From Bacteroidales bacterium (lineage in GTDB: Bacteria; Bacteroidota; Bacteroidia; Bacteroidales; UBA932), in contig JAFZUX010000007.1 in assembly GCA_017618115.1 (NCBI GenBank), positions 124,001 through 188,000 of the forward strand: a stretch of DNA of 64,000 bases, written 5' to 3'. The notes beneath the pieces are model-generated. The model did no database searches, was not told where the DNA came from, and saw only the letters and a program-made list of their open reading frames with translations. Below, in pieces: positions 1 to 64,000 of the stretch. The first letter of the stretch is position 1. Every line of letters begins with the position of its first letter. The position numbers were made by a program, and so were the translations under genes.

Positions 1-707
1 TGGGAGATGAGATAAAATCTACCATAGATAAGTTCTACACACCTGAACAGATTGCAGAGATTGCAAAGAATGTAGGTGCTGAGAAGGGAGATCTTGTTCT
101 TATTCTCTGCGGTCCTAAACATAAAACTCAGGTTGCACTGGGAACTCTCCGTCTGGAGATGGGCAGCCGCCTGGGTCTTCGTAAACCGGATGTATTCAAA
201 CCGTTATGGGTTTATGACTTCCCTCTTTTGGAGTGGGATGATGAGACTCAGCGCTTCTATGCTATGCACCATCCGTTCACCTCTCCAAAGCCTGAAGATT
301 TGGACAAGTTCTATTCAAACAAGCAGGAAGATCTTGCGGACGTAAAGGCCAACGCTTACGATATTGTCCTCAACGGCAATGAGATAGGAGGAGGTTCCAT
401 CAGAATATTTGACCGTAAGATTCAGGAGCGTATGTTTGAGATTCTGGGCTTCAGTCATGAGCAGGCAGAGTACCGCTTTGGCTTCCTTATGAATGCCTTT
501 AAGTTTGGCGCTCCGCCTCACGGAGGAATTGCCTTTGGCTTTGACCGTCTGTGCGCACTCTTTGGCGGACAGGAAACTATCAGAGATTACATTGCATTCC
601 CTAAGAACAACATGGGACGTGACGTAATGGCTGAGGCTCCGTCTGTTATAGATGATGCACAGATGGAAGAACTCTTCCTCAAGAGCACGGTTAAGAAAGA
701 ACAATAG
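1..707 (+). CDS. aspS: Aspartyl-tRNA synthetase, C-terminal part (5' truncated)
   Basis: Charges tRNA-Asp with aspartate in the cytoplasm. The reading frame is open from base 3, so the start lies outside the window and only about the last 235 residues are present. It includes the bacterial insertion (GAD-like) region at the beginning and class II motif 3 near the end, seen as [15 protein letters not shown] followed by [10 protein letters not shown] and [10 protein letters not shown], which are hallmarks of bacterial AspRS. It is followed after six bases by rnhB on the same strand, suggesting co-transcription. Identification is very secure; whether it is a discriminating or non-discriminating AspRS cannot be judged from this fragment. 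Confidence 0.96.
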
Positions 708-713
708 CTGTAG

Positions 714-1349
714 ATGCTTCTTTTCAACGAGGGAATAATTGAAGCCGGCTGTGATGAGGCCGGGCGCGGTCCGTTGGCCGGTCCGGTTGTAGCCGCCGCT
801 GTTGTGCTTCCAAAGTATGACCCTTGTAACCCACTCTTTTCCAACCCGCTGCTAACAGACTCCAAAAAACTTACGGAAAAACAGAGAGAGGCTCTCCGTC
901 CTTTAATTATGGAACACGCTCTCTCCTGGGCAATTGCACGTGTTGAGGCAGATGAGATAGACCGCATAAATATTCTCAACGCCTCCATACTTGCTATGCA
1001 CAAGGCACTTGCAGTTGTTGAAGAAAAGTTGAAACAGAACGGGTTGCGGTTGGAGCACATCATTATTGATGGAAACAGATTTCATCCGTACAACTCCGTT
1101 TTGCAACAAAAAGCAATCCCCCATCACACCATTGTGAAAGGGGATTCCAAGTATATCTCAATTGCGGCAGCATCTATTCTTGCCAAGACGGAGCGGGACC
1201 ATATAATGACCTCATTGGGAGAACTTTACCCGCAATACAACTGGAAGAAGAACAAGGCCTATCCAACCAAAGACCACCGTGATGCCATAGCCAAATACGG
1301 CCCTTGTCCTTATCACCGCCTCTCCTTCAGACTGCTGCCTGCGGAGTAA
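714..1349 (+). CDS. rnhB: Ribonuclease HII
   Basis: Cleaves the RNA strand of RNA-DNA hybrids and single ribonucleotides embedded in DNA. The 211-residue length is normal for the family. The N-terminal motif GCDEAGRGPLAGPVVAAAV carries the first two acidic metal ligands (the DE of CDEAGRG); the central IIIDGNRF supplies another Asp, and KGDSKYISIAAASILAK a further one. The ATG lies six bases after the aspS stop, so an aspS-rnhB transcript is likely. The C-terminus converges on the surface-lipoprotein gene on the other strand, with only eight bases between stops and no visible terminator. Confidence 0.96.
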   Translation: MLLFNEGIIEAGCDEAGRGPLAGPVVAAAVVLPKYDPCNPLFSNPLLTDSKKLTEKQREALRPLIMEHALSWAIARVEADEIDRINILNASILAMHKALAVVEEKLKQNGLRLEHIIIDGNRFHPYNSVLQQKAIPHHTIVKGDSKYISIAAASILAKTERDHIMTSLGELYPQYNWKKNKAYPTKDHRDAIAKYGPCPYHRLSFRLLPAE

Positions 1350-1357
1350 CCGTTCAG

Positions 1358-3082
1358 TTAAGGGTTTTCGGGATAAACGAAAGGGGTTGGAGGGCTTGAG
1401 ATATAATAAATAGTCTTTCCGCGCTCCTTATTATTGACGAAAATATAATTATTATCATTGTAACTACTTTCGTGGTAGATTTCTATGCTGCCATAAACGG
1501 TAACGCTGCCGCCATTAAATCTGATATCTTTGCATCTCTTTCCCACCATCCCATTTACTATCACCGTTCCTCCGTTGAAGGTGATATCACCACATAAAGT
1601 CTCCCCATATCCGCAGCCAATCCCTGCACCATAAGTACCAGATGCTGTGATTGTACCACCGTTAATAGTGATATTGCCAATCTTACCCATTTCCGAATCC
1701 GTTCCAATACCTGCTCCTCTTAAACCTCCGGTAGCTGTAATCTGCCCGTTATTGATAACAAGATTAGCCCCATCACCGGCACCAATACCGGCAGAGTTAC
1801 CACCTCCATCTGCCACCAGTGTGCCCCCTCCGCTTATAGTAAGCGTCTTGGTGTAAGCACCAGACATAAATATGCCGTCGTATGCATTTGCATCTCCGTG
1901 CGTAAGGTCATTGATGGTTCCTGGCACTAAAAATATATTTGCAGTTCCAAGACATTCTAAACCGTTGACACAGTTCCCGGCATGGTGGGTAACACCCGCC
2001 AGTACTACCGTAAAACCATCCGGAATTTTCAATTTGCAATCTGGTGATAATGTTCCTGTTAGCATTTCTCCATCGCTCACAGTGTAATATTTTCTTTCCA
2101 TAGATCCGCTTCCTTCTGACGGTAAAGCGTTTATGTCAATGGAGGAAAGATTGGTTGGTGTACAGAAAGCTGTTCCATTAAACCAGCGCTTAACGTTATA
2201 GATCTTGTTTTCAAGTGTTTTATTTCCCCAGGTTATCCGACCTACCTCTATGTTATGCGAAGAAATCATAATACACAATTCTTTTGTGTTGTCCTGGTTA
2301 TATTCTTCAGCTGTTTTTGAGTCTAAGGCAATCGTTATTTGGCAAAAGCCTTTTTCATCTGTAGTGAATAAGTAGCTGTTTGATTCAAGCAAAATTGATT
2401 GATCACTCAAAGGAGATATAAATGAAGCGTAATAATTTTCTGACGGTTGCAATCCACTGATGTAGCAGTTAAAAACCGGATCTGTGCAACCGAGCATAAA
2501 ACCATGGGTCTCACTGTTATATACACCGGTAACATGGAGATAACTTGTCATAAAACTCTCCACATCCGAGCTTATATTTGTGAAATCAATCATCCAGTTA
2601 TTAACGGGGCTTATCCAATAGTCCGTCCACTCAATCAATCCGGCATGGACAAGTGTTGCGGTTGCACCTTCAAGTGGATTATCTCCGTAGTCGTATGGAT
2701 GCTCCTCATATCCCTTCGAGTCATAGGCCTGAAGGGTGCCTGTAAAAGTAGCGCTTTTACCGTCTGCAGAAGGGGAACCAACCATATTCAGAAAGCCGGA
2801 AATAAATGGAACTTTGGCAGGGGAGGTCTTGGGAGTCAACGCCCTCCAAACAAATAGCCTGTCACCCTCCGTAAACTTGAGTACATATTTGTTATTCTCA
2901 GTAACAAGGGCACTCTTTGTTGCCGGAGTAGAATTAACTCCCGCAGTGACGGTAACGGTTACCCCTGTTGCTGTCTCTTCTTCCGGAATCTCTGAAACAA
3001 CATCTTCTCTATTGCAGGAGAACATTATTGTTATACAAACAACAAGAAATAGTGTGCCTAAAAGTTTGATAGTCTTTTCCAT
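1358..3082 (-). CDS. Surface lipoprotein with glycine-rich beta-helix-like repeats
   Basis: Predicted outer-membrane lipoprotein of 574 residues. The N-terminus is a lipoprotein signal peptide ending MFSC with Cys23 as lipidated residue. The next part (VTVTVTAGVNSTPATKSAL, then a strand-rich region to about residue 320) resembles fimbrillin-like/Mfa-type N-terminal domains of Bacteroidales. Residues about 330-540 are glycine- and asparagine-rich short repeats (ITINGGTITASG, LVINNGQITATGG, AGIGAG, AGIGCG) that look like a right-handed parallel beta-helix of roughly 20-26 residue turns. The start ATG overlaps the upstream stop as TAATG, implying translational coupling. A role in adhesion or carbohydrate binding is plausible but not shown. 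Confidence 0.8.
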   Translation of the reverse strand: MEKTIKLLGTLFLVVCITIMFSCNREDVVSEIPEEETATGVTVTVTAGVNSTPATKSALVTENNKYVLKFTEGDRLFVWRALTPKTSPAKVPFISGFLNMVGSPSADGKSATFTGTLQAYDSKGYEEHPYDYGDNPLEGATATLVHAGLIEWTDYWISPVNNWMIDFTNISSDVESFMTSYLHVTGVYNSETHGFMLGCTDPVFNCYISGLQPSENYYASFISPLSDQSILLESNSYLFTTDEKGFCQITIALDSKTAEEYNQDNTKELCIMISSHNIEVGRITWGNKTLENKIYNVKRWFNGTAFCTPTNLSSIDINALPSEGSGSMERKYYTVSDGEMLTGTLSPDCKLKIPDGFTVVLAGVTHHAGNCVNGLECLGTANIFLVPGTINDLTHGDANAYDGIFMSGAYTKTLTISGGGTLVADGGGNSAGIGAGDGANLVINNGQITATGGLRGAGIGTDSEMGKIGNITINGGTITASGTYGAGIGCGYGETLCGDITFNGGTVIVNGMVGKRCKDIRFNGGSVTVYGSIEIYHESSYNDNNYIFVNNKERGKTIYYISSPPTPFVYPENP

Positions 3083-6000
3083 TATAAGTCCTCCTCGTCA
3101 TAAACTACGTCTATACCTGTTCCGGTCTTTGTTATGTAATATGCCTTGCCGGCAGGAACGGTGAAACCGGCGTATCTGTAAAATCCCGGAACGGCAGGTG
3201 TTCCGGCTATGCTAAAGACGTAAGGCGTACTGCCTATTGCCGTTACAGATATTGCTGAATCTGAACCTTTTAAAATGTTGCCGCCGCTGTGGTCTTCAAC
3301 GCTCAAATCTTCTGTGCCGGAAGGTGTGGCGGAAACAATCTGTGTGGCGGAGATAATGACTACCGCGGTGTTCTTTGGAACGGTGCGGCCGTTTGTTCCC
3401 AGACGATACAGTTTGTAATCTGGTCCCATTGTATAGGCCGCAGCACCGTCACTGAGGGTGTTGTTGTTTACACCATCGTAAAATGTTCCCCAGTAGGCAG
3501 TTGCACCATCCTTTGTGCCCAAAACCAAAGAGAGATGTTTGGAGGTGTTCTCCAGGTTATGGTTGAGATAATAGACACCGTTGTAGTAAGCACCATGTTC
3601 ATAGAGGGTTAATCCTAATGAATAGGAGGCTATTTGTGCTCCTATTTCCGGGGGTTTGACGGCAAAAGAAACAGCTTCTACCGCCCCCTCTTGTGAGGTT
3701 ATATCTCCCGAGCCGCTACCTATGTTGGTTGTAATGCTTGAGGCCAGGATGCAATTATTGTAATAATTATTGCTGAAGTTTCCACTCTCGTTTTCACCAA
3801 CAATGATTCCCCTGGTTGATTTAGCAGAAACAGCGCCGTTAATTGCAAGATTGTTTTTTAATATACAGGCTTCTAGTCCTTTAACGCATCCAACAAAAAG
3901 TCCAAACGAATAACAACCAGATTTATTATTGTGTAAAACCTTTGCGGAACTGATACAACCCTCAACAACAGCACCAGATGCCGCAGTGCCCGCAATACTA
4001 CCATATTCATAAACACTATTCGCTCCGGCAGAAACTGTTACACTGCTTTCCACGCGGCAGTTTATAATACGGCCGCCATACATGTAACCTATAATTCCAC
4101 CAACATGGTCATTTCCGGAAAATGAGCAGTTGGCAAGAATTAAATTCTTTACGGTAGCCTCGGATGTAGCACCAAAAAGACCCTGCTTGTCCTGCTTGCG
4201 ATTTAAATTAATACCGCTTATCGTATGCCCGTTGCCGTCAAAAGTGCCACTAAAAGTGCCAACATTAGGATAACCGCCTCCTATTGAGGTAAAATTATTC
4301 TCCGTACCGTCATAAGTTAAATCTGCCCCCAATCTATAATGTTGATGGGAATAATCATTTGGAGCGGAACTGTATTGATATTCCTTTACTCTGTAGGCTA
4401 ACAGGTCTAACTGACTTGGATAGAGAATAATATTCGGATCTGCTTCCGTTCCGCTGCCGGTCCAGTCTATAGTGGTCCAGACCACTCTTATCCAGGAATT
4501 TTTAGAAGGCATAGAGAAACTGTTGCCATCAATATCAGTATCATTAAGAATGTATCCTTTCAGCGGAGCAATATAGCCGGTTGGGATAACTCCGGTGTTA
4601 CCCACGGTAATTACAACACCATCCGGATAATAACTTGTTCCTCCATAAGTTACAACAGCCCTATTCCCATATTTATAGATTGTGAGACCGCCGTAGTCAT
4701 AGCTCTTGAATGTAGTAGAAGGGGAGGCATTGATTACATTGGCACCAAAATTTAGTATGAAACTCTCCTCCGCCTGGCCCTCCGGATTCTTACATGCATC
4801 ATCCTTCCAAAAACCTCTTGCAGCCGTAATATCCCCGTCATTACTTCTTAAGATAAAGTTATGGAAACAATTCCTTTGTACGTAATCTGTATTTTGAGCA
4901 CAATTGCCAATGATTGCAGCAGCATTTGATACCTCGTAGCTGCCTGAAGCAACCACATCAATGGCAAAGCAATCTGTAACCTCACTTCTCTCCCCCTCCA
5001 TCAAATAACCCACAATGCCGCCAAAGTCTGTTATGCCGTATACTGAAGTTACTTTGTTAAACGTTAAGGAAGAGCTGCTTATACACCCTTTTACACTTCC
5101 TGCGGCATAACCCACAATGCCTCCGTGAGCTGAACTCTGTGTTATGGTTGCATTGATGCAGACAGTGTTGGTAACGCGGCAGTTCTCTACCCGCCCGGCA
5201 GAATAGCCAGCAATACCTCCCACATTTTTTCTGCCCGTAATCCTGGTATTACTGAGGGTGACGTTCTTTATAGTACCATTCAGGCCTACGGCACCAAAGA
5301 GCCCCTTATCATCTTCACCACTTGTTATTTTGATTCCGCTTATTGTATGACCCCTTCCGTCAAAAGTACCGTTGAAGAGCCATTCATTATTATCATCTCT
5401 TTTGCCTATACTTACAAAGTTGTTGTCTATGTTACTGTTAAAAGAGATATCACCGCCTAGTGTGAAGAATTTATTCTTGAAATCAAGACCATCCGAGACC
5501 TCGGCGGAAAGCAGGTTAAGACCGGTGGTGGTGGTGATGATATATGAGCGCGCTTCCGTTGTTCCATCGTGATTAGCATCTGCGTGCCAGTAAGTTGCAA
5601 AGTCTCCTATCCACTGAGCATAGAGATCTATGGTGCCGCCGGCTGCATCTGTAAGATTGGTTACACTTTGTTGGTCTGTATAGGTGGTACCGCTGCCGTC
5701 CGGCATAGTGTTCCATCCGGTAAAGAGATAACCCTCACGGGTGAAACCATTGGCGGTCAGATTCTTTGTCTCATCATAAGAAAAAGATTGATTAGCCATC
5801 TCTCCAACACCTTTATTGGCGTTGAAACGAACGGAATATGTATTGGCTGTCCAGTTAGCCGTGTAGTTTTTGGCACCGTGGGAATGGGTTAATATAGTGA
5901 CGGTTGTCTGTGGCGTGTTTCCATTGCTGCCCGTCCACCCGGTAAAGGTATAACCGGTCTTTGTTGGATTGTTCAGAGTGAACTCTGCCGTTTCCCATGT

Positions 6001-7482
6001 GTATGAGGTTGGATTAGACGGAGTTACAACACCTCCGTTCAAGGTATAGTTTATTGGATACTGATAGCTTGTAGTAATGCTGACGTTCTTAAAGTTATAA
6101 GTTATGGTAGTGCTGTTGTTGTCGAGGGGGTTTCCGGCCAGGTCTCTGATGTTGCCGCCGTTCTTATTGTAACCTGATATACTTAACTTACTTGGAACAT
6201 TGCTTTCAATGGTGCCGCCGAATGTAAGAACGTTGGAACCACTTCCGGAAACATAACCAAAGTTACCCCATGAGGTAATAAGATAAGGGGTGCCGGTTAC
6301 TTTCACAATCTCGCTGAATGAAACGCTTATAAAGATGGGATTGCCCCTATGATACCCGCCGGAAACCTTGTAGTAGTCTAAAACTGTAGGTGCCGTAGCA
6401 TCTACCAATGCCAGACGTACCTTCAGATCCTTCACATACCAGGTGTCGTCATCAGATCCGGCGGCATCAAAGCGTATGTTGATATCTTTTACAGTGGGGT
6501 CTAAAACTAAAGAGCCGGATGTTGTGCTTTTGTAACTGTTGCTTTTGAACGCCTGTTGCCAAAGCCAAGCGTCTTTATAGTCAAACTCTGAGGCGGAGTA
6601 GTTTGAATTGGACTTGTGCGGGAAGAACATCTTGTGGTCTTCTGTTACGTACTTAGGCGTTGTCTTACTTAATTCAAAACAAGCTTTATAGACGGATTTT
6701 GAAGGTCCGTTATCTATTTCCCCGTTACTATCCTTACCGTCATAAGTGGAGCTGTTGTCTGTAAGAATCTGAATGTACTGATAACCGTCATCCTTCTCTT
6801 TCATTGTAAAATAGACGGTGGCATATAACTGGTAATTCAGGGCTTTAAGATAAGAACGCAGGGCAATGACGCCGTTAAGGCTCATGTTGCCGTACAAGGG
6901 GTTGGTGTTGATGGTACAGAGTGTATTGTCATTGTAATCGTAGCCGTCATCTATCATCTTGTAGGATCCTGAAGTGCCCGAATGTGCTATATCCAAATAT
7001 TTATTATTGCTTCCGGAATAGAGACCGTTATTGAAATAGACCAAGTCTGTGATGCTTTTGTTTAAGTATGTAGTCACAAGTTGGTGGTCTGTGTTATAGC
7101 TGATATCTCGGTCACAATGAGCCAGTTCAAAACCTCCGGCATCCATAACCATGAAGCGATAACTGCGGGTCAGCCCCTCTTGATAACTAAATTGGCTATC
7201 TATGTTGCTGGATTCCGTAACGGAAACGGAACGTTGATTATGAGTAGCGTCAAAGGTCAAATCACTGACCGCTCCCGTAAAATGTTTCCCTTCAATTGCG
7301 GAGAGGCTTACGGTGCGGTAATAAACTGTCTCTGTGGTAGTTGTGTTGGTGGTTCTGGTGATTGTAAATTGATTGCCGTTGCTGGTTACGGTGAATTTGC
7401 TCTGTGCCCAGGCAGCTGCTCCTGCAAAGAGGAGTATGATTGCCAGAGTTATGGTTTTAACAGTTTTATTGAGGTTTTTCAT
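3082..7482 (-). CDS. Giant exported protein with Listeria-Bacteroides and GLUG repeats
   Basis: About 1466 residues when started at the ATG at 7482 (MKNLNK; another ATG lies three codons upstream). A signal peptide ends near AAAWAQ. Around residues 475-640 are two copies of the Listeria-Bacteroides (InlB B-type) repeat, recognisable by GYTFTGWTG and GYLFTGWNT followed by YTANW and LYAQW. Two separate blocks, about residues 730-840 and 1100-1210, hold GLUG motifs (GGIAGYSAGRVENC, GGIVGYAAGSVKGC, GGIIGYMYGGRIINC). Such domains occur on secreted adhesins and surface proteins. No standard T9SS C-terminal domain or LPXTG is evident. It sits between two lipoproteins in one operon, so it may be displayed together with them. 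Function unknown. Confidence 0.82.
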   Translation of the reverse strand: MKNLNKTVKTITLAIILLFAGAAAWAQSKFTVTSNGNQFTITRTTNTTTTETVYYRTVSLSAIEGKHFTGAVSDLTFDATHNQRSVSVTESSNIDSQFSYQEGLTRSYRFMVMDAGGFELAHCDRDISYNTDHQLVTTYLNKSITDLVYFNNGLYSGSNNKYLDIAHSGTSGSYKMIDDGYDYNDNTLCTINTNPLYGNMSLNGVIALRSYLKALNYQLYATVYFTMKEKDDGYQYIQILTDNSSTYDGKDSNGEIDNGPSKSVYKACFELSKTTPKYVTEDHKMFFPHKSNSNYSASEFDYKDAWLWQQAFKSNSYKSTTSGSLVLDPTVKDINIRFDAAGSDDDTWYVKDLKVRLALVDATAPTVLDYYKVSGGYHRGNPIFISVSFSEIVKVTGTPYLITSWGNFGYVSGSGSNVLTFGGTIESNVPSKLSISGYNKNGGNIRDLAGNPLDNNSTTITYNFKNVSITTSYQYPINYTLNGGVVTPSNPTSYTWETAEFTLNNPTKTGYTFTGWTGSNGNTPQTTVTILTHSHGAKNYTANWTANTYSVRFNANKGVGEMANQSFSYDETKNLTANGFTREGYLFTGWNTMPDGSGTTYTDQQSVTNLTDAAGGTIDLYAQWIGDFATYWHADANHDGTTEARSYIITTTTGLNLLSAEVSDGLDFKNKFFTLGGDISFNSNIDNNFVSIGKRDDNNEWLFNGTFDGRGHTISGIKITSGEDDKGLFGAVGLNGTIKNVTLSNTRITGRKNVGGIAGYSAGRVENCRVTNTVCINATITQSSAHGGIVGYAAGSVKGCISSSSLTFNKVTSVYGITDFGGIVGYLMEGERSEVTDCFAIDVVASGSYEVSNAAAIIGNCAQNTDYVQRNCFHNFILRSNDGDITAARGFWKDDACKNPEGQAEESFILNFGANVINASPSTTFKSYDYGGLTIYKYGNRAVVTYGGTSYYPDGVVITVGNTGVIPTGYIAPLKGYILNDTDIDGNSFSMPSKNSWIRVVWTTIDWTGSGTEADPNIILYPSQLDLLAYRVKEYQYSSAPNDYSHQHYRLGADLTYDGTENNFTSIGGGYPNVGTFSGTFDGNGHTISGINLNRKQDKQGLFGATSEATVKNLILANCSFSGNDHVGGIIGYMYGGRIINCRVESSVTVSAGANSVYEYGSIAGTAASGAVVEGCISSAKVLHNNKSGCYSFGLFVGCVKGLEACILKNNLAINGAVSAKSTRGIIVGENESGNFSNNYYNNCILASSITTNIGSGSGDITSQEGAVEAVSFAVKPPEIGAQIASYSLGLTLYEHGAYYNGVYYLNHNLENTSKHLSLVLGTKDGATAYWGTFYDGVNNNTLSDGAAAYTMGPDYKLYRLGTNGRTVPKNTAVVIISATQIVSATPSGTEDLSVEDHSGGNILKGSDSAISVTAIGSTPYVFSIAGTPAVPGFYRYAGFTVPAGKAYYITKTGTGIDVVYDEEDL

Positions 7483-7494
7483 AACGTGCACAGA

Positions 7495-8394
7495 TTAATA
7501 GACATCGGTTTGAAACGTTATCTCCGTACCCTTTGGGGAGAAGAGTGGCTGTGTAACCGTTACATTGTTGGAACCTATGAATTTACCCGGTGCATCCAAC
7601 ACGCTGGCAGGTATTGTCTTTGAGGCAACATAAAGAGCGTTATCTGCGCCTGTAATAACAAAGGAGTAGGTATCATCAGCAGTGCTCTCGTTGCGCAGAG
7701 AGATATAGTAGAGGTTGTCTGCCGGTACTGCCGCAGGTGTTACGCTAATGGCTCCGTAAAGAGGAACCCAGAGACCTTCAACGCAACTTATACTCTGCAC
7801 GAGTTTTCCTTGGGATGCGCTGATTGTGAAATCTTTAGGGTTAATGTAACTATCGTTGAATTTAAAACCGAAACGGTAGATGCTCTGGTCATTGACAAAG
7901 TTGGCATTGGTTGTTGTAGCAGAAGAGCCCATTATTGAGTTAACCGTTACAACTGCGGAGGCGTATGAGTATTTTTCCTCAATGGAATTTGCTCCGGTAA
8001 GCGCTCCGTTCTGTCCGGTATAATCCCAATTTTCACGAGGTATTCTCAACAAAAGCGTATTATTCTTTGCAAGACCACTCACGGTAATGGTGCCGTTCAG
8101 TGTTGCGGTGGTTGGCTTTTCACCATCTGCAGGAGAGACATCCAAAGTACCCAGATATGTTCCGCCCCTGTAGACTTTAACTTTGTCTGTACCAATCCAA
8201 TAGGCGTTGATGGTATTGCCTCCGTTTACCAAATTCAGAGCCTTGGTTCCGTTACCTTTTGTGGCGGTAAGGGTAAGCGTAAATACGGAATCCGCCTCTG
8301 TGGCTTTATCTGAAAGATCCTTGTAATTAGGATCTTCCCGTTGGCAGGCCAGCGTAAGGATGAGAATGGATGTGAATAAAAGTCTGATTTTCAT
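7495..8394 (-). CDS. Fimbrillin-like lipoprotein
   Basis: A 299-residue lipoprotein: signal peptide with lipobox LTLAC (Cys17), then QRED and an acidic spacer. The body is rich in beta-strand patterns (VFTLTLTATKGNGTKALNL, TATLNGTITVSGLAKNNTLLL), matching the style of fimbrillin/FimB-Mfa2-type anchors and major subunits of Bacteroidales fimbriae. Assignment rests on composition and context rather than on an invariant motif. It follows a 52-residue peptide gene by four bases and precedes the giant repeat protein by a dozen bases, so the three exported proteins appear to be made together. Confidence 0.7.
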   Translation of the reverse strand: MKIRLLFTSILILTLACQREDPNYKDLSDKATEADSVFTLTLTATKGNGTKALNLVNGGNTINAYWIGTDKVKVYRGGTYLGTLDVSPADGEKPTTATLNGTITVSGLAKNNTLLLRIPRENWDYTGQNGALTGANSIEEKYSYASAVVTVNSIMGSSATTTNANFVNDQSIYRFGFKFNDSYINPKDFTISASQGKLVQSISCVEGLWVPLYGAISVTPAAVPADNLYYISLRNESTADDTYSFVITGADNALYVASKTIPASVLDAPGKFIGSNNVTVTQPLFSPKGTEITFQTDVY

Positions 8395-8398
8395 AGTT

Positions 8399-8557
8399 TT
8401 ATCCCATAAATGATGGCAGGCCTATGAAATCTCCATATCCGGGGATTCCAGAACCCTTATCACCGCCACCGCTCGTTTGCAGAATGTGTGAATCTGTTTC
8501 CATCATTACAATCTGCACAAGCGGAGTTTCATACTGTTTTTTATTTTTTGTTTTCAT
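8399..8557 (-). CDS. 52-residue Bacteroidales-type small protein before fimbrillin-like genes
   Basis: Short ORF found by reading the interval between mrp and the fimbrillin-like gene. It starts at 8557 with [15 protein letters not shown], continues [17 protein letters not shown] and ends in a glycine-rich tail ([18 protein letters not shown]). The ATG overlaps the mrp stop as ATGA and its stop is four bases before the lipoprotein ATG. The layout, a basic N-terminus, a Y-x-x-P-x-V-x-x-V-like segment, then S/G-G-G and a Gly/Pro/Asp tail, is one I recognise from small proteins widespread next to fimbrillin-like clusters in Bacteroidales. No signal peptide is obvious. Function unknown; it could be a leader, chaperone-like or modified peptide. 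Confidence 0.72.
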
Positions 8558-9642
8558 AAGTTCTCAGCTATTTCCCGGAATCGGGATTGTATCTCTCCCT
8601 CATCCAAAGCGGCAGGGCGTCCGTTATCTCCGCCCTCCATAACTCCCATCACGATAGGGATTTGCCCAAGCAATGGAACGTTGTACTTTTCCGCCATCTT
8701 CTCTCCACCGTTCTTCCCAAAGAGGTAATATTTGTTGTTAGGAAGTTCCTTAGGAGTGAACCAACTCATATTCTCAACAATGCCGTAGATTGGAGTGTGA
8801 ACATCCTTGTTGCGGAACATATTTATTCCCTTCTCCACATCTGCCAGCGCTATCTGCTGAGGTGTGGTCACGATGATTGCACCGGTAAGCGGAATCTCCT
8901 GAATCATAGTGATATGGATGTCTCCCGTTCCCGGAGGAAGATCTATGAGGAGGTAATCCAACTCACCCCACAGCACCTCAAAAGTCAGCTGTTTAAGAGC
9001 GCCGCATGCCATTGGTCCCCTCCAAATCAAAGCCTGCTCCGGCTTTGCAAAGTAACCGATAGACATCCACTTAACACCGTACTTTTCTATTGGAACAATG
9101 AACTGTTTTTTCTCACCGTTCACCTCTTTCTCCGCGATAGGTGGCAGGTAATCTTCCGTTGCCGTCATCTTTGGAACGGAAGGACCGTAAACATCCGCAT
9201 CAAGCAACCCAACCTTGTAACCGCTTTGTGCCAAGGCTATTGCAAGGTTCACTGCAACCGTAGATTTTCCCACACCGCCTTTGCCCGAAGCAACGGCAAT
9301 AATGTTCTGAATCTTTTCAATCTCCTCTTTGCCTGCATCTCCTCTGCCCAGTTCTCCTTTGTTATGACCTGTTGCCTTGTTGGTATCTATAAGAACAAGA
9401 ATACTTGTCTTGGCCTTTGGAAAGGCCTCGTTTAAAGCCTTTTGGCAGGCCTCCTTAATGGAGTTGGCCATAGGATCGTTACGGTGGAAAACAAGCCGGA
9501 ACTTAATTGTTCCGGCGTTATCTTCACCACTGTCATTCTGGTAAGTAAGGTTCTGAACAAGCGAAAGTTCTATTACGCTCTTCTCATATTCCGGATGAAT
9601 AACGGAGCCAAGAACCTTTTCTATATCAGATAGTTGAATCAT
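8554..9642 (-). CDS. mrp: Mrp/ApbC iron-sulfur cluster carrier ATPase
   Basis: P-loop ATPase that carries and delivers [4Fe-4S] clusters in the cytoplasm. The 362 residues show an N-terminal MIP18/DUF59 domain (about 1-90) followed by a MinD/ParA-type ATPase domain with deviant Walker [21 protein letters not shown] and [14 protein letters not shown], then [15 protein letters not shown] and the conserved IVENMSWF. A CxxC cluster motif is not obvious near the C-terminus ([20 protein letters not shown] has no cysteines where many Mrp proteins have CxxC), which is noteworthy but occurs in some homologues. It lies one base after the S46 peptidase stop and overlaps the next small ORF. Confidence 0.92.
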
Positions 9643-9643
9643 C

Positions 9644-11758
9644 TTATTCTTTTATATCCATTTCATTGAGAAGATATCCTGCACCTCCGAACTTATCTAT
9701 GATAAAGAGGACGTAACGGATATCTACGTTAATACATCTCTGAAGGTTTGGCTCAAAGAGAATGTCACTGCATAGACTCTCCCAGTTGCCGTCAAATGCA
9801 AGACCAATAAGTTCACCCTTTGCATTGAGAACATCACTTCCGGAGTTACCTCCCGTAATATCATTGTTGGTGAGGAAGCAGGTTGGCATCTCTCCATTCT
9901 TCATTGCATAGCGTCCAAAGTCTTTAGCCTCATAAAGCTCTTTGAGTTTTGCAGGAACAATGAACTCAGGATTGTTAGGATCCTCTTTCTGCATTACACC
10001 CTCAAGGGTTGTATAGTACTTATAATCAACGCCGTCCTTAGGTGAGTAGCCGCCAACTTTTCCGTAGGTGAGTCTCATTGTAGAGTTAGCATCCGGGTAG
10101 ATTGGCTTATTGCCGTTCATCTCCATAAGGCCCTTCATAAATTTCTTATTTGCATCTCCTGCATCACCGGCAGCTCTGTACTCTGCAATCATTTTAGGGT
10201 AAGATGTTGAAAACTCACTCATATACTGGAATGCAGGATCCTCATTGAGTTTGAACTCTTTGTTGTTGAGAGCACCCATTGCACCCTCCAGGGTTGTAAA
10301 TACGGAGTTGTCAAAAATATGATCTACATATTTATCTATGTTGCCATCGTAAAGAGAATCTATAGTCTTGTAAACCTTTGGAATATAGGTTGGTTCAGTA
10401 ACGTTCTCCTTGTAGGTTTTCAAAAGAACTTTGGTTGTTGCACGGTCTACGGTTGGGTTGTAATCTTTGTAGAAACTCTCAATAGACTTCTTTGCAGCCT
10501 CCGGATTTCTCATACGTGCAAGCTGAGAAACTGGACGCATAATTTCAACATTGTTCAGAGTCTCCATAAGGAACTCAAGCGCTCTCATTGGCTTAACGGA
10601 TTTCTTTGCAGCCTCGTTAATCTTAGCTACGCAATCTCCGTATTCTGCCTGGCGCTGAGGATCTTGTGCAACCCACTCGTTAAACTCCTGCTCCATCTGT
10701 CTCTTCTTTTCTACGGTGTTTAGTTTTGCAAAACTCTCGTTCATTCCAATGCTGTTCTTACGGTAGTTGGAAGAACTTGCAAACTTGTTTGCATACTGGA
10801 GGTTAATCTTAGGATCCTTTCTCATAAAGGATTTCCAAACATCCTCTTTGGCTGTTCTTCCAATAATCATAGGAACGTTCTGAGCGTCTCTTCTTTGAAT
10901 AATCTCCTCACTTGTAAGGTAACGGGATGTACGTCCAGGGAAACCTATAACCATTGCAAAATCTCCTGGCTTGTAGCCCTTTAGAGAGATGCTTAGGAAT
11001 TTTTTTGGAGTGTAAGGAACATTGTCTGCACTGTAGTCTGCGGGGTTGTTGTCCTTGTCTGCATAGATTCTGAAAACAGAGAAGTCTCCGGTATGACGAG
11101 GCCACTCCCAGTTGTCTGTCTCACCTCCGAACTTTCCAATTGAGGAAGGCGGTGCGCCTACAAAGCGGATATCCTTAAAGGTCTTTGTAATAACAAGATA
11201 GTAAGCATTGCCTTCATACATTGTAGCAAGGCGTGAACCAAGATATTTGTCATCTCCAATATATGCTTTGCTGAGTGAATCCTGGAAATCCTTCATAAAC
11301 TTCTGAGAAGCTCTTGGGTCCATTCCCTTTGCTTTATTCTCTGCCTCTGTAACAGCATCTGTTACATCTATGAAGCGGTCTATAAAGGTAACGGTGAGGC
11401 CCGGTGCAGGAAGTTCCTGGCTCTGGTTCATTGCCCAGTATCCGTCTTTAAGGTAATCATGCTCTGTGGTGGAAAGCTTCTGAATGCTGCCGTATCCGCA
11501 GTGATGGTTGGTAAGCACAAGTCCCTGGTTAGAAACAACTTCTGCAGTACATCCGCCGCCAAAAATCATAATGGCGTCTTTGAGAGAAGAGTTGTTCACA
11601 TCATAAATCTGCTTTGCGGTAAGCTTGCAGCCGGCAGCCTTCATATCCTTAATGTTCATCTTCTCAAGGAGCTGGAGGAGCCACATTCCCTCATCTGCTT
11701 TGGCTCCAAATGGAAGAGCCATCAGAAGGGCAAGAATCATTACTCTGAATTTTTTCAT
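9644..11758 (-). CDS. S46 family dipeptidyl-peptidase (DPP7-like)
   Basis: Periplasmic serine exopeptidase that removes dipeptides from peptides, central to peptide catabolism in Bacteroidota. The 704 residues are typical for S46. A signal peptide ends near GAKAD. The catalytic His sits in [12 protein letters not shown] (residues 85-86), the conserved [17 protein letters not shown] holds the Asp, and the nucleophile is Ser639 in [10 protein letters not shown]. The residue 18 positions after the nucleophile is Gly (in FDGNWE). In characterised enzymes this position is Gly in DPP7 (broad/hydrophobic) and Arg in DPP11 (Asp/Glu-specific), so DPP7-like specificity is inferred. Start chosen because it gives a complete signal peptide. 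Confidence 0.93.
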
Positions 11759-11764
11759 AATCTA

Positions 11765-11794
11765 TTTGTTTGATGTTAATTTTCCGTAATTTTG
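11765..11794 (+). promoter_or_regulatory. Promoter for glycerate kinase (TTTG-N18-TAnnTTTG)
   Basis: TTTG at 11765-11768, 18 bases, then TAATTTTG at 11787-11794, an exact fit to the Bacteroidota vegetative -7 consensus. The box overlaps an upstream in-frame TTG codon, which argues that translation begins at the ATG at 11819, 24 bases further on. Confidence 0.7.
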
Positions 11795-11804
11795 AAATCG
11801 CTGG

Positions 11805-11835
11805 TAAAATTATCAAAAATGGAGTCACAAAACAA
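11805..11835 (-). promoter_or_regulatory. Possible promoter for the S46 peptidase operon
   Basis: On the minus strand TTG (11835-11833), 20 bases, then TAATTTTA (11812-11805), one base off the TAnnTTTG consensus, 46 bases before the peptidase ATG. It overlaps the 5' end of the divergent glycerate kinase gene, so the two promoters would be interleaved. Confidence 0.38.
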
Positions 11836-13060
11836 CCCAATTTCTAAAGTTGTAATATGTTCAGATAAGTTCAAGGGCGGCCTCTCTTCTCTTCAGGTGG
11901 CGGAGGCGGTGAAGGATGGACTGCTCCGTTACGGAGTATTCAAAAACGGAGAGCCCTCCTTTTTGAGTTACGCTCCTGAGTTTGAAGTTGTGGAGATGGC
12001 GGACGGAGGAGACGGAAGCGCCGTTCTCTTTGGCAGAATATGTAATGCGGAAAGAATTGAGACAAAGGTTGTTGGACCTCTTGGAAAAGAGACGGACTCC
12101 TATTATATGTTCTCCAAAAATCTTCCAACCGGAGAGGAGTTGCCGTGTGCCTTCATAGAGTGCGCAACCGCCTGCGGCCTTGCAATGGTTCCACTGAAAG
12201 AGAGAAATCCTCTTAAGACCACCACCTACGGAGTTGGGCAACTTATTCGTAACGCCGTTGAAAAGGGAGCCAAAAAAATCTGGATTGGAATTGGTGGAAG
12301 CGCAACCAATGACTGCGGTTTGGGAATGGCGCAGGCGTTAGGCTTTGAGATGGAGGGGGTTAAAGAGTTCGTTACCGGCGGAAATCTGAGCCGTATTACG
12401 CAAATCTCTGAGATTAAGAATGCTACGTGGAGGGAGAAACTTTATTCCACGGAGTTTGTAATGGTTAACGATGTGGATAATCCGCTGCTGGGTCCAACCG
12501 GCGCAACATACATATACTCACCGCAAAAGGGGGCAACAAAGCGGGCGATGGAGCAGATGGAGGAGGGGTTCAAAAAGGTTCTCTCCACGCTGCCAAAGTT
12601 TGGAAAATCCAGTGTAACTGCACAAGAGTCAGCACTTTTTAAGGGCGCTGGTGCTGCAGGTGGTTTGGGGTTTGCGCTGTTTCATTTTTTAGGAGCGGAG
12701 GCGGTTAGCGGCTTTGAGTTCTTTGGAAACTACCTTCAGAATCTCAATAAAAAAATCGGGGAGGCGGAACTTATCATTACAGGTGAGGGAAGGGTAGACA
12801 ACCAGAGCCTTATGGGAAAAGTGGTTGGCGGCGTTACCCAAACTCTGAGCAAAATAAAGGAGCACAAAAGGTTATGGGTGGTTTGCGGTAAGTCCTCCAT
12901 CGGGGAGGAAGAGATTGCAAAAAATAGTGGCAATGCGGAGGTAAAGATATATCAACTTGCAGATATTGAGCCTAATATGGCGGCCAGAATGAAAAGGGAG
13001 GCGCCCCTGCTCTCCCAGCTGACCTACTTTGCCGCAATGGAAACGGATGCCCTCCTGTAG
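11819..13060 (+). CDS. Glycerate kinase
   Basis: Phosphorylates D-glycerate with ATP (type I glycerate kinase fold, GlxK/GarK family). Near the N-terminus VVICSDKFKGGLSSLQVAEAV is the family signature; IECATACGLAMV, WIGIGGSATNDCGLGM and the later GAGAAGGLGFAL and LIITGEGRVDNQS are the other conserved blocks. With the ATG at 11819 the protein has 413 residues, slightly longer than the usual ~380. The frame is open back to a TTG at 11792, but that codon lies inside a good promoter and is rejected. It is divergent from the S46 peptidase and stands alone; a weak hairpin plus T-run follows. Confidence 0.92.
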   Translation: MESQNNPISKVVICSDKFKGGLSSLQVAEAVKDGLLRYGVFKNGEPSFLSYAPEFEVVEMADGGDGSAVLFGRICNAERIETKVVGPLGKETDSYYMFSKNLPTGEELPCAFIECATACGLAMVPLKERNPLKTTTYGVGQLIRNAVEKGAKKIWIGIGGSATNDCGLGMAQALGFEMEGVKEFVTGGNLSRITQISEIKNATWREKLYSTEFVMVNDVDNPLLGPTGATYIYSPQKGATKRAMEQMEEGFKKVLSTLPKFGKSSVTAQESALFKGAGAAGGLGFALFHFLGAEAVSGFEFFGNYLQNLNKKIGEAELIITGEGRVDNQSLMGKVVGGVTQTLSKIKEHKRLWVVCGKSSIGEEEIAKNSGNAEVKIYQLADIEPNMAARMKREAPLLSQLTYFAAMETDALL

Positions 13061-13078
13061 GAAAGGGGCGTTTTTTTT
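13049..13078 (+). terminator. Weak intrinsic terminator after glycerate kinase
   Basis: A short stem GCCC (13049-13052) with GGGC (13066-13069), containing an inner TCCT/AGGA pair, is followed by eight T residues at 13071-13078. It overlaps the stop codon. The stem is short, so efficiency is uncertain. Confidence 0.45.
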
Positions 13079-13080
13079 CT

Positions 13081-13088
13081 TATATTTG
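13081..13088 (+). promoter_or_regulatory. -7 promoter box for EF-G2
   Basis: TATATTTG fits TAnnTTTG exactly, 39 bases before the EF-G2 ATG. No TTG lies at the usual distance upstream, only a T-run, which would suit an activator-dependent promoter. That last point is inference. Confidence 0.5.
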
Positions 13089-13127
13089 ACACCTTAAAAT
13101 CAAGAAAAAGTAAATATTTAAAATAAA

Positions 13128-15278
13128 ATGAAGACTTACGAAACCAAAAACATTAGGAACGTCGTACTTCTAGGTAGCCCTAAATCGGGCAAAACTACTT
13201 TTGTGGAGAGTATGATGTTTGAGGGCAAGGTCATAGACCGCCGCGGCTCCGTTGAGGGCAAAAACACAATGAGTGACAACACGGAGATTGAACAGATTTA
13301 TCAGAGATCTATCTACTCAACTCTCTTGTACACAGAGTTTATGGACACCAAGTTCAACATTATTGATACTCCGGGTTCAGATGACTTTGTTGGCGGTGTT
13401 TATTCAGCATTCTCAGTTTGTGACAGCGGTGTTGTTCTGGTTAACGCTACTCAGGGCGTTGAGGTTGGAACAGAGATTTTCATCCGCCAAGCGCAGAAGC
13501 ACAACAAGCCTATCGTAATTGCTGTAAACCAGCTGGATAGCGAGAAGGCAGATTGGCATCAGGCAATTGATTCCCTCAAGAACGTTTATGGTGGTAAGAT
13601 TGTTTTGGTTCAGTTCCCGGTATCTGTGGGCACAGAGTTCAACGCATTCATAGACGTGCTCAAGATGAAGATGTACCGCTTTAAGGATGAGAACGGTACA
13701 AGAGAGGAACTTGAGATTCCTGCAGACCTGATGGATGAGGCACAGACTCTCCAGCAGGAACTTATTGAGAAGGCTGCAGAGAATGACGAGCAGCTGATGG
13801 AGATTTTCTTTGACAAGGGTTCACTTACAGAGGACGAGGTTCGTTCAGGTCTTAAGGCCGGAATGCTTAAAGATGAAATCTTCCCTGTATTCTGCCTCTC
13901 TGCAAAGAAAGACATTGGTGTTAAGAGAGTTATGGAGTTCGTTATCAACACTCTTCCGGATCCGGGTCAGCATGAGAGCGAACTTAAAGACGGCGGCAGC
14001 GTAAAGGTAGATTCTAACGGTCCTACTTCATTGTTCTTCTACAAGACCGCTTTGGAGCAGCACCTGGGAGACGTTGCTTACTTCAAGGTTATGACCGGTA
14101 CACTCAAAGAGGGTATGGATCTTTACAACCCTGAGACCGGTGATAAAGAGAGAGTTACCATTATCTATGCAGCTGCCGGCAAGAAGAGAGAGAAGGTTTC
14201 CGAGATGAAGGCAGGTGATATTGGATGCACCGTTAAACTTAAGAGCGTTAAGGTTGGTCAGACTCTTTGCGCAGGTTGCGAGTATTCATACGCACCTACC
14301 AAATTCCCTGAGCCTAAGTTCCGTACAGCAATCAAAGCTAAGGAGGAGAAGGATGAGGAGAAACTTGGAGAACTTCTCAACCGCGCATCCGCAGAGGATC
14401 CTACAATTGTTGTAGAGTACTCTAAGGAGCTCAAACAGACCATCTTAAGCGGACAGGGCGAGCACCATATCAACATTCTCAAGTGGAAACTCAACAACGT
14501 AGATAAACTTGAGATTGACCTTATGGCTCCAAAAATCCCTTACAGAGAGACCATTACAAAGGTTGCTATTGCAGACTACCGTCACAAGAAACAGTCCGGT
14601 GGTGCAGGTCAGTTCGGTGAGGTTCACCTTCTCATTGAGCCTTACTACGAGGGCAAACCTGAGCAGAACAAGTTCAAGGTAGACGGCCAGGAGATGGTTC
14701 TCAACGTTAAGGGCAAAGAGGAGTATCCACTGGAGTGGGGCGGTAAGTTGGAGTACTACAACTGTATCGTGGGAGGTGCTATTGATGCACGCTTCATGCC
14801 TGCTATCCTTAAGGGAGTTATGGAGAAAATGACAGAGGGTCCTCTCACCGGTTCATACGCAAGAGATATCCGCGTTTATGTATTTGACGGTAAGATGCAC
14901 CCGGTAGATTCCAACGAGCTCTCCTTCAAACTCGCTGCACGTAACGCATTTAAGGAGGCCTTCAAGAAGGCGGGTCCAAAGATCATGGAGCCTATCTACA
15001 ACATTGAGGTAATGGTTCCGTCTGACTGCATGGGAGATGTAATGAGTGATCTCCAGAACCGCCGTGCACTCATAGAGGGTATGCAGAGCGAGAACGGCTT
15101 TGAGGTTCTCAAAGCCAGAATACCTCTTGCAGAACTCTACAGATACTCAACAACCCTCAGCTCACTCACTTCAGGTAGAGCTACCTTCTCTCAGAGATTT
15201 GCTGAGTACCAGCAAGTTCCTGCAGATGTACAGGAGAAACTCCTGAAGGCATACGAGGAGAGCGAAAAGGACGAATAA
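13128..15278 (+). CDS. EF-G paralogue with degenerate GTPase motifs (EF-G2 type)
   Basis: A full-length five-domain elongation factor G homologue (716 residues). The P-loop is intact as GSPKSGKTT (16-24), but switch I lacks the RGITI motif: RSIYS (60-64) stands in its place, removing the Mg-binding Thr. Switch II reads DTPGSDDF, so the catalytic His of DTPGH is Ser84. The NKxD motif is NQLD (134-137). These changes predict poor or no GTP hydrolysis. Bacteroides thetaiotaomicron has an EF-G2 reported to support translation during starvation without GTPase activity, and this gene is probably its counterpart. The stop overlaps the lolD start (TAATG). Confidence 0.9.
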   Translation: MKTYETKNIRNVVLLGSPKSGKTTFVESMMFEGKVIDRRGSVEGKNTMSDNTEIEQIYQRSIYSTLLYTEFMDTKFNIIDTPGSDDFVGGVYSAFSVCDSGVVLVNATQGVEVGTEIFIRQAQKHNKPIVIAVNQLDSEKADWHQAIDSLKNVYGGKIVLVQFPVSVGTEFNAFIDVLKMKMYRFKDENGTREELEIPADLMDEAQTLQQELIEKAAENDEQLMEIFFDKGSLTEDEVRSGLKAGMLKDEIFPVFCLSAKKDIGVKRVMEFVINTLPDPGQHESELKDGGSVKVDSNGPTSLFFYKTALEQHLGDVAYFKVMTGTLKEGMDLYNPETGDKERVTIIYAAAGKKREKVSEMKAGDIGCTVKLKSVKVGQTLCAGCEYSYAPTKFPEPKFRTAIKAKEEKDEEKLGELLNRASAEDPTIVVEYSKELKQTILSGQGEHHINILKWKLNNVDKLEIDLMAPKIPYRETITKVAIADYRHKKQSGGAGQFGEVHLLIEPYYEGKPEQNKFKVDGQEMVLNVKGKEEYPLEWGGKLEYYNCIVGGAIDARFMPAILKGVMEKMTEGPLTGSYARDIRVYVFDGKMHPVDSNELSFKLAARNAFKEAFKKAGPKIMEPIYNIEVMVPSDCMGDVMSDLQNRRALIEGMQSENGFEVLKARIPLAELYRYSTTLSSLTSGRATFSQRFAEYQQVPADVQEKLLKAYEESEKDE

Positions 15279-15949
15279 TGATTATTGAGTGCAAAGATAT
15301 TACTAAGGCCTTTGGGACCCAGCGGGTTCTCAAGGGCCTTAATTTTTCTGCCAACGAGGGAGAAATCCTCAGCATCGTAGGAGCAAGCGGTGCCGGCAAA
15401 ACCACTCTGCTCCAGATACTTGGAACCATTCTTACTCCCGATGGAGGAGAGGTCATTATAGACAACACCAATGTCTTCCGCCTCTCTCCAAAGGAGCTCT
15501 CAACTTTCCGCAACCAACAGATTGGTTTTGTCTTTCAGTTCCACCACCTGCTCCCGGAATTCACCGCACTTGAGAATATTATGATGCCGGCTCTTATCGG
15601 CCGCTATGAACATGCCTCAAAGTTAACGGACAAGCAGATAAGAGAGCATGCTCAGCAACTTCTTAACGAACTGGGCCTCAGTGGAAAAGAGAACTCCCGC
15701 CCGGCAGAACTCAGCGGCGGAGAACAGCAGAGGGTTGCCATTGCCAGAGCAATGATCAACTCCCCAAAAATCATCTTTGCAGACGAACCAAGCGGCAACC
15801 TGGACAGCAAAACCAAACAGGAACTTCACGATCTCTTCTTCAAAACCAGAGAGAAGTACAACCAAACCATCATCATTGTAACTCACGATGTTGACCTTGC
15901 AAAACGTTGTGACCGCTCCCTTGAACTAAAAGACGGAGTGTTTGTGTAA
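15278..15949 (+). CDS. lolD: LolD-type lipoprotein-releasing ABC ATPase
   Basis: ATPase subunit (223 residues) of the MacB/LolD class, which powers release of lipoproteins from the inner membrane by LolCE. Walker A is [15 protein letters not shown], the Q-loop lies in [18 protein letters not shown], the ABC signature is [14 protein letters not shown], and Walker B is [13 protein letters not shown], followed by the switch His in [10 protein letters not shown]. The [15 protein letters not shown] stretch is characteristic of LolD. No permease gene is adjacent, which is common in Bacteroidota, where lolCE sits elsewhere. The start overlaps the EF-G2 stop by one base. Confidence 0.88.
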
Positions 15950-15953
15950 ACGC

Positions 15954-16688
15954 ATGAGTAACAATTACTTTCAATTCAAACAGTTTCTCGTTAACCAGGA
16001 GAATGTCTCCATGCGTGTAAACACAGACGGAGTCTTACTCGGCGCCTGGGCAACCCTTCCTTCCACCGCCACCACCATTTTAGATGTTGGTACAGGAACA
16101 GGAGTTATTGCCTTAATGACGGCTCAACGCCTTGGTTTTCAACAACCGGATTGTCAAATAGTTGCAATAGATGTTGATAACGCCTCCTGCAAGCAGGCAC
16201 AAGAGAATTTTCAACAATCAAAATGGAGCGAATCCCTTGTTGCAAAACACATCTCACTGCAAGATTTTAATACGGAGAAACTCTTTGATCTCATAATCTC
16301 AAACCCTCCCTATTTTAACAACGCCCTCAAGAATCCAAGTGAAGCAAAGCGCACCGCACGCCACACGGATACCCTTTCATATCAAGACCTTACAGACGCC
16401 GCTTCAAAACTCCTAAAACCCAACGGCCGCCTCAGCGTCATCATCCCATTTGATGAATACTCCACAATGCAATCCGCAATAATTGCTACCAACAAGCTCC
16501 TCCTTTCCCGCCGATGTAAAGTCTTCACCCTCAAGCAAGACCCAGCCCCCAAACGCCTGCTCTTAGAGTTTACAAAAGAACAAATAACACACCCCGTACA
16601 AGAAGAAGCCCTCTGCATAATGGAAGACCCCTCCACCTTTACAGCAGAGTACAAAGCACTTACAAAAGATTTCTACTTAAAGTTTTAG
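15954..16688 (+). CDS. trmN: tRNA1(Val) A37 N6-methyltransferase (TrmN6/YfiC)
   Basis: SAM-dependent methyltransferase of 244 residues. The N-terminal [10 protein letters not shown] and [13 protein letters not shown] are characteristic of the TrmN6/YfiC family. The SAM-binding motif is [14 protein letters not shown], and the catalytic motif is the N6-adenine NPPY (IISNPPYF). The ATG at 15954, four bases after the lolD stop, is preferred over an upstream TTG that overlaps lolD. The last 12 bases overlap the convergent lepA gene. Confidence 0.92.
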
Positions 16689-18461
16689 GACGGCCATGAA
16701 GGCGGATTGAGGAACTTGGACTTGGCCTACCTGGCGCATACGTTTCTTTCCCTTCTTCTGCTTTTCCAGAAGCTTTCTCTTACGTGAGATGTCTCCTCCG
16801 TAGCACTTGGCTGTCACGTCTTTGCGGACTTGGCGGACAGTTTCTCTTGCAATGATTTTTGCACCAATTGCAGCCTGGATTGCAATGTCAAATTGTTGGC
16901 GAGGGATGAGTTCTTTTAACTTCTCGCACATACGTCTTCCAAAGTCGTATGCATGGTCTCTGTGTATGAGGGAGGAGAGGGCGTCTACCTGCTCTCCGTT
17001 GAGAAGAATATCCAGTTTTACAAGAGCGGCCTCTCTGTAGTCCGTGATGTGGTAATCAAATGAGGCATAGCCCTTTGAGATGCTCTTGAGTTTGTCATAG
17101 AAGTCAAAGACAATCTCTGAAAGCGGAAGGTCAAAGTTAAGTTCAACCCTGTCTGTTGTGATGTAATGCTGGCTTATGAGAATGCCTCGTTTGTCCAGAC
17201 AGAGTTTCATGATAGGACCAAAGAAGTCTGCCTTGGAGATGACCTGCGCTCTTATGTACGGCTCTTCAATATGGTCTATCATTGTAACCTCCGGAAGACC
17301 GGATGGGTTGTGGACGTCAAGCACCTGCCCGTCTGTGGTATAGACTTTAAATGAGACGTTTGGAACGGTGGTGATGCAGTCCATGTCAAACTCTCGGAAG
17401 AGTCTCTCCTGAACAATCTCAAGGTGGAGAAGTCCTAAGAATCCGCAGCGGAAACCAAAGCCCAAAGCAAGAGAACTCTCAGGTTCAAAGACAAGTGAAG
17501 CGTCATTAAGCTGCAACTTTTCCAGTGAAACTTTTAGCTGGTCATACTCATCCGTCTCTACGGGATAGACGCCGGCAAAGACCATCGGCTTAACCTCTTC
17601 AAAGCCCGCAATTGCTTCCGTACAAGGGTTTTGCACGGAGGTGATGGTGTCTCCTACCTTAACCTCAACAGCACTCTTTATACCGCTGATGATATAACCT
17701 ACATTACCGCATCCAATCTCCTGATGAGGTTGGAGTTTCATACCCATAACACCCACCTCGTCTGCAACATACTCCATTCCGGTATTGAAGAACTTAACCT
17801 TCTCTCCTTTGTGGATAGAGCCGGCTTCTACTTTGTAGTAGGCGATGATTCCACGGAACGGATTGAATACGGAGTCAAAAATTAGGGCCTGAAGCGGCGC
17901 GTTTGGATCTCCGGTTGGGGCTGGAATTCTCTCCACGATGGCATCCAGAATCTCCGGAACGCCCTGGCCCGTCTTGGCGCTGCACATAAGAACCTCCTCC
18001 GGAGCGCATCCTATAAGGTCACAAACCTGGTCTCTGATAAGTTCCGGCTCTGCAGCCTCCATATCAATTTTATTGAGAACCGGGATTATGGTAAGGTCAT
18101 GATCTAATGCAAGGTAGAGGTTTGAAATGGTCTGAGCCTGAACACCTTGCGTTGCATCTACAACCAGCAGAGCTCCCTCTGAAGAGGCAATGGAACGGGA
18201 AACTTCATAGGAGAAATCCACGTGGCCCGGGGTATCCAGAAGGTTGAGGGTATACTCCTGTCCATCCTTCTGATATTTCATCTGAACGGCGTGGCTTTTA
18301 ATGGTAATACCCTTCTCTTTCTCCAAATCCATAGAGTCCAGCACCTGGTTTTCCATCTCACGGCTGGACACGGTGTTGGTCACCTCCAGCATTCTGTCTG
18401 CCAAGGTGCTCTTACCGTGGTCTATATGGGCAATTATGCAAAAGTTTCTTATGTTCTTCAT
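16677..18461 (-). CDS. lepA: Elongation factor 4 (LepA)
   Basis: Ribosome-associated translational GTPase of 594 residues, the usual size. G1 is [15 protein letters not shown], switch I contains [15 protein letters not shown], switch II is [14 protein letters not shown] and the base-recognition motif is NKID. The C-terminal LepA-specific domain is present ([20 protein letters not shown], then [17 protein letters not shown]). In contrast to the EF-G2 nearby, all GTPase motifs are canonical. A TATTTTTG box ends seven bases before the ATG, so the mRNA may be almost leaderless. Confidence 0.97.
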
Positions 18462-18468
18462 TACGCTG

Positions 18469-18476
18469 CAAAAATA
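18469..18476 (-). promoter_or_regulatory. -7 promoter box for lepA, very close to its start
   Basis: On the minus strand TATTTTTG, an exact TAnnTTTG match, with seven bases between its last G and the lepA ATG. No TTG at the normal -33 distance is seen. Confidence 0.5.
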
Positions 18477-18503
18477 AGAAAACCATCGGACAAATCTCTA
18501 CTA

Positions 18504-18534
18504 TTGCTAAATCAAAGCAAATAAGTTAATTTTA
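18504..18534 (+). promoter_or_regulatory. Promoter for the transketolase operon
   Basis: TTG (18504-18506), 20 bases, then TAATTTTA (18527-18534), one mismatch to TAnnTTTG, 32 bases ahead of the transketolase ATG. Confidence 0.5.
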
Positions 18535-18566
18535 CAACAATAACAAAAAGAGTTCTTTTTAGCTAT

Positions 18567-19418
18567 ATGTTTGATATTCAAAAACTAAAGGATACGGCCA
18601 CCCAAATTCGCAGAGATATCTTACGAATGGTAACTGGTGCCGCAAGCGGGCATCCGGGAGGAAGCCTCAGTTCTACAGATGTTGTAACTGCACTGATGTT
18701 CAGTGTAATGAATCACGATCCTAAAACCTGGGAGCGCTCCGGAAAGGGTGCGGATATGTTCTTCCTTTCCTGCGGCCACGAGTCTCCGCTGCTTTACAGC
18801 GCCCTTGCAAGAAGAGGCTACTTTGACGTTAAGGAGTTGGGAACCTTCAGAAAACTGGGTTCAAGGCTTCAGGGACACCCTGCAACGGATACCGGCCTGC
18901 CGGGCATTCACATTGCGAGCGGCTCTCTGGGTCAGGGACTTAGCGCTGCGGTAGGCGCCGCTTTGGGAAAGAGGCTGGACGGAGATCCTAACTTTGTTTA
19001 CGTTCTCGTTGGAGACGGTGAGAGCCAGGAGGGACAGATTTGGGAGGCTGCGGAATTTGCTTCACATCACAAAGTTGACAACCTGATTGCCTTTACAGAT
19101 TGGAACGGACAGCAGATAGACGGAACAACGGAAGAGGTTATTGGTCCGGATCATTTGGATCAGCGTTGGAGAGCGTTCGGTTGGAACGTTGTGGTTGTTA
19201 AAGACGGCAACGATATGGAGCAGATTCTTTCCGGAATTAAACTTGCAAAAGAACTCTTGGCTGCTGACCACAAGCCTGTTATGGTGATGCTGAAAACCGT
19301 TATGGGCAAGGGTGTAGACTTTATGGAGGGCACCTGCAAGTGGCACGGCAAAGCTCCAAAACCGGAAGAGTGCGAAAAGGCGCTCGCTCAGTTGAAAGAG
19401 ACATTGGGAGATTACTAA
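18567..19418 (+). CDS. Transketolase, N-terminal (TPP-binding) subunit
   Basis: First half of a two-gene transketolase, moving two-carbon units between pentose-phosphate pathway sugars. The 283 residues carry the TPP pyrophosphate-binding motif GDGESQEGQIWEAAEFA ending in TDWNGQQIDG, plus GHPGGSLS and GSLGQGLSAAVG, all typical of the split enzyme found in many anaerobes. The partner gene follows after 18 bases on the same strand; both are needed for activity. Confidence 0.94.
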   Translation: MFDIQKLKDTATQIRRDILRMVTGAASGHPGGSLSSTDVVTALMFSVMNHDPKTWERSGKGADMFFLSCGHESPLLYSALARRGYFDVKELGTFRKLGSRLQGHPATDTGLPGIHIASGSLGQGLSAAVGAALGKRLDGDPNFVYVLVGDGESQEGQIWEAAEFASHHKVDNLIAFTDWNGQQIDGTTEEVIGPDHLDQRWRAFGWNVVVVKDGNDMEQILSGIKLAKELLAADHKPVMVMLKTVMGKGVDFMEGTCKWHGKAPKPEECEKALAQLKETLGDY

Positions 19419-19436
19419 CCTTAAGAAACTATCGAG

Positions 19437-20390
19437 ATGAAAAAGTATATAGATACCGGTAAAAAAGATACCCGCTCAGGTTTTGGAGAGGGACTGTTAG
19501 AGCTTGGTAAACAGATGGATAACGTTGTTGCCCTTACTGCAGACCTAAAGGGGAGCGTAAAGATGGATGCTTTTGCAAAGGAGTTTCCTCAGAGGTTTTT
19601 CCAATGCGGTATTGCTGAGGCAAATATGATTAACACGGCGGCCGGCCTTTCTTTAAGCGGCAAAGTTCCGTTTGTGGGAACCTTTGCGGCCTTTGCGACG
19701 GGCAGAGTTTATGACCAGGTTAGAATGTGCGTAAGTTACTCTGAGACAAACGTTAAGATTGCTGCATCACACGCGGGAATCACTCTTGGAGAGGACGGAG
19801 CAACTCACCAGATTTTGGAAGACATAGGACTTATGAGAATGCTTCCGGGAATGGTGGTTATAAATCCTTGTGACTTCAATCAGACTAAGGCTGCAACCAT
19901 TGCTGCGGGTAAACATAACGGACCGGTTTATTTGAGATTCGGCCGTCCTTCCGTTCCTAATTTTACACCTGAAAATCAGGAGTTTGTAATAGGTAAGGCA
20001 ATTCTTCTGAATGAAGGAAAAGATGTCTCAATCTTTGCAACTGGCCACCTTGTTTGGGAGGCACTGATTGCAGCAGAGGAGTTGGAGAAGGAGGGAATCT
20101 CTGCAGAGGTTATAAATATTGCTACAATAAAACCTCTTGACGTTAAGGCCGTTATGGAGTCTATAAATAAGACCGGCTGTGCAGTTACTGCAGAGGAGCA
20201 CTTTATTGCAGGCGGTATGGGTGAGATGATTGCGGGAGTTTTGGCAACGGAAAAACCTGTTCCGGTTGAGTATGTTGCAATCAATGACCGCTTTGGCCAG
20301 AGCGGAACTCCGGCAGAACTGATGAAGGCATACGGTCTTGATGCAGAGCATATTGTAGCTGCTGCTAAGAAAGCCATCAAAAGAAAGTAA
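19437..20390 (+). CDS. Transketolase, C-terminal (pyrimidine-binding) subunit
   Basis: Second half of the split transketolase, 317 residues. It has the Pyr domain (FFQCGIAEANMINTAAGLSL holding the catalytic Glu, then FVGTFAAFATGRVYDQVR) and the C-terminal transketolase domain (TAEEHFIAGGMGEMIAGVLA, DRFGQSGTPAELMKAYGLD). It could be confused with DXP synthase, but the length and pairing with the N-terminal subunit settle it. The ECF sigma factor gene begins six bases later, so carbon metabolism and the sigma unit may share a transcript. Confidence 0.94.
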   Translation: MKKYIDTGKKDTRSGFGEGLLELGKQMDNVVALTADLKGSVKMDAFAKEFPQRFFQCGIAEANMINTAAGLSLSGKVPFVGTFAAFATGRVYDQVRMCVSYSETNVKIAASHAGITLGEDGATHQILEDIGLMRMLPGMVVINPCDFNQTKAATIAAGKHNGPVYLRFGRPSVPNFTPENQEFVIGKAILLNEGKDVSIFATGHLVWEALIAAEELEKEGISAEVINIATIKPLDVKAVMESINKTGCAVTAEEHFIAGGMGEMIAGVLATEKPVPVEYVAINDRFGQSGTPAELMKAYGLDAEHIVAAAKKAIKRK

Positions 20391-20396
20391 CACAAT

Positions 20397-20939
20397 ATGA
20401 CAGACAAGGAGATCCTAGAACTGTACCATTCTCCGGATGGATCTCAGCAAGCCTTCAATTTAATTGTCAGGCAATACTCCTCACGTCTGTACTGGCACCT
20501 CAGAGAGATGGTTCTTAACCACGAGGATGCCGACGATTTACTTCAGGATACCTTTATCAAAGTGTGGAACGCTCTTCCTAACTTCCGTGGGGAGAGCGGT
20601 TTATACACGTGGCTCTACAGAATTGCAACCAACGAGGCTTTAACGTTTTTAAAGAAGGAGAGAATCAACAGCAAGTTCTCTCTTACCTCGTTTGAACATA
20701 AACTCATTAAGCAACTGGAGGATGATTTGTACTTCTCCGGAGACACCATGCAGATGATGCTTCAGCGTGAGATTGCAAAACTTCCGGACCGCCAGCGCGC
20801 CATCTTTTCCATGCGCTACTTCCAAAATATGTCATACGCAGATATAGGAGAGATTCTCGGCAGCAATGGAGATGCCGTAAAGGCCTCCTATTCAATAGCC
20901 TACAAAAAGATATCATCCAACTTGAAGAAATTAATTTAA
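20397..20939 (+). CDS. ECF-type RNA polymerase sigma factor
   Basis: Sigma-70 family factor of 180 residues. Region 2 is seen in HEDADDLLQDTFIKVWNALPNFRGES followed by LYTWLYRIATNEALTFLKKER; region 4 in LPDRQRAIFSMRYFQNMSYADIGEILG with the HTH and a closing SYSIAYKKI. It is followed by a one-TM protein and a Spy-like protein, an arrangement common in Bacteroidota in which the second gene is a candidate anti-sigma factor and the third an envelope-stress target. The signal is unknown. Confidence 0.93.
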   Translation: MTDKEILELYHSPDGSQQAFNLIVRQYSSRLYWHLREMVLNHEDADDLLQDTFIKVWNALPNFRGESGLYTWLYRIATNEALTFLKKERINSKFSLTSFEHKLIKQLEDDLYFSGDTMQMMLQREIAKLPDRQRAIFSMRYFQNMSYADIGEILGSNGDAVKASYSIAYKKISSNLKKLI

Positions 20940-21024
20940 TATTTCATATCATTTTTTAGCGTAGGCTTTTTACTTTTTTTAACGAATACACTCTAAATAA
21001 TGGTTTTTGAAAGAAAACTGAGAG

Positions 21025-21507
21025 ATGAACGAGAAGGAAAACAATAAGACATTTTTTAATGATCCGCTGGAAGAGAACAAGTTGCTTCAGATTCCATTCA
21101 CGGTTCCGGAGAACTATTTTGAGGAACTGGAGGAGAAACTGAATGCCACTTTGAGCGGACAGAAACAGGACGGCAAGTGGGGTGCTCTTCTTAGAACGAT
21201 AAAGGCATCACTGGCACTGGCCGCCTCCTTCCTGATTATATTTGGATTGGGATGGGGTGTTATGCACCTTACAAAGAATGTTCAGAACAGATCCGAACTT
21301 ACTGCAAATGCAGCGGAAGATGCTCTTATAGACAGCCTTATGCAGGAGTACGGAGCTATAGAGATAGCAAGATTTTATGAGGCGGATGAAGAGATAGATG
21401 ATAGGGATCTCTATCTGGACGATGATTATTTGGACGCTATAGGTGAATATGTGGAGTCTACCTCCGCATCCTATAACGGAATTTTGGCAGAAGAATTTAA
21501 ACAGTAA
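21025..21507 (+). CDS. Single-TM protein, possible anti-sigma factor
   Basis: A 160-residue protein with a charged cytoplasmic N-terminal part (including FTVPENYFEELEEKL), one transmembrane helix around residues 59-78 (ASLALAASFLIIFGLGWGVM) and an acidic C-terminal segment. It has no zinc-binding HxxxCxxC anti-sigma motif. The proposal that it controls the sigma factor rests on its position between the sigma factor and the Spy-like gene and on the topology. The PENYFEELEEKL segment recurs in proteins at this position in Bacteroidota operons. Confidence 0.62.
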   Translation: MNEKENNKTFFNDPLEENKLLQIPFTVPENYFEELEEKLNATLSGQKQDGKWGALLRTIKASLALAASFLIIFGLGWGVMHLTKNVQNRSELTANAAEDALIDSLMQEYGAIEIARFYEADEEIDDRDLYLDDDYLDAIGEYVESTSASYNGILAEEFKQ

Positions 21508-21522
21508 AAGGAGAGTAAGAAT

Positions 21523-22056
21523 ATGAAAAGAAATTTGATTTTTTCCTTGGCTTTAATGATGTTTTTGCTGGGTTCTCTTTCTCTGTCCGCACAGGACACG
21601 GAGAAGAAGAAAGGCCCTCAGAAACCGATGTTTAACAAGGATCAGATTGTTTCTCAAAAGATTGCCTTCTTTACAAAGTTCTTGGATCTCACCCCTGAGG
21701 AGGCTCAGAAGTTTTGGCCCGTTTACAATGCCTGCCAAGAGGAGATGGAGAAAGCCAGAAAGGAGACAAGAAAGAGTGCTTTTATGCTTTCAAAGGCTGC
21801 AAAAGAGGGGAACAAAACAGATGAAGAAATACGTTCCCTTGCAGAGACCTACTACGGTAACCTGGATAGAGAAAACGCACTTCAAAAGTTGCACTATGCT
21901 GAGTACCAAAAGGTTTTGCCTATTAAGAAGGCGGCTCGCGTAAGACTTCTGGAGGAGCAGTTTACCCGCAACCTTGTAATGCAGTTGAGAGGAAACTATC
22001 GCGGAGGAAAGCCTGGTCCAAAACAGCCGCAGCCAAAAGAGGCTGAGACCAAATAG
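21523..22056 (+). CDS. Spy/CpxP-like periplasmic protein
   Basis: Exported, helix-rich protein of 177 residues with a signal peptide ending LSLSAQ. The motif FLDLTPEEAQKFWPVYNA is the LTxxQ-like heptad of the Spy/CpxP group, and the rest is charged helix ending in a Pro/Gln/Lys-rich tail. It probably acts as a periplasmic chaperone or sensor in envelope stress; that is inferred from family resemblance and from sitting third in a sigma-factor operon. A strong terminator follows. Confidence 0.72.
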   Translation: MKRNLIFSLALMMFLLGSLSLSAQDTEKKKGPQKPMFNKDQIVSQKIAFFTKFLDLTPEEAQKFWPVYNACQEEMEKARKETRKSAFMLSKAAKEGNKTDEEIRSLAETYYGNLDRENALQKLHYAEYQKVLPIKKAARVRLLEEQFTRNLVMQLRGNYRGGKPGPKQPQPKEAETK

Positions 22057-22096
22057 ATTAACACTTCAATTATTGTTATAATGATGTGTTCGCAAG

Positions 22097-22124
22097 GAGG
22101 GCGGCATTTAGCCGCCCTCTTTTT
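22097..22124 (+). terminator. Strong intrinsic terminator
   Basis: Perfect 9-bp stem GAGGGCGGC (22097-22105) and GCCGCCCTC (22111-22119) with loop ATTTA, followed by TTTTTA. It closes the transketolase-sigma-Spy transcript. The T-run reaches the stop codon of the convergent gene. Confidence 0.93.
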
Positions 22125-23745
22125 ATTTAATAATCACAACACTACTATCTGGAAGGAACAGTTTGGTAGATACCAACGCTCCGTCAAATTTTCGTTTTTT
22201 GCTTGCTATGTTTGGATGCAGAATAATTAAGGAATCCTTAATCTCTACAAGTTTTTCTGCAGCCTCCTCATCATCTCCCTCCTTAAAGAACTTCTTGCTA
22301 CTGAGGAGTTTCTCTACGGTTACTTCAAGATCCGGAGTGATGGTCTCATCCTTTACAATCTTTGTTGTAATGTTTCCAAGGCTGTCTTCCTCTGTTACAA
22401 TAGATGAGGAGTTTTTGAACAGCACGTGAATTTTCGGATAGAGAGCATACTTCTTGTTCTTCTTGCCTTCTGTGGTGTAGAGAAGGTAATCTCTGTCATA
22501 CGGACTCTCGTCATTTACAACCACTTCGTCCTCATCATCCGTCTTCACATCCCAGTCAACTACATAGTTGGAGGCACGGTTCTTTCCAACAGCCTCATCA
22601 AGGTAGTCTGCCATCTTCATCCACTTAACAGGCTCACCATCCATAGTATCAGGCAATTTGGCATACTCAACATAAAGCGTATCGTATGGTTTTACAAACT
22701 CCTTCTTAAAGGTGGAGGTTGAAGAGGCCAAATTAAACACCTTATCTGATGAGAAGACGGAGAGGCCTATGATGGAGAGAATCCAGAGTGCAAACATAAT
22801 GAGTCCCGGGTGCCACTTTGGTCTCTTAAGGTTGAAAATAAGCCAGATACCGGCGTATGTGAGGGCCAGAATCGGGAGTACTATAAAGAGTACTGCGCTT
22901 ACCTTGCCAAGCACTCCCCACCACCAAGGCATCTGCAGATAGTCCATTATGCTTACAGGGTTAACTCCGAAGAACTTGTTGGAACCCAGGAAGGCAAACC
23001 AGCCGGCTCCCAAAAGTCCGAATGCAATGAGCAGCAGAAAAAGACCTATAAAGATCTTAAAGAGACGGCCCAACCATCTTCCGTGTGGCTGCTGAGGGTT
23101 ATTGTACTCATCCTCAACACCTTTGACTCCGGGGTCTCTGCCAAACATCTGGCTCTTCTGAATGCGGGTCTTGGCCTCAGGAATAACAATCCATAGAATA
23201 ATGTAGGTAAGAATCATAAGGGAACTTAAGCCTCCTGCAAATGAATGGAAGTGAATGAAGAAGCCAAACTTTACAAACTTAAATACCAGGAAGATGGCAA
23301 AGAAAAGTCTAACCCATACGGGGCTGATATTAAAGTAATGGGCAAGACCGCTGCATACTCCTCCAATAACTCTGTCTGCGGTGTCTCTGAAAAGACGCCT
23401 TCTAATAGTATCGGAGCTCGTTGCGGGCTCTTCCGGTTTTGCCTGGAAGGTACTCTTTGACTCAGAGCCCTTCTCGCCCTCCTCTTCCTCATCAAAATCT
23501 GCCGGCCGTCCCATAATCTTAATCACCTCATCCACTCTCTCCGCGCTTACAACCTCATCTGTAGTATGGCACTCCAGAAGAAGCTCCGCAATTCTGCTCT
23601 CAATGTCGTTAATAATCTCCTTGCCCTCAGGCTTGGTGCTGTAGTGGCTCTCTAAATCCTTGAGATAGAGATCCAAGCGCTGATATGCATCTTTGTTTAC
23701 CGCAAAGGAGATACCGCCTATGCTCACTTTTATTGTCTCTTCCAT
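22123..23745 (-). CDS. PspC-domain membrane protein, large form
   Basis: A 540-residue membrane protein. Residues about 1-70 form an N-terminal domain (METTIKVSIGG-like start, then DIESRIAELLLE) shared with the smaller PspC protein of the operon. The PspC domain follows (RLFRDTADRVIGGVCSGLAHYF to YIILWIVIPEA), then several transmembrane helices, and a soluble C-terminal region with charged repeats (DEDEVVVNDES). PspC domains occur in envelope-stress proteins. It is the last gene of a PspC-PadR-PspC operon, two bases after padR. Confidence 0.85.
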   Translation of the reverse strand: MEETIKVSIGGISFAVNKDAYQRLDLYLKDLESHYSTKPEGKEIINDIESRIAELLLECHTTDEVVSAERVDEVIKIMGRPADFDEEEEGEKGSESKSTFQAKPEEPATSSDTIRRRLFRDTADRVIGGVCSGLAHYFNISPVWVRLFFAIFLVFKFVKFGFFIHFHSFAGGLSSLMILTYIILWIVIPEAKTRIQKSQMFGRDPGVKGVEDEYNNPQQPHGRWLGRLFKIFIGLFLLLIAFGLLGAGWFAFLGSNKFFGVNPVSIMDYLQMPWWWGVLGKVSAVLFIVLPILALTYAGIWLIFNLKRPKWHPGLIMFALWILSIIGLSVFSSDKVFNLASSTSTFKKEFVKPYDTLYVEYAKLPDTMDGEPVKWMKMADYLDEAVGKNRASNYVVDWDVKTDDEDEVVVNDESPYDRDYLLYTTEGKKNKKYALYPKIHVLFKNSSSIVTEEDSLGNITTKIVKDETITPDLEVTVEKLLSSKKFFKEGDDEEAAEKLVEIKDSLIILHPNIASKKRKFDGALVSTKLFLPDSSVVIIK

Positions 23746-23747
23746 AA

Positions 23748-24134
23748 CTAAATCTCCTTTGAAAGTGCAGTTGTTCCGTTCTTAATGAAATCTACGGTCT
23801 TGATCACATCTCCCCAGGCTTCATCCATCACCTCAAGAGCCTTATGTCCCTTCTCTGTAAGTGAATAATACTTGCGAGGAGGACCTGCAGGACTCTCTTC
23901 CCATCTGTAGGAGAGCAATCCCTGATTCTTCTGACGAGCCAACAGAGGATAAAGCGTACCTTCTACCACAATCATTTTTGCCTCTTTAAGCTCCGCGATA
24001 AGTGGAGAGACATAGGAATCTCCCTTTCTGAGGATGCTCAGAATACAGTATTCCAACACACCCTTTCTCATTTGAGCCTTAATGTTTTCCGCATTAAGGT
24101 CAAAGTTCATCTCATTCTGATCCTTAATTTCCAT
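23748..24134 (-). CDS. PadR-family transcriptional regulator
   Basis: A 128-residue winged-helix regulator. MRKGVLEYCILSILRKGDSYVSPLIAEL and VVEGTLYPLLARQKNQGLLSYRW match the PadR HTH and wing, and the C-terminal RKYYSLTEKGHKALEVMDE is the family signature. It probably represses its own operon, as usual for PadR proteins next to membrane genes; the effector is unknown. It sits between two PspC genes with gaps of ten and two bases. Confidence 0.92.
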   Translation of the reverse strand: MEIKDQNEMNFDLNAENIKAQMRKGVLEYCILSILRKGDSYVSPLIAELKEAKMIVVEGTLYPLLARQKNQGLLSYRWEESPAGPPRKYYSLTEKGHKALEVMDEAWGDVIKTVDFIKNGTTALSKEI

Positions 24135-24144
24135 AACTCCTGTT

Positions 24145-24738
24145 TTATCTCTTTGTTCTGAATTTATCTAGATTCTCCGCCGTCTTAGGCCATCCCCTCA
24201 TCTCACACTTCTGCGCCGGAGTGGTTGCCTTAGGCACTACAATCCAAAGGATTATGTAGATAAGCAGACCTGAACAACCGGCCAGGAAGAGAAGTACGAA
24301 CGCTATCTTAATAAGAGTAGGGTCAACGTTGAGGTAATAACCCAATCCCATGCAGACACCGCCCAATGAAGCATTGTCAGAATCTCTGTAGACCCTCTTC
24401 ACTACCGGCTCGTCATAAACCTTTGAGGTGTTGTAGGTATTGTTATTAAAGTTGGCGCTCTCTCCACCGCTTCTTCTGTAAGGCTCCCCGTCCGGCATAC
24501 CCAACTGATCTATGATCTCATTAATCATACTAATATCTACTACGTTCTTAACGGGACCTACCTTATAAGAGAGTATCTCTGCGATTCTCTCCTCTATGTC
24601 CCGCATGGTCTCCTCAGACTGGACGCCCAAAGATGATTTTCTTTTAAAGGCATCCAAATACTCTTTCAGAGCCTCATAGGCATCTTTCTCCAAAGTGAAG
24701 CTCTTGTTTCCGATTGCAACATTGATAACTTCTTTCAT
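24145..24738 (-). CDS. PspC-domain protein, small form
   Basis: A 197-residue protein with the same N-terminal domain as its larger operon partner (MKEVINVAIGNKSFTLEKDA, DIEERIAEIL) followed by a PspC domain (RVYRDSDNASLGGVCMGLGYYL to IILWIVVPKA) with two hydrophobic helices. The ATG at 24738 is chosen because the frame upstream lies in the leader, about 43 bases after a good promoter, and because the two paralogues then start alike. First gene of the PspC-PadR-PspC operon. Confidence 0.87.
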   Translation of the reverse strand: MKEVINVAIGNKSFTLEKDAYEALKEYLDAFKRKSSLGVQSEETMRDIEERIAEILSYKVGPVKNVVDISMINEIIDQLGMPDGEPYRRSGGESANFNNNTYNTSKVYDEPVVKRVYRDSDNASLGGVCMGLGYYLNVDPTLIKIAFVLLFLAGCSGLLIYIILWIVVPKATTPAQKCEMRGWPKTAENLDKFRTKR

Positions 24739-24786
24739 GGTCGTATAATTTTTAAAGTTCTTTGTATTCGCTGGTATTTTGTAATG

Positions 24787-24818
24787 CAAATATATGATAA
24801 TTCTTAGGTACTATGCAA
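24787..24818 (-). promoter_or_regulatory. Promoter for the PspC-PadR-PspC operon
   Basis: Minus strand TTG (24818-24816), 21 bases, TATATTTG (24794-24787), an exact TAnnTTTG match. Confidence 0.72.
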
Positions 24819-24835
24819 CACAAGGTAGTATATTT

Positions 24836-24886
24836 AAAAAGATATCCTGATATTTTTGACGCATTCTTGCGTGAATATCAGGATAT
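24836..24886 (-). terminator. Nested long-stem terminator after secG
   Basis: Perfect 13-bp arms ATATCCTGATATT (24842-24854) and AATATCAGGATAT (24874-24886) enclose a second perfect 5-bp stem ACGCA/TGCGT (24859-24863, 24868-24872) with a TTCT loop. On the minus strand a T5 run (24840-24836) follows. It lies 35 bases after the secG stop and just upstream of the next operon's promoter. Confidence 0.82.
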
Positions 24887-24921
24887 TAGGCGCTTGTTAC
24901 GTTTTTGTTACAAAACGAGGC

Positions 24922-25242
24922 TTAGTTAGCCTGATTCTCTATAGGGAATGTAGGGATGCTGTTTGCCGGTGCGCTCTTCTGAAGCTCTTTGGTAAGGTCT
25001 GACTTCTTACTCTGGTTTCTGCTTGAAACAGCTCCTGAAGCTGCAATGCAGCAAACTATAATAATTCCGGCAAGCCACCATGTAGCTCTCTCCAAAAAAT
25101 CCGCCGTCTGTCTAACGCCAAATGTCTGATTACCAGCAGCAAAGTTAGCAGCCAATCCGCCGCCCTTTGAGTTCTGGAGCAATACTGCTATAGTCAGAAA
25201 AATGCTCGCAATCACAATAATAACTACAAATACTCCGTACAT
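24922..25242 (-). CDS. secG: Preprotein translocase subunit SecG
   Basis: Small accessory subunit of the SecYEG channel, 106 residues with two transmembrane helices. It has the family pattern IVIASIFLTIAVLLQNSKGGGLAANFA between the helices, followed by TADFLERATWWLAGIIIVCC. The C-terminal extension is typical of Bacteroidota. Last gene of a four-gene operon (sigma-54 activator, LptE, TPR-like, SecG), two bases after the TPR-like gene. Confidence 0.94.
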   Translation of the reverse strand: MYGVFVVIIVIASIFLTIAVLLQNSKGGGLAANFAAGNQTFGVRQTADFLERATWWLAGIIIVCCIAASGAVSSRNQSKKSDLTKELQKSAPANSIPTFPIENQAN

Positions 25243-25243
25243 A

Positions 25244-25876
25244 TTATTCTTTATTTTTTGTCTTCAAATCGTTTACAAGGGCTGCAAAGTAAGCACTTTT
25301 TTGTGGATATAACAAAATTAGTTTAGAGAAGACCTCTATAGCTTGCTCATTGTAACCCTGTTGTGCATAGATGTGTCCCAATGTTTCCGTGCAGAAAGCC
25401 AGATCGTCAAAGTTGACTTTACCCTCTGAATCTATAACCGTAGACTTGTCCGCCTGCTTCTTTACAAACGGACTGTTTCTAAGCTTAAGTTCCATATCTT
25501 CCTCAGGGGCAATGGATTTCAGATCTTCCTTGGAGAAGAAATCTCCGCCCGCAACAATAACTCTTCTCTTAGGAGCAGGTTCAACCTTCTCCTCCACGGT
25601 AACGTTTTCATTCTTGTCAGATGCGTCAAGAACAATTGTCTCCTCCTCGGAGAAGTCTCTATCGGGATTGTTGATGTTTCTGTAAAGGGTTGAGCGTGAG
25701 GCTAGAAAAACGGCACACTCCTTCAGTTTCTGAATGAAGGCCTCTTTGTCTATACGGTAGAGTTTTTCCAAAAGTATCTGACGGGCGTAGGAGTACCAGG
25801 GACTCTCTTTTACAAGAGACTCCAACTCCATAACATCCATTGATGATAACTTTTTATGTTTCTCTTCTACCTCCAC
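25244..25876 (-). CDS. TPR-like hypothetical protein
   Basis: A 210-residue protein without signal peptide. The N-terminal third is helical (SMDVMELESLVKESPWYSYA, ILLEKLYRID), the middle is acidic and probably disordered, and the C-terminus has a single TPR-like hairpin (ETLGHIYAQQGYNEQAIEVF, then SKLILLYPQKSAYFAALV). It overlaps lptE by ten bases and precedes secG, an order I associate with Bacteroidales genomes. No molecular function can be given. Confidence 0.75.
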   Translation of the reverse strand: MEVEEKHKKLSSMDVMELESLVKESPWYSYARQILLEKLYRIDKEAFIQKLKECAVFLASRSTLYRNINNPDRDFSEEETIVLDASDKNENVTVEEKVEPAPKRRVIVAGGDFFSKEDLKSIAPEEDMELKLRNSPFVKKQADKSTVIDSEGKVNFDDLAFCTETLGHIYAQQGYNEQAIEVFSKLILLYPQKSAYFAALVNDLKTKNKE

Positions 25877-26391
25877 TCTGCAACTGTAGCGTTAAAAATA
25901 TCTTCCACCAAGGTCTCTATAATCTGCTGGCACAAAACATCTTGCACGGCATCCAAAGAGTTGGTGGAATCATAGTCCTGGTATGCGGCAAAGGAGCGTC
26001 CCTCCGGGAATGCCTCATCCGGATATTTATTGTTCTTGTAGATAATTCTTACTGCAATTGTAAGACGGTTGCGTGATGCAATTTCATCCGCCGTTACTGC
26101 GGTTGGCGTAACCTCGTAACTTGTAATGTATCCGGTCACCTCCAAATCTGCATCCTGGTCATCATAAACCATCTCAAGTTTTGTAAGACGGCGGTACTTG
26201 TCCTGCAGTGCCTGAGTAAGATTGTTGGAGAGTGAAGGGTTAATCTGCATAGCCTTGTTCTCTATGTTGGCAACATAGATTGTCTTAATGTCCGGCTGCA
26301 GAGAAGTTCCTGAGAATGAATAAATTCCGCAACCACTCAAAAGCATGGTTCCAATAAGTGCAATCAGCAGATGTATAGATTTGAATTTCAT
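25867..26391 (-). CDS. lptE: LptE-family LPS-assembly lipoprotein
   Basis: Outer-membrane lipoprotein of 174 residues expected to plug LptD and help place LPS in the outer leaflet. Signal peptide with lipobox LLSGC, then GIYSFSGTSLQPDIKTIYVA, the typical start of Bacteroidota LptE-like proteins, and later NLTQALQDKYRR and LEVTGYITSYEVTP. It lies between a sigma-54 activator and a TPR-like gene that it overlaps. Confidence 0.87.
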   Translation of the reverse strand: MKFKSIHLLIALIGTMLLSGCGIYSFSGTSLQPDIKTIYVANIENKAMQINPSLSNNLTQALQDKYRRLTKLEMVYDDQDADLEVTGYITSYEVTPTAVTADEIASRNRLTIAVRIIYKNNKYPDEAFPEGRSFAAYQDYDSTNSLDAVQDVLCQQIIETLVEDIFNATVAEWR

Positions 26392-26396
26392 AGTTG

Positions 26397-27536
26397 CTAC
26401 TTCTTTATATCAAACTCTTTAATTTTTCTGTAGAGTGTTCTCTCCGAGATTCCCAACTCGTCCGCTGCGGCCTTGCGGTTGCGCGGATACTTCTTGAGTG
26501 CGGAGAGAATTTTCTGTTTGTATGCTCCGTTTATTGAGAGATCTTCCGCCTCGCTCTTTGGTTCACCCTCAGGTGAGACAACTATAACCTTCTCCTCATC
26601 ATCGCCCTGTGAAAAGGCTCCGGAAGCTACCGTCTGCTTGAGGCTGTCCACATCCTGTTTGAGAGCGTATATCATCTTGTAAATGACCTCTTTATCGTTG
26701 ATGAAAGAGTTCTCCTGATATGCAGACTGAGGGTTTGCCAGTACCGGATGAATATCATCTTTAGGGAGGTACCTGCTCATTGTCTCGGCATCTATCTGAC
26801 GAGAAGATTCCAAAACGGCAATCTGCTCAACCACATTCTTCAGCTGGCGGATATTGCCCGGCCAGCGGTAGGTCATAAGAAGAACCTGCGCATCCCTTGT
26901 AAGTTCTATACAAGGCATGTTGTAGCGGTCTGCACAGTCCAAAGCAAACTTGCGGAAGAGCATCGGGATATCACCCTTGCGCTCTCTTAGCGGCGGGAGT
27001 TCTATCGGGATTTGGTTGAGACGGTAAAATAGATCCTCCCTGAATTTTTTCTGAGATATGGCCTGCATGAGGTTTACGTTGGTTGCTGCAATTACCCTTA
27101 CATCAGTCTTTTGCACGGTTGATGAGCCCACCTTGTAAAACTCTCCGCTCTCCAAAACTCTCAGCAGTCTCTTCTGTGATTCCGCAGAGAGTTCGCCCAC
27201 CTCGTCCAGGAAAATGGTGCCGCCGTCCGCCACCTCAAAGTATCCTTTGCGGGTCTCGTTGGCGCCTGTGAAGGAGCCCTTTATGTGGCCGAAGAGTTCG
27301 CTCTCCATTGTTCCCTCCGGAATGGCGCCGCAGTTTACGGCTACATATTTTTTATGTTTTCTCGGACTGTTGCTGTGAATGATTTGAGGAATGGACTCCT
27401 TTCCAACTCCGCTCTCTCCGCTTACCAGAACAGAGAGATCCGTCTGCGCCACCTGCTCCGCAATCTCCAGGGCCCTGTTGAACTTAGGGTCATCTCCAAT
27501 AAGATCAAATCTGTTTTTTAAACTCTGTAATTCCAT
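26397..27536 (-). CDS. Sigma-54-dependent transcriptional activator
   Basis: Enhancer-binding protein of 379 residues with an AAA+ domain and a Fis-type HTH but no receiver or sensory N-terminal domain. Walker A is SGESGVGKES, and the sigma-54-contacting loop reads GSFTGA (canonical GAFTGA with one change). Walker B lies in GGTIFLDEVGEL; R-finger region FREDLFYRLNQIPIELPPLRE. The C-terminal RNRKAAADELGISERTLYRKI is the DNA-binding HTH. Lack of a regulatory domain suggests control by level or by a partner. First gene of an operon with lptE and secG; a GGAGG lies just before the ATG, unusual here. Confidence 0.93.
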   Translation of the reverse strand: MELQSLKNRFDLIGDDPKFNRALEIAEQVAQTDLSVLVSGESGVGKESIPQIIHSNSPRKHKKYVAVNCGAIPEGTMESELFGHIKGSFTGANETRKGYFEVADGGTIFLDEVGELSAESQKRLLRVLESGEFYKVGSSTVQKTDVRVIAATNVNLMQAISQKKFREDLFYRLNQIPIELPPLRERKGDIPMLFRKFALDCADRYNMPCIELTRDAQVLLMTYRWPGNIRQLKNVVEQIAVLESSRQIDAETMSRYLPKDDIHPVLANPQSAYQENSFINDKEVIYKMIYALKQDVDSLKQTVASGAFSQGDDEEKVIVVSPEGEPKSEAEDLSINGAYKQKILSALKKYPRNRKAAADELGISERTLYRKIKEFDIKK

Positions 27537-27563
27537 TTACCCTCCATTTTGAGTCTGTAGGGG

Positions 27564-27571
27564 CAAAGATA
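27564..27571 (-). promoter_or_regulatory. -7 promoter box for the sigma-54 activator operon
   Basis: Minus strand TATCTTTG, an exact TAnnTTTG match, 27 bases before the ATG. A CTG, close to TTG, lies 19 bases upstream. Confidence 0.5.
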
Positions 27572-27593
27572 CATAAAACTGACATTTTTTCAG

Positions 27594-27601
27594 TATTTTT
27601 G
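27594..27601 (+). promoter_or_regulatory. -7 promoter box for kdsB
   Basis: TATTTTTG, exact match, 49 bases before the kdsB ATG, back to back with the divergent box at 27564-27571. No clear -33 element. Confidence 0.45.
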
Positions 27602-27650
27602 TCTGTGGCAAAAGAAACCCTTGCCCGATTATTGTATAGAAGCTATTCTG

Positions 27651-28424
27651 ATGAAAGAGATTTTGGCAATAATACCCTCACGATACGCCTCAACAAGGTT
27701 CCCGGGAAAACCTTTGGCCCTTGTAGGCGGTATCCCGATGGTTGTGCGCACCTTCCGCCGTGCCTCAAAGGTCTTTTCTGATGTCTGTGTGGCTACGGAC
27801 GATGAGAGAATTAAGGAGACGGTGGAAAAATGGGGCGGAGTTGCGGTAATGACATCTGCAAACCATCCGAGCGGAACGGACCGTTGCCTTGAGGCAATGA
27901 AGAAGTATTCTTCTCAGTGTGGGCGAAAGTTTGATGTTGTTGTGAACGTTCAGGGAGATGAGCCTTTTATCAGTACAAATCAGTTGGAGAAACTTGCCTC
28001 CTGCTTTGATGATGAGAGCGTTTGCTTGGCTACAATTGTAAAGAGAGCGGCCTCCGTTTCAGAATTGGAAGATCCTAACCGCCCTAAAGTGGTGATAGAC
28101 AGGGATAACAACGCGCTCTACTTTTCCCGCAGCAGAATCCCTTATGACCGCAGCGGAAAGATTGCAGATGAGGATTTGAAAGAAGGCCCTTATTATCTGC
28201 ACGTTGGACTCTACGGTTACAGAAGTGAAACCTTGGAGAAGATTTGCAAGATGAAGGAGAGCTCTCTGGAGAAAACCGAGAAGTTGGAGCAACTGCGCTG
28301 GCTGGAGAACGGCTTGAAAATCAGAGTGGCGGAGTCAAACGACCAATCATTTGGAGTAGATACTCCGGAAGATTTGGAGCGTTTGAACAAAATGATAGAG
28401 AGTGGGGAACTTAAAACAGATTAA
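27651..28424 (+). CDS. kdsB: CMP-Kdo synthetase
   Basis: 3-deoxy-manno-octulosonate cytidylyltransferase, activating Kdo for the LPS inner core. The protein of 257 residues starts EILAIIPSRYASTRFPGKPL, the nucleotide-binding signature, and has VNVQGDEPFI, IPYDR, HVGLYGYR and LEQLRWLENG as expected. The ATG at 27651 is used; an upstream in-frame TTG at 27621 lies in the leader and would add residues lacking in the family. Confirms a Gram-negative envelope with LPS. Confidence 0.95.
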   Translation: MKEILAIIPSRYASTRFPGKPLALVGGIPMVVRTFRRASKVFSDVCVATDDERIKETVEKWGGVAVMTSANHPSGTDRCLEAMKKYSSQCGRKFDVVVNVQGDEPFISTNQLEKLASCFDDESVCLATIVKRAASVSELEDPNRPKVVIDRDNNALYFSRSRIPYDRSGKIADEDLKEGPYYLHVGLYGYRSETLEKICKMKESSLEKTEKLEQLRWLENGLKIRVAESNDQSFGVDTPEDLERLNKMIESGELKTD

Positions 28425-28442
28425 CATTTTAACTTATTTTAT

Positions 28443-30122
28443 ATGAAGAAATTATCTAGTTGTCTCCTTGCAGGAGCAGTTATGTTGCTGGTAACTTTTT
28501 GTGCTAATCCTCAGCAGATGGCAAAGTTGGCGGCGTTGGTAAAGACGGAGTGCAACCCTCAGATTCTTGAGTGCGTAGGTGGAGAAATCAAAGCCACATA
28601 CACTATCCATTTCCCGGAGAAATATTTTGTGCAAACCGCTTATTTAAAGGTGACTCCGGTGTTGGTTTATGAAGGCGGACAGGCTGTTGGTCCGGATTTT
28701 TGGATGCAGGGAGAAAAGATCAGAGATAACTACAAGGCGGTTCCTTATAAGAGTGCCTCTACGGTTAGCAGAGATGTAGTCTTTGCATACAAACCGGGTA
28801 TGGAGAAGGCAACCCTCCAACTTGTAGCAACCGTGTACAATAACTCAAAATCAAAGAGTTATGAGTACCCTATTCCTTTCAAGATTGCAGAGGGAACAAA
28901 CTGCACCTATATGCTCGCTCAGGTTGGCGGTGTTGTTTATGAGATGGAAGATACTTACCAGAAGGAAGTTACAGAGGAGGTAGAGACTGAGATTCTTTAT
29001 GACGTAAACAAGGCTGATGTTAAGAACACCCGCTTGAACTCAAAGGAGATTAAGGCATTTGAGGAGTTTATAAAGAAGGCTCAGAAAGATAAGAGCAAGA
29101 CTGTAAACAGCAGTAAGATAATTGGATACGCTTCTCCGGAAGGTCCGCAGGATAAGAACAATACACTCTCAAATCAGAGAGCTAAGTCTGCAAAGACTGC
29201 ATACGATAAGACAATATCCAAGAAGGCAAATCTGGACGTTCCAGTAACCATTGAGGAGAAGGGAGAAGATTGGGAAGGATTCCAGAAGATAGTAAAGGCT
29301 TCTAACATAGAGGATAAGGATCTTATCTTAAGAGTTCTCTCAATGTACTCGGATCCTGTTATCCGTGAGAGGGAGATTAGAAATATGTCTCAGGTATTCC
29401 AGACACTCTCAACAAAAGTTCTTCCTCAACTCCGCAGAAGCCGTATTGTTACAAGCGTTACAAAGAAGAACTTTACGGATGATGAGATTGCTCAAATGCT
29501 CTCAAATTCAGACGAGAACCTTACCGAGGAGGCAATGGTTTACTATGCAGCAAAGGTTGCAAAGAACAATGATGAAAAGATTTCCGTTCTGAAGAAAGCT
29601 GCAGAGAGATTTGGAACCACACGCGCTCTGAATAATCTTGCTGCCGCATATCTTACTGCCGGCCAGACAGATAAGGCTGCCGAGGCTCTTTCAAAGATTA
29701 AAGAGGAGAGTGCAGGTTACTACAACAATCTTGGTGTTGTTCAGATGCAGAAGGGTGAGTATGACAAGGCTGCCGAATACTTCTATATGGCAAAGGGAGA
29801 GAATGACGAACTCATAGAGCAGGCTAAGGAAAACATTGGTGCTCTGCTTATTATGGACGGAGACTACAGCGGAGCTCTTGAGGCATTGAATGACAGTAAG
29901 GGATTCAATCACGCTCTTGCACTTGTTCTTACAGGCAAGTTGGATCAGGCAAAATCTCTTCTTACAAATGAAGAGGATCCGGATCAGTCTTACCTCAGAG
30001 CAATCATTGCAGCTCGTAAGGGAGAGGCCGGAAACTGTGAGAGAGAACTTGCAAAGGCTTATGCAAAAAGCAAATACGAGAGCCGTGTAGATACGGATAT
30101 TGAGTTTGCGGCATTACAGTAA
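28443..30122 (+). CDS. OmpA-like/TPR envelope protein
   Basis: Exported protein of 559 residues. A hydrophobic signal sequence ends near TFCANPQ; the cysteine could be lipidated although TFC is an imperfect lipobox. An N-terminal strand-rich domain (to about 190) is followed by an OmpA-like peptidoglycan-binding-type region (IIGYASPEGPQDKNNTLSNQRAKSAK, about 235-265), then TPR repeats at 390-530 (ALNNLAAAYLTAGQTDKAAEAL, YYNNLGVVQMQKGEYDKAAEYF). A scaffold linking outer membrane and cell wall is plausible. It follows kdsB by 18 bases and precedes a glycosyltransferase. Confidence 0.78.
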   Translation: MKKLSSCLLAGAVMLLVTFCANPQQMAKLAALVKTECNPQILECVGGEIKATYTIHFPEKYFVQTAYLKVTPVLVYEGGQAVGPDFWMQGEKIRDNYKAVPYKSASTVSRDVVFAYKPGMEKATLQLVATVYNNSKSKSYEYPIPFKIAEGTNCTYMLAQVGGVVYEMEDTYQKEVTEEVETEILYDVNKADVKNTRLNSKEIKAFEEFIKKAQKDKSKTVNSSKIIGYASPEGPQDKNNTLSNQRAKSAKTAYDKTISKKANLDVPVTIEEKGEDWEGFQKIVKASNIEDKDLILRVLSMYSDPVIREREIRNMSQVFQTLSTKVLPQLRRSRIVTSVTKKNFTDDEIAQMLSNSDENLTEEAMVYYAAKVAKNNDEKISVLKKAAERFGTTRALNNLAAAYLTAGQTDKAAEALSKIKEESAGYYNNLGVVQMQKGEYDKAAEYFYMAKGENDELIEQAKENIGALLIMDGDYSGALEALNDSKGFNHALALVLTGKLDQAKSLLTNEEDPDQSYLRAIIAARKGEAGNCERELAKAYAKSKYESRVDTDIEFAALQ

Positions 30123-30123
30123 A

Positions 30124-31434
30124 ATGCATGATGCCTACAAAAATAGACTGATACTTTTTTCCAATACCTTTCCGTATGGGACGGGTGAGACATTCCTTGC
30201 GGAGGAACTGCCATACCTGGCAAAAGAGTTTTCTGAAATAGTAATCTATCCTCTTTATGAGGAGATGGGATTAGTTAGAGAGGTGCCCTCAAACACAAGG
30301 TTTTGCAGGGCGCTTCTCACTTTTGATCACAAAGACAAACTGGGATTTCTTACAAAGGGAGTTTTTAATACAGCACCACTTTTCTTTGGTTTTAAGGAGT
30401 TCTTTTCCAGGGCGTTAAAAGCTCCGCTCTTTAAACGTTTGAGAATATTCTTCAACTATTTTCTTATGCTCAGAGCAATACTGGGAGATAAGAAACACAT
30501 GGAGCGTATAGTAAGTGATCTTGTTTTTGCAGATAAGGTTTACTTCTACTGGGGAGACAAATCTGCAATGCTGATTCCTTTTTTGAAAAAACGTTTGGAG
30601 GGAAAAGTTGAAGTACTTCCGAAGTTCTGCGTAAGATTCCACGGGTCAGATCTTTACGAGGAGGCAAAAGGTTATCTTCCTTTTAGAAATGAGATCTTTT
30701 CAAACACGGATTTTGCAATAACGGTCTCAAACAACGGAGCCTCTTACATTAAAAAGAGATACACTCAGGTACCTAAACTTATAGAGACCTGGCACCTGGG
30801 AAGTGCGCGTCACTCAGGTGAGTGTGCAAACCTTTCAAAGGAGAATACTCAATCCGGAGTCTTCAATATTGTCAGTTGCTCCAACGTTATAGAACTTAAG
30901 CGCGTTGATCTGATACTCAAAGCGTTGCGGCTACTGGTGCACAATGAGGAGGCCCTAAGGGTTTTAAAGGATGCGGGTTATAACTCCATAAGTTGGACCC
31001 ACTTTGGCGGAGGTGTTTTGTTGGATAATTTGAAAAAAGAGGCGGAGGATTTAAACGTTAATATAGAACTCAAAGGTGCAACTCCGCATAATGAGATTTT
31101 GGAGTTCTATAAAAACAAGGGAGCGGATCTCTTTATTCTTGTAAGCAGAAGTGAGGGTGTTCCCGTCTCAATAATGGAGGCCTTCTCTTACGCCATTCCT
31201 GTTATTGCAACAAACGTGGGAGGAGTAAGCGAACTCTTCAGAAACTGTCCGGTGGGCTATCTTGTAAATTCTGATATAACCGCACAAGAACTTGAAAATC
31301 AGATAACGGAGTTTATTAAACTACCTCCTGAAATTAAGAGGCAGATGAGAGAAAACGCATTTGAAAATTGGGCGGAGAATTGGGATGCGGAGAAGAATTA
31401 CTCCTCATTTGCACAGGAGTTGGCCGCTCTATAA
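30124..31434 (+). CDS. GT4-family glycosyltransferase
   Basis: A 436-residue GT-B fold transferase. The N-terminal ILFSNTFPYGTGETFLAEEL and the C-terminal FILVSRSEGVPVSIMEAFSYAIPVIATNVGGVSELF (split: the E-x7-E motif spans EGVPVSIME) fit family GT4. It probably adds a sugar to a surface polysaccharide or LPS, consistent with kdsB upstream; donor and acceptor are unknown. ATG 30124 is chosen over a TTG inside the preceding gene. The 3' end overlaps the convergent thioesterase by six bases. Confidence 0.87.
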   Translation: MHDAYKNRLILFSNTFPYGTGETFLAEELPYLAKEFSEIVIYPLYEEMGLVREVPSNTRFCRALLTFDHKDKLGFLTKGVFNTAPLFFGFKEFFSRALKAPLFKRLRIFFNYFLMLRAILGDKKHMERIVSDLVFADKVYFYWGDKSAMLIPFLKKRLEGKVEVLPKFCVRFHGSDLYEEAKGYLPFRNEIFSNTDFAITVSNNGASYIKKRYTQVPKLIETWHLGSARHSGECANLSKENTQSGVFNIVSCSNVIELKRVDLILKALRLLVHNEEALRVLKDAGYNSISWTHFGGGVLLDNLKKEAEDLNVNIELKGATPHNEILEFYKNKGADLFILVSRSEGVPVSIMEAFSYAIPVIATNVGGVSELFRNCPVGYLVNSDITAQELENQITEFIKLPPEIKRQMRENAFENWAENWDAEKNYSSFAQELAAL

Positions 31435-32223
31435 ATCTGCACCCACCAGCGGAATTGTACGGAGTCTCAGGCGGCAGGCTTCACTCTCTTCACTGTTTTC
31501 CGGAAGATCCTGCATTATCTTAAAGAGATAATCCGGGTGGTTGAAAGTTCCGTAAATTTTTATTGGAATCTCCGGACGTCCCTCTGCAATGAAGGCTATG
31601 TCCAACCTCTTGATATTGTTCTTTTTATGCCAAGAGAGAGGGAAGATATCCAGAACGTGATCTACATAACGCATACTGTTTATGTGACCGTTGAAATCTA
31701 CATCTGAAAAGTATGTATTGTCTATTCTGAAGAGTGACGGCTCATCCAGCTGAATCTTTGCCGGGCGGTCTATCGGGACTTCCAAATACTCTTTGTCTTC
31801 CGGCTTGACAATGAAGGTTGTGATGAGTCCATCGTGAATCTCCATCAAATCTACCGGATGGCGCGTGGTGGTATCTATCATAGCCCAAACGCTTCTACCC
31901 CAGCCAAGTACCTCACCCTCCTTTGAGAGCGCGCGGAAGTTTCTGCTGGTAAAGAGCGGATGAACTTTATCTATCCAGGTCTCTATGGTTATCTCCTGAT
32001 GGCGTGAAGGAATCCTCTCCATCTCAACGGCAAGACGGGAGAGAACCCAGGTCTTTCCCATCTCGTTCAGATAGATTGTACCAAAGCCGCGCTCTGTGGA
32101 GTGATAATCTGCCGCAGAAAGCATAATGTTCACAAGAGAACTGAAACGCAGCATCTTGCGAACATTACACTGATATTGTTCTACTCTGAAACTGTATCTT
32201 CCTATCTTTGGCAACTGGTTCAT
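31429..32223 (-). CDS. Acyl-ACP thioesterase (FatA/FatB-like)
   Basis: Hydrolyses acyl-ACP to free fatty acid in the cytoplasm. The 264 residues form two hotdog domains: the first with LVNIMLSAADYHSTERGFGT and WVLSRLAVEMERIPSRHQEI, the second with DVDFNGHINSMRYVDHVLDI, which carries the family N-x-H catalytic motif. Size and motifs match bacterial homologues of plant FatA. It starts within the frr stop (TAATG) and is the last gene of pyrH-frr-thioesterase. Confidence 0.9.
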   Translation of the reverse strand: MNQLPKIGRYSFRVEQYQCNVRKMLRFSSLVNIMLSAADYHSTERGFGTIYLNEMGKTWVLSRLAVEMERIPSRHQEITIETWIDKVHPLFTSRNFRALSKEGEVLGWGRSVWAMIDTTTRHPVDLMEIHDGLITTFIVKPEDKEYLEVPIDRPAKIQLDEPSLFRIDNTYFSDVDFNGHINSMRYVDHVLDIFPLSWHKKNNIKRLDIAFIAEGRPEIPIKIYGTFNHPDYLFKIMQDLPENSEESEACRLRLRTIPLVGADL

Positions 32224-32789
32224 TAGACGGTCATTATCTCCTTCTCTTTTGCAGCAACCAGCTCGTCTACCTTCTTTACAAAAGAGTCCGTCTTCTTCTG
32301 AATCTCAACCTCTGCATCTTTGCAGACATCCTCCTCAAGACCATCTTTCTTGAACTTCTTGTGAGCCTCCACAACATCTCTTCTGGCGTTACGGATACTC
32401 ATCTTTGCACTCTCACCTGCAGCGCGAGCCTGCTTGCAGAGTTCCTTACGTCTCTCCTCCGTCAACGGCGGGATGTTGATTCTGATATTCTCTCCGTTGT
32501 TGATAGGGGTAAAGCCCAGGTTGGCGTCCATAATTGCCTTAACAATAGCGGCTACCATCTTCTTCTCCCAAGGCTGAACAATCATGCTCTTAGGATCAGG
32601 AACGGATACAGAAGCAACCTTTGGAACAGGGGTAGGTGAACCGTAGTAGTCTACCATTACGCTGTTCAAAACTGCCGGATTTGCCTTGCCGGCGCGGAAG
32701 GTCTTAAGTTCTTCCTCCAAGTGTTCAATGGCGTTCTCCATCTTGGAAACACCCTGAGCAATGTTCTCTTTAGAATCTTTAATTTCCAT
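32223..32789 (-). CDS. frr: Ribosome recycling factor
   Basis: Splits post-termination ribosomes together with EF-G. The 188-residue length, VSKMENAIEHLEEELKTFRAGKANPAVL and the C-terminal EERRKELCKQARAAGESAKMSIRNARRD are typical. It lies 14 bases after pyrH, the classic order in bacteria. Confidence 0.97.
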   Translation of the reverse strand: MEIKDSKENIAQGVSKMENAIEHLEEELKTFRAGKANPAVLNSVMVDYYGSPTPVPKVASVSVPDPKSMIVQPWEKKMVAAIVKAIMDANLGFTPINNGENIRINIPPLTEERRKELCKQARAAGESAKMSIRNARRDVVEAHKKFKKDGLEEDVCKDAEVEIQKKTDSFVKKVDELVAAKEKEIMTV

Positions 32790-32803
32790 ATGGTGTTTTT
32801 TGA

Positions 32804-33517
32804 TTATTCTTTATTACTTACAATCGTTCCAACATTCTCTCCTGCAAGGAGTTTGGTGAGGTTGGCCGGGTTTGTCATATCAAAGACAATGATAGGCATA
32901 TTGTTATCTTTACAGAGAGCAAACGCCGTCTGATCCATAACCTTAAGATTGTCTGCAAGGGCTTTTGTAAAGCTGAGGCTCTCATATCTCTTGGCGTTAG
33001 GATTCTTCTTAGGATCACTGTCATAAACGCCGTCCACTTTGGTTCCCTTCAAAAGAGCGTCCGCTCCAATCTCGCAGGCACGCAGGCTTGCAGCAGAATC
33101 TGTAGTAAAGAAAGGGTTTCCCGTTCCACCTGCAATTATTGCCACTCCGCCTCCGTTGAGAACCTCCATGGCCTTCTCCTTTGCATAGTATCTTGCCACA
33201 GGCTCCATCGGGAGTGAGGTGAAGACCTCCGCTTTAACGCCGCAGTCCTTAAGGAAAGAGGAGAGGGCCATGCTGTTGATTACGGTAGCCAACATTCCCA
33301 TCTGGTCTCCCTTTACGCGGTCATATCCGGCATCCACTCCGCTCAGACCGCGGAATATGTTTCCGCCGCCCACTACGATTGCCACCTGAACGCCCCCCTT
33401 AACAGCCTTTGCAATCTCTTTGGAGTAAGATTTTATGACGTCCGCATTCAGACCTATTCCGTCCGCTCCGCCCATTGCCTCACCGCTGAGCTTGAGCAAT
33501 ACTCTCTTTAATTCCAT
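32804..33517 (-). CDS. pyrH: UMP kinase
   Basis: Phosphorylates UMP to UDP, a member of the amino-acid kinase fold (237 residues). Conserved blocks are RVLLKLSGEAMGG, VAIVVGGGNIFRG, GAGK-like region replaced by the usual GGVAIIAGGTGNPFFTTDSAASLRA and DGVYDSDPKKNP (each family-typical). First gene of the pyrH-frr-thioesterase operon with its own promoter, which interleaves with that of sdhC. Confidence 0.96.
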   Translation of the reverse strand: MELKRVLLKLSGEAMGGADGIGLNADVIKSYSKEIAKAVKGGVQVAIVVGGGNIFRGLSGVDAGYDRVKGDQMGMLATVINSMALSSFLKDCGVKAEVFTSLPMEPVARYYAKEKAMEVLNGGGVAIIAGGTGNPFFTTDSAASLRACEIGADALLKGTKVDGVYDSDPKKNPNAKRYESLSFTKALADNLKVMDQTAFALCKDNNMPIIVFDMTNPANLTKLLAGENVGTIVSNKE

Positions 33518-33539
33518 ATTTAATTGTTTAATTGAGCAA

Positions 33540-33570
33540 CGAAATTAGCCAATTATTGTAAAAATTGCAA
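33540..33570 (-). promoter_or_regulatory. Promoter for pyrH-frr
   Basis: Minus strand TTG (33570-33568), 20 bases, TAATTTCG (33547-33540), one mismatch to TAnnTTTG, 22 bases before the ATG. Confidence 0.6.
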
Positions 33571-33586
33571 CTAAATGGTATCTTTG
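33556..33586 (+). promoter_or_regulatory. Promoter for sdhC
   Basis: TTG (33556-33558), 20 bases, TATCTTTG (33579-33586), exact -7 match, 28 bases before the ATG. It shares 15 bases with the opposing pyrH promoter, so only one polymerase could occupy the site. Confidence 0.7.
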
Positions 33587-33614
33587 CTAATCGAAATTAA
33601 AAACAGATATCTAT

Positions 33615-34274
33615 ATGGCAAACATATTTACTACATCAATCGGCAAGAAGGTGATAATGAGCCTTAGCGGATTCTTCCTAATTCTCTTTATCACTTTGCA
33701 CGCAGTTTTGAACGGTGCTTATCTTTTGGATAGTACCGGCGAGGCCTTCAACGCAGTTTGCGAGTTTATGGCTCTTCCGGTGGTAACCGTAATGGTACCG
33801 GTCCTTGCACTGGGATTCATTATCCACATCATCTACGCCTTCATTCTTTATATTCAGGACTATAAGGCTCGTGGAAAAGAGAGATACGCCGTTTCCAACA
33901 AGACCAAGGCAGACGGTTGGGCTTCCAAGAATATGGTTATCCTTGGCCTGCTGGTTCTTATTGGAATAGCTCTTCACCTTACGGATTTCTGGGCAAAGAT
34001 GCAGCTCCAGGATTTCCTTGGCGGAGAGGTTGCAACAGGCGCAGCAGCAATGGTTGCTACTTTCAGAGGACGCTATCTGATTTATGCTATGTACATTGTA
34101 TGGTTTGTTTGCCTCTGGCTTCACCTTAACCACGGCTTCTGGAGCGCATTCCAGTCTATGGGTTGGAACAATCAGAAATGGATTGACAGATTGAGAATTA
34201 TAGGTTATTTCTACTCAACAATCGTTATCCTTCTCTTCATTGCAGTTGCAACAAAGGCCACATTTATTGGCTAA
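33615..34274 (+). CDS. sdhC: Succinate dehydrogenase/fumarate reductase cytochrome b subunit, orphan
   Basis: Membrane anchor (219 residues, five hydrophobic helices) that binds haem b and quinone for the Bacteroidota-type diheme-like quinol:fumarate reductase. Recognised from SIGKKVIMSLSGFFLILFITLHAVLN at the start, histidines at conserved positions in the helices (TLHAVLN, IIHIIYA, ALHLTDF, WLHLNHGFWSAFQSMGW). Normally the flavoprotein and iron-sulfur genes follow at once, but here the next gene is convergent hemW and a terminator comes within 25-70 bases. The partner genes must be elsewhere. Confidence 0.9.
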   Translation: MANIFTTSIGKKVIMSLSGFFLILFITLHAVLNGAYLLDSTGEAFNAVCEFMALPVVTVMVPVLALGFIIHIIYAFILYIQDYKARGKERYAVSNKTKADGWASKNMVILGLLVLIGIALHLTDFWAKMQLQDFLGGEVATGAAAMVATFRGRYLIYAMYIVWFVCLWLHLNHGFWSAFQSMGWNNQKWIDRLRIIGYFYSTIVILLFIAVATKATFIG

Positions 34275-34277
34275 GAG

Positions 34278-35417
34278 TCAGACGAATAGATCTCTAATAA
34301 TACCGTCCGAGACAAAAAATTTCCCGGGCGGTATTTTTATTTTGCCATCCTCTTTAATCAGAATACCGGTGGAGAGATAACGCTTGAACACATCTTGAGA
34401 CTCTTCAAAGAATAGAGGAGCGCTCTTGCAACTCTTAAGCAGTTTTGCAATAGCAACACCCTCACTTTTTCTCAGCCCCAGCATAAGGGTTTCATTGTAG
34501 ATATCACGCTCCGTAAGGCTCTCACCCTGACGGATTTCATAGAGATCCTCCCGGCAGTAATCCTCAACGGAATTAAAGTTCCACTCCCTCTTATTCCCGA
34601 TGAATGAATGGGCGCCCGGCCCCAGTCCCAGGTAGGGATTTCTCTCCCAATAACCGCTGTTATGGCGGGAGTAAAAACCTCTCTTTGCAAAGTTGGAAAT
34701 CTCATACTGCTCATATCCCGCCTCCTTCAGAATACTCTGCAGCATAGCGTATTGCAAAGAGCAGGCGGCTTCGTCTGAAGGGATGAAATCTCCTCTTGAA
34801 GCAAGCCTTTCAAGGGCGGTGTTTTCATCTATTGAGAGTTGATATGCGGAGATATGTTCCGGGGAGAGTGAGATTAGTTTTTTCAGATTGCTTTCCCATT
34901 GAGCCATACTCAAAAGCGGAAAGCCGAAGATCAAATCTGCACTTATGTTTTCAAAGCCGGCATCCCTTAAAATGGCAAAAGCCTCCTCCGCCTGTTTTGC
35001 GTTGTGACGCCTTGCCATCCACCTTAAATGGGAATCTTCAAAGGATTGCACCCCCATGCTTACCCTGTTGATACCAAGGTTTTTAAGAGCCTCGGCATAC
35101 TCCTTTGTTATATCATCCGGATTAACCTCTACGGTAAACTCAAAACTATCGGGAAAAGAGAAATTTTCCTTTAAAAGCGTTACAATTTCTGCAAGAGTTG
35201 AAGCGGGCAGAACTGACGGTGTGCCTCCTCCTATGTAGAGGGTTTTGATGCTCCGCTGCTCCCGAGGGAGGGTATCAAAAAAGTTCCTGCGCAAGGAGAT
35301 TTCTCTTCTTAACGCAGGAACGAATTTCTCTCTAATCTCTCTGTTGACAACAGAATAGAAGCCGCAATAAATGCACTTTGAGTTGCAAAAAGGGATGTGC
35401 AGATATATTCCGGCCAT
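34278..35417 (-). CDS. hemW: HemW-type radical SAM protein
   Basis: Radical SAM protein of 379 residues in the HemN/HemW group, now regarded as a haem chaperone rather than a coproporphyrinogen oxidase in most bacteria. The cluster motif is CNSKCIYCGF (CxxxCxxC), preceded by IYLHIPF, and followed by TLYIGGGTPSVLP, RVSMGVQSFED and ADLIFGFPLL. It follows a coiled-coil membrane protein by five bases. The 3' end contains, on the opposite strand, the sdhC terminator. Confidence 0.92.
   Translation of the reverse strand: MAGIYLHIPFCNSKCIYCGFYSVVNREIREKFVPALRREISLRRNFFDTLPREQRSIKTLYIGGGTPSVLPASTLAEIVTLLKENFSFPDSFEFTVEVNPDDITKEYAEALKNLGINRVSMGVQSFEDSHLRWMARRHNAKQAEEAFAILRDAGFENISADLIFGFPLLSMAQWESNLKKLISLSPEHISAYQLSIDENTALERLASRGDFIPSDEAACSLQYAMLQSILKEAGYEQYEISNFAKRGFYSRHNSGYWERNPYLGLGPGAHSFIGNKREWNFNSVEDYCREDLYEIRQGESLTERDIYNETLMLGLRKSEGVAIAKLLKSCKSAPLFFEESQDVFKRYLSTGILIKEDGKIKIPPGKFFVSDGIIRDLFV
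34299..34340 (+). terminator. Terminator for sdhC inside the end of hemW
   Basis: AATACCGTCC (34299-34308) pairs with GGGCGGTATT (34326-34335; one G-T wobble) across a 17-base loop, followed by TTTAT. It lies 25 bases past the sdhC stop, within the last codons of the convergent hemW gene. Confidence 0.75.
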
Positions 35418-35422
35418 CTGAA

Positions 35423-36292
35423 CTATTTCAGATAGAGTTCTGCTGTTCCAATTCTGCCTCTGTTGGTGTAAACCTCAACGGTGTAGGTTCCTCTTGAGAG
35501 TTCAACTCCAGGGGTGAAGTAGATGCTTACATCCAACTCCTCTCCCTGATAATCAACCTCACGTGCTGCGGAGTAGATGAGCTGCTGGCCGCCGCAAGTG
35601 AATACCTGCTGGCTGCCGTCCGTCATAAGGATATCCTCAGGATCTTTGATTCTCACATAGACCGTCATTGCACCTGTCTGAGCAATGGAATTCTCTATGA
35701 GCGAGAGGTTTGTGCGGAACTGATTAACTCTGGAAGAGCGGTTGGTCTCGTTGCCTCTGCCGTTAAGACCTACCAGCGTAATGCCGCGTCCCTTAACTGC
35801 AGAACCCTCGTCCAACTTCTTTGCCTGCTCCTCAATCTGCTTCTTCTGTTTAACGTTCTCCGCAGTGGTCTGCTCAACCTTCTTTCTAACCTCGGTAACC
35901 TCCTCCTTCAGAGCAACGTTCATCTGGTTGAGAGAGTCTATCTGTTTGATGTAACTCTTCATAATTGCACGCAGAGTTCCGAGTTCTTTCTCGTATTTAC
36001 GCAATTGAGCCTGGTTGGAATCGTTGGTTTTTTTAATCTTTTGAATAAGTTCAGCAACTTTCTCTCTTTCAATCTGAAGCTGAGTATTTATAGAGTCATT
36101 AGTAGAAGATAAGGTTGCATATTCTTGCTGAAGTTGGGTTACCTGATCAGTTAAAGCTTGTCTGTCTATGGTAAGCACCTGAACCTCCTCTTTAAAGGCG
36201 GTCTTCTTGCTTAGCTGAGCAATCAACAGACCGGCAAGGATTACAATGACGCCGGCCATAACTCCGATTATTATCTTTAGTTTCTTTTCCAT
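35423..36292 (-). CDS. Membrane-anchored coiled-coil protein
   Basis: A 289-residue protein: short cytoplasmic start, one TM helix (LKIIIGVMAGVIVILAGLLI), a long coiled coil of about 130 residues with heptads (QVTQLQQEYATLSS, LREYEKELG-like LRKYEKELGTLRAI) and a C-terminal beta-rich domain from about 190 (GITLVGLNGRGNE, QVFTCGGQQLIYS, VEVYTNRGRIGTAELYL). The ATG at 36292 is preferred because the next upstream start lies across the likely promoter. No known family name; a periplasmic or envelope spacing role is guessed. Precedes hemW by five bases. Confidence 0.75.
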   Translation of the reverse strand: MEKKLKIIIGVMAGVIVILAGLLIAQLSKKTAFKEEVQVLTIDRQALTDQVTQLQQEYATLSSTNDSINTQLQIEREKVAELIQKIKKTNDSNQAQLRKYEKELGTLRAIMKSYIKQIDSLNQMNVALKEEVTEVRKKVEQTTAENVKQKKQIEEQAKKLDEGSAVKGRGITLVGLNGRGNETNRSSRVNQFRTNLSLIENSIAQTGAMTVYVRIKDPEDILMTDGSQQVFTCGGQQLIYSAAREVDYQGEELDVSIYFTPGVELSRGTYTVEVYTNRGRIGTAELYLK

Positions 36293-36316
36293 ATCTATTT
36301 GTTTTATCGGTTTATA

Positions 36317-36324
36317 CAAAAATA
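36317..36324 (-). promoter_or_regulatory. -7 box for the coiled-coil/hemW unit
   Basis: Minus strand TATTTTTG, exact TAnnTTTG, 24 bases before the ATG at 36292. No TTG at the -33 distance. Confidence 0.48.
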
Positions 36325-36364
36325 GCAATTAATTTGATTAAATTTGCCATCTGAAATTTTAACG

Positions 36365-36373
36365 TAACATTTG
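36365..36373 (+). promoter_or_regulatory. Variant -7 box directly before the 166-residue membrane protein
   Basis: TAACATTTG, with three rather than two bases between TA and TTTG, ends seven bases before the ATG; TTG at 36344-36346 is 18 bases upstream. If used, the message would be nearly leaderless. Confidence 0.38.
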
Positions 36374-36380
36374 TAACAAT

Positions 36381-36881
36381 ATGGGAGTTGGAAAATACAT
36401 AGTACGTGCCCTTAAGTGCATGGTTTTAGTGATGATTATGTTCTGTATAGTTATCACGATAGTTTTCTATACATCTGAGCATGATGCCGCAATGAAACCG
36501 TGGAACCTCTTTGACCAGGGCAGTTTAACCAAAATACTGATCTTCTTTTTGGCCTATTCATGTGTCTATCCGTTAATCGGTTACGGCAAGAGAGAGTTGG
36601 CTTTGGGCGGAGAGTTGGAGACAAGGAGACAGGAGATTGCAAATCTTATGGCGGAGATGAACTTTGTTCCGGTTTACAAGGAGGCTATGGAGGGTGAGTT
36701 CAACGTTCTTAAGTTCCAGAACAAGAGCGCATTTATAAGGGCATTGAGAATGGGTGAAGACAAGGTGACTTTCACTCAGAAGGATGGACTTGTTGAGGTT
36801 GAGGGACAGAGGAAAGATATTATGAGAGTGGTCCGCAAAATAGAGTGGTATCTGCAGCAAAGATCTGAAAACGAGGAATAA
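36381..36881 (+). CDS. Two-TM membrane protein of unknown function
   Basis: A 166-residue protein with two transmembrane helices (about 10-31 and 50-66) and a cytoplasmic C-terminal domain of about 95 residues (RREIANLMAEMNFVPVYKEA-like stretch, then KVTFTQKDGLVEVEGQRKDI and RVVRKIEWYLQQ). I do not recognise the family. It is translationally coupled (TAATG) to the DUF2007 gene downstream, suggesting a shared function. Confidence 0.72.
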   Translation: MGVGKYIVRALKCMVLVMIMFCIVITIVFYTSEHDAAMKPWNLFDQGSLTKILIFFLAYSCVYPLIGYGKRELALGGELETRRQEIANLMAEMNFVPVYKEAMEGEFNVLKFQNKSAFIRALRMGEDKVTFTQKDGLVEVEGQRKDIMRVVRKIEWYLQQRSENEE

Positions 36882-37132
36882 TGAAGACCGTTAAAAAATA
36901 TCTGAACGCCTTCTCGGCAGACGTTGCTAAGGGAATGCTTGAGAACGAGGGTATTCAGGCGGAGGTGCTTCACCGCAATATGCCCTACCTGGGAATCTCC
37001 TACAAGATGGCTGTGGAACTCATTGTAAATGATGAGGATTATGACCGCGCCCTTGAACTTATAAAGAAGATGGAGAGAGAGGGCGGTAACTTCACCGAGA
37101 CCCCGGACGGAGAACTTGAAGGAAGAGAGTAA
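36881..37132 (+). CDS. DUF2007-domain protein
   Basis: Small 83-residue protein. The pattern YLNAFSADVAKGMLENEGIQAEVLHRN, with the hydrophobic end AVELIVNDEDYDRALELIKK, fits the DUF2007 putative signal-transducing domain: a ferredoxin-like fold in which an element covers transmembrane or sequence changes (A-x-x-L-E-x-x-G-I). Function unknown. Starts inside the stop of the membrane protein gene. Confidence 0.82.
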   Translation: MKTVKKYLNAFSADVAKGMLENEGIQAEVLHRNMPYLGISYKMAVELIVNDEDYDRALELIKKMEREGGNFTETPDGELEGRE

Positions 37133-37134
37133 TT

Positions 37135-37719
37135 TTATTGCTGCTGCTTCAACAGTTTTTCAGCCTCTTGTAATTCCTTGTAAAAATCTACACCGTAGCG
37201 TTTTATAATGGGTTCCTTTAGGAACTCGTAGGCTTTTATTCCCACCTCTTTCCCCTTTTCAAAAGCCTCTTTGCAGAGGTGCTCCCTGCTTAAGGTAAGC
37301 GCTTCCACTCCGGTGGAGAGTCTCTTTATTCTGATAGGGAAGATCCAGCAGGAGAGCGGCTTTCTTAATCCCCGATGGTTTTGGCAGTAACCCCTCTCTA
37401 CCGCGCAGTAAGTATAACCCCTCTCATCCGTAAAGGAGTAGGCGCACCGGCCGTCTAAAGGGATAAGCGGAGTAACCTCGTCTCCGTCAATATCTATCAC
37501 AAATCTCCCCTGTTTCCCGATGGCCTCTTTGCCGTCTTCTGCAAGGAACTCGTCATACTCTTTTGCCTGTTCTTTAAGCAGCTCTTTCTCCCCCTTTTCC
37601 AACGGAGCGCCGCTGTCTCCCACAATACAGCAGACACCCTTGCATCTGTCATAGTCACAGCAGAAATACTCGGTGAGTATCTCCGTGCTGACCAGACAGT
37701 TACCAATCTCAATAACCAT
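37135..37719 (-). CDS. DUF3109-family cysteine-cluster protein
   Basis: A 194-residue protein with a cysteine-rich arrangement: CCDYDRCKGVCC near the N-terminus, then CAYSFTDERGYTYCAVERGYC and CWIFPIR. This matches DUF3109, close to the YkgJ zinc/iron-chelating cluster family. Probably binds a metal or Fe-S cluster. It follows the M16 homologue by three bases and converges on the DUF2007 gene. Confidence 0.85.
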   Translation of the reverse strand: MVIEIGNCLVSTEILTEYFCCDYDRCKGVCCIVGDSGAPLEKGEKELLKEQAKEYDEFLAEDGKEAIGKQGRFVIDIDGDEVTPLIPLDGRCAYSFTDERGYTYCAVERGYCQNHRGLRKPLSCWIFPIRIKRLSTGVEALTLSREHLCKEAFEKGKEVGIKAYEFLKEPIIKRYGVDFYKELQEAEKLLKQQQ

Positions 37720-37722
37720 AGA

Positions 37723-40590
37723 TTAATCTACGTTGAAGAAGTTTCTGATGAACTCATTCTCCTGCAGCAGTTTCTGTGTTGGAATATCTGCAGTTGTGCC
37801 ATCCATAATGACGGTTATCCTGTTGGAGGAGATAAGGTCTTTTATAAACTTGGAGAGCTCTTTCTTTGTTACCGGAGTGAGCAGAGCCTTGGCATCCGTA
37901 GGAAGAGTGTTGGAAGCCATATATCTGGATTCCAACAGATCAAGCCAATAACTGCCGTTTGCAACCCTGGCGGAGAACTGCTCCTTGAGAGATTTCTCCA
38001 GCATTGCAAACTCTGAATCCGTAATGTTCTTTGATGCTTTCTCCAAAGATTTTATCAACTCGTCTATGCAGCCGTGAGCCTCGGAAGAGTCTGTCTCAAA
38101 GATAGTTTTGAGAGTGAAGATATTCTCCGGATAGTAATTCAGAGCGGTATTGACGTTAAAGAGCGGAACCTTGTTGTGAAGAACATCCTTAAAGATATTT
38201 TCTACGTAAATCTTTGTCAACTGGGAGAGTACGTAGTTGTTCATATCCGCCTTCTTTGCACAGGAGAGGGTAAGAGAAACGTAAGTTCTCGGTACGTTCA
38301 TCTTTGCAAGGAATCTCTTCTCCTTGTGTCCCTTGGTCGGATAATTAGGAACAACTAGCCAGTTCTCCTTCTTCTCCTTGTTTGAAGGAATGGCTCCGAT
38401 GTACTTAACAGCCAAATCTTTATAAGAGAGGGCGTCCTTTCCGGCAAAGACAAAGACAAAGTCTGCAGCATTGGAGAAACGCTCCTTAAGTTGGGCGTGA
38501 ATCCTGGAGTAATCGTATGTTTCAATCTGCTCCTCTGTTAAAGGAGAGATAAACTGTTTGTTAGAGTTGTTGTAGAAAGTAACGGAATCTTTGAATATCT
38601 CCTGAGGAGAGAGGGAGTTGAATTTAATGTCATTCAGCACCTTCATCTTGTAAACCTGATATGAGGCGTCATCCGGTCTTAAGTCTGTCATATTCAGATA
38701 GATTGCCTGCATAAGTTTTTCTGCGCTTGTAGGGATTGCAAAGCCGTCCATCCTCTCCGTGTTCTGAGTTATGCGAGACTCCAGATTCATGTGGTTGTAG
38801 GAGTAGAGTCGGTCCATATTTGCGTATGAGACATCTGCAATGCTGCTAAGATCAAGCACACCGTTAAAGAACTCCTGATTTCCTATGTTAACACCCTTCA
38901 TAAGTGAGAAGCCACCTTTACTGAATGCTCTGAAATAGAGGGTGTCTGAAGGTGATGCAGTCTCTTTGAAGAGCAGCGTTGCACCGTTGGAAAGAAGCAG
39001 TGTGTGAACTCCTGTTCTTGCATCTTCCGTCTCGGAAACAACGGTTGCAACAGTGTTTATATTTACGTTAGGCCATACCGGAAGAGTGCTCTCTCCGGCA
39101 ACCAAAGATTTGTCAAGCGGTTGAGAGAATGCGCTGAGCAAACGCTCTTTGGAGATTTGGTTAACACCGTCTGCCTTAGGAAGATAGCAGGAGATAACAA
39201 TGTTGTCCTCCTGGCTTAGAAGAGCGGAGATATAGGTATTGAGCTGCTTGAGATTCAGGGAGAAGAGAACCTCTTTCATTATCTCAAAATGCATCTCGGT
39301 ACTTGCAAGAGAATAGCCGTCATAGTAAGCCTCCAACGCTCTTTCCAAATAGAGGTCATTACCTGCAACCGCGCGGGTGTCATAGAGATTTTCCAGAGTC
39401 TTCCAGTAGAGATCTACAGCCTTTGTAAACTCCTGCTGGTAAGCTCCCTGGTCAAAGAGTTTCTTGAGAACTCCTCCCACAAATGTAGTTGCAGCATAGA
39501 CCGTACTCGGAAGAGTTTCAAAGCGGATGGTATAGGCGTTGCTCTTCTCTATTCCCATAAATTTATCCTCAAAAACCTCAAGGTTGTAAAGAGGAAGATT
39601 CTCACGTACCACTCCCTCGTTTATTCTGTCTACAAGAATCTTTATTGTTGCAAAGTCCAAAAAGTCCTGTATATAAGGGAGATTGGTGTTTTTATACTCA
39701 TCTTTAAGAGGCTGTTTCAGATAGTTTATTGAGACGGAGGTTTTGCCGTACTCGTCATCTTGAAGAATGACGGTCTTTACTCCTTTGAACTCCTCCGGGG
39801 TATAATAGAATCTTTTGCTCCCCTTGAGAGGTTTTGGAATGGTGGAAAAGACAGACTTTATCTGAGTCTCCGTCTTTGCAAGATCCACGTCTCCGACAAC
39901 TATGACGCACTGCAGATCCGGACGGCACCAGTCATAGTAGAAGTTTCTCAAATCTCTTGAGTTGATGGCGTTTACGCTGCGTCTGACTTCAGAAGGCTGT
40001 ATCTCGTTAATGTAGGGACTGTCCGGATAAAGGTCTCTTAAAAGGGCATAATCCATTCTGTGCAGAGGACTCCATCCGTTAAGAATTCTGCCGGCAAGGG
40101 TTGAACGCTCCGCCGCAATGTCCTCCTCATCCACGTTAATGGAACTCATCCAGTTGTAGAGTATAAGAAGTGCGGAGTCTATGGTGTTTGAACGGGAGAT
40201 CGGGAGATTGTTAATTGAATAGGTTACTCTGTCCAGTCCCGTTTGGAAAGTCATATCATCATTGGAGAGCCCCAAAGATTTCAGATAGTCCGGTATTGCG
40301 CTTCCGGCAAAGTTTCTAGTTCCCTTTGTAGCAAGCTGTTGTAGCAGCATAAAAGAGCCGCGGTTACCGCCCGTTTCCAGTGAAGTACCCACTTTTTGAG
40401 CAACGCAGAAGGTAGCCGTAGACTTTTGGGCCTGATTTTTGACTATGATGTAGGAGAGGCCGTTTGTGAGCTTTCCGTTTTTAACCCTCGGGTCGGTTGG
40501 AAGATTGGCGGAAGTTTGGGTTTGAGACAGGAGAGCGCCGGTGCTCAGCAGCAACAAAACCAAAGAGAGTATATATGAGAACTTTTTCAT
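37723..40590 (-). CDS. M16 peptidase homologue, catalytic motif lost
   Basis: Exported protein of 955 residues (signal peptide ending LLSQ) with the four-domain architecture of insulinase-like M16 peptidases. Family hallmarks remain (KLTNGLSYIIVKN, AERSTLAGRIL-like region, FYYDWCRPDLQCVIVVGDVDL). The zinc/catalytic HxxEH motif expected in the first domain is replaced: after GGNRGSF the sequence is MLLQQLATKGT (81-91), so both His and the Glu are absent, and no second copy is seen. It is probably a non-catalytic chaperone or binding homologue, as in known M16B pairs. A normal M16 partner is not in the window. Confidence 0.85.
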   Translation of the reverse strand: MKKFSYILSLVLLLLSTGALLSQTQTSANLPTDPRVKNGKLTNGLSYIIVKNQAQKSTATFCVAQKVGTSLETGGNRGSFMLLQQLATKGTRNFAGSAIPDYLKSLGLSNDDMTFQTGLDRVTYSINNLPISRSNTIDSALLILYNWMSSINVDEEDIAAERSTLAGRILNGWSPLHRMDYALLRDLYPDSPYINEIQPSEVRRSVNAINSRDLRNFYYDWCRPDLQCVIVVGDVDLAKTETQIKSVFSTIPKPLKGSKRFYYTPEEFKGVKTVILQDDEYGKTSVSINYLKQPLKDEYKNTNLPYIQDFLDFATIKILVDRINEGVVRENLPLYNLEVFEDKFMGIEKSNAYTIRFETLPSTVYAATTFVGGVLKKLFDQGAYQQEFTKAVDLYWKTLENLYDTRAVAGNDLYLERALEAYYDGYSLASTEMHFEIMKEVLFSLNLKQLNTYISALLSQEDNIVISCYLPKADGVNQISKERLLSAFSQPLDKSLVAGESTLPVWPNVNINTVATVVSETEDARTGVHTLLLSNGATLLFKETASPSDTLYFRAFSKGGFSLMKGVNIGNQEFFNGVLDLSSIADVSYANMDRLYSYNHMNLESRITQNTERMDGFAIPTSAEKLMQAIYLNMTDLRPDDASYQVYKMKVLNDIKFNSLSPQEIFKDSVTFYNNSNKQFISPLTEEQIETYDYSRIHAQLKERFSNAADFVFVFAGKDALSYKDLAVKYIGAIPSNKEKKENWLVVPNYPTKGHKEKRFLAKMNVPRTYVSLTLSCAKKADMNNYVLSQLTKIYVENIFKDVLHNKVPLFNVNTALNYYPENIFTLKTIFETDSSEAHGCIDELIKSLEKASKNITDSEFAMLEKSLKEQFSARVANGSYWLDLLESRYMASNTLPTDAKALLTPVTKKELSKFIKDLISSNRITVIMDGTTADIPTQKLLQENEFIRNFFNVD

Positions 40591-40610
40591 AGTATTCCTT
40601 TTTGTTTCGA

Positions 40611-40618
40611 CAAAATTA
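40611..40618 (-). promoter_or_regulatory. -7 box for the M16-like/DUF3109 unit
   Basis: Minus strand TAATTTTG, exact TAnnTTTG, 20 bases before the ATG; no clear -33. Confidence 0.5.
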
Positions 40619-40633
40619 AGAATAAATATGTTG

Positions 40634-40665
40634 TTTGCGTGGTACGGGAGTTTTTTTTAATTTTG
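40634..40665 (+). promoter_or_regulatory. Promoter for the TPR protein
   Basis: TTTG (40634-40637), 20 bases, TAATTTTG (40658-40665), both elements exact. The TPR protein ATG follows after 47 bases, which rules out the in-frame upstream start at 40635. Confidence 0.8.
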
Positions 40666-40712
40666 TCTCCGCTGTTTTACAGAAGAATACAAACTTTAAA
40701 AACTTTATACAG

Positions 40713-41630
40713 ATGAAAAGGATCACAAAACTTTTTTTAGTTGCAGCAATCGTTCTGTTTGCTGGAAGCGCTTTTGCTCAGGATATGACCAAGGCCGGAG
40801 AGGTTTACCAGAAGGCTACCGAGGCATACCAGGCAGGAAATGAAATGGAGGCGGTAGCGGGCTTCAAAGAGGCTCTCAGTATTGCTAAAGAGGCTGGAGA
40901 TGAGGGTATTGAAATGGTTGAGGGTTGCAAGGACATGATTCCTAAGATCCTTCTCTCTGCAGCAGGCAAATATGTTGCCGCTAAGGATTATGTAAAGGCA
41001 GAAGAGACTTATAACAACGCACTTGCAGCAGCAAAGGAGTACGGAAAGGATGCTCTTGCCAAGAGTGCGGAGGATAATCTTGCAAAACTTCCTATGCAGC
41101 AGGGTGCAGACGCTCTGAACGCAGGAGACTTTGCAGGCGCAGCAGCCCTCTTCCAGAAGGCTACCGAGAAGAATCCTGAGAACTCAAACGCATTCCTCTA
41201 TCTTGCTATGGCCAATGAGAAGGCCGGCAATTTGGATGCTGCCGAGGCTGCTTACAAGAAGGCCGGCGAACTCGGAAACGAGAAGGCTAATGCCGCTATG
41301 AGTCAGATGTTTGTATCAAACGCAAACAAGGCTCTTAAGGAGAACAAACTTAAGGATGCCATCACATTGGCAGAGAAGGCTCTGGCTATGGGAGCAAATC
41401 CTTCCGCAAGCCAGATAGCAGGTATGGCTGCTTACAAATCAAGCAGTTGGGCTAAGGCTGCAAACCACCTTAAGAACGCTCCTTCTTCTCCTCAGACAAC
41501 CTACATCATTGCATCTTGCTATGAGAAGGCCGGTAACAAGGGACAGGCTTGTGCTTTCTACAAGAAGATTCAGAACGACGGCAAGTTCGGTCCTACTGCA
41601 AAGGCAAAGATTAAGAATCTTGGTTGCTAA
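40713..41630 (+). CDS. Periplasmic TPR-repeat protein
   Basis: A 305-residue exported protein; signal peptide ends GSAFAQ. Repeated helical hairpins with TPR consensus: GEVYQKATEAYQAGNEMEAV, AETYNNALAAAKEYG-like, GADALNAGDFAGAAALFQKA, FLYLAMANEKAGNLDAAEAA, SNANKALKENKLKDAITLAE and YIIASCYEKAGNKGQACAFY. It probably serves as a scaffold in the envelope. It shares the last bases of its stop with the U32 gene start (TAATG). Confidence 0.85.
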   Translation: MKRITKLFLVAAIVLFAGSAFAQDMTKAGEVYQKATEAYQAGNEMEAVAGFKEALSIAKEAGDEGIEMVEGCKDMIPKILLSAAGKYVAAKDYVKAEETYNNALAAAKEYGKDALAKSAEDNLAKLPMQQGADALNAGDFAGAAALFQKATEKNPENSNAFLYLAMANEKAGNLDAAEAAYKKAGELGNEKANAAMSQMFVSNANKALKENKLKDAITLAEKALAMGANPSASQIAGMAAYKSSSWAKAANHLKNAPSSPQTTYIIASCYEKAGNKGQACAFYKKIQNDGKFGPTAKAKIKNLGC

Positions 41631-43471
41631 TGCTGGAAGTTGAACTGCTGGCTCCGGCTAGAGATTTGGAAATCGGTACTGCGGCTATAGACTGCGGTGC
41701 CGATTCCGTTTATATTGCCGCTCCAAAATATGGGGCGCGCTCTTCTGCGGGCAACAGTTTTGACCATATCAAAAGGCTCTGCTCTTACGCCCACAAGTAC
41801 AGGGCCAAAATCTATCTGACGCTCAATACAATACTCTATGACAACGAGTTAAAGGAGGCGGAATATTTTATGTGGAAGGCATACGATGCTGGAGTGGATG
41901 CTCTAATTGTTCAGGATCTTGGAATCCTGAAGATGAACCGCCCGCCCATTCCGCTCTTTGCCTCAACTCAGACGGATATACGCACTCCGGAAAAGGCCGC
42001 CCTTTTGGAATCATTGGGTTTTGAGAGACTGATTCTTGCCAGAGAACTCTCTTTAAAGCAGATACGTGAGATTCGCCGGGCGGTAAACTGCCAGTTGGAG
42101 AGCTTTGTTCACGGCGCTCTCTGCGTCTGCTACAGCGGGCAGTGCTATCTCTCACAGTACCTTACCGGAAGAAGTGCCAATCGCGGAGAGTGTGCCCAGC
42201 CTTGCCGCTCGGATTACACTCTGGTAAATGATAAGGGTGAGGTGCTGGTAAAAGATTTTCCGCTCCTCTCCCTCAAGGATATGGACCGCTCTGAAAACCT
42301 TGAGGCACTGATAGATGCGGGCATTACCTCCTTTAAGATTGAGGGGCGTCTGAAGGGTGCCTCATACGTAAAGAACATTGTTAAAAAGTATGACAACGCT
42401 CTCAACGCTCTTATAGAAAAAAGGCGGGGGAAGGGCGAGGAAATCCGCCGTATCTCTCTGGGAGAGAGCACCTCTTCTTTTACTCCCGATAGTTCCAAAA
42501 CATTTACCCGCGGCACCACCCCTTTCAACCTTGAGGGCAAAAGAGGAGATTGGGCAAGCGGTGCAGCCGCTAAGGCTGTGGGAGAATTCATCGGGGAGAT
42601 AGAGAGTGTTAAGACAAACGCAAAGGGTTTTATAACCTTCTCATACAAAGGAGATAAGAAGATCAATAACGGAGACGGTCTCTGCTTTATTTCAAAGAGG
42701 GGAGAGATTTTGGGTCAGAGAGCAAGCAGTTGCAGCGGCTCCTTTGTTGAACTTTTTACCCATCGGTTGGAGATTCAAAAGGGAGATAAAATCTACCGCA
42801 ATTATGACGCTCTCTTTGAAAAAGAGTTGGAAAAACCGGTGCGCAGAGTAATCAATATTCCTCTGGATTTAACTCTTTCTCCAAAGGGTATTTCTGTTTC
42901 CTGTGATTTTTTTAAAGAGCCGCTCTTCTTTGATATAGAGGGAGATACACCGCAAAACAGAGAGAAGGCGGAAGATATAATCAAATCTCAGATAGGAAAA
43001 AGCGCCCTTCACTTTAAGTTTAAGGTAAGAAAGATTGAGGGAGAAATCAGGTTTTATAAAACGGCCGCACTTAACGCTATAAGAAACAGTTTGGCCGATG
43101 CGTTGGAGAGAGAGATTGTTGCTCTTCACAACAGAGAACGCACTGTAACAGTTAAAGGGGCTCCTTCAGAAAAGGAGATGGCCTTTGCTTCTGAAGAGTG
43201 GAGAAAAAAGGCTCCTTCAGATTATAGGTTAAATTGCTCTAACCGCCTCTCCTGCAGCCTTTACAAGGAACTGGGCGTTGACTCTCCGGCTCCCGCTTTT
43301 GAGTTGGAACCGCCAAAGGGTGCGGAACTTATGAGGACAAAATATTGCATCCGTCACCAACTGGGCCTCTGTCCTAATGACGGAGGCAAACTCTATCTTC
43401 TCAACGGCAAAAACCGTTTGGCTTTGGAGTTCGATTGCGCCAAATGTGAAATGGTTATCAAAGCTCTCTGA
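41630..43471 (+). CDS. U32-family protein (RlhA/TrhP-like RNA hydroxylation)
   Basis: Formerly collagenase-like peptidase U32; characterised relatives hydroxylate RNA (RlhA on 23S rRNA, TrhP on tRNA). 613 residues. N-terminal ELLAPARDLEIGTAAIDCGAD and the cysteine motif VHGALCVCYSGQCYLSQYLT followed by NRGECAQPCR supply the Fe-S ligands; ITSFKIEGRLKGASYVKNIV is the other signature. The C-terminal part corresponds to DUF3656. ATG 41630 is chosen over an upstream TTG. Which RNA is modified cannot be told. Confidence 0.88.
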   Translation: MLEVELLAPARDLEIGTAAIDCGADSVYIAAPKYGARSSAGNSFDHIKRLCSYAHKYRAKIYLTLNTILYDNELKEAEYFMWKAYDAGVDALIVQDLGILKMNRPPIPLFASTQTDIRTPEKAALLESLGFERLILARELSLKQIREIRRAVNCQLESFVHGALCVCYSGQCYLSQYLTGRSANRGECAQPCRSDYTLVNDKGEVLVKDFPLLSLKDMDRSENLEALIDAGITSFKIEGRLKGASYVKNIVKKYDNALNALIEKRRGKGEEIRRISLGESTSSFTPDSSKTFTRGTTPFNLEGKRGDWASGAAAKAVGEFIGEIESVKTNAKGFITFSYKGDKKINNGDGLCFISKRGEILGQRASSCSGSFVELFTHRLEIQKGDKIYRNYDALFEKELEKPVRRVINIPLDLTLSPKGISVSCDFFKEPLFFDIEGDTPQNREKAEDIIKSQIGKSALHFKFKVRKIEGEIRFYKTAALNAIRNSLADALEREIVALHNRERTVTVKGAPSEKEMAFASEEWRKKAPSDYRLNCSNRLSCSLYKELGVDSPAPAFELEPPKGAELMRTKYCIRHQLGLCPNDGGKLYLLNGKNRLALEFDCAKCEMVIKAL

Positions 43472-43478
43472 TTTTTCG

Positions 43479-43486
43479 TAATTTTG
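43479..43486 (+). promoter_or_regulatory. -7 box seven bases before the holB start
   Basis: TAATTTTG, exact TAnnTTTG, with seven bases to the holB ATG; no TTG at -33. It falls between the U32 stop and holB, so holB-ricT-gldH-trmB may have their own near-leaderless message. Confidence 0.42.
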
Positions 43487-43493
43487 TGCGGTT

Positions 43494-44693
43494 ATGATTT
43501 TTTCAGAAGTAGCAGGTCATAAAGAGCTTAAAGAATCCCTCAAGAAGATGGTTCAGGGGGGCAAGATGCCGCACGCGCTTCTCTTTTCAGAGCAGAGCGG
43601 ATGCGGGGCACTTCCTCTGGTTCTGGCACTTACGCAGTATATCTTCTGCAAAACGCGCCGTGCTCTTGCAAGCGGAGATGATACCTGGGTTGTAAAGGGG
43701 CTCTTTGGAGACGAGCCTGAGTCTCTTCCAACTGACGATGCCTGCCAGGTCTGCTCCTCCTGCATAAAAATCAGAAATCTGGCCCATCCGGATTTCCACT
43801 TCCTCTTCCCGATAAATACCACCCAACTGGTGGACAAGGGAAAGAAGGCCCCAATGGATATGTACTATGAGATCTTCCGCAAGATTGTGGAGGAAAATCC
43901 CTATTTCTCTGAGCAAGACCTATATAGAGAGATGGGGCTGGAGAATAAGATGGGACTTATAGGTGTGAACGAGGCCTCCTGGCTTATAGATAAACTGAAC
44001 TTTACCGCATACGAGGGAGGAAGCAAGGTGGTGCTGATTCTCTATCCGGAGAGGATGAATCTGGAGGCGGCAAACAAACTTCTTAAGAGTATTGAGGAGC
44101 CTACGGAAGATACCTTCTTCTTCCTCATTACCAATGATCCTGAGAAGATTATAAAGACCATTCGCTCTCGCTGCAGGCTCATAGAGGTTCCGCCTATAGA
44201 AAAGGAGGATTTACGTGAAGCCATCGAGAAAAAATATAAGATGAGTTCAGATGAGGCGCTTAAGTGGGCCGTCTGCGCTCAGGGTAGTTTTGGCAGGGCT
44301 ATGGAGATGATAGATGAGAGCCAGCAGGAGAAGGAGGATTTTGAAGATTTCATCTCGCTCTTCCGTTTGGTTGATGAGCGTGACCTGACCGGATTACTTG
44401 CTCTGGGACAGGAGATTGCAAAGAGGGGGAAGGAGGAGCAGAAACTCTTCTGCCGCAATGCCCTAAAGAGTCTGCGCACAATGTTTATGCTTAAGATGGG
44501 GCAGGAAAATATCTCTTACGCCTCTCCAAATCACATTGAGCAGATGAAAACTCTCTCTGAAAGATTGAAGGAAGATTTCTTCCAGAAAGGATATGATATT
44601 TTTAACAATTCAATAGAGTGCATAGAGAGAAACGTGAACGCAAAATTTATCTTCTGTGACTTGTGTAATGCGCTCTACATAAACATAATATAA
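43494..44693 (+). CDS. holB: DNA polymerase III subunit delta-prime
   Basis: Clamp-loader subunit, 399 residues. Starts FSEVAGHKELKESLKKMV and KMPHALLFSEQSGCG, where the P-loop is degenerate as in all delta-prime proteins. A zinc module CQVCSSCIKIRNLAHPDFHF and a following region ending SLIDEPT-like (SIEEPTEDTFFFLIT) and IRSRCRLIEV (sensor 1 and SRC arginine finger) fit delta-prime rather than gamma/tau. Its stop overlaps the PSP1 gene start. Confidence 0.9.
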   Translation: MIFSEVAGHKELKESLKKMVQGGKMPHALLFSEQSGCGALPLVLALTQYIFCKTRRALASGDDTWVVKGLFGDEPESLPTDDACQVCSSCIKIRNLAHPDFHFLFPINTTQLVDKGKKAPMDMYYEIFRKIVEENPYFSEQDLYREMGLENKMGLIGVNEASWLIDKLNFTAYEGGSKVVLILYPERMNLEAANKLLKSIEEPTEDTFFFLITNDPEKIIKTIRSRCRLIEVPPIEKEDLREAIEKKYKMSSDEALKWAVCAQGSFGRAMEMIDESQQEKEDFEDFISLFRLVDERDLTGLLALGQEIAKRGKEEQKLFCRNALKSLRTMFMLKMGQENISYASPNHIEQMKTLSERLKEDFFQKGYDIFNNSIECIERNVNAKFIFCDLCNALYINII

Positions 44694-45832
44694 TGGAAGC
44701 AGAAAAACTGACATATGATTGTCACCGTGGTTGTGAAGTAACCTCAAATGCGGACGGTTCTCCGTGTGCGAGATATAATATGGGGTGCTGTAAGAGGGCC
44801 GTCTTTGACTGGCTTCAGGGAATTCCGGACGAGGAGATGGAGAAGCTCTTTGAGGTGCGCTTTAAGAATACTCACAAGGGGATTTATATTAATGATTCTC
44901 AGTTGGTTCTAAGAGAAGGAGACATTGTCGTTACCGAGGCTCAGAACGGCTATGATGTTGGAATTATCACTCTTGCAGGTGCTGTGATTGCCCATCAGCT
45001 TAAGAGAAACAAAATAGAACATAAGTCCTACGAGTTCAAGAAGATATACCGCAAAGCCCGTCCGGCGGATATTCAAAAATGGCAGGAGGCTATAGCCAGA
45101 GAACATCAGACAATGATCCGCAGCCGTGTTCTGGCGGCAAACCTGGGACTTGAAATGAAGATTGGAGACGTTGAGTTTCAGGGAGATGGAACCAAGGCAA
45201 TCTTCTATTACATTGCAGACGGCAGAGTTGATTTCCGTCAGTTGATTAAAGATTTTGCGGAGGAGTTTCATATTCGTGTGGAGATGCGTCAGATTGGTGC
45301 ACGCCAGGAGGCGGGCCTTATAGGAGGTATTGGTGTGTGCGGACAGGCTCTATGCTGCTCAAGGTATATAAATGATTTCCAGTCTATTACCACGGCGGCG
45401 GCAAGATGTCAGGATCTCTCTCTCAACCCTCAAAAACTTGCAGGACAGTGCGGTAAACTCAAATGCTGCATAAACTACGAGGCTCCGGTTTACATAGACG
45501 CCAAAGAGAAACTGCCTCAGATTAACGAGCCGCTCCACCTGGAAGACGGAGATGTTAACGTGGTGAAAACGGATGTCTTAAAGGGAGTTATGTGGTTCTC
45601 TTATCTGGAAAAAGAGGGAGATGACGCTTATCCTCTGAATGTGGATAAGGTAAATGAGATTCTCTCTTTGAACCGTGAGGGAAAGAAGGCCGCCTCCATT
45701 GCAAAGGAGCCAAAGGAGAAGGTTATTGACTTTAAGAGTGCGGCCGGAGAGGACAGCATTACCAGATTTGATGAGGTTAAACGCAAGAAGAATAATTCCC
45801 GTCAACGCTTTAAGCAAAGAAGATCAAAATGA
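44693..45832 (+). CDS. PSP1-domain protein (RicT/YaaT-like)
   Basis: A 379-residue homologue of Bacillus RicT (YaaT). The PSP1 domain is seen as EVTSNADGSPCARY and VEMRQIGARQEAGLIGGIG, followed by the Fe-S-type cysteine pattern CGQALCCSRYINDF and CGKLKCCINYE. In Bacillus the Ric complex tunes RNase Y and phosphorelay; in Bacteroidota the protein is conserved next to gldH but its task is unknown. A long C-terminal basic tail (RKKNNSRQRFKQRRSK) could contact nucleic acid. Confidence 0.88.
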   Translation: MEAEKLTYDCHRGCEVTSNADGSPCARYNMGCCKRAVFDWLQGIPDEEMEKLFEVRFKNTHKGIYINDSQLVLREGDIVVTEAQNGYDVGIITLAGAVIAHQLKRNKIEHKSYEFKKIYRKARPADIQKWQEAIAREHQTMIRSRVLAANLGLEMKIGDVEFQGDGTKAIFYYIADGRVDFRQLIKDFAEEFHIRVEMRQIGARQEAGLIGGIGVCGQALCCSRYINDFQSITTAAARCQDLSLNPQKLAGQCGKLKCCINYEAPVYIDAKEKLPQINEPLHLEDGDVNVVKTDVLKGVMWFSYLEKEGDDAYPLNVDKVNEILSLNREGKKAASIAKEPKEKVIDFKSAAGEDSITRFDEVKRKKNNSRQRFKQRRSK

Positions 45833-46314
45833 TCTCCAAACGCAACGCCCTAATATTATCTTATCTTATTCTCTTTCTTGCGGCAGGTTGCCACGAGCCT
45901 CTTAAGCACTTCAGTTTCAGAAGTCTGCAGGGTGACGGCTGGCTGCCAGAAGATACCCTTTGTTTGGAACTGGATCTTAGAAAGTCAGATGAGGGGAAGA
46001 ACATTTACATCTCTTCTTCTTTCAGAGAGTTTGAAGAGAAGCAGGTGATGAAAGAGAGGCCGTTTGGTTTCTACATTACGATGGTTTCTCCCTCCGGAGC
46101 AACGCAGAAGGATACCCTTTCACTTCCTTTTAACTCCCTTCAGATGAAGAGCAAAAGAGATGGGAAGATAATTCAATTGCAGTGGCCCTACCTTTTAGAC
46201 GTTAAACCTAACGAGGAGGGACTTTGGAAGATAGAACTAACCCGCCCAAAGGGAGACAATACCGTTTACGAAAAAGTCAGAGGCGTTGGAATAAGCTGTA
46301 AGGCAAGACCTTAA
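45829..46314 (+). CDS. gldH: Gliding-motility lipoprotein GldH
   Basis: A 161-residue lipoprotein with lipobox LAAGC and the GldH-type pattern (HFSFRSLQGDGWLPEDTL, FYITMVSPSGATQKD, YLLDVKPNEEGLWKIELTRP). GldH proteins are needed for gliding in Flavobacterium and occur widely in non-gliding Bacteroidales. The ricT-gldH adjacency (overlap ATGA) is a Bacteroidota hallmark and supports the call. Confidence 0.87.
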   Translation: MISKRNALILSYLILFLAAGCHEPLKHFSFRSLQGDGWLPEDTLCLELDLRKSDEGKNIYISSSFREFEEKQVMKERPFGFYITMVSPSGATQKDTLSLPFNSLQMKSKRDGKIIQLQWPYLLDVKPNEEGLWKIELTRPKGDNTVYEKVRGVGISCKARP

Positions 46315-46320
46315 AAGAAG

Positions 46321-47091
46321 ATGAGCACAGTAAATAAATTAGAAAAATTCCGTCAGAACGAGACCTTTGCCTGCCTTCTTCAACCAAAAATGGAGGAGCT
46401 TTTCCGCAAAGATTTCCGGCTCAAAGGAAAGTGGCAAAGTGAAGAGTTTAAGAACTCCAGCCCAATCACATTGGAACTGGGTTGCGGCAAGGGGGAGTAT
46501 ACCGTTTCTCTGGCCAAACTCTTCCCGGAGAGAAATTTTATTGGAATGGACATTAAGGGTGCGCGTCTTTGGAAGGGGGCTAAAGAGGTGGAAGAGAACG
46601 GAATAAAGAATGTCAGATTCCTGCGCACAAACATAGATTTCATAGAGTGGATTTACGGCAAAGATGAGGTGAGTGAGATATGGATAACCTTTGCAGATCC
46701 GCAGTTGCGCTCTCCGCGTAAAAGACTTTCAGGCTCTATGTTTTTGGAGAGATACCGCAAGTTTCTAAAGCCGGGCGGAGTGATTCATCTTAAGACAGAC
46801 AGCCGTTATCTTCACGAGTATACAAAGGCTTTGGCTCAGCAGAATAATCTTAATATAATCTGCTGCAGCACTGACGTTTATAAGGAGGCGGAAAACACTC
46901 TGCAACCATTCCCGAAAGAACTTACAACCGTTCAGACTTTTTACGAACAATACTTTTTGAAGATGGGTCTTCCAATTACCTATCTCTCTTTTCAAATAAG
47001 CAGTAACGAGCCAATTAAGGAACCTGATTGGGATTCGGATTACTGGCTGGGCAAAGAGAATGAAGGACGCATCTTAGGAAGAATAAGATAG
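46321..47091 (+). CDS. trmB: tRNA (guanine46-N7)-methyltransferase
   Basis: SAM-dependent tRNA methyltransferase of 256 residues. SAM motif LELGCGKGEYTVSLAKLFPE, then NFIGMDIKGARLWKGAKEV, the catalytic region WITFADPQLRSPRKRLSG (family PDPWPK-like) and GGVIHLKTDSRYLHEYT. Two bases separate it from the M20 gene, so both lie at the end of a long co-directional run from the TPR protein. Confidence 0.94.
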   Translation: MSTVNKLEKFRQNETFACLLQPKMEELFRKDFRLKGKWQSEEFKNSSPITLELGCGKGEYTVSLAKLFPERNFIGMDIKGARLWKGAKEVEENGIKNVRFLRTNIDFIEWIYGKDEVSEIWITFADPQLRSPRKRLSGSMFLERYRKFLKPGGVIHLKTDSRYLHEYTKALAQQNNLNIICCSTDVYKEAENTLQPFPKELTTVQTFYEQYFLKMGLPITYLSFQISSNEPIKEPDWDSDYWLGKENEGRILGRIR

Positions 47092-47092
47092 T

Positions 47093-48217
47093 ATGGAAGA
47101 AATCACCGCACTGCGTCATAAGATTCACCGTAGGCCCTCTCTCTCCGGAGAAGAGAGTGAGACGGCGGAAATTATCTGCTCGTTTTTAGCGGATTGCAAA
47201 CCGGATAAGCTGGAGAAAAATGTTGGCGGATATGGTGTCGTTGCAACCTTCAAGGGTGGAGAGAACGGTCCTAAAATTCTTCTAAGATGTGAACTGGACG
47301 CCCTCCCTATAACAGAGAAGAGCGGCGTGGAGTATTCCTCTTTAAAAGAGGGTAAGGCTCACTCTTGCGGTCACGATGGACACATGGCGGTTCTTTGTGC
47401 CGTTGCGCGTGCTATCTCACTTAACCGCAGCCTTTTAGGAGAGGGAGAGATTACCCTTCTCTTTCAACCGGAAGAGGAGATAGGAAGGGGAGCAAAGCGT
47501 ATGGCTGAGGAGTTGACACAAAGAGGTGTTCACTTTGATTATGCCATTGCTTTTCACAACTGGCCGGGTAAAAAATATAAGAGCGTTATTCTCTATCCTG
47601 AGTGTTACGCCTGGGCATCTACAGGAATGAAGATAGAATTTAAGGGAAAACCCTCTCATGCCAGTGACCCGCAACTGGCTATAAATCCTACGCTTACAAT
47701 AATGCGCCTTATTGAGAGAGTTCTCTCTTTAAATGAAAAACTCTCCTACTCCACCATTGTAAATGTAAATATCGGAAGTGAAGATTACGGTATTACTCCG
47801 GGTGATGGATATGTTGCTCTTACCTTAAGAAGCAACTCTGACAAAGGCTTGCAAACTCTTGTTTCTCAGATAGAAAAAGAGGCAAGGATTTTGGCGGCGG
47901 AGAATGCCCTTGGTATAAATATCTCTTACACAGACCATTTCCCGGCAACCGTCAATAGCAAAGAACTCACTCAGATGATAGAAGAGGTGGCAAAGGAAGA
48001 GGGCTACAACACAGAGAGAGATTATGAAGGAACTCACGGAAGCGATGATTTTGTGTACTTTACAAAGATGAGTACTCAATCTTCCTTCTTTGACGTAGGT
48101 GCAGGAGAGAACCACCCGCAGCTACACGACCCTGCGTTTGACTTTGATGATTCTCTGATACCGGTATTTGTAAAAATTATTTGCTCCGTCTGCAGACGAA
48201 TTCTGCAAACTCAATAA
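47093..48217 (+). CDS. M20-family amidohydrolase/peptidase
   Basis: Metal-dependent hydrolase of 374 residues, M20D-type. Metal ligands are in AHSCGHDGHMAVL (H-x-D and following), PEEEIGRGAKRMAEE (Glu ligands and catalytic Glu), and the terminal GTHGSDDF and ENHPQLHDPAFDFDD. Substrate is unknown: N-acyl-amino acids are usual for this group, with deacylation or indole-acetyl type reactions possible. Its last 41 bases overlap the convergent polyprenyl synthetase gene, an unusually long overlap. Confidence 0.87.
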   Translation: MEEITALRHKIHRRPSLSGEESETAEIICSFLADCKPDKLEKNVGGYGVVATFKGGENGPKILLRCELDALPITEKSGVEYSSLKEGKAHSCGHDGHMAVLCAVARAISLNRSLLGEGEITLLFQPEEEIGRGAKRMAEELTQRGVHFDYAIAFHNWPGKKYKSVILYPECYAWASTGMKIEFKGKPSHASDPQLAINPTLTIMRLIERVLSLNEKLSYSTIVNVNIGSEDYGITPGDGYVALTLRSNSDKGLQTLVSQIEKEARILAAENALGINISYTDHFPATVNSKELTQMIEEVAKEEGYNTERDYEGTHGSDDFVYFTKMSTQSSFFDVGAGENHPQLHDPAFDFDDSLIPVFVKIICSVCRRILQTQ

Positions 48218-49169
48218 GCATCTTTTTAGCCGGACTGTCCGGCAGAACTTTCAAACAGTCTATACCCATTGTCAGGTATTGATTTGCAGCCTCTTGCGCA
48301 TACTCCAATCCCTTGTTGTCATTAACAAAGGCAAAGACATCGTCAATTATCTGTTTCTCTCTTTCCGGTGTGCAATTAGTCTCCGAGAGTTCTTTAATCT
48401 TGGAGATAATCTCCTCTCTCTTTTGAGGGGCGTTCTTGAAAGCACCCAGAAGCGGAAGAGTTATCTTTCTCTCTTTGAGGTCAATACCAAAAATCTTTCC
48501 GGTCTCCATGGATGGAGAGTAATCAAAGATATCATCCCTGATTTGGAAAGCCAATCCGAGATATTTTGCAAAAGAAGCCACTCCGTCTATAACCTGCTGA
48601 GGAGCCTCAACTGCGTAAGCTGCAGATTTGACGGTAGTTTCAAAGAGAACGGCGGTCTTGCAGTATATGATGGTAAAATAATCCTCCTCCGTTGTATCCA
48701 GATTATCCGCCTTGTCTATCTGAAGAAGCTCTCCCTCGCTTAATTTTTTGGTAGCATTGGTAAAGAGTATAATGTGCTTTTTATCACACTTTTCCGCCAA
48801 CAGAGCAAGTACGCCGCTAAGCCAGAAATCTCCCGTAAGAACCGCAACGAACGGGGAGAACTTTACTCCCACGGTAGGAGCGTTTCTTCTTTTTGGAGCC
48901 TGGTCTACAACATCATCGTGAAGAAGAGTTGCGGTATGCAACATCTCTGAAACGGCAGCACAGCAGTAACTCTTCTCCGTCAGATTACCGCAACATCTAC
49001 CCACCAACAGGGAGAGGAGAGGTCTCATCTCCTTTCCCCTGTTGCCGAGTATATACTTGTTGACTCTGTCCAGGTAAGAACGGTCCGTTTTGAGAGCTTC
49101 ATAGAGTACTCCGCGATAGCGGTCTACATCATCTCCCAGAAAAGCTCTTACCGCCTCAATGTCTGCCAT
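48177..49169 (-). CDS. Trans-prenyl diphosphate synthase
   Basis: Makes long-chain prenyl diphosphates (likely for menaquinone) from FPP and IPP. 330 residues with the two aspartate-rich motifs: first DDVVD (in LLHDDVVDQAPKRRN) and second RDDIFD (QIRDDIFDYSP). Chain length cannot be fixed precisely. Last gene of trxA-OMP-prenyl synthase. Overlaps M20 at the 3' end. Confidence 0.92.
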   Translation of the reverse strand: MADIEAVRAFLGDDVDRYRGVLYEALKTDRSYLDRVNKYILGNRGKEMRPLLSLLVGRCCGNLTEKSYCCAAVSEMLHTATLLHDDVVDQAPKRRNAPTVGVKFSPFVAVLTGDFWLSGVLALLAEKCDKKHIILFTNATKKLSEGELLQIDKADNLDTTEEDYFTIIYCKTAVLFETTVKSAAYAVEAPQQVIDGVASFAKYLGLAFQIRDDIFDYSPSMETGKIFGIDLKERKITLPLLGAFKNAPQKREEIISKIKELSETNCTPEREKQIIDDVFAFVNDNKGLEYAQEAANQYLTMGIDCLKVLPDSPAKKMLIEFAEFVCRRSK

Positions 49170-49175
49170 TTCTCC

Positions 49176-49775
49176 TTAGAATATGAAGGCAAGTGAAACC
49201 TCCAGACCTTTCTGCTTGGAAGCTTTCCACTGATCGTATGTTGCCTTTTCTCCCTCTCCAACCTTTGAGATATCCCAGTTGTATCTTACGTTAACCTGGA
49301 ACTTCCAAAGATCTGCTCCGAATCCAAGACCTACACCGCCGGTGAATCTGTTGAGATCATCCCAGGAACCTGCGTTGTGGTTCTTTCCAATAGCGTAGCT
49401 GATGTATGGAACAGCCTGAACATAAGGTCTTACCACAACCAGATTGAATCCGTACTGGATGCTGAGAGGAATCTGGAGATACTGCAGTTCAATCTTCTCA
49501 TTGGTTGCACCCGGAATGCTCTCTTTAGGTGCAATGGTTGCCGTTCTGTTAATGAAGAGCAACTCGGGCTGAACTACAAAGCCCGGAGTAACATGGTGGC
49601 TGTAAAGGATACCGGCCTGGTAACCAATGTTATCCTTAACCTTAAAGTTCTCATTGACCTTTGAAAGGGAGGTGGTATAGATACCGCCCTTGATACCGAA
49701 CTGTGCCTTAGCAACATTGGCCGTTGCTGCAAATGCAAAAGCTGCAATAAGTGCTATTGCTAAAATTCTTTTCAT
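49176..49775 (-). CDS. Outer-membrane beta-barrel protein (PorT-like family)
   Basis: Exported 199-residue protein with signal peptide (LALIAAFAFAATANVAKAQFG) and alternating strand pattern typical of small Bacteroidota barrels: FGIKGGIYTTSLSKV, NIGYQAGILYSHHVTPGFVV, LQIPLSIQYGFNLVVVRPYV, GGVGLGFGADLWKFQVNVRYNWDI, ending in an aromatic-rich LEVSLAFIF. Family is the broad porin/PorT group; no substrate can be proposed. Twelve bases after trxA. Confidence 0.82.
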   Translation of the reverse strand: MKRILAIALIAAFAFAATANVAKAQFGIKGGIYTTSLSKVNENFKVKDNIGYQAGILYSHHVTPGFVVQPELLFINRTATIAPKESIPGATNEKIELQYLQIPLSIQYGFNLVVVRPYVQAVPYISYAIGKNHNAGSWDDLNRFTGGVGLGFGADLWKFQVNVRYNWDISKVGEGEKATYDQWKASKQKGLEVSLAFIF

Positions 49776-49787
49776 AATATGTTTGGT

Positions 49788-50105
49788 TTATAATAATGCT
49801 TTCAATTTCTCTTCAATTGCCTCTTTTGTGTTGGAACCCACCATCTTATCCTTCAACTCTCCATCCTTGAAGAAGAGCAGTGTAGGGATGTTTCTGATGC
49901 CGTAGTTTACCGGAGCCTCTTCTGCCTCCTCTACGTTACACTTTGCAATTACTGCACGTCCTTCATACTCGGCAGCAAGCTGTTCTACTATTGGGGCAAT
50001 CATGCGGCAAGGACCGCACCAGGTAGCCCAAAAATCTACCATAACCGGAAGTTTGCTCTCAAGAACAACCTCTTTGAAATTGGAATCAACAACCGTAATC
50101 TCCAT
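49788..50105 (-). CDS. trxA: Thioredoxin
   Basis: Disulfide reductase of 105 residues with the active site WCGPC in DFWATWCGPCRMIAPIV and the conserved cis-Pro loop NIPTLLFFKDGE. Cytoplasmic, no signal sequence. First gene of the trxA-OMP-prenyl synthase set and divergent from kbl. No clear TAnnTTTG box is visible on this strand. Confidence 0.96.
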   Translation of the reverse strand: MEITVVDSNFKEVVLESKLPVMVDFWATWCGPCRMIAPIVEQLAAEYEGRAVIAKCNVEEAEEAPVNYGIRNIPTLLFFKDGELKDKMVGSNTKEAIEEKLKALL

Positions 50106-50175
50106 ATCAGTAACTTTATTTGAAAAAAACTTTAATTATCAGGTTGCTAAATTAGCATTTATTTTTCAGAAATCG

Positions 50176-50183
50176 TATTTTTG
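50176..50183 (+). promoter_or_regulatory. -7 box for kbl
   Basis: TATTTTTG, exact, 34 bases before the ATG; no TTG at the expected -33 distance. Confidence 0.5.
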
Positions 50184-50217
50184 TTAAAGCCAAACGGAAA
50201 CTCAAAAACAAATCAAT

Positions 50218-51408
50218 ATGTATAAAGATTTTCAATCATACCTAAAAACAGAGCTGGGCTCTATTAAAAAGGCCGGCCTGTACAAAGAGGAGAGAGTTAT
50301 TGTTTCCCCTCAGAGAGCTGATATAAAAGTTGCAGGCGGAAAAGAGGTTCTGAACTTCTGCGCCAACAACTATCTTGGTCTTTCAGACAATCCTCGTCTT
50401 ATTAAGGCCGCTAAAAAGGCCTTGGACACAAGAGGTTACGGAATGAGTTCCGTAAGATTCATCTGCGGAACCGGAGATCTGCAGAAAGAGTTGGAGAGGA
50501 AAATCTCCGAGTTCTTCGGCACCGAGGACACCATCCTTTACACCTCCTGCTTTGATGCAAACGGCGGAGTCTTTGAGCCGCTCTTTAACGAGGAGGATGC
50601 AATCATCTCTGACGCCCTCAACCACGCTTCCATCATAGACGGTGTAAGACTCTGCAAGGCAGTTCGTTACAGATATGCCAACGCAGACATGAAAGAGCTT
50701 GAGGAGTGCCTTAAGAAGGCTCAGAAACAGCGCTACAGAATAATAGTTACGGACGGTGTCTTCTCAATGGACGGCAACGTTGCTCCGGTAGATAAAATCT
50801 ACGCCCTTGCAAAGAAGTACAATGCAATGGTTATGGTAGACGAGTCTCACTCTGCGGGAGTTGTAGGCAAGACCGGAAGAGGTACAACAGAGCTTTATAA
50901 ACTGAGAGGCAAGATAGAGATTCTCACCGGAACACTCGGCAAATCCTTTGGCGGTGCAGTGGGCGGATTTACAACGGGTAAGAAGGAAATCATCGCGATG
51001 TTAAGACAGCGCTCCCGCCCTTACCTCTTCTCAAACTCCATCCCTCCTATGGTGGCCGCTGCAGGTATTGAGATGTTCAACATGATGAGCCAGACCAACA
51101 AGCTGCAGGACAAACTGCACGCCAACACCGCATACTTTGTGGATAAGATGAAGAAGGCCGGCTTTGACATCAAACCTACCCAGAGTGCAATCTGCGCCGT
51201 AATGCTCTATGATGCAAAACTTTCACAGCAGATGGCCGCAAAACTTCTGGATGAGGGAATCTATGTAGTTGGTTTCTACTATCCTGTTGTGCCTAAGGAT
51301 CTTGCAAGAATCCGCGTTCAGGTTTCCGCAGGCCACTCAAAGAAGCAGTTGGACAAGGCGGTTGCAGCCTTCACCAAGATTGCCAAAGAGCTCAAGGTTC
51401 TTAAATAG
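50218..51408 (+). CDS. kbl: Glycine C-acetyltransferase (2-amino-3-ketobutyrate CoA ligase)
   Basis: PLP-dependent alpha-oxoamine synthase, 396 residues, interconverting 2-amino-3-ketobutyrate plus CoA and glycine plus acetyl-CoA in threonine breakdown. NNYLGLSDNPRLIKAA, SVRFICGTGDLQKELERK, DALNHASIIDG, VDESHSAGVVGKTGRGTTE and the PLP lysine in TLGKSFGGAVGGF match Kbl. No threonine dehydrogenase gene is adjacent, so it could also serve a related serine-palmitoyl-type step; the close match favours Kbl. Confidence 0.88.
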   Translation: MYKDFQSYLKTELGSIKKAGLYKEERVIVSPQRADIKVAGGKEVLNFCANNYLGLSDNPRLIKAAKKALDTRGYGMSSVRFICGTGDLQKELERKISEFFGTEDTILYTSCFDANGGVFEPLFNEEDAIISDALNHASIIDGVRLCKAVRYRYANADMKELEECLKKAQKQRYRIIVTDGVFSMDGNVAPVDKIYALAKKYNAMVMVDESHSAGVVGKTGRGTTELYKLRGKIEILTGTLGKSFGGAVGGFTTGKKEIIAMLRQRSRPYLFSNSIPPMVAAAGIEMFNMMSQTNKLQDKLHANTAYFVDKMKKAGFDIKPTQSAICAVMLYDAKLSQQMAAKLLDEGIYVVGFYYPVVPKDLARIRVQVSAGHSKKQLDKAVAAFTKIAKELKVLK

Positions 51409-51416
51409 AGCGCACT

Positions 51417-52286
51417 ATGACAGCACTACTTCAAAGCATATTGTTCGTCAAATGGGACGTAAGTCCCTACATCTTCTCCGTTGGACACTTCCAGGTAAGA
51501 TGGTACGGCCTGCTCTTTGTGAGCGGCTTCATCTTTGGCTACTGGCTCTTCTCAAAGTTCTACAAGAGAGAGGGTATGCCGGCAAAACTCTTGGACCCAA
51601 TGCTTTATATGCTTTTGATCTGTGCTTTGGTGGGTGCCCGTTTAGGACACGTTCTCTTCTACGATTTGGATTTCTACCTTGCCAATCCTTCTGAGATTCT
51701 AAAGGTTTGGCACGGTGGACTTGCCAGCCACGGAGGTGCTATAGCAATCCTCTTTGGAGTATGGTGGTATGTTCACAAGTACGGCAAGAAGTACAACATA
51801 GATTATATCTGGATTGTAGACCGCCTGGCAATTGCAATACCGTTTGCCGGAATGGCTATCCGTCTGGGAAACCTCATGAACTCAGAGATTTACGGCTTTG
51901 AAACAACCGTTCCGTGGGGCTTTATCTTTGTACGAGACGGCCAAACTGCGGCACATCATCCTACTCAGCTTTATGAGGCACTCTCATATCTTCTGATAGG
52001 AATCATAATGCTCATTCTCTACTACAAAAAGAAGGAATCAGAGCCAAATAAACCTCTCTACCGCGGCTTTTTATTCGGTCTCTTTTTGATTCTTCTATTT
52101 GGAGCAAGATTCTTTATTGAATACTTCAAACTGCCTCAGGAAGGGAGTGATGCGGTTGCAATGAGTGCCGGCAGACTGCTAAACAACGGCCAATTACTGA
52201 GCATACCTTTTGTTGTTGCCGGCATTGTAATAATCATCTGGAGTTACGTAGCCAAGAAGCCTCTTCTCCGCCAAGAAAACAAGTAA
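51417..52286 (+). CDS. lgt: Prolipoprotein diacylglyceryl transferase
   Basis: Integral inner-membrane enzyme that lipidates the lipobox cysteine. 289 residues; conserved GLLFVSGFIFGYWLF, GARLGHVLFYDLDFY, HGGLASHGGAIAIL (the HGGL signature) and LGNLMNSEIYG. Fits the many lipoproteins in this window. Start ATG eight bases after the kbl stop. Confidence 0.94.
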   Translation: MTALLQSILFVKWDVSPYIFSVGHFQVRWYGLLFVSGFIFGYWLFSKFYKREGMPAKLLDPMLYMLLICALVGARLGHVLFYDLDFYLANPSEILKVWHGGLASHGGAIAILFGVWWYVHKYGKKYNIDYIWIVDRLAIAIPFAGMAIRLGNLMNSEIYGFETTVPWGFIFVRDGQTAAHHPTQLYEALSYLLIGIIMLILYYKKKESEPNKPLYRGFLFGLFLILLFGARFFIEYFKLPQEGSDAVAMSAGRLLNNGQLLSIPFVVAGIVIIIWSYVAKKPLLRQENK

Positions 52287-53300
52287 ATGGAGAGACAGAA
52301 TCACAACATATCAATTGAATCTCCCTCCGGTTGGAAAGATTATGAAATCATAGACTCCGGAGAGGGCTACAAACTAGAGAGATTCGGTTCTTTCATACTC
52401 TCTCGTCCAGAGCCTAAAGCGCTATGGTCTAAGAGTTTGCCCGAGGCCAAGTGGAGAGAGTTGGCTCACACGGTTTTTCACCCGGGTGCAGGATTCGGCA
52501 AAGCGGGCAAGGAAGATGTCGGAACTTGGGAAATGCTCAAAAAGATGCCGGAAGGGTGGACCATTGAGTACAAGGGCAAGGAGAGAAAGGCTGCCGAGTG
52601 GAGTGAACTACGCCACGGAAGAGGTTCAAACAACGGACTTTACATAAAACTCCGCCTGGGACTCACCTCCTTCAAACATGTTGGCGTATTCCCTGAGCAG
52701 GCCTCCAATTGGGATTGGATTTATGATACCGTCCGCACTCTTAAAGTGCATCAGGCACCTTTTAAGGTTCTCAATCTGTTTGCATATACCGGAGCGGCCT
52801 CACTTGCAGCACGTTGCGCGGGTGCGGAGGTGACTCACGTAGATTCAGTAAAGCAGGTTGTCAACTGGGCAAAAGAGAATATGGCTCTCTCAAATCTGGA
52901 GAATATCAGATGGATAATAGATGACGCTCTTAAATTTGTTAAGAGAGAAATCAGAAGAGGGAACACCTATAACGGCCTCATATTGGATCCTCCGGCATAC
53001 GGTCACGGCCCGGACGGTGAGAGGTGGAAGCTGGATGAGCTTCTTTTTGAGATGCTTACGGAGTGTTCAAAGATTGTGGCAAAGGAACATTCGTTTGTTG
53101 TTCTGAACCTCTATTCCAACGGTTATTCCGCACTTCTTGCAGAGACAATTTTGAAGAAGGCGTTTAACGCTCTTCCTTCAAATCTTTCAAAAACAGAGGA
53201 TTCCAACCAGCCGACTTTTGAATGCGGAGAGCTGGCTCTTAAGGATAACTTTGGTAAAGTAATTCCACTCAGCGTCTTTGCCAGAATGGTAAATCAATAA
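52287..53300 (+). CDS. Class I SAM-dependent (rRNA-type) methyltransferase
   Basis: A 337-residue methyltransferase related to RlmI/RlmK. SAM-binding [20 protein letters not shown], then [20 protein letters not shown] and the N[16 protein letters not shown] catalytic region. It lacks an N-terminal PUA domain, which is the form common in Bacteroidota. Target is probably 23S rRNA but not proven. Begins one base after the lgt stop. Confidence 0.84.
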
Positions 53301-53306
53301 AATTAT

Positions 53307-53314
53307 TATTTTTG
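53307..53314 (+). promoter_or_regulatory. -7 box for pgk
   Basis: TATTTTTG, exact TAnnTTTG, 23 bases before the pgk ATG; no TTG at -33. Confidence 0.5.
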
Positions 53315-53337
53315 CGCATCCAATTTGTGATTTAATT

Positions 53338-54594
53338 ATGCAGAAGTTTATTGACACTTACAACTTTGAGGGCAAGAAGGTTATTGCCAGAGTAGATTTC
53401 AACGTTCCGTTGGACAAGGATTTTAAAGTTACGGATGCTACAAGAATTCGTGCAGCCGTTCCTACAATCAAGAAAGTGTTGGATGGTGGCGGAGCCATTA
53501 TCCTTATGTCTCACCTGGGAAGACCAAAGGGAGTGGACGAGAAGTTCTCCCTTAAACATATCATTTACAAGGTAGAAGAGCTGCTGGGCGTTAAGGTTCT
53601 CTTCTGTCCGGATTGTATGAAGGCAGACCAGATGGCTAAGGATCTTAAGATGGGAGAGGTTCTTCTTCTTGAGAACTTGAGATTCTATGCCGAGGAGGAG
53701 GGAAAACCAAGAGGATTGGCAGAGGATGCTTCAGATGATGAGAAGAAGGCTGCTAAGGCAAAGGTTAAGGAGAGTCAGAAGGAGTTTACAAAGCACCTGG
53801 CTTCTTATGCTGATTGCTACATCAATGACGCCTTTGGTACGGCACACCGCGCGCACGCTTCTACAGCTCTGATAGCAAGTTACTTCCCTGAGGATAAGAT
53901 GTTCGGTTACATTATGGAGGGAGAGATTAAGGCTATTGATAAAGTTGTTAAGAATCCGCAGCATCCGGTTACCGCAATCATTGGCGGTTCTAAGGTTTCA
54001 TCCAAGATAGGAATTCTTCAGAACCTTGTAGAAAAGGTTGACAATATGGTAATTGGCGGAGGTATGGCATTTACTTTTGTAAAGGCAAAGGGCGGAAAGA
54101 TTGGTAACTCAATCTGCGAGGACGATCAGCTTCAGGTTGCTCTGGATATTCTTAAGGCAGCTGAGGATAAGGGAGTTAAGATATTCATTCCTAAGAGCGT
54201 TGTTTGTGCTGATAAGTTTGAGAATGACGCCAATACTCAGATTTGCCCAATTGATCAGATTCCTGAAGGTTGGGAAGGAATGGACGGCAGCGCAGAGTTC
54301 CTTTCAGAGATTGAGGGCGTAATAATGGGCTCAAAGACAGTTCTTTGGAACGGTCCTATTGGCGTATTTGAGATGCCTAAATTTGCGGTCGGAACTCTTG
54401 AGATTGCAAAGACACTTGCAAAGGCTACTCAGGAGAAGGGTTGCTTCACCCTGGTTGGTGGAGGCGACTCCGTTGCCGCTGTTAACCAGATGGGTTATGC
54501 AGACAAAGTAAGCTACGTCTCCACCGGTGGCGGAGCAATGCTGGAATACCTTGAGGGTAAGGTTCTTCCTGGAATTAAGGCAATACTGGACTAA
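53338..54594 (+). CDS. pgk: Phosphoglycerate kinase
   Basis: Glycolytic kinase, 418 residues. [63 protein letters not shown] (read in blocks) and the nucleotide motif [13 protein letters not shown] near the end are diagnostic. Monocistronic, with its own -7 box. The stop codon lies in a possible hairpin and overlaps the convergent mgtC gene by four bases. Confidence 0.97.
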
Positions 54595-54617
54595 GAGATT
54601 TCTATCTTAAGTCCTTT
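54588..54617 (+). terminator. Possible weak terminator at the pgk/mgtC junction
   Basis: GGACTAAGA (54588-54596) pairs with TCTTAAGTCC (54605-54614) with one bulged base, followed by TTT. It covers the pgk stop codon. Short T-run, so doubtful. Confidence 0.35.
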
Positions 54618-55220
54618 AGATTTAGCAAGAAGATTTTCTGCAATATGCAGATAATCTTTTTGTTTTATATGGAGTTCAAACAAAGATGCCGAGTCTGATA
54701 CTGAGAAGTTCTTAATGTTATCTCCAATACCAAGCTCTCTGAAAATTGCAAAGAGTCTTGTAAGATCTTCCTGCTTCTCGGAAAGGAGAGAGATGGTGAG
54801 GATTTTTTCACCAACTCTTCTGGTGATGAAATGCATTGCCTCCAGACAGATTACGGTAATCAGAGTTGCCGCAACCGCAAGCGTGTACATCTCTGAGCCA
54901 CAGGTAAGTCCAATGGCGGCAGCTACCCAGAGACCGGCCGCGGTAGTGATACCGCGGACCGCATTCTTCTGGAAGATAATAACACCGGCACCTATGAAAC
55001 CGATACCGGAAACTACCTGCGCAGCAACACGCGCTCTGTCATAAGTGGTATCTCCAAAAGCGAATTGAGAAACTACCATAAAAAGTGCCGAGCCGAGAGC
55101 CACAACAAAGTGGGTTCTCAATCCCGCCTCTTTTGCCCTCATTTCTCTTTCAAATCCAATAAGTCCGCCTAGAAGTCCAGCTATGAAGATTCTAAGTATA
55201 AAATTCCATTCAATTGTCAT
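54591..55220 (-). CDS. MgtC/SapB-family membrane protein
   Basis: A 209-residue protein with four to five TM helices and a C-terminal soluble (ACT-like) domain. The family motif is [20 protein letters not shown] followed by [19 protein letters not shown]. MgtC proteins act in low-Mg and phosphate adaptation, and MgtC of Salmonella influences phosphate transport and ATP synthase. It lies 21 bases downstream of the SLC13 gene and is probably the last gene of the phosphate-type operon. Confidence 0.9.
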
Positions 55221-55241
55221 AATGCCGTTGTTTTTAATATT

Positions 55242-56816
55242 TTAGAAAAATCCAGGGGTGTAACCGAACCAATGCAGAACGGTCTGTCCCCAAAGTAAAA
55301 TTACCAGCCAGCTGATAAACATCATGGTGATACCAAACTTAAATGTATCGCTCCAGCTGTATTGGTTTGTGGTATAGAGCAGTGCCGCAGGCTTGCTGTT
55401 GAAAGGCAGCACATATACGTGGCCTACAAGCATCGCGATAGGGAAGGCCAAACTCATAATCGGATAGTTGAAACTCTGCGCAACACCTATGGCGATAGGT
55501 ACAAAGATAAGTGTCTGCATCGTTTTACTTTGGAATATGAGGGCGCTCAAAAGCATGGTGCTTGTAAGTATCATGTACAGAGCCCAGTACGGTGTGTTTG
55601 CAGTTATCCCGATAGATGCAAAGGCAGCATTTACCGCAGTGCCCGGAAGTCCCGTTGCATCCAGTCCCGCACCGAGCGTATAGGCGCCGGCGGAGAAGAG
55701 CAGCAGGTGCCAAGGGATATCTACGTCATTCCACTTGACAACGCCGATCTTTGGCATCAGAGCCACAACGGCTCCGATGAATGCCACTGCCGTCTGGTTA
55801 ATTCCGTGCTGTTTGTCCGTTGCCCAAAGTATGAGCACACAGAGGAAAATTGCAATTGCTCTGAACTCCTCTCCCTTCATCTTGCCCATAGCGTCCAACT
55901 CCGTCTTCAACCTCTCCATACCTCCCGGAATCTGAGGCTTTTGCTCATCCTTCTTCATTGGGAAAATAACTTTTGTACCAATAAACCAACCAATGAAGAT
56001 AAGGAGCACGCTCATAGGGAAGGCGCACTTGAACCAATCCTGATAACTGAATGAACCAATGCCGATTGCGCCGGCAATGAGTGAGCCTGCAAGCAGGGTT
56101 GCACCGGAACCGGTAAGGAAGGCGTTGGCTCCCAGGTTAATCTGGAATAGGTTCTGTAACATGAGGTTACGTCCAAAGTTGTTTCTCTTCTCTCCTCCGG
56201 TGGCGCCGTAAATGGCACAGATTACCATCATTATCGGGAGCAGTATGGCAGCCTTTGCGGTAGTAGCCGAGATAAAGGCGGAAAGCACCAGATTGATGAT
56301 GATAAAACTGAATATGACTCCACCGGCATTCTTTCCGAACTTGAGTACGAACCACAGAGCAAAACGCTTGGCTACCTGAGTTTTAACCAGCATTGAGGCC
56401 AGAACGAAAGAGAGTATGTTCAGCCACATTACAGGGTGACCCAATTGAGCGTAAGCGGTTTTATCCGTGGTAATTCCGGTAAGCACAATACCAAGGATAA
56501 CGATCAGTGAAGTTAGGTAGTTTGGAACAGCCTCCGTAATCCAGAGAATTATGGCTGCCACAAATATGGCCAGCATTGCATAGTTGGCCCTGATGAACTG
56601 AGCCAGACCGAGATCGTTAAAACGCTTGAGCGCACTTCCGGAGAGCGACTCCGTGTCCAGATGCTCCAGGAAAGGAATTTTTACAACATAATAAAGGAGG
56701 ATGAACACCAAGATGGCGAGAGGCCCGCCGAAGCGCTGCATAGTCCGCTCAAAGCCGGATTTTTGCATCTTCGGCAGCTTCTCGATCTTGTAGTTGTTCA
56801 TATCAAGAACATCCAT
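55242..56816 (-). CDS. SLC13/DASS-family anion transporter
   Basis: A 524-residue inner-membrane protein with about eleven hydrophobic helices. Family signs are MFVAAIILWITEAVPNYLTS-like IFVAAIILWITEAVPNYLTS, the first substrate loop NLGANAFLTGSGATLLAGS and the second VLPFNSKPAALLYTTNQYSW. SLC13 members import di- and tricarboxylates, sulfate, or phosphate. Yeast Pho87/90/91 are SLC13-like phosphate carriers. Because the neighbours are a porin O/P, CYTH proteins and DUF47, phosphate or oligophosphate is the inferred substrate; sulfate or dicarboxylate cannot be excluded. Starts in the stop of the CYTH gene. Confidence 0.84.
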   Translation of the reverse strand: MDVLDMNNYKIEKLPKMQKSGFERTMQRFGGPLAILVFILLYYVVKIPFLEHLDTESLSGSALKRFNDLGLAQFIRANYAMLAIFVAAIILWITEAVPNYLTSLIVILGIVLTGITTDKTAYAQLGHPVMWLNILSFVLASMLVKTQVAKRFALWFVLKFGKNAGGVIFSFIIINLVLSAFISATTAKAAILLPIMMVICAIYGATGGEKRNNFGRNLMLQNLFQINLGANAFLTGSGATLLAGSLIAGAIGIGSFSYQDWFKCAFPMSVLLIFIGWFIGTKVIFPMKKDEQKPQIPGGMERLKTELDAMGKMKGEEFRAIAIFLCVLILWATDKQHGINQTAVAFIGAVVALMPKIGVVKWNDVDIPWHLLLFSAGAYTLGAGLDATGLPGTAVNAAFASIGITANTPYWALYMILTSTMLLSALIFQSKTMQTLIFVPIAIGVAQSFNYPIMSLAFPIAMLVGHVYVLPFNSKPAALLYTTNQYSWSDTFKFGITMMFISWLVILLWGQTVLHWFGYTPGFF

Positions 56817-57286
56817 TACTTCCAGTTCTTGTACGGGTTCTTCATTAACATGGAGTTGTAATACTTCACATCTCCGGTTACCTCCTCACCCAACCACTCA
56901 GGTTTGTCAAAAGCCTCATTCTCGCTTCCGAGCTCAACCTCGGCAACAACCAGTCCGTCATTGTCTCCGTAGAACTCGTCTACCTCGAATGTGTGCTCTC
57001 CGGCTTTAACCAGATAGCGGGTCTTGTCTATAACGCCGGGCTCGCAGATCTTCAGAAGATCCTGAACCTCAGCAACAGGAATCTCTTTCTCCCACTCAAA
57101 ACGGCTTGCTCCGCTGTCGGAACCAATACCCTTTATTGTGATGAAACCCTTCTCTCCCTTTACGCGTACGCGAACGGTTCTCTCAGGAATAGAGCAGAGG
57201 TATCCCTGGGTGATACGGGTTGCTTTGAAAGCGGCATCCTTAAAGTTGCCCTTTACCAAAAATTTGCGTTCGATTTCCTGTGCCAT
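56816..57286 (-). CDS. CYTH-domain triphosphatase-type protein
   Basis: A 156-residue protein with the CYTH/TTM signature EIERKFLV at the start (ExExK), then TVRVRVKGEKGFITIKG (R-x-R), FEWEKEIP (E-x-E-K) and VVAEVELGSENEAFDKPEWLG (E-x-E). Tunnel enzymes of exactly this size and start, such as the Nitrosomonas and Clostridium tripolyphosphatases, hydrolyse inorganic triphosphate; others are thiamine triphosphatases or adenylate cyclases. In this operon inorganic oligophosphate hydrolysis is the likely task. One base after the neighbouring CYTH-like gene. Confidence 0.85.
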   Translation of the reverse strand: MAQEIERKFLVKGNFKDAAFKATRITQGYLCSIPERTVRVRVKGEKGFITIKGIGSDSGASRFEWEKEIPVAEVQDLLKICEPGVIDKTRYLVKAGEHTFEVDEFYGDNDGLVVAEVELGSENEAFDKPEWLGEEVTGDVKYYNSMLMKNPYKNWK

Positions 57287-57288
57287 AA

Positions 57289-57927
57289 TTATTCGTTTGC
57301 TAGAGGTTTGTCACTCATTCCAATAACACGCTTGATAGCCTGCAGATAGTTGATATTCTCAACACCCTCAAGACCAACGTCTTTGATAGTCTTCTTAATA
57401 TCCTCAATCTCTGTAGACTCGGAGTTGATGGTAACCACCTTTGCACCGTTGATAAGCACGTTACCAACCTCGCAAATAGTACCGTTTACCATATAACCGA
57501 AGCGCTGCTTGTGAACGCGCACTGCTGCAAGGTCCGGATTAGCCTTTACCATCGCGATGAACTCATCAAAAGTATAGGTATCCTTTGTAAGAGCCGGCAT
57601 CTCTACCATGAAAGCAGGAAATACTTCTTTCTCAAGAACTTCCTTACTGATAGGGAATTCACCCTTCATCAAAGGATTCCACTGCTCCAATCCGTCTACG
57701 CTCTGGACAAATGTCTTGATGTCCATTTTGCCGTCACGAATCTTTGTATTGTTGATGTCGTTCTTCTTAGAGATGATATAAATCTCATCGCTCTCTCTCT
57801 CCCAAACCTTCTCTGGTACAGGGGCTGAGAGGCGTGCCATTCTCTTATGAGCCTCACAGAAACACTGACCGAAACTGCGGAACTCAAAACGAGGCTTGCT
57901 TATCTCACCAATTTTTAATTCTCCCAT
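57289..57927 (-). CDS. Divergent CYTH-like protein
   Basis: A 212-residue protein, not annotated by an obvious motif. Several features point to a second CYTH-type tunnel: FEFR (14-17) at the start, TKIRDGKMDIKTF (61-73), WNPLMKGEFPI (83-93), AVRVHKQRFGY (135-145) and a strand-rich ICEVGNVLINGAKVVTINSE ending in E-x-E-like TEIED with a closing helix. Sequence is too divergent from its neighbour to be a recent duplicate. I infer a CYTH-fold phosphohydrolase or a polyphosphate-binding partner; the residue pattern suggests charged tunnel walls. Confidence 0.6.
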   Translation of the reverse strand: MGELKIGEISKPRFEFRSFGQCFCEAHKRMARLSAPVPEKVWERESDEIYIISKKNDINNTKIRDGKMDIKTFVQSVDGLEQWNPLMKGEFPISKEVLEKEVFPAFMVEMPALTKDTYTFDEFIAMVKANPDLAAVRVHKQRFGYMVNGTICEVGNVLINGAKVVTINSESTEIEDIKKTIKDVGLEGVENINYLQAIKRVIGMSDKPLANE

Positions 57928-57953
57928 ATTTCTGTGTTTTAGTAAGTTAATAA

Positions 57954-58769
57954 TTATTGAAGACCGGTTACAGGGTCTGAAGTATCGTTAGTGTTCTTTG
58001 CACCAGGGGTAGCGGTAGTGTAGTACCACTTACCTGATCCGTCAGGAACGCGGCTGTAAGATGCAGGAGCAGTCTTAGCTACTGTTACAAGGTTGAAGTC
58101 ATCCAAATCCTTCTTAACAGGATCTGTAAGCTGTACTCTTACGGCTTTCTTTGCAGAGAGACCTGAAGTGAATACGAGCTCAGGATCATAACCCTCGTGC
58201 TTTCCGCCGGCACCTACAACATCCTCGCTGTAGAGGAGAAGGTATGCACCTGCTGCAAGTTCACGGTTAGGACCTGTCCATACATCCTTGGTATCCTTGA
58301 AGATCTTTATACCCTTAATGTTGATAGCTTTGCTACCTGTGTTGATAATCTCAATAAACTTGTCGTTTCCGTTGATCTCATTGAGTTTCAAAGGAGTAAA
58401 GTCAATAGGAATTACACCTACTGTGTAAGATCCTTCAGAAGAAGTGGTTGTACCACCCTTGGTCTTTGCTACTACGTTGTAGGTAACAACGGTACCCATT
58501 GCCTGAGCAGGGATAACGCCTGAGTAAACGTTAGAAGCACCGGTCATCTTAACTGTCTGAGCAGCACCGCCGCCAACCTTGTAAACAAGATTAACCTCTT
58601 CAACTGTAACGAAAGCGGTAACTGTTGCAGTAACTGTTACATCATCAAGCTCGTTATAAGCTATGGTGTTGGAAATATTTGAAATTGCAGGGAATGGATA
58701 TACATCGTCCTTAACACAAGATGTGAAGGCAAATACCATTGCCAAAGCAGCTATTATAAACTTTTTCAT
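57954..58769 (-). CDS. Lipoprotein with lamin-tail domain
   Basis: Predicted lipoprotein of 271 residues (ATG at 58769; another four codons upstream) with lipobox AFTSC. An Ig-like region (VTATVTAFVTVEEVNLVYKV) is followed by a lamin-tail domain from about 130: FTPLKLNEINGNDKFIEIIN, then INIKGIKIFKD and ELAAGAYLLLYSEDVV. LTD domains are found in extracellular nucleases and surface proteins. It sits between the porin and the CYTH genes; a role in gathering substrate at the outer surface is only a guess. Confidence 0.8.
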   Translation of the reverse strand: MKKFIIAALAMVFAFTSCVKDDVYPFPAISNISNTIAYNELDDVTVTATVTAFVTVEEVNLVYKVGGGAAQTVKMTGASNVYSGVIPAQAMGTVVTYNVVAKTKGGTTTSSEGSYTVGVIPIDFTPLKLNEINGNDKFIEIINTGSKAINIKGIKIFKDTKDVWTGPNRELAAGAYLLLYSEDVVGAGGKHEGYDPELVFTSGLSAKKAVRVQLTDPVKKDLDDFNLVTVAKTAPASYSRVPDGSGKWYYTTATPGAKNTNDTSDPVTGLQ

Positions 58770-58783
58770 AATCCGTGACATTT

Positions 58784-60154
58784 TTAGAAGTTAATCTCAA
58801 GACGAACGCTGATCATATTGTAGTCTACACCTGCCTTGCCCTTCTTCTCAACAACCTGAGTGTAGTCCTTTGTAGGTTTGCCGTCTGCATCGTGACCAAC
58901 GAAGAGTTTGCCCTTACCGTTAGCATATCTGTCATTGTTGTTATGCTGGTAGTTAATCATAAACTTAACGTTGTTGTAGATCCACCAGTTGAGTCCGATT
59001 GTGTAAGCCTCTGCAGAACCACCGTAAACGGTCTTGCTGTTGAGGTCACAATACTCGTAACGTCCTGCAATCTCAAGGTCTCCCCATTTGCGGCCGTATC
59101 TTACCTTGGTGTACTTGCCACCGTTAGCATCGTAACGCTGTGAACCACCGCAGAGAAGGTAGCTTGCCTGAATGTATCCACCGCCAAAGTTCTTTACTGC
59201 ATTATCTGCAGCGGTTTTCTTAAAGTGAACGTTGTCACCAATCCAAGCCATCTCATAACGGAGTCCCTGCCAGTGACCTGCTAACTCAACAGTCCAGAGC
59301 CAGTTGTGGTCAAAACCAGGAAGGTTGTCTGTATCAAGATATTTCTTACGGTTGATGCTTGTGGAGTTACGTGCGCTTGCGCGGTACATTCCCCAAGCAC
59401 TAGGCTCTACGCTTGTAAGAGCTCTGCGGTAAGATGCTGCAAAGCCGATGTGAAGGCTTGCGTCCTGAAGTTTGTAGAGAGGGCGGAAAACAACCTTGGT
59501 TGTGATGGAGTAACCAGCATCACGGCCGTAATCCTTGTTGTTGTCTGCAACGTTTGTCCACTCTTCACTTCCTGCAACCTCCTGAGAGAAAGCGCCTATT
59601 GATCCCCAGAACCACTTGTCTGCATATTTTGCATTGATACCGAGGTGACGGGAAGGAGCCAATGCTGAAGTAACCATAGGTCTCTCCATGAACATCAGGT
59701 AACGAGAAGAGGTGTTACGCTGCATAGAGAAGTTCTCCTTAAAGTTACCGGCCTGGAGTTCCAGATTCTTAACACCGGTGTAACGAACAATAGCGTCCTT
59801 AAGTTCAACAAGACCGTTTGCGAGGTCCATATCGAACTCTCCGTACCACTTATTGGTTACCTGTGCCTTAACGGCGAAACGAGCACGGCGGATGCTTACT
59901 CCGTTGCCGATCTGATCGTAATCTTTGCTGTTCTTTCCAAAGAATACGGCTCCGTCAACTTGTGCACGTCCGTCAAACCAGAATTTGTAGCCACTCTTCT
60001 GTGACTCAAACACTGTAATACCGTCCTGAGCCTCAACATCCAGAACATCTGAATTAACTGCGACTCCGTACTGGTTGCGTTTTACGTTTTCCTGGGCAAA
60101 TACCGCTCCGAAAGTGAGCAGTAAAGTAATTGCCAGCAATAATGTTTTTCGCAT
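58784..60154 (-). CDS. OprO/OprP-type phosphate/polyphosphate porin
   Basis: Outer-membrane beta-barrel of 456 residues with signal peptide (ending AVFAQ). The OprP/OprO signature is visible in FWFDGRAQVDGAVFFG, IRRARFAVKAQVTNKWYGEFD, LVELKDAIVRYTGVKNLELQ and AGNFKENFSMQRNTSS. Members select phosphate (OprP) or pyro-/polyphosphate (OprO). In Bacteroidota this family also includes uncharacterised porins, so substrate is inferred from the operon. Preceded by 26 bases from the HTH fusion gene. Confidence 0.86.
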   Translation of the reverse strand: MRKTLLLAITLLLTFGAVFAQENVKRNQYGVAVNSDVLDVEAQDGITVFESQKSGYKFWFDGRAQVDGAVFFGKNSKDYDQIGNGVSIRRARFAVKAQVTNKWYGEFDMDLANGLVELKDAIVRYTGVKNLELQAGNFKENFSMQRNTSSRYLMFMERPMVTSALAPSRHLGINAKYADKWFWGSIGAFSQEVAGSEEWTNVADNNKDYGRDAGYSITTKVVFRPLYKLQDASLHIGFAASYRRALTSVEPSAWGMYRASARNSTSINRKKYLDTDNLPGFDHNWLWTVELAGHWQGLRYEMAWIGDNVHFKKTAADNAVKNFGGGYIQASYLLCGGSQRYDANGGKYTKVRYGRKWGDLEIAGRYEYCDLNSKTVYGGSAEAYTIGLNWWIYNNVKFMINYQHNNNDRYANGKGKLFVGHDADGKPTKDYTQVVEKKGKAGVDYNMISVRLEINF

Positions 60155-60180
60155 AGTAATTAATTGTTTGGTTAAGTGTA

Positions 60181-61788
60181 TTAAATTGATTTAATGAATG
60201 TTATAAGGTTATCGCTGCGTCTTAAGCCCAATTTGGATCTAAGTCTGTAGCGGTTAATTTCTACGCTCTTTGGTGTAATGCTCATAAGTGAGGCAATGTA
60301 CTTGCTTGAAAATCCTTGTCTTAGAAGGGTTGCAAGTTTTCTCTCATTCTCAGTAAGATGAGGGAAGGCCTCCATCAGTCTCATATTAAAGTCTTTGTGG
60401 AGTTCCTCGCTGCGGGAGTAGAAGTCGTTCATCTCTCTGGTGAAGTACATTCTATCGTGAAGAGACTTAAGCAACTCCTCCGTGCGGGCGTCCTTCTCCG
60501 CGCCGTCCTTTGTTGAGCGCACAATCTTCAATTGGTCAAAGACGCTCTCCATATAGTTTTTCTGCTCGCTTATTCCCATTGCAAAGTCTACCAACTCTTT
60601 ACGCTTGTTTTCCAGCTTGTTGAGAAGATCTTTCTCCGTCATTTCCGCTCTTACCTCCAGTGCGGAGAGAGATTTCTGTGTTGAATAGGAACGCTGCTGC
60701 TGAGAACGCAATATCTGTTTGTTGAGATTGTTCTTGTTCTGACGGCGTACAAAGAACATCACTCCGCCAACTGTGAGGAATATTCCCAAAACTATTACGG
60801 TTCCAAGTATCTCTCTGTCTAAAATCTTTCCGAGGCAGAAAGAGAAAAGCAGTGCCAAAATAGGTGAGAGATAGGTAGTTACGATGCCCTTTATTATCTC
60901 CGGTCCCTCGGTAAGAGTTCTCTTGCTGAAGATGCTTATGCCTGCAAGTGAGGCAATGAAGAGCGTTCCTGCAGGAAGCGGAGTTGCTCTCAATCCTACA
61001 TACTGCGGAAGCGGAGAGGTGAATAGTGCAAAGCAAACCAAGAGTCCCATCATCAGTGAGAGTATGGACTGAGGGTTAGTATCCAACTCATAATCTGCAA
61101 TATCCCACTTGTCTCTGTTAATACTGCGTGCTACAAACGGCATCAGAACTATAACCGCACCAGCTGCAATATATGGAGCAAGAGTTTCATATTCAGACGG
61201 CAAATAGGTGAATATCATAGAGTTGTTGAGAGCTGCCGCAGGAATGAGCAGCAGCGCAACTATGGTTGCCAGTGAGAGCATTCTAGCCTCCGTCTTTGCA
61301 AAGTGTTTATTTCCTCCTCTCTGCATAAGGGCAAAGAGAAGGTAGAAAGTGGCGGAGATAAAGGCACAGAATAAAGGAGCCGCAATCCATGAGAGGATAT
61401 ACGGCATAGACTCCTTAAATGTTATGGTATCTCCGTTTGCCAGTCCCAATCCGGCAATTGCTGCTATAAAGGCAAACGGAACCGCAACAAAACGGCTCAG
61501 TTTCCACATAATTGCTGCGGTAAGGGCGGTGGCCATTCCCACGGGGAGTATGTTGGCTACAGATTTTGGAGAGAGAAGTCCCTCCGTCATCTGAGCAAAA
61601 TATTCAGGATAGAAGCAAGGAAGTATAATTCCTGCAATTAACAAAAGAGGGGCTGCTACTCTTATAAAAATCCTCTCTCCGGCTCCGGAAGCCAGTACGC
61701 TGCCACCTATATATGGATAGTCCATCAGCATCAGGGCTGAGGCGGCAAGTAGCAAAGAGATGATAATATATAAGAGAGTAATATCCAT
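60181..61788 (-). CDS. PiT-like membrane domain fused to LuxR-type HTH
   Basis: A 535-residue protein. Residues 1-348 hold about ten TM helices whose order and wording follow PiT phosphate transporters: AAIMWKLSRFVAVPFAFIAA and GLGLANG (about 92-119) match the AIIWNL...GLP...IGIGL segment, and TPLPAGTLFIASLAG (269-283) matches the PVSTTH...AG segment. The SSSH and STTH/ND transport motifs are lost. A linker and coiled coil (about 352-460) lead to a LuxR/NarL-type HTH (LTENERKLATLLRQGFSSKY, then SVEINRYRLRSKLGL, 478-522). I infer a phosphate transceptor-type regulator. Translationally coupled to the DUF47 gene (TAATG). Confidence 0.7.
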   Translation of the reverse strand: MDITLLYIIISLLLAASALMLMDYPYIGGSVLASGAGERIFIRVAAPLLLIAGIILPCFYPEYFAQMTEGLLSPKSVANILPVGMATALTAAIMWKLSRFVAVPFAFIAAIAGLGLANGDTITFKESMPYILSWIAAPLFCAFISATFYLLFALMQRGGNKHFAKTEARMLSLATIVALLLIPAAALNNSMIFTYLPSEYETLAPYIAAGAVIVLMPFVARSINRDKWDIADYELDTNPQSILSLMMGLLVCFALFTSPLPQYVGLRATPLPAGTLFIASLAGISIFSKRTLTEGPEIIKGIVTTYLSPILALLFSFCLGKILDREILGTVIVLGIFLTVGGVMFFVRRQNKNNLNKQILRSQQQRSYSTQKSLSALEVRAEMTEKDLLNKLENKRKELVDFAMGISEQKNYMESVFDQLKIVRSTKDGAEKDARTEELLKSLHDRMYFTREMNDFYSRSEELHKDFNMRLMEAFPHLTENERKLATLLRQGFSSKYIASLMSITPKSVEINRYRLRSKLGLRRSDNLITFIKSI

Positions 61789-62447
61789 TAAAGAGCTCTT
61801 TTTATGGTCATTACAGAGAGTTGCTCAGCCACCTTTACAGCCGCTTTGGCCAGATCTTCAATGTGGAGGGCAAAATAACGCAGGTGGAACTTCTCACTGA
61901 GTTTGAGGTTATCCATATTGTGAAATACCGTACGCTTGATTGACTGGCTCACTCTAACGGCCTCTTTCTCATAGAAATAGACCTGTGCGGTAGTTTCGGA
62001 TACGCTCTTTGGGGAGGTGAAGTAAGCCTTGGTTGCAGGGATTGTATTCTCTGCCGCCATTGCTGCCAACTCGCTGAGTTTCACAAATTCACGCTTAAGT
62101 TCATTAGGAATTCTAGGAGACTCTATCTCAAACTGAATAAGGTCTGTGCTGATAATCACAAAAATATGATCCAACCGCTCCAACAGACGCATGATGTCTC
62201 CTCTTGAACGAATAAGGTAGCCCCTGGAATAGAGCATGTTCTCTATCTCTCTGGTCTTGGAGGAGGCGTCGCTCTCCAAGGTTACCATCTTTCCCAAATT
62301 CTCCGTAAAACTATCCTCATCATCGTAAAGATAGTTCTTTACACCCTCTTTGAAGACTATTAAAGCGGCGTCTACGGTCTCCAGCAGGCAGCTTACAGAC
62401 TTTTCAAGCCTATCTGATTTCCTGGAAAAAATTTCATTTAACCCCAT
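61788..62447 (-). CDS. DUF47/PhoU-like phosphate transport regulator
   Basis: A 219-residue all-helical protein of the DUF47 (PhoU-related, Pit accessory) family. Typical blocks are MVTLESDASSKTREIENMLY with the E-x-D pattern, SRGDIMRLLERLDHIFVII and a closing ALHIEDLAKAAVKVAEQLSV. Such proteins are nearly always encoded next to PiT transporters, here replaced by the PiT-like HTH fusion, which strengthens the link of both to phosphate. First gene of the eight-gene unit, 28 bases after a -7 promoter box. Confidence 0.88.
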   Translation of the reverse strand: MGLNEIFSRKSDRLEKSVSCLLETVDAALIVFKEGVKNYLYDDEDSFTENLGKMVTLESDASSKTREIENMLYSRGYLIRSRGDIMRLLERLDHIFVIISTDLIQFEIESPRIPNELKREFVKLSELAAMAAENTIPATKAYFTSPKSVSETTAQVYFYEKEAVRVSQSIKRTVFHNMDNLKLSEKFHLRYFALHIEDLAKAAVKVAEQLSVMTIKRAL

Positions 62448-62452
62448 AGCGT

Positions 62453-62584
62453 AACTCTACATTGTTATTTGAATACAAATATACATTAATAGAGTCATAT
62501 TTAAACCATATGTAGAGTTTAAATATATAAATCTACGCCGCCTAATGCGTATTTATAGAGATTTTGTAGGGTGCTTGTAGAGTT
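62453..62584. promoter_or_regulatory. Repeated operator-like motifs at the phosphate-type operon promoter
   Basis: AACTCTACAT at 62453-62462 and its exact inverse ATGTAGAGTT at 62510-62519 flank the -7 box; a third copy, TTGTAGAGTT, lies at 62575-62584. The first two form a 10-bp inverted pair with centres 57 bases apart. Confidence 0.5.
62476..62483 (-). promoter_or_regulatory. -7 promoter box for the phosphate-type operon
   Basis: Minus strand TATATTTG, exact TAnnTTTG, 28 bases before the DUF47 ATG. The usual TTG is missing at -33, consistent with activator dependence (inference). Confidence 0.6.
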
Positions 62585-62604
62585 TTTTGAGAGGTTTTTG
62601 AGGG

Positions 62605-63774
62605 CTATTTGAGGTGTTTTAAAAGTCTATTTGAGAAGTTTGTGGTACCAAGGTCCGTCATGTGGTTGCCGTCTACGGTATCTTCATTACCAATACCCCT
62701 CTTTTTTGAGACGTCTATAAAGTGCAGATTCTTAAGCGGTCCCGTCTTTACACGCTCTCCGGTAACGGGATCTGTATATTCTGCACCCTTGGTTTTCAGG
62801 CGTTTATAAATATCTCTGATTAGTTTGTTCTCTTTCACCATATCATCATTGTTACCCGGGAGGATAAACTGCTGAGGATATTCAAAGTTGTTTACAAGGT
62901 ATACCGGAACGTTAGGATTGGCTGCTGCAATGGTACCTATAAAGTAGTCTGATGAGTCTCTGGTGGTGTTGTAGGTACAGTTTGGAAGGCAATCCAGCAC
63001 GTATGCGCTTACTGGAATTGTCTTAATCCAGTCTGCCATATTGCCGTCCATTCTGCCGTTGCCTGAGAAGCCCAGGTTTATGGTCTCCTTACCCAGTTTT
63101 CTCTCTATAATTGCAGGGTATGCCATACCGGGACGAGAGACGCAACCTCCTTGTGTTATGGAAGTTCCGTAGAAAAGAATAGGAAGTCCGTTGTTTCCCG
63201 GGAGCAGTTCTCCCTGCGGAGGGAATATGGTTGCAGAGGAATCTATACCAATCTCCATCTTGTCAACTCCGTCATACAGAGGGAGATAGATCATATACTC
63301 CTTCTTTCCTCCATACATCTTTTTCACAAATATATTTGCCGAGTTCTTGCCGTTAGGGAAGGCGGTTCCGGCAAACTTCCACTCCTTTTTCTTAGGGTTG
63401 TTGAGTACGTAAAGATCCATTCCTTTTATGCCGGTATAGGCCATGTGGCTCATTCCAAAGTTGTATGTAAGTGTCCAGCGGGCACCAATACAGGTTGCAT
63501 CCGTAGAGAATCTGATAGCTATTCCCGCTCCGTCACAGCCCAACTGCCATAGCTCTTTTCTTACAACATCCTTCAACCTGTTAGGAATTCTGTAGTAGTA
63601 ACAACTGTCTGCCGTTGGCTTTTCTCCCTGGCCAATCATAACAGCATCTCCGCTCTCTATAAGCTGCTGAACGTTGTAAAACTTAAGCTCGGAAACCTTT
63701 TGTCCCCAGATAGTTACACTGAATAAAACCGCTGCAGTAAGCAGCACTCCCTTAAAGAATGAATCTCTTTTCAT
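62605..63774 (-). CDS. SGNH/GDSL-family exported hydrolase
   Basis: A 389-residue exported protein (signal peptide ends TIWGQ) with an N-terminal beta-sandwich domain (KFYNVQQLIESGDAVMIGQG to about residue 190) and a C-terminal SGNH hydrolase domain. The nucleophile lies in LPILFYGTSITQGGC, the N block in LGFSGNGRMDG and the catalytic Asp-His near the end in VDGNHMTDLG. Family members are acyl or polysaccharide esterases; substrate unknown. Five bases after miaA. Confidence 0.88.
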   Translation of the reverse strand: MKRDSFFKGVLLTAAVLFSVTIWGQKVSELKFYNVQQLIESGDAVMIGQGEKPTADSCYYYRIPNRLKDVVRKELWQLGCDGAGIAIRFSTDATCIGARWTLTYNFGMSHMAYTGIKGMDLYVLNNPKKKEWKFAGTAFPNGKNSANIFVKKMYGGKKEYMIYLPLYDGVDKMEIGIDSSATIFPPQGELLPGNNGLPILFYGTSITQGGCVSRPGMAYPAIIERKLGKETINLGFSGNGRMDGNMADWIKTIPVSAYVLDCLPNCTYNTTRDSSDYFIGTIAAANPNVPVYLVNNFEYPQQFILPGNNDDMVKENKLIRDIYKRLKTKGAEYTDPVTGERVKTGPLKNLHFIDVSKKRGIGNEDTVDGNHMTDLGTTNFSNRLLKHLK

Positions 63775-63779
63775 ATTGT

Positions 63780-64000
63780 TTATATTTTCTTATTAGCGGC
63801 CGTCAGCCATTCTATCTCTATCCCCCGTCTTTCCATTCCGCGGAGCCAGGTCATCTGCCTCTTTGCAAACTGATGGATGGCTATTGCCAGATGCTCCTTC
63901 ATATAGTCAAAATCTATCTCCCCGGTCAGATACTGAGTGATGAACTTGTACTCCAGTCCGTAGTAGATTAAATCCTCCGCCTTAATTCCTCTATCCAGGA
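63780..64000 (-). CDS. miaA: tRNA dimethylallyltransferase, C-terminal part (5' truncated by window edge)
   Basis: The last 72 residues before the stop at 63780 are present; the gene continues beyond the window end. The sequence YGLEYKFITQYLTGEI followed by AIAIHQFAKRQMTWLRGMER is the diagnostic end of MiaA, which adds a dimethylallyl group to A37 of tRNAs reading U-starting codons. Co-directional with, and five bases ahead of, the SGNH hydrolase. Confidence 0.93.
   Translation of the reverse strand, partial: LDRGIKAEDLIYYGLEYKFITQYLTGEIDFDYMKEHLAIAIHQFAKRQMTWLRGMERRGIEIEWLTAANKKI

Follow-up and report, generated by a model that had tools for sequence, protein, structure and literature searches.

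A PiT-type membrane domain joined to a LuxR-type helix-turn-helix in Bacteroidales: a candidate phosphate-responsive regulator of its own operon

The locus and its gene cluster

The protein under study is encoded on the reverse strand of the window (that is, the whole stretch of 64,000 nucleotides of Bacteroidales DNA analysed here), where it is the second gene of a cluster in the order PitR, PiT-HTH, porin O/P, lamin-tail-domain (LTD) protein, 212-aa protein, CYTH-domain protein and DASS symporter. The genes, the parts of the PiT-HTH protein and the upstream features are as follows.

62554..62583 (-): candidate operator array of three 11-bp-phased direct repeats, ACTCTACAAGC ACCCTACAAAA TCTCTATA (pattern search)
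62511..62518 (-): further exact ACTCTACA site (motif scan)
62476..62483 (-): TATATTTG, candidate promoter element, conserved in the relatives aligned
62454..62461 (+): exact ACTCTACA, inverted, within the presumed 5' leader (motif scan)
61788..62447 (-): DUF47/PhoU_div (PitR-type) accessory protein, 219 aa (Pfam PF01865, E=2.5e-7, 30.7 bits against a cut-off of 24.4)
60181..61788 (-): PiT-HTH open reading frame, ATG start, 535 aa
60829..61788 (-): PiT-derived, signature-degenerate membrane domain, residues 1-320 (approximately; Pfam, profile-profile and PDB profile searches)
60739..60810 (-): extra transmembrane (TM) helix, residues 327-350, with a basic stretch after it (hydropathy)
60379..60738 (-): cytoplasmic linker, residues 351-470, a coil by eye, common to other Bacteroidales TM-HTH proteins
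60181..60378 (-): LuxR/NarL-type helix-turn-helix (HTH), residues 471-535 (Pfam GerE above cut-off)
58784..60154 (-): porin O/P (PF07396, E=7.9e-38), 456 aa
57954..58781 (-): LTD protein (PF00932, E=3.2e-10), 275 aa
57289..57927 (-): unnamed protein, 212 aa
56816..57286 (-): CYTH-domain protein (PF01928, E=1.1e-15), 156 aa
55242..56816 (-): DASS-family sodium-coupled anion symporter (TIGR00785, 220 bits, above cut-off), 524 aa

A reading made earlier from the sequence alone had recognised a LuxR-type HTH at the C-terminus and coupling to a DUF47/PhoU-like gene, and both features are borne out. GerE/PF00196 matches residues 478-529 above its Pfam cut-off (E=8e-7; 29.0 bits against 23.5) and is found at E<=0.001 in all 56 members of the PiT-HTH family examined, while the ATG of the PiT-HTH frame and the TAA of the DUF47 gene share one base (TAATG). 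The DUF47 assignment rests on Pfam; the narrower model TIGR00153 scores 25.4 bits, far under its cut-off of 104.3. The coupling thus stands, but the unit is not a two-gene pair: it is a larger conserved cluster, presumably transcribed as a single message, with a repeat array of its own upstream. Of 39 genomes in the genus, 12, among them the one that the window comes from, have full-length orthologues of the window protein, and two further orthologues at the level of the taxonomic family share 31% and 28% identity with it. These orthologues, along with the conserved triad described next, confirm that a frame joining a PiT-derived domain to an HTH is real and not a product of chance.

Conservation of the cluster was followed in 80 relatives, mostly from metagenome-assembled genomes of ruminant-gut Bacteroidales, which were collected by a DUF47 search so that DUF47 is present by construction. 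The triad of DUF47, PiT-HTH and porin is whole at 75 of these loci (counting L093, in which a run of N covers the DUF47/PiT-HTH junction) and is cut by a contig end at the other five; the PiT-HTH frame is open at 76 (in L093 through the run of N), contig ends cutting the remaining four. An apparent fusion of the DUF47 and PiT-HTH genes in L093 was rejected, the junction being that run of N. Relatives of the LTD, 212-aa, CYTH and DASS genes were recorded at 64, 68, 56 and 2 of the 80 loci, respectively, many of which are too short to show these genes. Eighteen loci, 16 of them from Bacteroidales, were fetched further out. PitR is present at all 18, and the 212-aa, CYTH and DASS genes follow in order at 15 of the 16 Bacteroidales loci, in the same order beside an intact or a degenerate PiT domain; the sole exception, L188 (G363), has no porin, 212-aa or DASS gene in the fetched locus. 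LTD was not recognised in 6 of the 16, and at two HTH-less loci a DASS-like gene lies upstream of DUF47. The idea that the DASS symporter stands in for lost PiT transport was discarded, since DASS is found beside intact-signature fusions as well.

At the locus L189 of genome G089 (10574-12115, reverse strand), the PiT position between DUF47 and porin is occupied by a 513-aa HTH protein with similarity neither to PHO4 nor to the PiT domain of the family and with a GerE score below the Pfam cut-off; the 212-aa, CYTH and DASS genes then follow.

PiT ancestry, intact relatives and signature loss

By-eye matches to PiT transporters had been noted in two stretches of the window protein, and in the family alignment these coincide with the STSQ region of repeat 1 (residues 89-118) and the PVSSTQ region of repeat 2 (residues 269-285). 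In Pfam searches, PHO4/PF01384 matches residues 67-199 with E=1e-7 and 31.7 bits, just below the cut-off of 33.7, and reaches E<=0.001 in just 22 of 56 family members. The next membrane-type matches to the window protein are weaker (the best, RseC_MucC, at E=0.0058), and matches of other membrane families to the degenerate family are weak and scattered. Profile-profile comparison is more telling: when a profile of the membrane domain of 56 relatives was aligned with an intact PiT profile using hhalign, 303 colinear columns were obtained with a probability of 99.3 and E=1.9e-20 (an E-value for a single comparison), so that the homology spans both repeats and residues 1 to about 320. With a profile restricted to the window's near clade the probability is 98.2, and the controls (reversed PiT, NptA and DASS) reach at most 0.7. 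When the PDB was searched with the complete family profile, the PiT structure 6L85 came out on top (E=3.4e-8); its best stretch aligns residues 25-156 of the window protein to repeat 2 of the chain, in a non-colinear register which an inverted-repeat family allows. Across Pfam, hhalign and the PDB profile search no other membrane family scored better than PiT, and descent of the membrane domain from a PiT phosphate transporter is hence supported by sequence comparison.

A protein from the same taxonomic family as the window's host (L016, from G049) combines a canonical PiT domain with GANDAAN, STGQ and SSTQ motifs and the same HTH, and its gene likewise stands between DUF47 and porin genes. 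With L016 as query, 393 genomes of the order yielded at least 23 near-full-length matches (L032-L054; among these, L037 and L053 are interrupted or partial and were left out of the alignments), and PiT-HTH fusions with longer linkers were found in addition (L055 and L057, with L060 cut by a contig end). L018, which lacks PiT similarity, was set apart from the alignments. A phylum-wide draw of 395 genomes gave at least 12 matches at E<=1e-40, all outside Bacteroidales: DUF47 adjoins PiT in 12 of 12 and porin in 11 of 12, and none of the 12 carries an HTH on its PiT. In the order-wide search no more than three candidates were scored from any one genome, and the cut-offs were strict (1e-15 for the order, 1e-40 for the phylum), so that the fusion counts are lower bounds. 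The survey of Bacteroidota for fusions near DUF47, which the sequence-only reading had called for, thus places intact-signature fusions across Bacteroidales. Since none of the matches from outside the order has the HTH, while DUF47, PiT and porin stand together in nearly all of them, the HTH appears, within the draws made, to have been added in Bacteroidales to an older DUF47-PiT-porin operon. A further set of PiT proteins from other Bacteroidota orders (L164 and L166-L173) has frames of about 490-515 aa; four tails were inspected, and none is an HTH.

Loss of the transport signature can therefore not serve as a mark of the fusion, as had been supposed, since PiT-HTH fusions that retain it exist across Bacteroidales; read from their sequences, these relatives combine a transporter and a signalling domain in one polypeptide. 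The signature was compared between 58 degenerate sequences (42 near the window protein, 16 far) and 26 with intact signatures, the latter including L060, which runs into a contig end, and L056, L058, L059 and L061, whose frames end before the HTH (in L056 there is an in-frame stop). In L016 numbering, the 58 degenerate sequences lack N24, T98, Q100, the I-A-N of positions 185-187, S286 and Q288, and N20 is retained only in the far group, in about half of it. S97 survives in 94% of far and 12% of near sequences, and S285 in 69% and 36%, respectively. Two positions stand apart: an acid at D21 in TM1 is present in 57 of 58 (42/42 near and 15/16 far), and N183 in repeat 2 in 58 of 58. Hence, the GANDxAN and PxSST/STSQ-type motifs are mostly gone, while some Ser and structural Gly, Pro and His positions stay. 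In the window protein itself, most signature residues are replaced, with the TM1 acid (D23) and N188 kept; the earlier statement that the residues needed for transport are missing is accurate for most motif positions but not for these two.

A tree was built from DUF47 and the C-terminal part with the PiT domain left out, using a quick method without bootstrap and midpoint rooting; L018 and L050 were flagged as long branches. All 26 degenerate sequences in it, the window protein among them, form one branch (SH-aLRT 99), and partial losses of the signature in L049, and in L051 together with L054, lie elsewhere among intact relatives. Because these three are separate, the signature would have been lost at least three times if the intact state is ancestral. 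The degenerate PiT domain is under purifying selection: omega amounts to 0.06 (6 pairs), 0.08 (10 pairs) and 0.24 (3 pairs) in three sets, and for the HTH, which is held more tightly, to 0.03, 0.06 and 0.01.

The upstream repeat array

The ACTCTACA sites of the window lie near and upstream of the conserved TATATTTG, which we take to fit the Bacteroidetes -7 promoter element TAnnTTTG. Single exact copies of ACTCTACA occur at five other places within the window. The paired pattern, however, is matched three times against 0.12 expected from dinucleotide-preserving shuffles; two of these matches are the array itself, and the third, at 15134, lies inside an elongation-factor-G-type coding sequence (genome G000).

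Among the relatives, an exact ACTCTACA is present within 300 bp upstream of DUF47 at all 64 near-clade loci with upstream sequence (the sequence being too short for L016, L047, L053 and, in the near set, L079). After removal of redundancy it is found at 50 of 50 near loci, with 84 copies against 0.45 expected under equal base frequencies. When partners with up to two mismatches are tallied at the near loci, 47 lie at a spacing of 11 bp and 14 at the runner-up spacing of 24 bp, each pair of two exact copies being counted twice at every spacing alike. With looser matching, an 11-bp pair is seen at 60 of 64 near loci, a 13-bp pair at 31 of 64 and other spacings at fewer, against 0.4 in shuffles that keep single-base composition only. 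In the far group, 11 of 18 loci have an exact ACTCTACA, and 10 partners are found at 11 bp; among intact, half-intact and HTH-less loci taken together, 6 of 28 have an exact copy. Beyond the degenerate branch few loci show an 11-bp pair (2 of 19 intact, 0 of 3 half-intact). When whole genomes were scanned with one mismatch allowed, 5 of 13 held the 11-bp pair, each at the operon, the coding match in G000 being the one addition; 8 of 9 genomes held a single 22-bp pair, located at the operon position. A search of positions 57000-64000 against Rfam gave no match to an RNA element up to E=1.

Based on its position, phasing and conservation, the ACTCTACA array looks like a candidate autoregulatory operator, which the HTH of the PiT-HTH protein would bind. 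An origin of the array as a PhoB-type Pho box is disfavoured: PstB is over its cut-off in none of the 12 operon-bearing genomes of the genus, and in G065, which does have PstB, the paired site is found only at the operon. Shared regulation of the PF02690 transporter gene was likewise rejected, the motif being absent from the 300 bp upstream of that gene in 12 of 12 genomes; the regulon may for this reason consist of this operon alone.

Proposed regulation, its alternatives and further genes of the cluster

The phosphate context of the host genomes bears on what the protein may do. Neither a canonical PiT nor a PstB over cut-off was found in the 12 operon-bearing genomes of the genus, which are 73-92% complete so that these absences are soft, and each of the 12 has a PF02690 Na/Pi-type transporter. 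Among 27 congeners devoid of the operon, 14 have a canonical PiT and 26 a PF02690 transporter. The contrast in canonical PiT (0/12 against 14/27) has a Fisher p of 0.0026, which ignores shared descent and is thus confounded. PhoB scores amount to 117-122 bits in seven genomes of the genus, 196-218 bits in four genomes whose PstB exceeds its cut-off (G065, G266, G338 and G365) and 194 in G047, against a cut-off of 296; since this was reached by none of the seven genus genomes, none of five others and only 2 of 14 controls, absence of PhoB carries little weight.

We consider it rather probable that the window protein is a one-component transcription factor bound to the membrane, that a PiT phosphate transporter gave rise to its sensory half, and that it controls its own operon. 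As a PiT-derived domain that has lost most of its signature and is joined to an HTH, it is probably a phosphate sensor and regulator; we infer phosphate as the ligand, loss of transport in the degenerate branch and the sign of operon regulation. In the proposed course of events, a PitR(DUF47)-PiT-porin operon of Bacteroidota would have gained a TM-coil-LuxR HTH tail in Bacteroidales, yielding a transceptor, and in the window's branch the transporter half would then have shed most transport residues while keeping the TM1 acid and the Asn of repeat 2, as expected if binding of a ligand or ion and conformational change were kept and flux was dropped. Together with PitR, the ligand state of the PiT-derived domain might set the arrangement of coil and HTH, and these would bind the phased ACTCTACA repeats ahead of PitR to control the operon from PitR to DASS. 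It is tempting to go further and to see PitR and a PiT transporter at work as a transcription factor that needs neither kinase nor response regulator, nature offering a series that runs from transport-competent to transport-shedding forms and PiT/PitR sensing proceeding without flux; this wider claim we regard as attractive but somewhat short of an even chance.

The most serious alternative accepts a one-component regulator of the operon and lets the PiT-derived domain sense another oxyanion, sodium or the membrane potential. Most signature positions have changed, and the DASS and Porin_O_P families carry several anions and are not phosphate-specific. PitR, on the other hand, is kept at 80 of 80 loci (in a search made with PitR) and at all 18 later ones, intact-signature PiT fusions hold the same operon position, and the cluster includes a CYTH gene, presumably of the triphosphatase type, all of which speaks against a different ligand, which we consider unlikely. 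Rather less probable still is a domain that acts as a mere membrane anchor or dimerisation scaffold while cytoplasmic PitR/DUF47 reports phosphate to coil and HTH. Retention of PitR where most transport residues are gone would fit such an arrangement, and the strongest hint comes from the PiT-less HTH protein of G089 in its otherwise similar cluster; yet the domain is under purifying selection, and conservation of N183 and of the acid at D21 in all or all but one of the degenerate sequences goes beyond the needs of an anchor.

Continued transport of phosphate or another ion by an altered mechanism, which would make the degenerate protein a transceptor like its intact relatives, might account for the retained TM1 acid and Asn, for the Ser residues at positions 97 and 285 in much of the far group, and for the lack of a canonical PiT in the operon-bearing genomes as compared with their congeners. 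That contrast is confounded by shared descent, however, and the T and Q of STSQ, the second Ser and the Gln of SSTQ and the IAN of motif 3 are lost; moreover, every genome has its PF02690 transporter and the cluster its DASS symporter, so that we judge this highly improbable. Decay of the fusion gene to a state without present role, suggested by the loss of an otherwise conserved transport signature, deserves even less credence: open frames, omega well below 1 and conservation of cluster and repeat array largely contradict it.

The favoured reading, a regulator with a PiT-derived sensory half, can be set beside several known systems. With PiT/PHO4 transporters (PF01384; TmPiT, 6L85) the window protein shares colinear homology over the whole membrane domain and a DUF47/PitR partner; it differs in having lost most of the signature, in scoring below the Pfam cut-off and in its added TM helix, coil and HTH. 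Its C-terminal module is homologous to that of many other Bacteroidales TM-coil-LuxR HTH proteins, often 950-1000 aa long, but the sensory part is here a polytopic PiT domain. Coriobacteriia have membrane-bound LuxR regulators with MFS-like domains, which likewise join a transporter-like membrane domain to a LuxR HTH, in another transporter family and another phylum. In S. aureus, PitR/DUF47 acts with PitA on the phosphate two-component system PhoPR (PMC13170248); a PitR gene beside a PiT-type gene and, as a model, a role in phosphate homeostasis are common to both, whereas a DNA-binding domain on the PiT-type protein would, in our reading, make the two-component system unneeded. CbrA, described in PMC13022988 as a transceptor with an SLC5 transporter domain and a histidine kinase, also unites a transporter-type domain with a signalling output in one polypeptide; the output of the window protein is instead a DNA-binding domain, and its transporter family is PiT. 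Transceptors such as CbrA and PitR-PitA regulation were thus known before, and no fusion of PiT with a DNA-binding domain is named among the literature matches listed.

New are the intact-signature PiT-HTH fusions across Bacteroidales, the degenerate branch with its retained TM1 acid and Asn, the conserved seven-gene cluster, the phased ACTCTACA array, whose paired form is nearly confined to the operon in the genomes scanned, and the lack of a canonical PiT and of PstB over cut-off in the operon-bearing genomes of the genus. Whether phosphate is sensed by monitoring its import is an open question discussed in PMC13170248. With the same PitR and HTH on PiT domains that range from intact to signature-dead, the question of sensing versus transport becomes testable on natural relatives. 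If the proposed regulation holds, it would provide a route of phosphate control for bacteria with no detectable Pst, and a compact transporter-to-transcription-factor design together with a candidate operator.

Finally, the surroundings of the triad merit brief description. An MgtC-family membrane gene (54591-55220, reverse strand; PF02308, E=3.1e-39) is co-directional and lies 21 bp past the DASS gene. Upstream of the array, a GDSL-type esterase (62605-63774, reverse strand) has a relative in this position at just three of the 80 loci (L062, L063 and L131) and is for this reason probably not part of the system. The 212-aa protein has no match in Pfam or NCBIfam, and a PDB search with its family gave nothing below E=0.18; by eye it appears CYTH-like. 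Within the cluster its gene is the one most strongly conserved (14 aligned members share 90-99% identity, while DUF47 identities go down to 54%), and its family is present as two tandem copies, one of them divergent, in L181 (7435-8713) and L189 (5481-6785).
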